This document shows, piece after piece, positions 1 through 34,296 of a DNA stretch of 34,296 bases. Each line of letters opens with the position of its first letter. Positions within the stretch are counted from its first letter, which is position 1. The stretch spans positions 42,415-76,710 of the forward strand of contig SPAX01000001.1 in the NCBI GenBank assembly GCA_005239475.1. The letters are read 5' to 3'. A program made the position numbers and the translations under genes. The notes below the pieces were generated by a model. That model worked only from the letters and a program-made list of their open reading frames with translations. It had not been told where the DNA came from and searched no databases. Source of the stretch: Nitrospira sp. GTDB taxonomy: Bacteria; Nitrospirota; Nitrospiria; Nitrospirales; Nitrospiraceae.

Positions 1-202
1 TCAAAAAGCCGTCCAAACCAGGCCACAGCAAGCGACCAAAGATGATCCTTCCAAGCTTGCTCGTGTACGTTGTCCCCAGAAGGCCCGGATGAGTCCCTCA
101 CTGCGCGCGTCCAATGAGGGTCTTCTGAGACCGCGCGTTGCGCGAGCACAGGGGACTCACCGGGCCATCCCTCCCCTGCTGGCGGACTTTTTCAGCATCC
201 TG
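1..202. repeat. Family A inverted-repeat element (truncated by the window edge), with a family C element nested inside
   Basis: Left tcaaaaagccgtcca and right ctgctggcggactttttcagcatcctg match the ends of the other family A copies; family C core lies at 82-166. Confidence 0.7.
82..166 (+). repeat. Family C structured element, copy 1
   Basis: Core cactgcgcgcgtc...cgcgcgttgcgcgagcacagg shared with 16218-16311; flanking arms ggcccgg-tgagtccc / gggactca-ccgggcc are self-complementary. Confidence 0.65.
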
Positions 203-203
203 T

Positions 204-247
204 AAAAAACCACCGCCCCCTCCGCGCGGTCGCAGGGGGGCGGTGGT
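204..247 (-). terminator. Rho-independent terminator downstream of the cupredoxin gene
   Basis: 12-bp stem ACCACCGCCCCC (209-220) / GGGGGCGGTGGT (236-247), followed on the minus strand by a T tract (204-209). Confidence 0.85.
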
Positions 248-269
248 CACTCATCTCTGCCAAGAGCTC

Positions 270-749
270 TTACTTGAGCATAAGAATCTTGCCGCCGACA
301 TGGGCCGGGTGCAGGTGACAGCGATAGGTCAGCGTATTCCCCTGGGTGGCATAAAACATGTCGCTGGTCGGAACACCGATGTACTTCGTTTCGCCTGGCT
401 TCAGCACCACTTCGGCTTTCATCACCCACGGAGAACCAGCGTTCGCAGCATCGGTCATCTGAAACCCATGATCAGCAGTGGAATTGTTCGTCACCTTGAG
501 CAGGACAGGACGACCGGGCCGAACTTTAAAGTCAATGATCGTGATGGGTGGATACCACGTCTTCAAATTTCCAATCTCGATCGCGAACAGCTGGGCATCG
601 ACGTCCAGCTCCTTGAACGCCTGACCTACCACGGAGCCGGTCTCTAAATCCCCGATTTCGACTCCGCCTGCCTGAAGTGCAAACGCTGCAGATGCCCCAG
701 CCACGACCATCAGGAGGCCGAAGAAGATCCCCAACATCGTCTTGCCCAT
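270..749 (-). CDS. Exported cupredoxin-like copper-binding protein
   Basis: Signal peptide MGKTMLGIFFGLLMVVAGASAAFA; C-terminal TYRCHLHPAHVGGKILML resembles a cupredoxin metal loop. Confidence 0.75.
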   Translation of the reverse strand: MGKTMLGIFFGLLMVVAGASAAFALQAGGVEIGDLETGSVVGQAFKELDVDAQLFAIEIGNLKTWYPPITIIDFKVRPGRPVLLKVTNNSTADHGFQMTDAANAGSPWVMKAEVVLKPGETKYIGVPTSDMFYATQGNTLTYRCHLHPAHVGGKILMLK

Positions 750-1250
750 GACCTACCTCCTTGAGAAAGAAGAAGAGATGTAATCTGGTTAGCGAATAAT
801 TACTGCCAAGCCCCCTGAGCCGTAAACTTGCTAACCCTGCTTCCCTGAGCCCGCCCATCATGTCGTAACAGCCCGTCTGCTCTTCGAAAGGCAGCCTAAT
901 AGATAGCACCTTGATGAAAACGGAAGCAAGAACGTTAATCCAATTTATTTCTGGAGCCCATTTTCAACACAGACGCTCGCGTCAACAAGCTAATCGGAAT
1001 CACTTCGATAACTTAGTGCGCACTCCCCGCATCAGGCTGCACCTCTTCAACCATGGACCTGATCAAGAGATGATATGGAGCATCGTCGTCAGTTAACACG
1101 ACGCCTGCTCCCAGACCGGTCGCCAGCGCCGATATCGGAAGAAACCATCAAAAAATGGGGGGGTACGAGTCGACCGGTTCACAACACTCATGCGGAAATC
1201 ATCGCACGGGGCAGGAAAACGATCCGGCTCTGCCTCACGAGCCCACAGGA

Positions 1251-1661
1251 TCACAGACCGCCCCAGTTTTTGAAGTAGCGTAACAGATCGCGGACGGAGA
1301 TGATCCCGACGATCTGCCCCTCGTCGGAGACCGCCAGGTGTCGAATTCCATGTTCTGCCATTTTCTCACTCGCCTCGTGGGCCGAGCTCGCACTATCGAT
1401 CGACAGCAGTGGGCTGCTCATGACGGCACGGACCGACGTCTCTTGTGTCGGACGCGATTCGGCCATCCCCTTGCGAACCAAGTCCGACTCGCTGACTAGA
1501 CCACTGTAGTAACCACCCTCGTACACCAGCAATGCGCCGACCTTCGCATCACACATCAACCGGGCCGCTTCCAACAGGGTCGCGTCCGGACTGATCGTGT
1601 GCAAGGTCCGGCACATCATTACGGCGAGAGGTCGCTGTAGAGGTCCGCTCTGAATCGCCAT
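1251..1661 (-). CDS. CBS-domain protein (tandem CBS pair)
   Basis: VMMCRTLHTISPDATLLEAARLMCDAKVGALLV...GLVSESDLVRKG...HGIRHLAVSDEGQIVGIISVRDLLRYF; start trimmed to MAIQSGPL. Confidence 0.85.
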   Translation of the reverse strand: MAIQSGPLQRPLAVMMCRTLHTISPDATLLEAARLMCDAKVGALLVYEGGYYSGLVSESDLVRKGMAESRPTQETSVRAVMSSPLLSIDSASSAHEASEKMAEHGIRHLAVSDEGQIVGIISVRDLLRYFKNWGGL

Positions 1662-1831
1662 ACAACAATAGGATCCGTTCGATGGAGGGAGCAAATAGTA
1701 CTCAGCCCTCGTGCACCTGTCAACGAGTGGTTCCTCCCGATAAAATGACTTTCTATAACATTGTTGCTCACCCACGGTACCGTTGCTATACTCGGCCCAG
1801 ATTGTTCTTGGCTAAAGGAGCATAGAAACCC

Positions 1832-3154
1832 ATGCATATCAGTGTGATTGGAACCGGCTATGTCGGGTTGGTCACAGGTGCCTGCTTTTCGGAGTTCGGC
1901 GTCAACGTGACCTGCATGGATACCGACGCCAAACGGATTGCCAGACTTGAGAAAGGCGATATCCCCTTCTATGAGCCGGGGATCACGGAGCTCGTCGCCA
2001 AAGGAATTCGGGAGAACCGGATCAGCTTTACCACCGACGTCGCCAAAGCCGTCGACAAGGCCCTCGTCATCTTCATTGCGGTTGGAACCCCGCCACGACC
2101 GGACGGATCAGCCGATCTCTCGTACGTAGAAGAAGTCGGCCGAGGCATCGCCAGAACCATGACCGGGTACAAAGTTATCGTCACCAAGTCGACCGTCCCG
2201 GTGGGAACCGGGGAGAAGCTGCGTGAAGTGATCAACGCCAATCAATCAGGCAAGTTCCGATTCGACATCGTCTCCAACCCTGAATTTCTTCGTGAAGGGT
2301 CCGCCATCGAGGATTTCATGCGACCGAACCGGGTCGTCATCGGCGCAGACAGCGAGCAAGCGATTGCGATCATGAAAGATCTCTATCGTCCTCTATACCT
2401 CATCGAAACTCCGTTCGTCGTGACCGACATCCCGACTGCTGAAATGATCAAGTACGCCTCCAACGCCTTCCTCGCCACCAAAATTTCGTTCATCAACGAA
2501 ATCGCGACAGTCTGTGAACGGGTCGGCGCCGACGTGCAGATGGTGGCGAAAGGGATGGGGCTCGATAACCGGATTGGATCGAAGTTTCTGCACGCAGGAC
2601 CGGGGTTCGGTGGATCCTGCTTCCCGAAAGATCTGGCCGCTATCGTACAGACGGGGGAGCGAGTCGGTTACCCCATGCAGATCGCAAGCGCCGCCGCACT
2701 CGTCAACGAGCAACAACGGGGCCGGATGGTTGAAAAGATCACGAATGCGGTTGGAGGACTCAAGGGAAAAACGTTCGCGATGTTGGGCCTGTCCTTCAAG
2801 CCCAACACCAACGACCTACGGGATGCGCCGGCACTGGCGATTGCGCAAGAGCTTATCAAACAGGGCGCCACGGTTCGCGCCTACGATCCCGCTGCGCTTG
2901 AGGAAGCCTGTCAGATTATCTCTGGCCTCGTCCCCTGTAAGGATGCCTACGAGACAGCACGGGGGGCGGACGCGTTAATCCTCATGACCGAATGGAACGA
3001 GTTCCGAACCCTCGATTTCGACAGACTGAAAACCCTCTTAGCCCAGCCCATCTTCTTCGACTTGCGCAATGTCTATGAGCCCGACCGGGTTGCAGCCTTT
3101 GGCTTCCGTCACATTTCGGTCGGGAGGCCCAGTACAGCTCCCTCCCAGGCCTAG
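1832..3154 (+). CDS. ugd: UDP-glucose 6-dehydrogenase
   Basis: MHISVIGTGYVGLVTGACFSEFG, STVPVGTG, NPEFLREGSAIEDF, GPGFGGSCFPKDL (catalytic Cys), 440 aa. Confidence 0.97.
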   Translation: MHISVIGTGYVGLVTGACFSEFGVNVTCMDTDAKRIARLEKGDIPFYEPGITELVAKGIRENRISFTTDVAKAVDKALVIFIAVGTPPRPDGSADLSYVEEVGRGIARTMTGYKVIVTKSTVPVGTGEKLREVINANQSGKFRFDIVSNPEFLREGSAIEDFMRPNRVVIGADSEQAIAIMKDLYRPLYLIETPFVVTDIPTAEMIKYASNAFLATKISFINEIATVCERVGADVQMVAKGMGLDNRIGSKFLHAGPGFGGSCFPKDLAAIVQTGERVGYPMQIASAAALVNEQQRGRMVEKITNAVGGLKGKTFAMLGLSFKPNTNDLRDAPALAIAQELIKQGATVRAYDPAALEEACQIISGLVPCKDAYETARGADALILMTEWNEFRTLDFDRLKTLLAQPIFFDLRNVYEPDRVAAFGFRHISVGRPSTAPSQA

Positions 3155-3367
3155 CCTGCATTATTCATGAACACTTCTGCTGCAATCGCGGATTCGCCGC
3201 TGCGACAAGCCTGGACGCGGTCAGCCCGGCGTCCAGGCAGGCGGGCTCGCCGTTCAGTCGGTCAACATACTGTTTCAAGTATGCTTCCCTCCCTCGCGGC
3301 TCCGCGCGCCTGTCTCGCGTGGCGACTGCGCGATTTCGCGACGAACCGTCATGAATAATGCGGGCTT
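3153..3367. repeat. Family B inverted-repeat element, copy 1
   Basis: TIRs TAGCCTGCATTATTCATGA / TCATGAATAATGCGGGCT; internal hairpins GCCTGGACGC/GCGTCCAGGC and CATAC/GTATG. Confidence 0.8.
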
Positions 3368-3379
3368 GTAACAGCGGCG

Positions 3380-4090
3380 TTACGTGAGTCGCGGCGCTTC
3401 GACCGCCTTAACTTCATCTTTAACTTTTGGCTTGTAGCCCATCCGGTCCAACACCTTCATCACCCGCGTCTTCAGACGGTCGTCGGCCTCGACGAGCGCC
3501 GTGGCCAACGGCTCGACGGCGGGCTTGCCGATTTTACGGATGATTTCCGTCACGGATTGTCTGAGCTCATCTTCCTCCGACACCAGCAAGGGCACGAGCG
3601 ACGACACCGCCGGCCCGCCGATCTTGATCAAGGAATCATAGGCGCGCTGCCGGACATCGCCGACTTCGTCCGCCAACGCATCGACCAACGGCCGTACGGC
3701 GCGAACTTCTTTCAGCTCACCCAGCACTTCAGCCGCATACTTTCGGTTGAGCCAATGGCTATCCTTGAGATCCATGAGCATCGCGTCTGCTCGCGCCGCA
3801 TTGGGATCCTTCGCGCGAATCCGAAAGCTCTTGGCGATCCGTTTCCCGCCTTCTTCGACGACGCGGATGGTGGCACCGTCCCCTACCTTAAGGCGCTTCA
3901 GCTCTTCGAGCGCCTCGTCATCCACGTCCAATACGACCGTCTTCCCATCATAGGCTAACAGTTCGACTTCAAGCTGTTTCGCTTCAGGGTTCACCGCAAC
4001 GACTCGTTCCGTGACGAGATTGAATCCGTCCTTCTTCGCACCGCCCTTCGGACCGATCTGAATAAGCTTTGGAGAAACTTCATCCGCCAT
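3380..4090 (-). CDS. HEAT-repeat protein with an N-terminal beta-rich domain
   Basis: MADEVSPKLIQIGPKGGAKKDGFNLVTERVVAV... then DSHWLNRKYAAEVLGELKEVRAVRPLVDALADEVGDVRQRAYDSLIKIG; ORF start trimmed to 4090. Confidence 0.8.
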   Translation of the reverse strand: MADEVSPKLIQIGPKGGAKKDGFNLVTERVVAVNPEAKQLEVELLAYDGKTVVLDVDDEALEELKRLKVGDGATIRVVEEGGKRIAKSFRIRAKDPNAARADAMLMDLKDSHWLNRKYAAEVLGELKEVRAVRPLVDALADEVGDVRQRAYDSLIKIGGPAVSSLVPLLVSEEDELRQSVTEIIRKIGKPAVEPLATALVEADDRLKTRVMKVLDRMGYKPKVKDEVKAVEAPRLT

Positions 4091-4122
4091 GAGATATATC
4101 CTTACATTGAAATAAAGATTAA

Positions 4123-4317
4123 CAGGCTGCCGAAAAACTCGGTGTCCACACAATACATTGAAATCTTTCATGTGGAACTGAGGCCCCAATAGCCTCAGAA
4201 TGCTCAAACAGGCCGTCCAGCAAGGCCGCAGCGAGCGAAGAAGCGAGGCGTACGCTTCGGTACGTTGAGCCTCTGAGCGACGCGAGAACGCTGCTGGCGG
4301 ACTGTTTCAGCATTCTG
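4123..4317. repeat. Family A element, copy 2 (core 4196-4317 plus leading half 4123-4195)
   Basis: Core ends CAGAATGCTCAAACAG / CTGTTTCAGCATTCTG; leading caggctgccgaaaaac; central GTAC...GTAC palindrome. Confidence 0.75.
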
Positions 4318-5082
4318 TTACGGCTTCGCGTTCCATCCGAGACTCGCCAACACACCCTGTACCGTTTCCTGCACCATCGTATTCTCATCTTCGAGCAGCG
4401 GAAGCAGGGGGTCGATGGCCTGCTTCGCCCCGAGCCGCGCGAGCGACTCGGCGGCATTCCGCCGCACGAGCCAGTCCTCATCCTTGAGCGACTCGATCAA
4501 CGGTCCGACTCCGCGGACATCGCCAATCTTGCCCAGGGCTTCAGCCGCATGGCGCCGCACCATCCAATTATTGCCCAACAGCCCGTCGATCAAGGCCTCC
4601 ACGGCCCGCGCATCGCCGATCTTTTTCAACACACGCGCCACGTCCTCACGCACCGTGTTATCGGCCAGCGCTTCGACCAACCCAGGCACCGCGCGTGCAT
4701 CGCCGACACGCTCAAGCGCCCACACGGCGGCGGTCCGCACCGCACCATCTTTGTCCTTGAGTGCCTTCACGAGGGGATCGACACCCCGAGGGTCCTTCAG
4801 CTTCCCCAATCCCGACGCAGCCTGCTCGCGAATCGCCCATGCATCGTCCTCCAACGCCTCGATCAACGGATCGACGACGGACGGACCGATCCGCACAATG
4901 GCACTCGTCGCCGCTTCTCGAATCAGGACATCTTCGTCCGCCATGAGCCCGATCAGCGGCCCCACCGCATCCTCACCCACTTGACTCAAACTGGCAATCG
5001 CATGATCGCGGAGCGCTTCATTGTCGTCCCGAAGGGCCCCGATCAGTTGTTCGATCCGTTCAGCCTGCACATCGTCACTCAT
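4318..5082 (-). CDS. HEAT-repeat protein
   Basis: Repeating units such as DDAWAIREQAASGLGKLKDPRGVDPLVKALKDKDGAVRTAAVWALERVGDARAVPGLVEAL. Confidence 0.9.
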   Translation of the reverse strand: MSDDVQAERIEQLIGALRDDNEALRDHAIASLSQVGEDAVGPLIGLMADEDVLIREAATSAIVRIGPSVVDPLIEALEDDAWAIREQAASGLGKLKDPRGVDPLVKALKDKDGAVRTAAVWALERVGDARAVPGLVEALADNTVREDVARVLKKIGDARAVEALIDGLLGNNWMVRRHAAEALGKIGDVRGVGPLIESLKDEDWLVRRNAAESLARLGAKQAIDPLLPLLEDENTMVQETVQGVLASLGWNAKP

Positions 5083-6175
5083 CGTCGTCCTGTCCTCCCT
5101 GACTCCCGACAGGCGTCCCGTCGAGCGCTTCCAGTTTGTCTGCGATCAACCCTGAATTGTACGCGACCAGGCCGTCTCGATCCGTCCTCAACCGATCGAA
5201 CAGCTCCTTATACGGCCGCAACACATCCACATCTTTCACTTTGGCCAAGGCTTCCATGGCATAGACCCGCAGGGGGCGAATGGGAATGGCCTCGATATAG
5301 AGTTGGGCGGGCCTGGCATCGCCGATCAAGCCCAACGACTTCATCGCCAGTTCCTTCACGCCAGTATCCTTATCGATCCGCAACCGCTGCATCAAGGGTT
5401 CCACCGCGCGCACATCGCCAATCTTGCCCAGCAAGTCGGCCGCGGCTTCACGCACCACCCAATCGTCATCTTCCAGATACTCGATTAAGATCTCCACGCT
5501 CGGACGCCCGATGGCCAGAAGATTGATCACGGTGCTCATGCGAGCCTCTTCCCGCTCGCTCAACTCCTCAATCTCGCGAAGCGCGTCAAACACCTCGTCG
5601 ATGCGTTCACGAATGGCACTCAACTTCTTGAGCGTCCGCACGGCAATGTCGCAAACGGCCGGCTGCCCCATGGCATTGATGAACGCGTCCGCCGAACGGG
5701 GATCGAGCAGATGTTCCAGCATCGTCGCCGCCATGACCTGCGCTTCCGGGTCCTGATGGGTCAACATCTCGCTCAGTGGAGCGATCGCATTCGGAATGAC
5801 CCCCAACAACTGCGAGGCCACTAGGCGAATCCCCTCATCCTTCGATTCATAGAGCAGCGAGGTCAGCGCCGCGGCGGTCGTTTCGTCCAGCACCCCCGCC
5901 ATATGTTCCAACGCTGCCGCGCCGGCCTTGCGGACAGCCTCATCCTCATCGCGGAGTAATCCAACCAGCGGCACGCCAGCCTGAGGATCGTTCACGCGCG
6001 CCAACATAGCCGCGACCTCGGCTTTCAACGCCGGCAAACCAGTCTGCAGCGCGTGAATGAGCGCCTGGACTGCGCGGGGCCCGCCTGACAGGCAAGCTGC
6101 CGTCGCCCGCATCCGTCGCCAATCCTCTTCGTGTATGAGTTCAGAAACCAGCGTTTCAATTGTTTCTTTTGGCAT
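5075..6175 (-). CDS. HEAT-repeat protein
   Basis: Units such as DDDWVVREAAADLLGKIGDVRAVEPLMQRLRIDKDTGVKELAMKSLGLIGDARPAQLYIEAI; 8-bp overlap with the downstream HEAT gene; start trimmed to MPKETIETL. Confidence 0.88.
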   Translation of the reverse strand: MPKETIETLVSELIHEEDWRRMRATAACLSGGPRAVQALIHALQTGLPALKAEVAAMLARVNDPQAGVPLVGLLRDEDEAVRKAGAAALEHMAGVLDETTAAALTSLLYESKDEGIRLVASQLLGVIPNAIAPLSEMLTHQDPEAQVMAATMLEHLLDPRSADAFINAMGQPAVCDIAVRTLKKLSAIRERIDEVFDALREIEELSEREEARMSTVINLLAIGRPSVEILIEYLEDDDWVVREAAADLLGKIGDVRAVEPLMQRLRIDKDTGVKELAMKSLGLIGDARPAQLYIEAIPIRPLRVYAMEALAKVKDVDVLRPYKELFDRLRTDRDGLVAYNSGLIADKLEALDGTPVGSQGGQDDDE

Positions 6176-6272
6176 GACACTACAACCTGGCACACAATGT
6201 GTGCTGAGTCCTATGTCGTGAGTCCTGAGCTATAAACTCAAAATTTAACATTCAACATTGAGCATTGGCCCA

Positions 6273-7355
6273 CTAGATGCGTCCCGCCCGCCAGCCCACC
6301 TTGGCTAATGTGTCTTTGACATGGTAACGGACGTTGTCGTCTGACTCGCGTGCCAACAGCGCCAACAATGGCGCAATCACGATGGCCCCGAATCGAGTCA
6401 GCGCGTCGGCAGCTTCCGCTCGCGTCACCGTATGGCGGAGCGCCTTCATGAGCGACGGCACGGCCGCCTCGTCTCGGATCGCGCCCAACGCTCGGACGGC
6501 TTCACCCAACGTCAGTATTTCCTCATCCCAACGATCGCCGCAGCCGTCAATCGCTCGCGAGACCTCCGGTCGGTCCACTCCTTCGAGCACGTTGATCAAT
6601 ACCGGCACCGCACGACGATCGCCGATCCGGCCCAGCGCCTCAACCGCCAGGGGCCGGAGCCCCGGCTCTTTCATCGCCGTCACGAGAAACTCCACGGCGC
6701 GTGCATCGCCGATCTGACCAAGCGCGCGGACTGCGTCCTCGCGAACCGCCCTGTCCCGATCGTTGAACAGTACCGACAGCAGCGGGTTGACAGCCTCGGG
6801 CGACCGCGCTTTCCCAAGAGCTTCTACCGCATGCAGCCGCACCAACCATTCAGTATGGGTCAGCGCGACGAGCAGCGACGACAGCGCTGCCCCCCCAATG
6901 GCAGCAAGGGCTGTCGATGTCTCCTCACGTACCGCTTTTACATTGTCCTGTAACAGCGGCACCAGCGGCGCCACCGCCCCAGGGTCTTGAATCCGACCCA
7001 ACGCCTTGGCCGCATGCATCCGCACGATCCAGTCGGGACTCGCGAGCGCCTTGACGAGCGGCACGAGCACTCGTGCATCGGCAATGGCGGCCAATACCGA
7101 CGAGGCCAATTCCTGCACCGTGAGCACCGGATCGGAGAGGCAGGCACCCAGCGTCGTCACCGCCGGCTCTCCGATGGCCAAGAGGGCGCCGATAGCTGCA
7201 TCGCGAACCGCGCGATCGCCGTCACGAAGCACAGTGACCAGCGGCACCACGGCTCTCGGATCCCCAAGCGTACCAAGCATAGTGGCGGCCTCTTCGCGAA
7301 CCGCCCAATCCTCGTCCTTGAGAGCAGCGATCTGTTCGGCTACTGCGTCTGCCAT
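6273..7355 (-). CDS. HEAT-repeat protein
   Basis: Units such as KDEDWAVREEAATMLGTLGDPRAVVPLVTVLRDGDRAVRDAAIGALLAIG across 360 aa. Confidence 0.9.
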   Translation of the reverse strand: MADAVAEQIAALKDEDWAVREEAATMLGTLGDPRAVVPLVTVLRDGDRAVRDAAIGALLAIGEPAVTTLGACLSDPVLTVQELASSVLAAIADARVLVPLVKALASPDWIVRMHAAKALGRIQDPGAVAPLVPLLQDNVKAVREETSTALAAIGGAALSSLLVALTHTEWLVRLHAVEALGKARSPEAVNPLLSVLFNDRDRAVREDAVRALGQIGDARAVEFLVTAMKEPGLRPLAVEALGRIGDRRAVPVLINVLEGVDRPEVSRAIDGCGDRWDEEILTLGEAVRALGAIRDEAAVPSLMKALRHTVTRAEAADALTRFGAIVIAPLLALLARESDDNVRYHVKDTLAKVGWRAGRI

Positions 7356-7372
7356 GCCCGACCTCGATTCAA

Positions 7373-7572
7373 CAGGATGCTGAAAAAGTCTGCCAGCTTC
7401 GTTCTCGGCTCATCGAAATCCTCAACGTATCCCAGAGGGTACGCCTCCGGTTTCGACTCGCCTGCGGCCTTGCTGGACAGCCTTTTTGAGCATCCTGTGT
7501 GGCGTACTTCTGTTATCTCAGACATGCGGGTCTCGAAGTCCTACCAAGCACGCATCGCTTTTCAGACGCCTG
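7373..7572. repeat. Family A element, copy 3 (inverted; core 7373-7497)
   Basis: CAGGATGCTGAAAAAG / CTTTTTGAGCATCCTG ends; central GTATCCCAGAGGGTAC; opposite orientation to the other copies. Confidence 0.75.
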
Positions 7573-8937
7573 CTAGCCCCGTTGGGCGAAATCTCCCGAC
7601 GGGCCAAATCGACCTGTGTCCCCAAGTGGCATGTCCACCCGCGCATTATCGACCACGCTTGAATTGACGGTGACGTCTTCCGCCGCCGGCATCCATCCTA
7701 ATTTTTCGAGTGTTTCAAGCGCCAATTGCCGCAAGGCGTCTTTTGCCGTGAGGCGCACCGACGCATAGGAGAGCACCCGCTCCCCTTCTGCAACGACTTC
7801 TGACGCTTTCGGGTCGTACAGAAAGGCAATCAACGGCTCGATCGCCGTATCACCGATGGTAGCTAGGGCGGCACTGGCCTTTTCGCGCAACACGCCGTCC
7901 TTCAACAGCATAATCAAGTCGGGAATGACGCGCGGATCGCGGAACTGGCCGAGCGCCGTTGCCGCCGCTTCCTTGATAAAGGCGTCTTCGCTGACGATAC
8001 AGCCGGGGGTCGGGGTCCCATCCTGTCGAATGCCCTTGCCCTTCAACGCGTCAAGTACCGGAGGCAACGCGCGAGGATCGCCGATCATACCGAGCGATGC
8101 AATGGCATGCCGCTTTACCGCACCATCCTTCATAGCCTCGATCAAGGCATCGATGGCCCGCGGATCGCCGATCTGGCCCAGGGCAATCGTGGCATCTTCG
8201 CGGACAGCCCGATCCGGATCTTTCAGCGCGGCAATCAAAACATCGACAACTTTGGCGTCCCGCACCCAGGTTCGACCGATTTGATAGTCGGTGGTCATCC
8301 CGCCCAGCGCGCGGGCAGCATGGCACCGGACCACAAAATCTTTATCCTTAAGACACTCAATCAGCGGATCGACGGAAGGCTGGCCAATAGAGATGAGTGC
8401 CGTCCCGGCTGTTTCTCGCACCGTTTTCGAAGAATCACGGAAGAGTTTGATCAGTGCCGGGATCGCCCCAGGATCGCCGATCTTGCCCAGCGCCTCTGCC
8501 GCCGCACTTTTCACGGCGCCGTCGCGATCTCGGCAGACGAACATGAGGGCCTCGACGGCTTTCCGATCCTTTATTTCTCCACAGGTTTTCGCGGCATGTT
8601 CGCGGACACGCCACCGTTCATCCTTCAATGCGACGATCAGACGATCAACGACTGCGGCTCCCATCGAGGTCATGGCCGCCACGGCATCGCTCCGCACGTC
8701 CATGATGGAATCGTTAAACAGGACGATGAGCGCTTCCACTGCTTTCGCCCCGCCGATCCTGGCCACACCCCGGCCCGCATGAGCCCGCACTGTCCAATAC
8801 TCGTCCCCACAGGCACCGACAAGCGCGTCCAACGTGGTGGAATCGGCGAGTTCGGCGAGTGCCTTGGAGGCCTCCTCGCGGGTCGCGTCGTCGACATCCT
8901 CAAGTGCTTCTAACAGATCATCAAGCGCCTGGGCCAT
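7573..8937 (-). CDS. HEAT-repeat protein (largest of the array)
   Basis: 454 aa of HEAT units such as DERWRVREHAAKTCGEIKDRKAVEALMFVCRDRDGAVKSAAAEALGKIGDPGAIPALIKLFRDSSKTVRETAGTALISIG. Confidence 0.92.
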   Translation of the reverse strand: MAQALDDLLEALEDVDDATREEASKALAELADSTTLDALVGACGDEYWTVRAHAGRGVARIGGAKAVEALIVLFNDSIMDVRSDAVAAMTSMGAAVVDRLIVALKDERWRVREHAAKTCGEIKDRKAVEALMFVCRDRDGAVKSAAAEALGKIGDPGAIPALIKLFRDSSKTVRETAGTALISIGQPSVDPLIECLKDKDFVVRCHAARALGGMTTDYQIGRTWVRDAKVVDVLIAALKDPDRAVREDATIALGQIGDPRAIDALIEAMKDGAVKRHAIASLGMIGDPRALPPVLDALKGKGIRQDGTPTPGCIVSEDAFIKEAAATALGQFRDPRVIPDLIMLLKDGVLREKASAALATIGDTAIEPLIAFLYDPKASEVVAEGERVLSYASVRLTAKDALRQLALETLEKLGWMPAAEDVTVNSSVVDNARVDMPLGDTGRFGPSGDFAQRG

Positions 8938-8950
8938 TGGTACCGCTCCT

Positions 8951-9388
8951 CTACTGATAATACTGATCGCGCTGGCCGCTGTACGGATAAGTCCGGCTGC
9001 AGCGAATGATTAAGGTCTGGGTCCCTCGTCCCTCCACACATTGATCGAGCGAGTGGGCAAACTCCAACTTCCCCTCTAAGTTCACCGTGAACGGAAAATC
9101 AAACGTAAAGGCCCCAAATTTATATTTTCCCGGCTTCAATGTGAGGGCACGGGACTCCGTCGTTTTGTAGGCATCCATGGACTCAGGGTCCGACGCATAG
9201 ATTGACGGAGTGACGCCGGGCACTTGCCACCAGGATTGAGGATCCATGCTGGTCGCATCGATGGTAATGGCATGCTCCTTGGTATAGGCAGCCGGCGGAC
9301 CGGCCACGGCCGGCGGGACAACCGCCGCAAATCCCAGCAACCCTCCGACCAGACAACGGATCATGAACCATGTCACACTCTGCATCAT
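8951..9388 (-). CDS. Hypothetical exported protein
   Basis: Start trimmed to MMQSVTWFMIRCLVGGLLGFAAVVPPAVAGPP (signal peptide); two Cys near the C-terminus. Confidence 0.6.
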   Translation of the reverse strand: MMQSVTWFMIRCLVGGLLGFAAVVPPAVAGPPAAYTKEHAITIDATSMDPQSWWQVPGVTPSIYASDPESMDAYKTTESRALTLKPGKYKFGAFTFDFPFTVNLEGKLEFAHSLDQCVEGRGTQTLIIRCSRTYPYSGQRDQYYQ

Positions 9389-9393
9389 GTGAC

Positions 9394-10422
9394 CTATTGC
9401 AGGCTGGATCCCTGTGGGGCCGTGGCAAAGGCAGCCTGAAAGATTTCTTCCACGGCATGACTCTCCCATTCGGTATGTGTCTGTAACCCCAACGTCCGCA
9501 TCACCGTCGCGCCGGTATCTAAAATGGAGACTGGCTGGTGAATCGCGTGACCAGGTTTAATCCCCACCCCCGAGGCAATCCATGGAACCATCGGAACGGC
9601 CTCGTCAGCCTGTTCCTGGTTCGCATCCCTGCCTTCGGCACTGAGCGACGTCACGAACAAGGTGGTCCGCTTGGTCAGCCTCTGCTGTCGATAGATGTCC
9701 AACACGGACTGTATGGCCTGATCCACCGTGCGAAGGGCGTCACGGTACTCCTTCGAGGTCCAGCCTCGGGACACGCCCACTCGACCCGCCTCAGGAAGAT
9801 GCACGACCAGGAAATGCGGCAGCGAAAGTACAGCATGCCCATAGCCATGGCCACTGGTTGCTTTCTGAAAGTATTGACGGATGTAAGACACGATCCGGTC
9901 TGTGCTGCACTCGGGCTTAAGCGGCCCGCACATCTGATAATCCGTGTAAGGCTCAGGTCTCGCCAACTGATAGAGCGATTCGTCCATGAAGAAAATCGCG
10001 CTGTCGCGCCCTCCGCTCAAATCGAGGTAGTCGAACACGCTCGGAGCGCGTGGATAGCCCCGGCTGAACTCGAAGGTGTTCCAGGTAATACCATGTTTCT
10101 CGACCGGCAGCCCCGTAATCAATGACGCCATCGTCGGCAGCCGTAACGCAGGCTTCACTGCCGTGGCAGACCAGGTGACAGACCCTTCCTTGATCAACCG
10201 GCTGAGGGTCGGCATTGTGCCGCCTTTCAGGGAGTCTTGGCCGAATCCTTCGAGAACAAAGAGAATCACGTGCTCAGTCGGACCCGTTGGCAGAGAAGAC
10301 TCAGCCGTCGCCGATACAGAGGCAACCGACGCGTCTCTCGGAAGGACCAGACAGAGAAAGAAAAAGGATACGGCCAGTATCCGAATCGACCACCCGCGAT
10401 CAAGGGGGAATGACCTGTGCAC
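9394..10422 (-). CDS. Exported alkaline-phosphatase-superfamily (type I phosphodiesterase/NPP-like) protein, probably non-catalytic
   Basis: Fold landmarks HVILFVLEGFGQD, LPTMASLITGLPVEKHGI, LVVHLPEAGRVG, TLFVTSLSAEGRD, ILDTGATVMRTLGL; N-terminal signal. Confidence 0.65.
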   Translation of the reverse strand: MHRSFPLDRGWSIRILAVSFFFLCLVLPRDASVASVSATAESSLPTGPTEHVILFVLEGFGQDSLKGGTMPTLSRLIKEGSVTWSATAVKPALRLPTMASLITGLPVEKHGITWNTFEFSRGYPRAPSVFDYLDLSGGRDSAIFFMDESLYQLARPEPYTDYQMCGPLKPECSTDRIVSYIRQYFQKATSGHGYGHAVLSLPHFLVVHLPEAGRVGVSRGWTSKEYRDALRTVDQAIQSVLDIYRQQRLTKRTTLFVTSLSAEGRDANQEQADEAVPMVPWIASGVGIKPGHAIHQPVSILDTGATVMRTLGLQTHTEWESHAVEEIFQAAFATAPQGSSLQ

Positions 10423-10455
10423 GGATCAGTCCTTTCTACTCCAAGGGGCTTCTAG

Positions 10456-10656
10456 CAGGCTGCGCAAAAACTCTGTCGGCACGCCTGAACGTCACTGGCC
10501 CGCACATCTTGAATAAGGAGAGAACGCTCCCGCAGGATGCTCAAAAAGTTCGTCCAGCAAGGCCGCAGCGAGTGAAGGGCCGAGGCGTACCCTCTGGGGT
10601 ACGTGGAGGGTCTGAACGATGCGAGAACGAAGCTGGCGGACTGTTTCAGCATCCTG
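10456..10656. repeat. Family A element, copy 4 (core 10533-10656)
   Basis: CAGGATGCTCAAAAAG / CTGTTTCAGCATCCTG; central cGTACCctctgGGGTACg; leading caggctgcgcaaaaac. Confidence 0.8.
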
Positions 10657-10718
10657 CTACGCTATCATGGCGTTTTCCGCCAAGGCAAGCGAGGCAAGGC
10701 CTCGCCCGCACGATCCAT

Positions 10719-10911
10719 AGCCCGCATTATTCGTGACGGTTCATCGAGAAATCACTGAGCCGAGTCGTGAGACCGGCGCGCGGAGCCGTGAGGACCCGAT
10801 GCGTACTCGTGCAGTACAGTGATGGTCCAAGGGGCAGCCCGCCGGCCGAAGGCTCGTCGTAACAGCGGATCGGCGATTGCAGCAGAAACGCTCATGAGTA
10901 ATGCGAGTTAG
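10719..10911. repeat. Family B element, copy 2 (inverted relative to copy 1)
   Basis: agcccgcattattcgtga / tcatgagtaatgcgagtta; gcagattgcaatcgccgatccg segment shared with copy 3. Confidence 0.8.
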
Positions 10912-11081
10912 GGTTCATGTGGGTGGGGCGGTTCCTGGCAGAACAGTCATGCCCAAGAGTCAGATCCAGCCCAAATCAGAACTCGACCGCCTCGAACCCG
11001 CCCCAACAATCATTCGATAAGCAATCCCCCCTGCGATTCTCCGTTGCGGTCAGTCGCCAACATCGGGTATGTAACTTCCCC

Positions 11082-12347
11082 ATGCCGATCGAAAACAGTT
11101 TTCAACACGACGAGATGTCACGAAAGAATCCTGGCGAACGGATCAGCGTTCGTGAGGTCTCCCCGACTGCCCTACTAGAGTCGCCTCCCGGGCAGAACGC
11201 GATGGCCACGCTCGGCACGCGCTTCTCATACGCTGGTGTCCGCGTGATCGTCTTGCTGAACGGCTCCATCATGGGGACCGATGTCTTTGGGGTACAACGA
11301 TTGGATGAGCTGGGCGGGCTCAAACGTGGCTACTCGCGCGGCGTGGCGGGGCTCGATGCCTTATTGGCCCTGATGCGCGAAGGCAGCAATGGCATTGCTC
11401 CGCTGCCCGGCGGGCTGAAGCCACCGCTCGCAAATGATGACGCCACCAAGAGGCTGCTCGATGAGCAGATCGGGGATGCAGGCAATTTCACCAATGCCTA
11501 TGTGGAACTGATGAGACAGTCGCTCAACCGAAGCCTGGATCGTCCGATCCATTGCGTCCGCGAGCTCTGGTCCTGTGAACATCATCACCTGGGCCGTGCC
11601 ATAGCGGCCGTCTCAACGCTCGGACGTCTTCGCGACTGGTGCGAGACCCACAAGCTGGGCGAGGGAGATCGGATCCTCGTGCAGGCTCATGGGCAGGCAG
11701 GACTAGTCCTCGCCCTCGTCTCGAACCTCTTGTGTGCGGCCTCGACCAGCAGCCGGACGCGACTACTCGACCTCTTATCGGCTTTTGCCTCGCAGGTGAA
11801 TCGACCAGACATCACCTCGACGATTCAACGTGTCGCGCCGTTGTTGTCGAATGACACCCTCCTCAATGGAGCGACGCTGGACGTTGTCACGTTTGGCATG
11901 CCGGTACGCTACGGGTGGGATCCATCTGGATTGGGCACACTGCTGCACATCGTCAACCATCGAAATCTTCGAACCGACGGCAAGACCTGGCTTTCAAAGA
12001 TGGAGTTGCCCCAGATCACGATGGAAATGCCGATCGCGTGGGGCGGAGATTATGTACAGGAGTTGGCCGTGGCTGGCAGCGATGCCGTGCCGACGACCGA
12101 TGCAGCCAAGGCAGCCAATAAAGCCCTCTGGGAACTTGTGGAGCCGTTTGATGGATTCGAACGATGGCTCGAATGTGCCCGCCGTGCCGTCCGTATCCCG
12201 AGTGAGGGGCTGGGGATTCTCGCCGACTACAAAGATTCCAACGGGTCAACGAATGTCCGCGACCACTACTACGGCCACGCGGCCTATACTCGCCTCAACA
12301 CGATGCTCTTCAACACGACCGAGATCGTTCGCACCCTCTATTCATAG
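11082..12347 (+). CDS. Hypothetical protein
   Basis: Long ORF with start trimmed to MPIENSF; segment GDRILVQAHGQAGLVLALVSNLL is weakly reminiscent of an alpha/beta-hydrolase elbow, but no family is recognised with confidence. Confidence 0.6.
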   Translation: MPIENSFQHDEMSRKNPGERISVREVSPTALLESPPGQNAMATLGTRFSYAGVRVIVLLNGSIMGTDVFGVQRLDELGGLKRGYSRGVAGLDALLALMREGSNGIAPLPGGLKPPLANDDATKRLLDEQIGDAGNFTNAYVELMRQSLNRSLDRPIHCVRELWSCEHHHLGRAIAAVSTLGRLRDWCETHKLGEGDRILVQAHGQAGLVLALVSNLLCAASTSSRTRLLDLLSAFASQVNRPDITSTIQRVAPLLSNDTLLNGATLDVVTFGMPVRYGWDPSGLGTLLHIVNHRNLRTDGKTWLSKMELPQITMEMPIAWGGDYVQELAVAGSDAVPTTDAAKAANKALWELVEPFDGFERWLECARRAVRIPSEGLGILADYKDSNGSTNVRDHYYGHAAYTRLNTMLFNTTEIVRTLYS

Positions 12348-12468
12348 AGAACCATCCTCGACCACTAATCCCAAGGATGTTCAAAAAAGCTGGCAGGCTT
12401 CGGAGAAACTCATTCTATACGCAAATCGTCGATGGAATCTTCCATGGGCGCCGATGTCAAAATAATCG

Positions 12469-12592
12469 CAGGGTGCTCAAAAAGGCTGTCCAGCAAGGCC
12501 GCAGCGAGTGAAGACCGGAGGCGTACCCTCTGGGGTACGTTGAGGATCTGAACGATGCGAGAACGACGCTGGCGGACTTTTTCAGCATCCTG
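12469..12592. repeat. Family A element, copy 5 (core; possible leading half from about 12375)
   Basis: CAGGGTGCTCAAAAAG / CTTTTTCAGCATCCTG; central gcgtaccctctggggtacg; leading aaggatgttcaaaaaagc. Confidence 0.8.
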
Positions 12593-13459
12593 CTACCCTT
12601 CGCGCAACTGCACCGCTAAAGGTTCCCAGGAAAATATGCCGTCAAGGTAGGCATGGCCGTTCGGCGTGGTGGCAACGAGTTCGATGGATTCGTATACGCT
12701 GATCGTCGTGCCGCTGCCGGCTGAAGCGGAGACTTGCATAGTGAGGGCCGCGCTCGGCGCGAGTGACGCAATGTCCTGATGCGTCCGCAATTGTGTCGGC
12801 GAGGCGAGAAGATTCACGAACCGCGCGGGCGGCGCCTGACGAAACTCGCCATCATAGGTCATCCACAGTCGCGCGACGGCCGACACATGGGCGTACCACT
12901 CGTCTCCGACCGCGTTCGCTTCTACCCAATTAAACAAGGTGTTCACCCGCGACATGATCGACACCGTCGTCGGTTCCATCGAGGCGGGAATCTGCAGCAG
13001 GGTCGTGTAGCCAGCGTGGACATATCCGAACGTATCCCAGAGCGAAGGATTCGCCCCGACCCGCGCCTGGACCGATTTATTCGGCAACGCATGCTCCACG
13101 TAGTGGGGATTCGCAGCAAGGCGAAGGTAGTGCGTATCTTCAAAGTATTTGATCTGATCGAGCTTGCACAGCGTTTCATCCCGATCGCCGAATCCGATGG
13201 TATTCGGCGCCGAGACACTATCCGCTCCGGTAAAAATCAACTTGCTCCAGCCGATCGGCGCAATGCAGCTGGCACTCGCCGACCCGTTCAACTTCTCCAG
13301 CACCGCCACACGATTCTTGATGTCGCTGAAGACCGACTCCAGCCCTTCTTTCGTTCCGCGGACCCGTTCGACCAGAAGAGTCTTTTCGAGTTTCCGTTGT
13401 TCTTCGAGTTGCCGCACAAACGAGGCTGTCTGCCGATCGAGTTCCAACACTGGTGCCAT
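12593..13459 (-). CDS. Hypothetical protein with N-terminal coiled-coil-like segment
   Basis: 288-aa ORF, MAPVLELDRQTASFVRQLEEQRKLEKTLLVERVRGTKEGLESVFSDIKNRVAVLEKLNG. Confidence 0.6.
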   Translation of the reverse strand: MAPVLELDRQTASFVRQLEEQRKLEKTLLVERVRGTKEGLESVFSDIKNRVAVLEKLNGSASASCIAPIGWSKLIFTGADSVSAPNTIGFGDRDETLCKLDQIKYFEDTHYLRLAANPHYVEHALPNKSVQARVGANPSLWDTFGYVHAGYTTLLQIPASMEPTTVSIMSRVNTLFNWVEANAVGDEWYAHVSAVARLWMTYDGEFRQAPPARFVNLLASPTQLRTHQDIASLAPSAALTMQVSASAGSGTTISVYESIELVATTPNGHAYLDGIFSWEPLAVQLREG

Positions 13460-13530
13460 CGGATCCCCCTTTTCATGTAAAATTCTCCATAGAAGACGGA
13501 AGACGAAGAGAGATCAGCAAGATAGGTGCC

Positions 13531-13610
13531 CCTTCTAACCTCGCGCAAACTGGCTCTGAACGATATTTAGCCGAAGGGGGGAACCAACGAGAGGCACAGG
13601 TTTGAACGGG
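13531..13610 (+). repeat. Diverged direct repeat R1
   Basis: cgcgcaaactggctctgaacgatatttagccgaaggggggaaccaacgagaggcacaggtttgaa resembles 14140-14216. Confidence 0.65.
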
Positions 13611-13661
13611 GGACGCCAACTAGGGCCACATGAAGGGACTGATACAGGCACTTCCCTGGGC

Positions 13662-13961
13662 CTAGGCGCGAGGTGCCTTGGTCAGTCTTGTCTTACCCTT
13701 TCTCGCCAATTCAAGGAGCACGCGCAACCCGTAATAGAAACATTCCTTGTTGTACCGTTTTTTCCATTCCTTGAGGGTGCTCTGCCCCGATTTGCTCTTT
13801 CGGCGAAGCGCCTGTGCCACGTCCTTGTGCAACCGGCATCGCGACTCAGAGGCCCGTTGTATCCACATCGGCGGGATATTCGCTCCGCCTCGCTGGAGAA
13901 GCCGATAGCCTTTCAACACGCTCCCGTCCGCACTCTCAAACAATGTTGCTTCCCTTGGCAT
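13662..13961 (-). CDS. Small basic hypothetical protein
   Basis: 99-aa ORF MPREATLFESADGSVLKGYRLLQRGG..., Lys/Arg-rich; flanked by R1/R2. Confidence 0.45.
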   Translation of the reverse strand: MPREATLFESADGSVLKGYRLLQRGGANIPPMWIQRASESRCRLHKDVAQALRRKSKSGQSTLKEWKKRYNKECFYYGLRVLLELARKGKTRLTKAPRA

Positions 13962-14139
13962 GGCATCACCTCCGTGAGTGGTTCCTTGCAGATCAGTATT
14001 CAGGCGAATAGATAATCTCTACTCCGCACGAAAATGGTTCCTGGCACCGTTGAACCCTCCGTGTTCTTGAAATCGATTCTGAATACCCCTTCGGTAGGGA
14101 TGATGGAAGCTACGGAGATATCCACAGGTGAGATGCCAT

Positions 14140-14216
14140 CCTTAATCCCGCGCAAATTGACTCTGGTTATAATTCAGCCGAAGGTAAGAACCAACGACAG
14201 TCACAGGTTTGAATGA
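14140..14216 (+). repeat. Diverged direct repeat R2
   Basis: cgcgcaaattgactctggttataattcagccgaaggtaagaaccaacgacagtcacaggtttgaa matches R1. Confidence 0.65.
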
Positions 14217-14250
14217 CATACACATGAGAAACGGTCCTTAACGCCACTTC

Positions 14251-14712
14251 TTACATGTGATCGATGGTTGGGCTAGGAGAAGTAGGCGGCGGAAGTCTCA
14301 GCTCCGATTGTTCGGCAAGGACATTCATTTTGTCCAACTGCTTTTCTCTAGAATCAGGCCAATTGACGATGTCTGCATGGCGAGGGTGAGGCGTGGGGGC
14401 AGGTTCTATCAGTAGACCTGCAGAGGATAGAATGACATCGGCCGAAACATCTGCCCTGGCTAATACCCGTTGACCATCTTGTCGTTTCTCCGTGACGTAC
14501 TTCTCACCGATTAGCCAGACTTCATCATCGTTGCAACCCTCGGTGCGATATACCGAAGTCTTGGCAATCGTAGACGGGGGTTTGGGAGTCCTAGGCGAGA
14601 AGGCCTGGGGCGAAACATTGTCGGTCTTGTGATTAAACCACTTTCGCTGGGTTAAAAAGCGGGTTATCCGTTCGTTTGGACATACGCCTATGGTTGGAAG
14701 TGGATCAGGCAC
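14251..14712 (-). CDS. Hypothetical protein, third gene of the TIGR04255-like cassette
   Basis: GTG start overlapping the upstream stop; TSVYRTEGCNDDEVWLIGEKYV...GLLIEPAPTPHPRHADIVNWP motif. Confidence 0.6.
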   Translation of the reverse strand: MPDPLPTIGVCPNERITRFLTQRKWFNHKTDNVSPQAFSPRTPKPPSTIAKTSVYRTEGCNDDEVWLIGEKYVTEKRQDGQRVLARADVSADVILSSAGLLIEPAPTPHPRHADIVNWPDSREKQLDKMNVLAEQSELRLPPPTSPSPTIDHM

Positions 14713-15208
14713 TGGTACATTGCTTTGTTAGTATTTCAGTAAGTCGAGTTGGCCACCCGTCCACAAAGGGCTTTGATGCACTTTCTCTGTTGTTGAGGGC
14801 ACCAAGAATCGCAGAAAAAACTATCTCGTCTCCATGAACCAGTAGAGACAGCCTTCTATATTTCCCAAAACGCCACTCAAATGCGATTTCTCCGTCAACA
14901 GAAGGAACCGCTTCCGGTGGACGAACGACGTCAGGCGCTAGATAAATTAACCTGATGGCACGCCCAACTGACGCCGAAGAGATGGGGACAGCTTCTTCAC
15001 CATCCCATCCTTCCCTTGAACAAGCACTTGCGATGTCTAGAATTTCATCTCTGAGTAATTCCTTCCACGCAAGTGAAACAGGCTCAGTCGTCTGCCCATT
15101 GGACTCAGACAGGACACCGCCCTTTTCCTTAGCTCTTTCGAACAAGGCGGATGGACCTGACCCCGTCTCCCAGCGATTGGACATTAATATTTCTCCTGAA
15201 AAACTCAT
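14705..15208 (-). CDS. Hypothetical protein, second gene of the cassette
   Basis: REGWDGEEAVPISSASVGRAIRLIYLAPDVVRPPEAVPSVDGEIAFEWRFGKYRRLSLLVHGDEIVFSAILG; ATGA overlap with the upstream gene. Confidence 0.65.
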   Translation of the reverse strand: MSFSGEILMSNRWETGSGPSALFERAKEKGGVLSESNGQTTEPVSLAWKELLRDEILDIASACSREGWDGEEAVPISSASVGRAIRLIYLAPDVVRPPEAVPSVDGEIAFEWRFGKYRRLSLLVHGDEIVFSAILGALNNRESASKPFVDGWPTRLTEILTKQCTSA

Positions 15209-15969
15209 TTGTTGAAGAGTTCCTTGGTTCTGTGAAGGAGGCTAGCCTCAAAGATAGTATTCTTTAGTTCTCTCAATTGGTCAAGAGTTTCCCACACGGG
15301 GAACGAATCTAATGGTACTTTCCCAGGCCGGGAAACATCAATGTCCAAGGCAACAGCTATAGCCCCAGGATAGATTTGCTGTATGGGGTAATGCCTTACC
15401 ACAGCAAGTGCCTTGTACTTTGGTACCTTGATAGTGACGGAGTTAGAAAAGTCCAGGATATCTTGGAAGGGGAGATCCGGTGGGATTCTAGGCGGGGCGG
15501 TGAAATAGTCATAGAGTTCGATCGTCGACCCAGGAATGACTATTTGATTAATGTATCTGACCGCCAGCCTAGTTATCTGTGTTAAATTCAAGGCTGCGGC
15601 GTAGATCTCCCATACCTGTCTGGCCTCTTCTCGCATACTTTCCCAGCCAGGCCAAACCTCATACGGATCTGGCTTCATTCTATTGTGCGTAAAACCATCA
15701 AGGCGGAGTTGCATTATTCCCTTCTGATCTTCTGATTCTAGCCAGAGGCCATGAACGCCTGAGGCCACAGGCGAAGCAACAACTTTGGTTCCTTCTATCT
15801 GGACACCGCCCTCAAACTTATACCGGAGTTTCTTGTTTGGATATTTAGCTGCTAACCTACTGGTGAGGCTTTCGAGGAGATGAAACTTCTCCGAAGGCAA
15901 GGAGTCAATTCTGATGTCGATGAGGGCTTCACTAACTGGTGGTTTTTTGTACCGAGGGGCTTCCAACAT
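15205..15969 (-). CDS. TIGR04255-like protein, first gene of the cassette
   Basis: Start trimmed to MLEAPRYKKPPVSEALIDIRIDSLPSEKFHLLESL; RLAVRYINQIVIPG; family recalled, not searched. Confidence 0.7.
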   Translation of the reverse strand: MLEAPRYKKPPVSEALIDIRIDSLPSEKFHLLESLTSRLAAKYPNKKLRYKFEGGVQIEGTKVVASPVASGVHGLWLESEDQKGIMQLRLDGFTHNRMKPDPYEVWPGWESMREEARQVWEIYAAALNLTQITRLAVRYINQIVIPGSTIELYDYFTAPPRIPPDLPFQDILDFSNSVTIKVPKYKALAVVRHYPIQQIYPGAIAVALDIDVSRPGKVPLDSFPVWETLDQLRELKNTIFEASLLHRTKELFNK

Positions 15970-16126
15970 ATGTACGCACAACCATATCAGACTGGTAAAA
16001 GACTCTGTGGGGAGTGAGTATACAGCTACAAGCGTGCGTTGGCTACCGGTTGGCCCTCGGCGCATGACAATCGCCTGTCTTGCAACTTAGCGTCATAGCC
16101 GTTGATTAGCAGTTGCGACTATCTCC

Positions 16127-16204
16127 CGGATACGCCACTCGCCAATTCTTGCCGAAACCAAGGTCCACTTTAAATAACACCGAGAGCTGATTCGCTTCTC
16201 CCCC
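16127..16204 (-). pseudogene. Remnant of a second polA 3' end
   Basis: Minus strand reads VLFKVDLGFGKNWRVAYP versus VPLKVDLGTGHNWRVAHP at the extant polA C-terminus; gccactcgcca and cacttt/gacttt blocks align without frameshift. Confidence 0.75.
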
Positions 16205-16217
16205 TATCTTTTCACTT

Positions 16218-16311
16218 GGGAGTGGCTGGGATGATCCCGACTGCGCGCGTCGGACGAGCACATTCTTATCGTGCGCGTTCCGCGAGCAAAGGGATCGTCC
16301 CAGCTACCCCC
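16218..16311 (+). repeat. Family C structured element, copy 2
   Basis: Arms GGGAGTGGCTGGGATGATCCC / GGGATCGTCCCAGCTACCCCC; core gactgcgcgcgtcggacgagcacattcttatcgtgcgcgttccgcgagcaaagg. Confidence 0.75.
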
Positions 16312-16316
16312 TTCTC

Positions 16317-16574
16317 TCACTTTTTAAAGATCAGTCTCGGCTCCGTCATATCTCCCATCGAGACCGCTACCAACTCCCATCCACTCGCGCCAAACTCGTT
16401 CAGCTTCGTTTGCATATTCTGGGTGTCCGGAAGCACCTCGATGATTTTGTACTGAAACCGTTTCGGCTCTTGAGCCTTCGCTGCAAACGGCTGCCCCATG
16501 AGAAGCAGAAACCCCAACACGCCAAGACTGACGCCCGCTATAAACCACGCCCCTGAAAAACGTACGTTCTGCAT
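16317..16574 (-). CDS. Small exported/membrane-anchored protein, DUF4177-like
   Basis: N-terminal hydrophobic segment then RFQYKIIEVLPDTQNMQTKLNEFGASGWELVAVSM. Confidence 0.7.
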   Translation of the reverse strand: MQNVRFSGAWFIAGVSLGVLGFLLLMGQPFAAKAQEPKRFQYKIIEVLPDTQNMQTKLNEFGASGWELVAVSMGDMTEPRLIFKK

Positions 16575-16597
16575 ATCTCACCTCGCTTTGTTTTCTA

Positions 16598-19255
16598 TTA
16601 CGGATGCGCCACTCGCCAGTTGTGTCCTGTCCCTAGATCGACTTTTAAGGGCACCGACAATCCCAGCTTCTTCCCCGTCGCTTCCATCTCGGTCTTCACG
16701 AGATGCTTCGCCTCGTCCAATTCCTTCTCCGGCACCTCGAAGATCAATTCATCGTGGACCTGGAGAATCATCTTGGTATGCGGCAGCTCCTGTTGCAGCC
16801 GCTGGTTTACATCGATCATTGCCACTTTGATGAGGTCCGCGGCTGAGCCCTGGATCGGACTGTTCACCGCCATACGCTCGCCGAATCCGCGCTGCACCGG
16901 ATCGCCGCTCTGCAACTCTGGAATCGGACGCCGCCGGCCGAGGATCGTCGTCGTGTAGCCTTTGGTTTTTCCTTCTTCGATATTCCGGTCCATCAAGGCG
17001 CGCACCGCTGAAAACTTCTCAAAGAACGTCTCGATGTATTTCTTCGCGTCCGCCTGCGACACGCCGATATTCGAGGCCAGACCGAACGGACTGATCCCAT
17101 ACACAATTCCGAATACGACCGTCTTGGCCGCGCGTCGCATATCTCTGGTGATCTGACTGGAGGGCAGAGCGAAAATCTCCATAGCCGTGGCCATGTGAAT
17201 GTCTTCGCCTTTGGCAAACACGGCAAGCAAGCGCGGATCTTGCGACAGGTGCGCAAGGATACGCGGCTCGATCTGGCTATAGTCGGCACAGAGGAGCGTG
17301 TGGCCTGCAGGCGCAATGAAGGCTTCGCGAATGCGCAAGCCATAGTCGCCCTTCACCGGAATGTTTTGCAGATTGGGCTCGGTGGAGGAGAGCCGGCCGG
17401 TCGCAGCGACGGTTTGATTCAACGAGGTATGCAGCCGCTTGGTCTCCGGATTCACCAGTTCTGGTAGTGCATCCACATAGGTGGACTTGAGTTTACTGAG
17501 GCTCCGATAGTTGACAATCTGCGCGGGCAATTCGTGTTGGGTGGCGAGCTGCGTCAGTGTGTCTTCGTCGGTCGAGTACCCGGTCTTGGTTTTCCTGATC
17601 GGTTTGAGTCCCAACTTCTCGAAGAGCACCGTGGCGAGCTGCTTCGGCGAATTGATATTGAACTCGCCGCCGGCCAATCCTTCGATCGTCTTGATCATCT
17701 GGTCAAGTTCCCGTTCCAATTCTTTGCTGAGCGCGCGCAGGCCCTCGATATCCAATAAAAATCCGTTCCGCTCGATCTCGGCCAACACCGGCACCAGCGG
17801 CATTTCAACATCGTTGAAGAGTCTGAGGCTGCCCTGCTCCGACAATCGTTCCGTCATGACCGGGGCGAGCCTGGCTAGCACCGACGCAGCCTCTGTTGCC
17901 TCCTCGCGTGATCCGCTGTCCTCATCGAACAGGGATTGCGGTGCGGCGCTGTCTTTTTGTCCGGTCCCAAGCCGATGGTCCAGCACTTCCAGCGCGATGG
18001 TTTCAAGCTGATGGTCGCGGCGGTTGGGATTGAGCAGATAGTCCGCCACCATGGTATCCATATAGGGACCTGCGAGGGTCACTCCGATACGGTGAAAGGC
18101 CAACAGGGTCGATTTTAGATCGTGGACCACCTTGGTTCTCGTAGGGTCGTGCAGCAAGGCAATGATGGGCCGCATATAGGTTCGGACGTCGAGAGGAATA
18201 AAGGCGGTCTTGTTTCCTGTAGACAGGGCGATCCCCTCCACATCCGCCTGCACACCGGGCCCAGGGGAGAGCAGACACTGCAGGCCGAGGACGCCACCCT
18301 TCGACAAGCCCTCCACAAATCGCTGTGCGGAGGGTTCATCCTGAATGAGCTCTGTCCCAACCGCGTTCGTGCCGGCTAGTTTAGACGCAGGCTGAAAGGA
18401 CTTGAGGAGCGTGGTGAACCCCAGCTCGCGCAACAAATCAGTGAGCTGGTCCTGATGGGGCGGCTGAATGTGATAAGTCTCGGGATCGAATGTGACAGGA
18501 CTATCCAGCTGGATGGTCGCCAGCCGCCGGCTGAGACGGGCGTGCTCGGCCTGGTCGATCAACAGGGCTTTGATTCGAGGCGGCGTGACCTCCTCGACGC
18601 GGCGTAAGAGCTCTTCAATCGTGCCGAATTGGGCGATCAGTTTCATCGCCGTCTTCTCACCGATGCCCTTCACGCCGGGAATATTGTCCGCCGCATCGCC
18701 CATAAGCCCCATGATCTCCACGACACGCGCCGGCTCCACGCCGAAACGTTCGCGGCATTCCGCTTCTCCGAGCCACTTGTCTTTCACCGGATCGTAGATG
18801 CGCACGTGGGGCGTCAGGAGCTGGAACATGTCCTTGTCGCCTGTGACGATAACGACGTCGAACCCGGCCTGTTCGGCCTGCTGCGCGAGGGTGCCGATCA
18901 AATCGTCCGCCTCGTATCCCTCCTGCCGGACGGCGGGAATGTTGAGGGCCTCCACCACGCGATGGATGTAAGGGATCTGGGCGCTCATGCCTTCCGGCAT
19001 CGGCGGCCGCTGCGCCTTGTAGGCCTTGAACTCCGCGTGGCGCAACGTCGGACCCTTTTCGTCAAACGCCACGACGAGGCCGTCCGGCTTCTTCTCGCGA
19101 ATAATCTTCAGCAACATCGTCGTGAAGCCGAGGATGGCGTTGGTCTGGAGCCCTTTGGAATTATTCAGCGCCGGCAGGGCAAAGAACGCACGATAGATAT
19201 AGGCGCTCCCATCGATCAGGTAGAGCGTCTTACGGCTGGACTCGGTGCTCGGCAT
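16598..19255 (-). CDS. polA: DNA polymerase I
   Basis: 5'-3' exo domain YLIDGSAYIYRAFFALP; polymerase motifs ADYSQIEPR, RRAAKTVVFGIVYG, QVHDELIFEVPE. Confidence 0.98.
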   Translation of the reverse strand: MPSTESSRKTLYLIDGSAYIYRAFFALPALNNSKGLQTNAILGFTTMLLKIIREKKPDGLVVAFDEKGPTLRHAEFKAYKAQRPPMPEGMSAQIPYIHRVVEALNIPAVRQEGYEADDLIGTLAQQAEQAGFDVVIVTGDKDMFQLLTPHVRIYDPVKDKWLGEAECRERFGVEPARVVEIMGLMGDAADNIPGVKGIGEKTAMKLIAQFGTIEELLRRVEEVTPPRIKALLIDQAEHARLSRRLATIQLDSPVTFDPETYHIQPPHQDQLTDLLRELGFTTLLKSFQPASKLAGTNAVGTELIQDEPSAQRFVEGLSKGGVLGLQCLLSPGPGVQADVEGIALSTGNKTAFIPLDVRTYMRPIIALLHDPTRTKVVHDLKSTLLAFHRIGVTLAGPYMDTMVADYLLNPNRRDHQLETIALEVLDHRLGTGQKDSAAPQSLFDEDSGSREEATEAASVLARLAPVMTERLSEQGSLRLFNDVEMPLVPVLAEIERNGFLLDIEGLRALSKELERELDQMIKTIEGLAGGEFNINSPKQLATVLFEKLGLKPIRKTKTGYSTDEDTLTQLATQHELPAQIVNYRSLSKLKSTYVDALPELVNPETKRLHTSLNQTVAATGRLSSTEPNLQNIPVKGDYGLRIREAFIAPAGHTLLCADYSQIEPRILAHLSQDPRLLAVFAKGEDIHMATAMEIFALPSSQITRDMRRAAKTVVFGIVYGISPFGLASNIGVSQADAKKYIETFFEKFSAVRALMDRNIEEGKTKGYTTTILGRRRPIPELQSGDPVQRGFGERMAVNSPIQGSAADLIKVAMIDVNQRLQQELPHTKMILQVHDELIFEVPEKELDEAKHLVKTEMEATGKKLGLSVPLKVDLGTGHNWRVAHP

Positions 19256-19258
19256 GGG

Positions 19259-19454
19259 GCTAACCCGCACTATTCATGACGGTTCGTCGCGAAATCGCTG
19301 AGCCGCGGCGCGAGACCGGCGCGCGGAGCCCTGAGGACCCGATGCGTACTCGTACAGTACGGTGAGGGTCCGAGGGGTGAGCCCGCCGGCCGGAGGCTCG
19401 TCGTAGCAGCGGATCGGCGATTGCAGCAGAAGTGTTCATGAATAATGCGGGTTA
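19259..19454. repeat. Family B element, copy 3, filling the gap between the PGPGW-like gene and polA
   Basis: ctaacccgcactattcatgac / gttcatgaataatgcgggtta; internal sequence nearly parallel to copy 2. Confidence 0.85.
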
Positions 19455-19895
19455 AGGACCAGGGGCCAGCGTCAGCGGTGGTTTACCAAGCTTGCGGCGC
19501 ATGGAATTAATGACGCCCATCAAGGTCGGCTGGCCTACCATTCTGGCTTCCAGCTCGCGCTTTCTGGGGAAATCCAGGAGCGAAACCCCAATCAACATAG
19601 TCAGCAGGCCCTGCCCCGGCAAAAAGATCATAGCAAAACCGGCCAAGAGGAGCACGACGCCAACGACGTTCTTGACGACCAACCCCACCAGACGCAGCAC
19701 GGGATGATGGTCTTTCATCCAATGGCGGGGAGTACGCGTGTCAAAATAGTCGGCCGGCAACCGGACCAGAATCAGCGGGATGGCAATCAGGGAGCCGATA
19801 AAGCTGATGACCGAGGCCACGGTGAGACCGATGAGCACATCGACCGGAATCCATTGCTGGACTGTTGCGAGTAAGCCATCCATGGAGCGCGACAT
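19452..19895 (-). CDS. Membrane protein, PGPGW-like family
   Basis: Two or more hydrophobic helices with FLPGQGLLTMLIGVSLLDFPRKRELE; start trimmed to MSRSMDGLL because the upstream ORF extension is repeat-derived. Confidence 0.7.
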   Translation of the reverse strand: MSRSMDGLLATVQQWIPVDVLIGLTVASVISFIGSLIAIPLILVRLPADYFDTRTPRHWMKDHHPVLRLVGLVVKNVVGVVLLLAGFAMIFLPGQGLLTMLIGVSLLDFPRKRELEARMVGQPTLMGVINSMRRKLGKPPLTLAPGP

Positions 19896-19938
19896 CCTAC
19901 CATGCGACCTGGAGGCACTCAAGCCAATGACCGAGCCT

Positions 19939-20117
19939 AGCCCGCATGATTCATGAAGCTTCTGCTGCAAGCGCGGATACGCGGCTGTGACGGGCAGTCT
20001 CGCCGTTCAACCCATCGACATACTGCACGAGTATGCCTCAGGGCTTCACGGCTCCGAGTGCCCGTCTCGCTTCGCATCTGCACGCTTTCGCGACGAACCT
20101 TCATGAATAATGTGGGC
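19939..20117. repeat. Family B element, copy 4 (same orientation as copy 1)
   Basis: tagcccgcatgattcatga / tcatgaataatgtgggc; internal GACGGGC/GCCCGTC and CATAC/GTATG stems. Confidence 0.8.
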
Positions 20118-20165
20118 AGGCGACGGTTTACGGCACGTTTCTCAACCAGCTATAATTATTACATC

Positions 20166-20519
20166 ATGTCGCGTCGTAAGCCCCTCACACTTCGGATCAG
20201 CCCCTTGCTAGGGATCGCGGTCCTTGGCATGGAACTCCTTACGATTCCTTCCTCCATCTGTGCATCCGATGATCTTCATATCGAGATTACGAAGAAAGGC
20301 CTGGGCAAGGAGGTCGTCATCACGCAGGGGGCACGCGAGTGGTTCTTGCTGATCGAGGTGACGCCGGAGAATTCTGTGGTCCTGCGGCAGGAAAAAGAGC
20401 ACGATACGTATCTCGTGGACGAGAGTGAAACGCATGACCGTCCCATGACCACGGGCGAAGTCGACGCGGCCATTACCGATTATGTGAACAGCGTCAAAGC
20501 ACGCGCCACGAAGAAGTAG
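20166..20519 (+). CDS. Hypothetical exported protein
   Basis: ORF with N-terminal hydrophobic segment MSRRKPLTLRISPLLGIAVLGMELLTIPSSICA. Confidence 0.65.
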   Translation: MSRRKPLTLRISPLLGIAVLGMELLTIPSSICASDDLHIEITKKGLGKEVVITQGAREWFLLIEVTPENSVVLRQEKEHDTYLVDESETHDRPMTTGEVDAAITDYVNSVKARATKK

Positions 20520-20528
20520 TCACCAACT

Positions 20529-20948
20529 ATGGCGGTTCAACCCAAATTCGTCATCTTCGCCCATCACGCCACCTACGATACGCTGCACCAGGTCGCAACC
20601 CTGGGCCTCACAGCCGCGGCGATGGGGAAGGACGTGATCGTGATCCTCTTGTTCTGGACGATCAAGAAACTGGCCGAGGGAAAGATCGACGTGATCGACT
20701 TTCCTCCGGAATATGCCTCATCGGCGGACGAGGTGGCGCGGCTCTTGAAAGAGAAGAAAGTCCCGAAGATTTCAGAGATGTTTCAGGACGCAAAACACGT
20801 CGGGAAGTTTCGTCTGATCGCCTGCAGTGCCGGCCTGGAATACATGGGCGTGGACAGTGCCGTCGTCGAAAAGAACGTTGACGAAGTCATGGGACTACCA
20901 GCCATTATCGCGCTCACCTCCGACGCGGAAACGAAGCTGTTCATCTGA
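20529..20948 (+). CDS. DsrE-family protein
   Basis: KFVIFAHHATYDTLHQVATLGLTAAAMGKDVIVILLFW...RLIACSAGLEYMG. Confidence 0.8.
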   Translation: MAVQPKFVIFAHHATYDTLHQVATLGLTAAAMGKDVIVILLFWTIKKLAEGKIDVIDFPPEYASSADEVARLLKEKKVPKISEMFQDAKHVGKFRLIACSAGLEYMGVDSAVVEKNVDEVMGLPAIIALTSDAETKLFI

Positions 20949-20951
20949 ATG

Positions 20952-21020
20952 CCGTGAGGCGTAAAACGTAAGGCGTCAGGCGATGGTGAATTTCACGCGC
21001 TCACGCCTCACTCCTCACGC
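20952..21020. terminator. Probable bidirectional terminator/hairpin between convergent genes
   Basis: gtgaggcgtaaaacgtaaggcgt ... acgcctcactcctcacgcctaacg inverted repeats between genes ending at 20948 and 21021. Confidence 0.5.
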
Positions 21021-21680
21021 CTAACGTGTTTTTTCAACTCCGACCCGATTGCAGTATTCAATGAGTTTGCACTTGCTGCAGAAGGGCGAGACTGGTTGGC
21101 AGAGGTTCTGCCCGTAAGGGACAAGCAAATCATTGAAAGTAATCCAATACTGCTTGGGAAGCTTCCGGCGTAGCGCTTCTTCTGTTTCCTCAGGCGTCTT
21201 CGTTTTGACGTAGCCCCAGCGATTGCTGATCCGATGCACGTGGATATCCACGCAAATGCCGGGCTTGCCATAGCCGACCGTCACCACCAAGTTCGCCGTT
21301 TTCCGGCCGACCCCTGACAGAGTGACCAGCTCCTCGATGGAGTCGGGAACCGTTCCTCCATAGACGTCCAGAAGGCGACGGCAAATGGCATGGATGGATT
21401 TGGCTTTCGTCCGGTAGAACCCGACGGGATAGATGGCTCGTTCGATCTGCTGGAGCGGGAGGGTCAGCATCATGGCAGGCTGATGCGCCAGTGCGAACAA
21501 CCTGGCACTGGCTTCACGTGTCGTCTTGTCTTTGGTCCGGAGGCTGAGGAGGCACGATATGAGGATGCGAAATGGGTCTCGGTTCGATTCGCGCGCCACC
21601 ACGCCGAGGACCGGCTCCTCCCACCGCCGAATCTCGCGCTTCACAATTCGAAGCACAGCAGTGATCTGGTCCTGGCGCAT
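21021..21680 (-). CDS. nth: Endonuclease III
   Basis: LISCLLSLRTKDKTT, LPGVGRKTAN-like LSGVGRKTANLVVTVGYGKPGICVDIHVHRISNRWG, C-terminal CQPVSPFCSKCKLIEYC Fe-S motif. Confidence 0.95.
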   Translation of the reverse strand: MRQDQITAVLRIVKREIRRWEEPVLGVVARESNRDPFRILISCLLSLRTKDKTTREASARLFALAHQPAMMLTLPLQQIERAIYPVGFYRTKAKSIHAICRRLLDVYGGTVPDSIEELVTLSGVGRKTANLVVTVGYGKPGICVDIHVHRISNRWGYVKTKTPEETEEALRRKLPKQYWITFNDLLVPYGQNLCQPVSPFCSKCKLIEYCNRVGVEKTR

Positions 21681-21750
21681 GGACGAGGAAGGAATATGAA
21701 GGCCTTGAGAGGGATGCGATCAACCGAACGGGGAGCCCGTGGAAGGACGC

Positions 21751-21945
21751 TTACTCTGGCTTACGCTTCGACAACCACTTTTGACGCCGCCGCTGCGCCT
21801 CGCGTTCCTTGGCTTTCTTCCTGACACTCGGCTTCTCGTAAAACCGCCGACGCTTCAGTTCGCGGAAGAGTCCTTCCCCCGCGAGCTTTTTCTTGGCAAC
21901 TTTGAGGGCTTTCTCGACGTTATTATTGAAGACTTTAATTTCCAT
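21751..21945 (-). CDS. rpsU: 30S ribosomal protein S21
   Basis: MEIKVFNNNVEKALKVAKKKLAGEGLFRELKRRRFYEKPSVRKKAKEREAQRRRQKW, 64 aa. Confidence 0.95.
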   Translation of the reverse strand: MEIKVFNNNVEKALKVAKKKLAGEGLFRELKRRRFYEKPSVRKKAKEREAQRRRQKWLSKRKPE

Positions 21946-23549
21946 TCTTCCCGTCTGTGTACTTTCCCAGGCGATGCCTGTAGAGGTTTTTTTCTCGTAC
22001 CAGCCTGACCCTGACCAAGTGGGGCAGTGTAACATAGCCCCCTGAGTTCCTCAAGACGGTTTGTCATTTGCTGAATCCGATCGAGAAGTGATGACTTAAG
22101 ACGTTGATTGCGTTGAATATTTATGTTTTCCGCGACTGTATGACGTCCTGCATCGGCCGCCGCGATCGCCAGTACCAGTCCAACGGTGATATCAGACCGA
22201 ACCCGTGGCTTCACCTCTGCCGAGCAGGCATGAAGAAGGGCTCCGGCCTCCGCTGCCTGTTCGGCGATTTCAAGCGGAATCTCCGTCGCCAGATGGAGCG
22301 CAGACGACAAGACGGCAGGACGAGTCCGGTCTGTCTTCGCGAGCCTCGCGGCTCGGAGAAATCGCCGATAGGCTTCGCCATCTGCTTGCATCAGCTCGCA
22401 AAGCCGCCGACCAATCTCACTCAGCCGATGTTCCACTCCTCGTTGCCGGCTGAGGCGCGCCCCCATAATCCCCAGCGAGGCTGCGAGAGCGCCCACCAAG
22501 GCCGCGACCGTGCCGCCAGCCGGAATCGGAGTCGCCGCGGCCACAGCGTCCAAAAAATCCGCGAGCGATTGCGCTTGCAGATCAACCGGCTCCTGTTCGC
22601 GAGACGGGGCATGTCGTGCCAGCTCACCGAACAGCCGAGTCTCCAATCTCGTCTCCAGCACCTGCGTTGCATTGAACTGTTCCAGCGCCAGGCTATGCGC
22701 GGCGGCCTGAACCAGCGCCGCCTGGGGCACAAGCCCGACCACTTCGCTTCCCGCTACCGCCACGCCTTGCTTGGCTGCGCGGGCTCGGACCGCTTCAAAC
22801 GCGACATGGATAGGGGTGATGATGAAATCGGTCAGATTCATGGCGACCTGAACCAGCTGACGACTGGCCAGCTCCACCCCGATTGCTTTGAGATGGGGCA
22901 ACCCGCCGTTCGATTGGCGAATGTCCTTTGCGATGGACCGAGCCAGCGCCAGATCTGTTGAGCGGAGATTCACATTAAAGGCGATCAAGGAAGGTCGCGC
23001 GCCGATCACCATGGCACCGGCCGTCTTATGGAGACGGGGGGGGCCAAAATCCGGTGTCCAGTCCGGATCGGAGGCCATGCGGAAGGCGAGGCCTTGAAGT
23101 CCTCCTCGACGAACCGATTCGAGTGGGGCATGATCGCAGTGCATGGCCGCTTGTTCATAGAGGAATACCGGGATCTCCAGCTCCGTCCCCACCCGTTGCC
23201 CCAATCGCTTCGCCAGATGAATACAATCCTGCATCGTCGCACCCTGTACCGGCACGAAGGGCACGACATCCGTTGCCCCCACCCGCGGATGGACACCCTT
23301 GTGCTTCCGAAGATCGATGAGATCGGTCGCCACGCGAATGGCGCGAAAGGCCGCTTCAGCAACGGCATCCGGTTCGCCGGCAAAACTCAAGACGGAGCGA
23401 TGGTGATCCCGATCCATCGTGTGGTCCAACAGCCAGACCCCTGGCACGGACTCCACGGCATTCACCAGCGCACGCACCGTCGTCTGGTTTCGTCCCTCAC
23501 TGAAGTTCGGCACACATTCGACGATTCGATCCACGTCCTGCCCCATCAA
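21855..23549 (-). CDS. Bifunctional glutamate formimidoyltransferase / formimidoyltetrahydrofolate cyclodeaminase
   Basis: IVECVPNFSEGRN, HKGVHPRVGATDVVPFVPV, C-terminal SLADFLDAVAAATPIPAGGTVAALVGALAASLG; overlaps rpsU by 91 nt. Confidence 0.9.
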   Translation of the reverse strand: MMGQDVDRIVECVPNFSEGRNQTTVRALVNAVESVPGVWLLDHTMDRDHHRSVLSFAGEPDAVAEAAFRAIRVATDLIDLRKHKGVHPRVGATDVVPFVPVQGATMQDCIHLAKRLGQRVGTELEIPVFLYEQAAMHCDHAPLESVRRGGLQGLAFRMASDPDWTPDFGPPRLHKTAGAMVIGARPSLIAFNVNLRSTDLALARSIAKDIRQSNGGLPHLKAIGVELASRQLVQVAMNLTDFIITPIHVAFEAVRARAAKQGVAVAGSEVVGLVPQAALVQAAAHSLALEQFNATQVLETRLETRLFGELARHAPSREQEPVDLQAQSLADFLDAVAAATPIPAGGTVAALVGALAASLGIMGARLSRQRGVEHRLSEIGRRLCELMQADGEAYRRFLRAARLAKTDRTRPAVLSSALHLATEIPLEIAEQAAEAGALLHACSAEVKPRVRSDITVGLVLAIAAADAGRHTVAENINIQRNQRLKSSLLDRIQQMTNRLEELRGLCYTAPLGQGQAGTRKKPLQASPGKVHRREEWKLKSSIITSRKPSKLPRKSSRGKDSSAN

Positions 23550-23627
23550 GAATCAAAACAACGAAGCCGGAGGTCTGATCATCATCCCTCCGGCTTCTCT
23601 CTCTCCACTGAGTCCCTGTCTGTGCCG

Positions 23628-23873
23628 TTACTTCGTCTTTTTCACAAACGCTTTATAGATCGTTCCCGACTTCGTCTGTTCTTCTTCAAGTCCGACCATC
23701 TGATGGCCGGTCGTGTCGCACCAGGCCGGCATGTCCTTCTTGATGCCTTCGTCGTCTGAGACGACTTCAAGAACCTGGCCCAACGTCAATTCCTTGATCT
23801 TCTTCAAGGTCATGATAATCGGCATTGGACAAAAGTAGCCGAGCGTGTCGAGCTTCACATCGGCTTGAATCAT
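23628..23873 (-). CDS. TusA/SirA-family sulfur carrier protein
   Basis: LDTLGYFCPMPIIMTLKKIKELTLGQVLEVVSDDEGIKKDMPAWC; CPMP motif. Confidence 0.92.
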   Translation of the reverse strand: MIQADVKLDTLGYFCPMPIIMTLKKIKELTLGQVLEVVSDDEGIKKDMPAWCDTTGHQMVGLEEEQTKSGTIYKAFVKKTK

Positions 23874-23961
23874 CAATAAGACTCCTGGCAAGCGGCGAGG
23901 GGCAAGGGGCTAGAGGGAAAATCAGACCCCTCGCCTCTAGCCTCGGGCCTCTAACCTTATT

Positions 23962-24492
23962 TTAAATGAACAAGTTCACACTGCCCTGTTTGGCTTCCGC
24001 GAGATAGGTGGTCACCCCCGCGAACTGATCGATGCCCTCGATGAGCGTATCTTTCGTGATCCCCATCAGCCCCATGGTCGTCGTACAGGCAATAAAGTGA
24101 ACACCGAGGTCCAGCGCCGTCTCCATGAGTTCCGGCACACCCGGCATCCGGTTCTGCTTCATAACCTTTTGCATCATCTTCGTGCCCAGTCCCCAGAAAT
24201 GGAACCGCGAGAGCGGAAGGCTGTCCGCACCTCCTTTATTCAGCAGACCGAACATCCGACGAAGCCAGTCCTTGGCAGAACTGGCCGCGCCTTGCCGGCG
24301 AATGGCATTGAGACCCCAGAAGGTGAAGAAGACAGTCACCTGCATCCCCATGGCGGCTGCCCCGGTGGCGATGATGAACGCCGCCATCGCTCGGTCCATG
24401 TCGCCGCTCAGCAGCACAATCGTCACCTTGTCAGGCTTGGTGGTCTGTAAGTCGGCCAACGCGACCGCTGGATCCATCTGCGCGATTGTCAT
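23962..24492 (-). CDS. DsrE/DsrF/DrsH-like (DsrE2-type) protein
   Basis: VTIVLLSGDMDRAMAAFIIATGAAAMGMQVTVFFTFWGLNAIR...GVHFIACTTTMGLMGI. Confidence 0.88.
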   Translation of the reverse strand: MTIAQMDPAVALADLQTTKPDKVTIVLLSGDMDRAMAAFIIATGAAAMGMQVTVFFTFWGLNAIRRQGAASSAKDWLRRMFGLLNKGGADSLPLSRFHFWGLGTKMMQKVMKQNRMPGVPELMETALDLGVHFIACTTTMGLMGITKDTLIEGIDQFAGVTTYLAEAKQGSVNLFI

Positions 24493-24590
24493 GGCACTCT
24501 CTTTCCTGTCTGGTTCGCATGAATTTGCTGAATTCAACGGGATTTTGACTATAGTCTCCGCTTCTTTTTCTTGTCAAGGAGAGGGTGGGA

Positions 24591-24686
24591 GGGGAACAGC
24601 CAGACCATCCTTCTTGCTCACCGAGGCCGCACGATCAGAATGTGCTCCCTCGATGTGCGCAGTGAAGGACAGTCTGGCTGCTCCCC
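24591..24686 (-). repeat. Family C structured element, copy 3
   Basis: Arms GGGGAACAGCCAGACCATCCTTC / GAAGGACAGTCTGGCTGCTCCCC; reverse-complement core gagcacattctgatcgtgcgg matches 16218-16311. Confidence 0.75.
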
Positions 24687-24829
24687 TAGGGCAAAGTGGG
24701 GGAAATCGGAAGGCCCTCGCCTGGGCTAATGGTGGCGGCTGGCTTGACGTTCCATTACCCACTCGCTATATTCACGATCAAGCTGCTGCAGTCCAGGCTG
24801 GTCCTCTCACGTACCTCCTTCCTCTGTCA

Positions 24830-25918
24830 ATGAACAGTGACCTCATCACCGAGATCAAGCCATCCAAGAACGCGCCACTGTTCGGTTTTTGGTACCCCGC
24901 TTGTCTCAGCAGTGAACTCGCTCCCGGCAACCTGAAGGGGACAATCCTGTTGGGCCTCCCGATCCTCGTCTGCAAGACAGCACATGGTTCGGTCGCGGCC
25001 ATGCGCGATATTTGTCCCCATCGCGGGATGCCCCTGTCCTTCGGCAAAATGAACGGCGACTGTGTCGAATGTGCCTACCACGGTTGGCAGTTCGATCAGG
25101 CAGGCCGTTGCCGGGGGATTCCTGCGCTGGTCGAAAACTCCCCTATTCAAGTCGACAAAATTGGCATCACCACCTACGCCTGCCGCGAACAGGACGGCTA
25201 CGTGTGGGTGTTCGTTCCCGACCCTCAACAACCGAACCAGACCATCCCGGACGTGCCGCCGCTGCCGCTCCCCTCGTCTCCCTATCGGATGATTCACATT
25301 TCGACGCTGTTGGATTGCACCATCGACGACGGCATCGTCGGCTTGATGGACCCGGCTCACGGCCCCTTTGTGCATCAAAGCTCCTGGTGGCGCACCCAGG
25401 CGAGCATGCACGAAAAGGCCAAGACCTTTGAACCGATTCCCAACGGCTTCCGCATGGTGCCGCACGCTCCCTCAAAAAACAGCGGACCGTACAAGCTCCT
25501 GAACTTGTTTTACGGCGGGCCGCTGACGACGACCATCGACTTTGTACTGCCCAACCAGCGATTCGAATTCGTCCAGTGCGGATCGCTCTTCGTGTCTAGC
25601 CGCGCCACGGTCACGCCGATCAGTGAACAGCAATGCCGCATCGACTTTGCCGCAGCGTGGAACTGCCTCAGCTGGGTTCCTTTTTCCAAGGCCGTCTTTC
25701 GCTATTTCGCCAACATTTTCATGACGCAGGATCGAGAGGCGATGGAACGCCAGGCGGTGGGATTGCGCTACAAACCGGCCTTGATGCTCATCGACGATGC
25801 CGATACGCCGGCCAAGTGGTACTACAAATTGAAAGCTGCGCACCTCACGTCGGTGCAAACAGGCCAGCCTCTCGACCATCCGCTCAAAGAACGTGTCACG
25901 CTTCGCTGGAAGAGTTAA
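24830..25918 (+). CDS. Rieske [2Fe-2S] oxygenase, ring-hydroxylating/pheophorbide-oxygenase-like
   Basis: CPHRGMPLS...CAYHGWQFD Rieske ligands; DPAHGPFVHQSSWW mononuclear Fe motif; ORF start trimmed to MNSDLITE. Confidence 0.9.
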   Translation: MNSDLITEIKPSKNAPLFGFWYPACLSSELAPGNLKGTILLGLPILVCKTAHGSVAAMRDICPHRGMPLSFGKMNGDCVECAYHGWQFDQAGRCRGIPALVENSPIQVDKIGITTYACREQDGYVWVFVPDPQQPNQTIPDVPPLPLPSSPYRMIHISTLLDCTIDDGIVGLMDPAHGPFVHQSSWWRTQASMHEKAKTFEPIPNGFRMVPHAPSKNSGPYKLLNLFYGGPLTTTIDFVLPNQRFEFVQCGSLFVSSRATVTPISEQQCRIDFAAAWNCLSWVPFSKAVFRYFANIFMTQDREAMERQAVGLRYKPALMLIDDADTPAKWYYKLKAAHLTSVQTGQPLDHPLKERVTLRWKS

Positions 25919-25935
25919 ACGCAGTCAGGATCTTG

Positions 25936-26613
25936 GTGGACAAGAGCGCGACTCGAAGAAGACCTTACCTTATCATCCTGCTCTCGACGATCATTCTTTG
26001 CACGCAGGCCTTCCCCCTCTGGTCAGCCGACAGCCGTCGCCTCGCAACGGTTCCGGCACTGGGTGTGCTCGCCGGAGGACAGCCCGGAATCATCCACTAC
26101 ATCGTGCTCCAAATCGACAAAGACCCTCGACAAGAGGGACCGACAGTCCAATTCAATGAGATGAACCTGGGCGGCGGTTCAATCGTCAGCGAGGATTGGA
26201 AAGAAGGCGTCAAGCAAGCCGTCGCCGCTGCCACGAAGGCGGTGGGAGAGGACGGGCGAGAGTGGGTGATCACGATCAAGAACCGGTCGTACAATGCGTT
26301 GACCGAGGGAATGAGCGCCAGCAGCGCCGTCGCGGTCGGCATCGTGGCAGCCTGGCGAGGTGACGACATCAAGTCAGACGTCGCCCTGACCGGAAAAATC
26401 ATGCCGGACGGTCAGATCGAGCCGGTGGGTGCACTTCTCATCAAAGTCGAAGCGGCCGCCCGCGCACAGTTTAAAACCATTCTGGTGCCTCGCGGGCAAC
26501 TAGACACGGCTGACTGGGATCTCTCCCAGCTGGCAACCCGATGGAACATCAACGTCATTGAAGTGGCAACACTGGAGGAGGCCTATCTGCTCATGACGAC
26601 GGCCGCGCCTTAG
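25936..26613 (+). CDS. Exported stand-alone Lon-like (S16) protease domain
   Basis: Signal-like LIILLSTIILCTQAFPLWSA; MSASSAVAVGIVAAWRGDDIKSDVALTGKIMPDGQIEPVGALLIKVEAA resembles the Lon Ser/Lys dyad region; likely GTG/TTG start. Confidence 0.72.
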   Translation: MDKSATRRRPYLIILLSTIILCTQAFPLWSADSRRLATVPALGVLAGGQPGIIHYIVLQIDKDPRQEGPTVQFNEMNLGGGSIVSEDWKEGVKQAVAAATKAVGEDGREWVITIKNRSYNALTEGMSASSAVAVGIVAAWRGDDIKSDVALTGKIMPDGQIEPVGALLIKVEAAARAQFKTILVPRGQLDTADWDLSQLATRWNINVIEVATLEEAYLLMTTAAP

Positions 26614-26617
26614 TAGT

Positions 26618-28624
26618 TCATTTCGCATCCATCTGCACTAACAGCTCCATCGCCTGCCGAATCTGGGCGCGCGAACCGAGTAACACCACGATATCGCCCG
26701 TCATCAACCGAGTCTTCTCCGATGGATTCGCTTGCGTCACCCCAGCACGGGTCCAGGCAATCACCGAAGCGCCCGTGCGTGGGCGAAGAGCAATCTCTGT
26801 CAACGTTTTCCCCCGTGCAGGGGAATCGTCGTCGATGCGGCAGGTTTCGACTTCTGCATCGGTCGAGGTCCCGCCACGAAGATGATGCTCGAATTCCGGC
26901 AATTCGCTGCGACGAAGCAAGGCATACCCTTCACGGCGAACTTGTTCAGCCTTTTGCCTCACAAAGTCCGGCGGCATGTTGTAGGTGCGCAGCACCAAGG
27001 CAAAGATCTCGATGGAGGTTTCGAATTCCTCCGGCACCACATCATCCGCGCCGAGCTGGTGCAGCTCCTCGAATTCGCGCAGATAGCGAGTCCGCACGAC
27101 GACATGGAGTTTGGGGTTGAGTCCCTTGGCGATCTGTACTGCCCGCCGGGTGATAAACGGATCCGAAATGGCGACCACCAACACCTTCGCGTCCTCGATC
27201 CTCATGTGCCGCAACACATTCGGATTCGTGGCATCGCCGTAGTAGACGGGCACCCCGTGGTTCGCTTCGCGGCTGACGGTATCCCCGTCGAGATCCAAGG
27301 CGAGATACGGGATCTCCGTATCGCCGAGGACGCGGGCGAGATTCCTCCCATTCAACCCATACCCCGCAATAATGACGTGGTTCTTCATCCGAATCTGTTT
27401 CCCTTCAGTCTGCAGGACATGGGCAGTGGTGCGACTAGGCAACCAGTGACGAAGCCGCTGCCACGCCTCCACGCGGCGGGCCAGGTGCGGCGACCACTGC
27501 ATGAGAAAGGGCGTCACGATCATGGAGAGCACCGAAACCGCGAGAAAAACCTGATACGGATCACCCCGCAAGAAACCGCTCTCCTGCCCTTGCTGCGCCA
27601 GCAAGAAACTAAACTCTCCAACCTGGGCCAGGGCGATGCCCACCATAATCGCCGAACGTGGGGGGACCTCCGCCAACAAGACCGCTCCGGCCCCGGCGAC
27701 AAACTTCACCAACAGAATCGTCACTAGTAGGCCGACCACCGGCAGCGGATGCGCGAATAACACCCGCCAGTCCATGAGGATGCCGATCGACACGAAGAAG
27801 AGACTGTTGAAACTGTCGCGGAACGGCAGCACTTCGGCCATGGCCTGATGGCTGTACTCCGATTCGGAAATGACCAACCCGGCGATGAACGCGCCCAACG
27901 CCAACGAGAGACCGCCGAGCGAGGTGAGCCACGCGATGCCGAGACAGGAAACGATGATCGTCAGCAAGAACAGCTCGCGGCTCCGGCTGCGGACGATATG
28001 TCCCAACACCTTGGGAACCAGATACCAGGCGGCTGCAATGACGAGCACGACGACAAGAACCGACTTCCCCAAGGTGAGCAAAATCGCCAGCCCGCCTCCA
28101 TCTGATTGGCCGCCAAGAATCGGCGTCAACAACATCATGGGTACGACGGCCAAATCCTGAAAGATGAGGATTCCGATCGTGGCGCGGCCATGGATCGAGT
28201 CGCTGTCCCCCCGTTCGGCCAAGGTCTTCAACACGATCGCCGTGCTGCTCAGGGAGAAGAGGAATCCCCAGAACATCCCCTGCTGCCAGGACAGTCCGAT
28301 GAGCATCGCCCCGAACCACGCGATCAGCAGCACACCGCCGACCTGGATCGGCGCGGCCAGAAACATGAGGCGGCGCATGGAGGCCAAATGCACCAACGAG
28401 AATTCGATGCCGATGGTGAAAAGGAGCAGAACGATCCCGATCTCCGCCAACACTTGGACCGTGCCGATGTCCGAGATGAGGTTCAACCCATAGGGTCCGA
28501 TGATCGCGCCGGCGACCAAGAATCCTGCGATCGAGGGAAGCCGGAACTGGTGGAATACGAAGACGACGGCGATCGACGCCGTGAAGATCACGAGCAGATT
28601 TGCAAGCACGCCGTAGTCGGTCAT
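26618..28624 (-). CDS. KefB-type monovalent cation:proton antiporter (CPA2) with RCK domains
   Basis: Multiple TM helices GFLVAGAIIGPYGLNL, NHVIIAGYGLNGRNLARVL (TrkA-N), C-terminal TrkA-C; start trimmed to MTDYGVL. Confidence 0.93.
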   Translation of the reverse strand: MTDYGVLANLLVIFTASIAVVFVFHQFRLPSIAGFLVAGAIIGPYGLNLISDIGTVQVLAEIGIVLLLFTIGIEFSLVHLASMRRLMFLAAPIQVGGVLLIAWFGAMLIGLSWQQGMFWGFLFSLSSTAIVLKTLAERGDSDSIHGRATIGILIFQDLAVVPMMLLTPILGGQSDGGGLAILLTLGKSVLVVVLVIAAAWYLVPKVLGHIVRSRSRELFLLTIIVSCLGIAWLTSLGGLSLALGAFIAGLVISESEYSHQAMAEVLPFRDSFNSLFFVSIGILMDWRVLFAHPLPVVGLLVTILLVKFVAGAGAVLLAEVPPRSAIMVGIALAQVGEFSFLLAQQGQESGFLRGDPYQVFLAVSVLSMIVTPFLMQWSPHLARRVEAWQRLRHWLPSRTTAHVLQTEGKQIRMKNHVIIAGYGLNGRNLARVLGDTEIPYLALDLDGDTVSREANHGVPVYYGDATNPNVLRHMRIEDAKVLVVAISDPFITRRAVQIAKGLNPKLHVVVRTRYLREFEELHQLGADDVVPEEFETSIEIFALVLRTYNMPPDFVRQKAEQVRREGYALLRRSELPEFEHHLRGGTSTDAEVETCRIDDDSPARGKTLTEIALRPRTGASVIAWTRAGVTQANPSEKTRLMTGDIVVLLGSRAQIRQAMELLVQMDAK

Positions 28625-28922
28625 AAAGATTCGTATCTCGTCGTTCGTCTCTCGTGAATGAATTCCGGAATTTGTTGATCTGACGATCTGTTTCCTCGAA
28701 ATCTGTTGATCTGCCAACCTGTTGATCTGTTGAGTGTTTGAAATTCATCAGATCGTCAGATCGACAGATTCACTGCAATCATCCGATGTCTTCCGCTTCA
28801 CGTTTCACTGGTTCAGGGCGGAGAATACCCCAGCAGCAAGAAGGGAACAAGGCAAAGCTGCTAGCTCAACGGAGACCGGTTCGCTACAGTGGCTTCACGA
28901 GACGAACGAGCGAGGCCCGACC

Positions 28923-29114
28923 ATGATCCGCACCATGATTTTTGGCCTCAACGGCGTCATCGCCGACGACGAGACGCTGCATCTGCGTTGCTTCCAGCAG
29001 GCGTTGGCCGAACACGTCCTGCCGAATTTGGAAGGCGTGCGTCCCGAATCGATCGAACCCATAATCTCGGATAATTGGCCAACTGAGCCATCTTGCCACC
29101 TCCCCCGTCGGTAG
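28923..29114 (+). pseudogene. Truncated HAD-family hydrolase remnant
   Basis: MIRTMIFGLNGVIADDETLHLRCFQQALAEH resembles the HAD/beta-phosphoglucomutase N-terminus, then ends after about 63 aa. Confidence 0.7.
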
Positions 29115-29208
29115 CAAGACCCCCCTCGAAAGATGAATAGACGGCTTTATCTCTGGTGGAATAGTTTGTCAGCACCATCGGTGCGTATAATTAAAAAAAA
29201 GGTGAACG

Positions 29209-29826
29209 ATGATGCAAACCCTGTCTGTTCCACCGTCTCAAGGGAAGCGCTCTATGCAACCGGCCCATGTGCTCGTGATTGCCGCAACGATCTTCACCCT
29301 GTCCTCAACGTCGGCATTCTCCGATACGACGATCGCCTTCGATCCGTTACTGATGCGGGAATGCCCCCAAGCCGATGGGAGCTCCCTCTACACCAACAAG
29401 GATTTGCCGGGCTGCAAACTGATGACGCTGAAAGAACTGTCGGTCGTGCCCTCGCTGGATGACATGCCAACCTATCGCCCCACCATGGCCACAGCTCCTC
29501 ACTACGATATTCCTCCGTACGCTGACCGCAATCAGACTGGTATGACCGGCGGAGGACAGGCCGTCCCCGATTGGGCCAAAGATTGGCACGCCAGCATCGC
29601 CTCGTCCGGGTCCGTTCAAGCTGAAGTCTGCTCCATGTATGGAGAGTGGCTCCACCTCAATCAGAAAACCCGTGGCGGGTTCTTTTACGGAACAGATCCC
29701 TCGTATGGCGGAGATCTTTCCGGAAAAAATCAGCAGGGTACGAGCTATTCGTTCTACGACAACGCGCGTTTCGTGACACTCTCGAGAATGTTTGGGCAGG
29801 GATTTGTGCCGATCGGCTGTCTCTAG
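29209..29826 (+). CDS. Hypothetical exported protein
   Basis: ORF with signal-like HVLVIAATIFTLSSTSAFS; no family recognised. Confidence 0.65.
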   Translation: MMQTLSVPPSQGKRSMQPAHVLVIAATIFTLSSTSAFSDTTIAFDPLLMRECPQADGSSLYTNKDLPGCKLMTLKELSVVPSLDDMPTYRPTMATAPHYDIPPYADRNQTGMTGGGQAVPDWAKDWHASIASSGSVQAEVCSMYGEWLHLNQKTRGGFFYGTDPSYGGDLSGKNQQGTSYSFYDNARFVTLSRMFGQGFVPIGCL

Positions 29827-29851
29827 CGAGTCCGTCTGAGGCGAGAGACCG

Positions 29852-29885
29852 GGGGTGCCAGGCTAACTGAAAGGCTTGGCACCCT
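29852..29885. terminator. Bidirectional terminator between convergent genes
   Basis: gggtgccaggc-taactgaaa-ggcttggcaccc stem with one mismatch. Confidence 0.75.
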
Positions 29886-30917
29886 TCATTTATTGTAGAA
29901 CTCCCGATACCACTGCACAAATCGGGGAATCCCCTCCTCAATGGACGTCATCGGCTTGAACCCGACATCCCGTGACAGGTCCTCGATGTCGGCATAGGTG
30001 GCAGGAACGTCACCTGGCTGAATCGGCAGCAGCTTCTTCACCGCTTTCTTTCCTAACGCGTTCTCCAACACCTCGATAAAGTGCAGCAGCTCGACTGGCT
30101 GATGATTACCGATATTGTAGATCCGGGCCGGCGCTGAGCTGGTTCCGGGATCGGGCTTGTCACCGGACCAGGCTTGGTTCGGCGTGGCCGGATGATCGAG
30201 GGTCCGGATGACTCCTTCGACGATGTCATCGACATAGGTAAAGTCTCGTCGCATCTTTCCGTGGTTGTAGACCTCAATCGGTTTTCCCTCCAGAATCGCC
30301 TTCGTGAAAATGAAGAGGGCCATATCGGGCCTCCCCCAGGGCCCATAGACCGTAAAAAACCGCAGACCAGTGCAGGGAATCCGATAGAGATGCGCATAAC
30401 AATGGGCCATGAGTTCGTTGGCCTTTTTGCTGGCCGCATAGAGAGAGACCGGATGATCGACGTTGTCATGAATCGAAAACGGCATCTGGGTATTGCCGCC
30501 GTAGACGGAACTCGACGAGGCATAGACGAGGTGCCCGACCTTCGCGTGCCGGCAGCCTTCCAGAATGTTCAGAAACCCTTCGATGTTACTGTCCGTATAA
30601 GCATGCGGGTTCACCAACGAATAGCGCACACCGGCTTGCGCTGCCAGATGGACCACCTTCGCAATCGGTTCCTTGGCAAAGAGCCGGCGCATTTTCACCC
30701 GGTCGGCTAGATCGGTCTTGGTGAAGGAAAACTGCTTGAAGGGTTTCAGCTTCGCCAGCCGCGCCTTCTTCAGTCGCACATCGTAGTAGTTGTTGACGTT
30801 ATCGAGTCCAATCACCCGCTCGCCTCGCTCCAGCAACCTGGTCGCGGTATGAAAACCGATGAATCCGGCGACACCGGTGACGAGGATCGGGGCTTGCGGC
30901 CTGTTGCGTGTAGTCAT
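29886..30917 (-). CDS. UDP-glucuronate 4-epimerase-like NAD-dependent epimerase
   Basis: [57 protein letters not shown]. Confidence 0.92.
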
Positions 30918-30919
30918 AG

Positions 30920-32575
30920 TCAGTCCTTGTCGATGTATGGAGATGGTGTGGTGCGGCTATTGGCTTTCATAAACGGAGGCTCACCGTGGTCAAGCCGGTA
31001 GAGCGACAGGGGCGTCAGGGCTTCCCCGGTCGCCACCGGTTCCACCAACCCGTCGGTCGTGCGACGAAACAGATCCAACGCATGGCCGTAATGATACCCG
31101 CATCCATTCATGACGAGAAGTTCTTTGAGGGTTTCCGGCCGTTCCCAGTGGGCCGTCAGCAGCGCTGTGCGGGCGGGATTCCGTTGGCTGAACATGAACG
31201 AGAGATGGTCCGGATACCATTCTGCGCAGCCGGTGGCATACGACACGAAAAGCTTGGCCTGCGCCGCCGCACACACATCGGCAAGATACGCATTCGTGAG
31301 ATAGCCGTTTTCTCCCACATCGAGCCATTTCCCAGGGTGAGACAAGGGCGCGTGGGCCGCATGGCCACGGACTTCGAGCAGTTGTTGTTGTGAGGCAAAC
31401 ACCAGCGGGATCGGCCCATGCTTCTGCACGAGTGACTGGATCACTCCGTCCTTGAGCGCGGACTTGCCGCTATTCGTCGGCCCGCTGTCCGCATGCACGA
31501 GCACGTTATAGCCACGATCGGCGATAAGATAGCAGTTGCGCGGCATCTCCAGATCGCAGGGATCTTCGCCATAGAACGGCACGGAATAGACGGCCCCTCC
31601 TTCAAAGGCCCAACTTTCCCCATGCGCCAATTCGATCACGCGGCCAAATCCCAGTTCCCGCAAAAGCGACAGATAATCATAGGAGAGCGTGCGCCGATTT
31701 CTTCGGCTCGGCACGATGATCGGCGTGTCTTTGGGCAGGTGCAAGAGCGTGCGAGAATCCACATGATCGTCGTGATCATGAGTTAAAAAGACGGCAGCCG
31801 GTTTGGGCAGCAGCGATCCCCAAAGCGACGGGACGGAGGATTCCGCAAACCAGGGAAGCAGCCAGGGATCGAACAACAGCGCTTGGTCCCGTTGCCGATA
31901 CAGCAGCGCGGCATGGCCGAGATGGACCGTGTCTCTATCTTGTACGGTCTCGAACCAGCGGGACCTGACGGAGGAGGTGCTCGAGCTGACCAAGCACTCA
32001 TGCTGGTGAAGGGATTCGATCAATCGCGTGAGCATTCGTCCTCCATCTCGCCCCGAGGTCGCCACCACCGTTTTAATTTCGTCGGTTTGATGCGTGCCGT
32101 CCAAGAACCCCAAGACCTTTCCCACCAGCGGCCCCAACTGTCGCTGGTCGAACCCGATCGGAATCGCCTGCCGCTTCACGGAATGGAAGATCCGGAGCCC
32201 GCCGTTGATGACCGTGGAGGATTTGGTGGGATCGGTCGGAAACTCCCATTGAAACGTACCGTCCGGCTTCCGCCCACAATGAATGTGCTGCTGCAGATAG
32301 GGGCGGGCGCTGATCACCTCCGCATAGGCATCCTCCAATCGCCGCTGACGATTGGGATCGTCGAGCGGGGCCCGCTTGGAAAAGACATCGCTGATGGCCG
32401 TATCGATCGCGCTGGAGAGGAGGCCATGGGCTTCATGGAGACTCGCGACGACTTCGGGGGCCACCCCTGCAACAAATGGAAAGGGACCGGGAGGGTCCGC
32501 GCTCTCCAACTGAACCCAGACCCAGGGAGCAAGGCTGAGATATTGGCAGTGAGGCAAGCTGTTCCAGATGCCCAT
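30920..32575 (-). CDS. MBL-fold metallohydrolase with N-terminal PqqD-like winged-helix region
   Basis: [17 protein letters not shown] (HxHxDH), VLVHADSG; N-terminal [45 protein letters not shown]. Confidence 0.75.
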
Positions 32576-32592
32576 AGTCGTTAGGCCTGAGG

Positions 32593-32668
32593 CGTAAGGC
32601 GTAAGGGGATCGCCTCTCCGTCTTTGACCTCGTTATTCTGCATCGTCTCACCCCTCACGCCTTACCCC
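32593..32668. repeat. Intergenic inverted repeat built from GGCGTAAGG-type words
   Basis: GTAAGGCGTAAGGGG / CCCCTCACGCCTTAC (14 of 15 complementary). Confidence 0.6.
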
Positions 32669-33099
32669 TTACGTGTGAACTCCAGCTTACTGACGGTAGG
32701 CTCGTACAACGCTTGAATGACATTTCCGTCGGGATCGGAAAAGTAAAAGGAATAGCTGCCGTCGCGATGCTGCTTCGGCGGTTTCACGACCTGCCCGCCC
32801 AGCTGCTGTATACGCGGCTCGACCTCCCGATACATCCGGTCGACCACTTCAGGGCTCTCAAGGATGACGCCGACGTGATCCAACAATTGCCCCTTCAAGG
32901 GCTGATACGCGGCGAGCTCGGACGGCGGAATCTGGTGTAAGGCAAAATTATCCGATCCGGAGCTGAAATACACATTGTCCGGGTCGGGCTCCCACATCAC
33001 CTTCATCCCCAACAACTGTTCATAGAACGTGCGAGAACGCGCGAGATTCGTGACGCGCAACGCCACATGGCGTAACCCTCGATGGAGCGGAGCACTCAT
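32662..33099 (-). CDS. VOC-family (glyoxalase/bleomycin-resistance fold) protein
   Basis: GLRHVALRVTNLARSRTFYEQLLGMKVMWEPD...DGSYSFYFSDPDGNVIQALYEP. Confidence 0.92.
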   Translation of the reverse strand: MSAPLHRGLRHVALRVTNLARSRTFYEQLLGMKVMWEPDPDNVYFSSGSDNFALHQIPPSELAAYQPLKGQLLDHVGVILESPEVVDRMYREVEPRIQQLGGQVVKPPKQHRDGSYSFYFSDPDGNVIQALYEPTVSKLEFTRKG

Positions 33100-33265
33100 A
33101 GCCATCCTCACTCGTGTCCGTATAGTAGGGAGCCACCTCGGCTCCGTCAATTGAAAATCCAAGGAACACAATCAGATCAGCCGGGGGCGACCAGACGGCT
33201 GCGCCTCCTCACCCGGCTATGATAGGATACGCACGTTTACGATCTTGAAGAAGGAGTCCACCCTG

Positions 33266-34105
33266 ATGTCTGTCCGACCATTGCTTGTTTCGACTGTGCT
33301 CTGTGTCCTGTGCAACATGTCCCCGCTCTTCGCAGCCGACCAACCGCCTCAGGCCCTGCTCACGCCACCGCTGGGCAAAGACGGCGCGCCGATGGTCGAG
33401 GTCACGGCCAGCTCGTTTCCGATGGGGGTCCCGCACGGAGACCGGGATGGCGGACGCGATGAGTACCCGCGCCATGACGTGTTTGTGGACACCTTCTTTA
33501 TCGACAAATTCGAGGTAACGAACGGTCGCTATCTGGAATTCGTCAAAGCCACAGGCCATCGTGTCCCACAGAACTCCAAGAACCCGACGCGAAACCTCTG
33601 GCAAGGAGACACCATCGCTGAATCACTGATCGACCGACCCGTGATCAATGTGGATTGGTTTGACGCCGAGGCTTACTGCACGTGGGCGGGGAAGCGCCTC
33701 CCGACCGAAGCCGAATGGGAAAAGGCGGCAAAGGGAACGGCCGATCGACGATTCCCCTGGGGTAACGTCGAGCCCACGGTCAAACATCTCAACTTCAATC
33801 AACGATGGATCGGCGAGAAGACCCTCATGCCCGTCGGGAGCTACGAAGCAGGCAAGAGCCCGTTCGGCGCCTACGACATGGCCGGCAACGTATGGGAATG
33901 GGTCAACGACTGGTACGACGCCCGGTACTACGAAAAGAGCCCGGCGAAGAATCCCAAAGGCCCTGACAACGGTGTCAAGAAAGTCATTCGGGGTGCCGGA
34001 TGGCAGAACGAGACCCCCACGGTTCGCATCTTTACCCGCGTGGACAGCGATCCGACGATTCGGAATGAATCGACCGGTTTCCGCTGCGCTGCTGATTCAA
34101 AGTGA
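33266..34105 (+). CDS. SUMF1/formylglycine-generating-enzyme-like exported protein
   Basis: Upstream aaggag SD; DTFFIDKFEVTNGRYLEFV, RLPTEAEWEKAAKG, YDMAGNVWEWVNDWYDARYY, GFRCA. Confidence 0.93.
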   Translation: MSVRPLLVSTVLCVLCNMSPLFAADQPPQALLTPPLGKDGAPMVEVTASSFPMGVPHGDRDGGRDEYPRHDVFVDTFFIDKFEVTNGRYLEFVKATGHRVPQNSKNPTRNLWQGDTIAESLIDRPVINVDWFDAEAYCTWAGKRLPTEAEWEKAAKGTADRRFPWGNVEPTVKHLNFNQRWIGEKTLMPVGSYEAGKSPFGAYDMAGNVWEWVNDWYDARYYEKSPAKNPKGPDNGVKKVIRGAGWQNETPTVRIFTRVDSDPTIRNESTGFRCAADSK

Positions 34106-34136
34106 AGAATCTGTCGATCTGACGATCTGTTGAATT

Positions 34137-34292
34137 GTGAAAGACTTCGGCCCAACACAGGATCTGGCCAAGCGAACGAAGGATTTCGCGCTCAACATTA
34201 TCAGACTGTCCGGAGGGCTTCCTAAGACACCTGAAACTCGCGTGCTCGGACATCAGATTGTCCGATCTGGGACATCCGTCGCAGCCAACTAA
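34137..34292 (+). pseudogene. Four-helix-bundle (TIGR02436-like) protein with premature stop
   Basis: VKDFGPTQDLAKRTKDFALNIIRLSGGLPKTPETRVLGHQIVRSGTSVAAN* followed by CGAG; family members usually read SVGANYREA. Confidence 0.7.
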
Positions 34293-34296
34293 CGAG

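Follow-up and report, generated by a model that had tools for sequence, protein, structure and literature searches.

The described systems closest to the operon analysed here are PDC-M32 of the PADLOC collection and the toxin-antitoxin operons MazEF, VapBC and omega-epsilon-zeta. PDCs are putative candidates generated by a guilt-by-embedding approach and are mostly unvalidated (PMC12988326). For PDC-M32 itself, a published report places it in prophages of Sinorhizobium, solely on the basis of PADLOC annotation (PMC12429752). The first gene of the operon belongs to TIGR04255, a family that NCBIfam describes as 'sporadically distributed'; the entry describes no function or operon context, and the literature searched does not name the family. 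The second and third genes, B and C, are related to PDC-M32: B is homologous to the last ~110 residues of PDC-M32A, C is a distant homologue of PDC-M32B, and gene order and overlap are the same. The two differ in that PDC-M32A fuses an unrelated N-domain (1-258) to B, whereas a separate TIGR04255 protein takes its place here. With MazEF, VapBC and omega-epsilon-zeta the operon shares small overlapping genes and a sporadic, partly mobile distribution, and sister operons of TIGR04255 end in MazF, VapC or zeta. It differs from them in its last gene: C belongs to none of the MazF, PIN, zeta and HEPN types, and no solved structure matches its fold.

The cassette occupies 1.7 kb of the window, by which we mean the whole 34,296-nucleotide stretch of Nitrospira DNA that was analysed, and consists of three co-oriented genes on the minus strand (Table 1). 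Co-translation of the three genes, as originally predicted, is borne out in that the ATGA and 8-bp overlaps are both present in the sequence at the predicted coordinates. The start of A was taken at 15969 in preference to 16065 because the homologue in G008, a genome of the same genus, is likewise 254 aa long. The G008 copy is 80% identical, and dN/dS against it is 0.084 for A and 0.153 for B, so both are real genes under purifying selection. A promoter-like site upstream of A scores 9/12, and the region holds 5 such sites against 2.3 +/- 1.4 expected from shuffles. The cassette was also thought to be AT-richer than its flanks, and it is: its GC content is 0.489 versus 0.575 for the window, rather than equal to it. 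Only 14 of 1304 segments of the same size have a lower GC content, and all 14 overlap the cassette. GC3 is 0.50, 0.41 and 0.50 for A, B and C, respectively, versus 0.74 for polA. In being small, co-oriented and overlapping, and in their sporadic distribution, the genes resemble toxin-antitoxin operons.

Table 1. Features of the A-B-C cassette and its polA-side flank (positions in the window)
Feature	Position	Strand	Description
Gene A	15205..15969	-	254 aa, TIGR04255 family; proposed sensor/regulator
Gene B	14705..15208	-	167 aa; proposed antitoxin/adaptor
Gene C	14251..14712	-	153 aa, GTG start; proposed toxin-like effector
A/B stop/start overlap, ATGA	15205..15208	-	seen in the sequence; identical 4-bp overlap at most homologous loci
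B/C overlap, 8 bp	14705..14712	-	seen in the sequence
Promoter-like site 5' of A, weak	16017..16045	-	TAGCCA-17-TATACT, consensus match only
polA 3'-end remnant ('scar')	16127..16183	-	between Sp36-like gene and A; 57 nt, 72% identity to 16601-16657

A was recognised from its sequence as a TIGR04255 protein, and it is a full-length member (NCBIfam E 6.6e-28; 98.2 bits against a curated cut-off of 30; positions 1-252 of 252). Its AlphaFold2 model (pLDDT 86.5, pTM 0.82) consists of two similar halves, the first with the topology beta-alpha-beta4-alpha, and has no Foldseek match in the PDB below E 1e-3. Kinship with TBP-type (probability 0.94, TM 0.30) or PYR/PR-10-type proteins was rejected, the Foldseek matches being non-significant; they agree with the beta-alpha-beta4-alpha topology of A and show no relationship. 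A weak sequence match to IpaB was judged to be due to chance, and a tblastn search for A in phages found nothing.

B and C belong to no Pfam or NCBIfam family. Alignment of 17 homologues of each reveals a conserved core in B (WDGxxAxPI ... P...P..dGxIxFEW) and conserved motifs in C (SVYR ... R-A-D ... HPRHAxIxNWP). Weak sequence matches of B to Cas12a and gag, and of C to TFIIB_C_1 and eIF4E, were judged to be chance. No member of the C family carries a recognised toxin domain, such toxins being confined to sister operons, and C has no significant match in Pfam, NCBIfam or PHROG. Its AlphaFold2 model (pLDDT 89.7) finds no fold match in the PDB (best E 0.52). The original prediction held that a structural match to a housekeeping function would count against the proposed role; for the models of A and C, the PDB yielded no housekeeping structure as a match. 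The conserved residues R18, S53, R86 and H112 of C could belong to an active or binding site.

The three families had been said to occur together sporadically in bacteria, and a neighbourhood check agrees. B is present in 21 of the 198 relatives searched, and at about 20 loci A lies directly upstream and C directly downstream on the same strand, mostly with a 4-bp A/B overlap. Adjacency, order and strand are almost always kept wherever the contig extends far enough; the exceptions are contig ends and, in G016, a degraded lone B with genes of a type I restriction system on both sides. Close relatives are found mostly in Nitrospirota genomes, and a search of a genome collection with the window's B alone found no relatives. 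When named genomes were scanned with a subset alignment of C, an initial one having proved too divergent to serve as a seed, further A-B-C loci came to light in Mariprofundus and in one MAG each of Nitrospinota and Acidobacteria. The operon is thus found outside Nitrospirota in Nitrospinota, Zetaproteobacteria and Acidobacteria, four phyla in all. In genus g24 the chromosomal surroundings of some loci are alike from one species to the next, which makes vertical inheritance likelier there than a mobile module. As for mobile elements, one IMG/VR viral contig, found with the A7 subtype as a single match, carries an integrase-like gene followed by A, B and C; viral contigs searched with C, and plasmids searched by tblastn with B and C, yielded nothing. 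A-B-C is almost certainly one functional operon.

The window's genome has a second operon of this type (G000 contig C175:19802-20967; locus L044:11251-12998), in which the genome's other TIGR04255 gene precedes a WDSYGG-type B' and X, a protein of ~144 aa, both diverged from B and C of the window. Profile comparison with hhalign relates B to B' (98%, E 6e-14) and C over its full length to the X or PDC-M32B-type profile (78%, E 1.8e-5). A is related to the A7 subtype (100%, E 2.5e-38) and more weakly to a third A subtype (48%, E 1.8e-4). A fourth C subtype, C4, is related to X (85%, E 6e-6) and reaches only 10% with the window's C by hhalign. The first gene can also be exchanged. In three Deltaproteobacteria genomes from the C scan, a 219-aa protein (A') precedes B-C in place of A; it has no detectable relationship to A (hhalign 0.1%), and TIGR04255 is absent from the one A'-B-C genome that was checked whole.

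The link of B to PDC-M32 is direct at the level of the family: 15 of 18 members match the last ~110 residues of PDC-M32A (best E 1.3e-6), the window's B doing so over positions 272-356 of 375 only (E 0.0068). The window operon lacks the PDC-M32A N-domain, and so contains no single-protein PDC-M32A. C of the window has no direct match to PDC-M32B and is linked through X, which matches PDC-M32B with E 1.6e-4. Plasmids from Rhodococcus, Rhizobium and Limnohabitans encode a protein of 373-401 aa made of N-domain and B domain (E 5e-17 to 2e-5 for the latter), whose gene overlaps that of a following C homologue (E 1.7e-12 to 9e-4). These arrangements show B-C to be a portable pair that stands behind TIGR04255, the 219-aa protein or the PDC-M32A N-domain.

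TIGR04255 is sporadic in the genomes sampled, A being present in 68 of 198 relatives and in 18/199 and 20/249 genomes of two other phyla. Its partners at the ~86 loci in relatives were tallied by hand from the gene neighbourhoods. About 40 loci carry A-B-C, in four subtypes; 9 have a HEAT-like protein and DUF7689, 9 a 'QDCDL' protein and 2 a HEPN-like protein. Roughly 21, many of them at one conserved chromosomal position, are without a recognised B-C-like or toxin partner, which implies that A is also of use elsewhere than in such operons, and the remainder are truncated or unclear. In genus g32, lone TIGR04255 genes (L132, L138-L141, L146-L152, L154) are kept at a single conserved position in the chromosome with neither B nor C, and A may have its own role there.

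Several sister operons of TIGR04255 end in toxins. In the two other phyla, where A-B-C occurs as well, the downstream gene is MazF at L223 (PDB match E 8.8e-12) and VapC at L216 (E 5.5e-11). On a Vibrio plasmid, TIGR04255 is followed by a protein of 180 aa and then by a gene annotated as a zeta toxin. Other downstream genes are a second PIN-like, a PemK-like, an HNH-like and a HEPN-like gene, assigned by sequence or weak similarity. In the DUF7689 operons, a HEAT-like gene follows TIGR04255 and the third gene belongs to DUF7689 (PF24738; E 8.7e-42), with an invariant cysteine in NCIAWA and histidine in PTHAARQ. These operons resemble A-B-C in their first gene, three-gene layout and 4-bp overlap, and differ in that their second and third genes come from other families. 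In three genomes (L127, L128, L129) they are enclosed by type I restriction genes, R-like on one side and S-like on the other, the R and S identities having been confirmed at one DUF7689 locus each; the HEAT-like and DUF7689 proteins at these loci are a candidate unnamed effector pair. Another, recurrent partner of TIGR04255, with the pattern 'RQGDI ... SQDCDL', belongs to no Pfam family in the members scanned and is sometimes preceded by an HTH protein (L124-L126, L135, L144, L145, L155, L156, L161, L214, L226, L234, L237, L242).

The position of the toxins in the sister operons provides the main argument for the roles of B and C: since toxins come last, the last gene would be the effector and the middle gene its partner. 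We favour, at slightly better than even chances, the view that A-B-C is a three-component toxin-antitoxin-like conflict module made up of a sensor/regulator (A), an antitoxin or adaptor (B) and an effector (C). C would be the effector and would probably arrest growth. B, encoded directly before C and translationally coupled to it, would be the cognate antitoxin or adaptor of C, and A would be an interchangeable sensor/regulator that keeps the B-C complex inactive. Infection or another stress would make A release B-C, and translational coupling would set the stoichiometry of the three proteins. What the analysis shows is the operon itself, its homology and its modularity; the toxicity of C, its neutralisation by B, sensing by A and an outcome in phage defence are inferred. 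Several findings count against this view: the C family lacks a recognised toxin domain and a PDB fold match, ~21 TIGR04255 genes have no such partners, the g24 loci look vertically inherited, and C reaches only 10% with C4. A toxin-antitoxin-like or defence role had been offered as a hypothesis; it has gained indirectly from the toxin-ending TIGR04255 operons, the PDC-M32 homology and the restriction and defence neighbours, and falls short of proof. Neither the modularity nor the link to PDC-M32 was part of that hypothesis.

The neighbours come from 127 proteins flanking A-B-C loci. A type III methylase lies directly before A at L040, where a NERD/UvrD-type helicase follows C, and another lies near the operon at L041. 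A ZorD/DpdE-like helicase is found at L085 and a type I R fragment at L089; SoFic/Fic is confirmed at L031 and identified by the Fic motif at L032 and L033. Proximity to known defence genes, which had been proposed as a check, is seen at several loci, as a raw observation uncorrected for background frequency. Such neighbours are no more than suggestive of a tie between the operon and defence.

These neighbours, together with the listing of PDC-M32 by PADLOC as a defence candidate and the interchangeable first modules before one B-C pair, also suit the main rival explanation, which we consider unlikely. According to this explanation the operon is a non-addictive phage defence system with Thoeris- or CBASS-like logic and no constitutive toxicity, in which A would detect a signal of infection, B would relay it to C, and C would be an enzyme active only upon activation. 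Against it, the last gene of sister operons headed by the same A encodes a classical toxin of toxin-antitoxin systems, mostly after a small antitoxin-sized gene. It is improbable that the operon has a regulatory or housekeeping role, lacks an effector of its own and accompanies restriction-modification loci, whose expression it might control, for instance. Such a role would explain why TIGR04255 operons or B are found inside or beside restriction operons, as well as the stable chromosomal position in some lineages and the lone TIGR04255 genes; however, most A-B-C loci have no detected adjacent restriction system, and sporadic presence and swaps with toxin genes also argue against it. The reverse polarity, with B toxin-like and C its antitoxin or immunity protein, is very improbable: B is a domain fused in PDC-M32A and can stand alone, as the degraded copy without A or C in G016 does, but the recognised toxins of sister operons occupy the place of C, and in PDC-M32A it is B that replaces an antitoxin-like tail, as judged from the G005 protein that precedes a PIN gene.

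The conflict-module reading can be extended beyond the operon. The kind of system, toxin-antitoxin-like or defence candidate, is already known, and the B-C half is partly covered by PDC-M32. In the literature searched, we found no description of the TIGR04255-headed three-gene form, of the exchange of toxins behind it, or of a C effector lacking a fold match. Tentatively, and at somewhat less than even chances, TIGR04255 may be the shared sensor/regulator of a large, unnamed and modular three-gene conflict superfamily whose exchangeable last genes would include MazF, VapC, zeta, HEPN-like, HNH-like, DUF7689, QDCDL and C, with C an effector of new fold and new activity. The recurrence of a widespread family as the first gene before MazF, VapC, zeta and HEPN-like genes suggests a shared toxin-antitoxin-like role that is testable. 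An unvalidated candidate, PDC-M32, is now tied to a much larger set of operons, and the C family becomes a candidate effector family without a known structural relative.

The cassette lies at the polA flank, where the region downstream of polA and the Sp36-like gene varies within the genus. polA was matched in 26 genomes of the genus, and just two of these, G008 and the genome of the window, contain A-B-C DNA at this place. In G005, a species of this genus, the same flank (L067:6617-8835) holds a uracil-DNA-glycosylase-like gene, a PDC-M32A N-domain protein and a PIN gene (PF01850, E 9.5e-12); the N-domain, coupled there to a PIN toxin rather than to B, carries an antitoxin-like tail. The polA scar that had been noted beside the cassette is real, being a 57-nt match to the polA 3' end at 72% identity. 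Its reading as a mark of cassette insertion was not upheld: comparable polA-3' remnants occur downstream of polA in G012 and G027, both without the cassette there, and the scar is thus a feature of the polA flank and no proven insertion mark.

No tRNA gene is present within the window. Of the open reading frames beside the cassette, those on the minus strand at 12593-13459 and 13662-13961 have no match in Pfam, NCBIfam, PADLOC or PHROG, and the plus-strand frame at 10917-12347 has none in Pfam and NCBIfam. Two imperfect direct copies of ~70 bp, seen by eye downstream of C at 13537-13607 and 14148-14213 and missed by a 30-nt ungapped repeat search, read cgcaaa..gactctg..agccgaagg..gaaccaacga..gtcacaggtttgaa. 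A different short repeat, at 16205-16316 of the window, is present in one to several copies around polA and the Sp36-like gene in most genomes of the genus.
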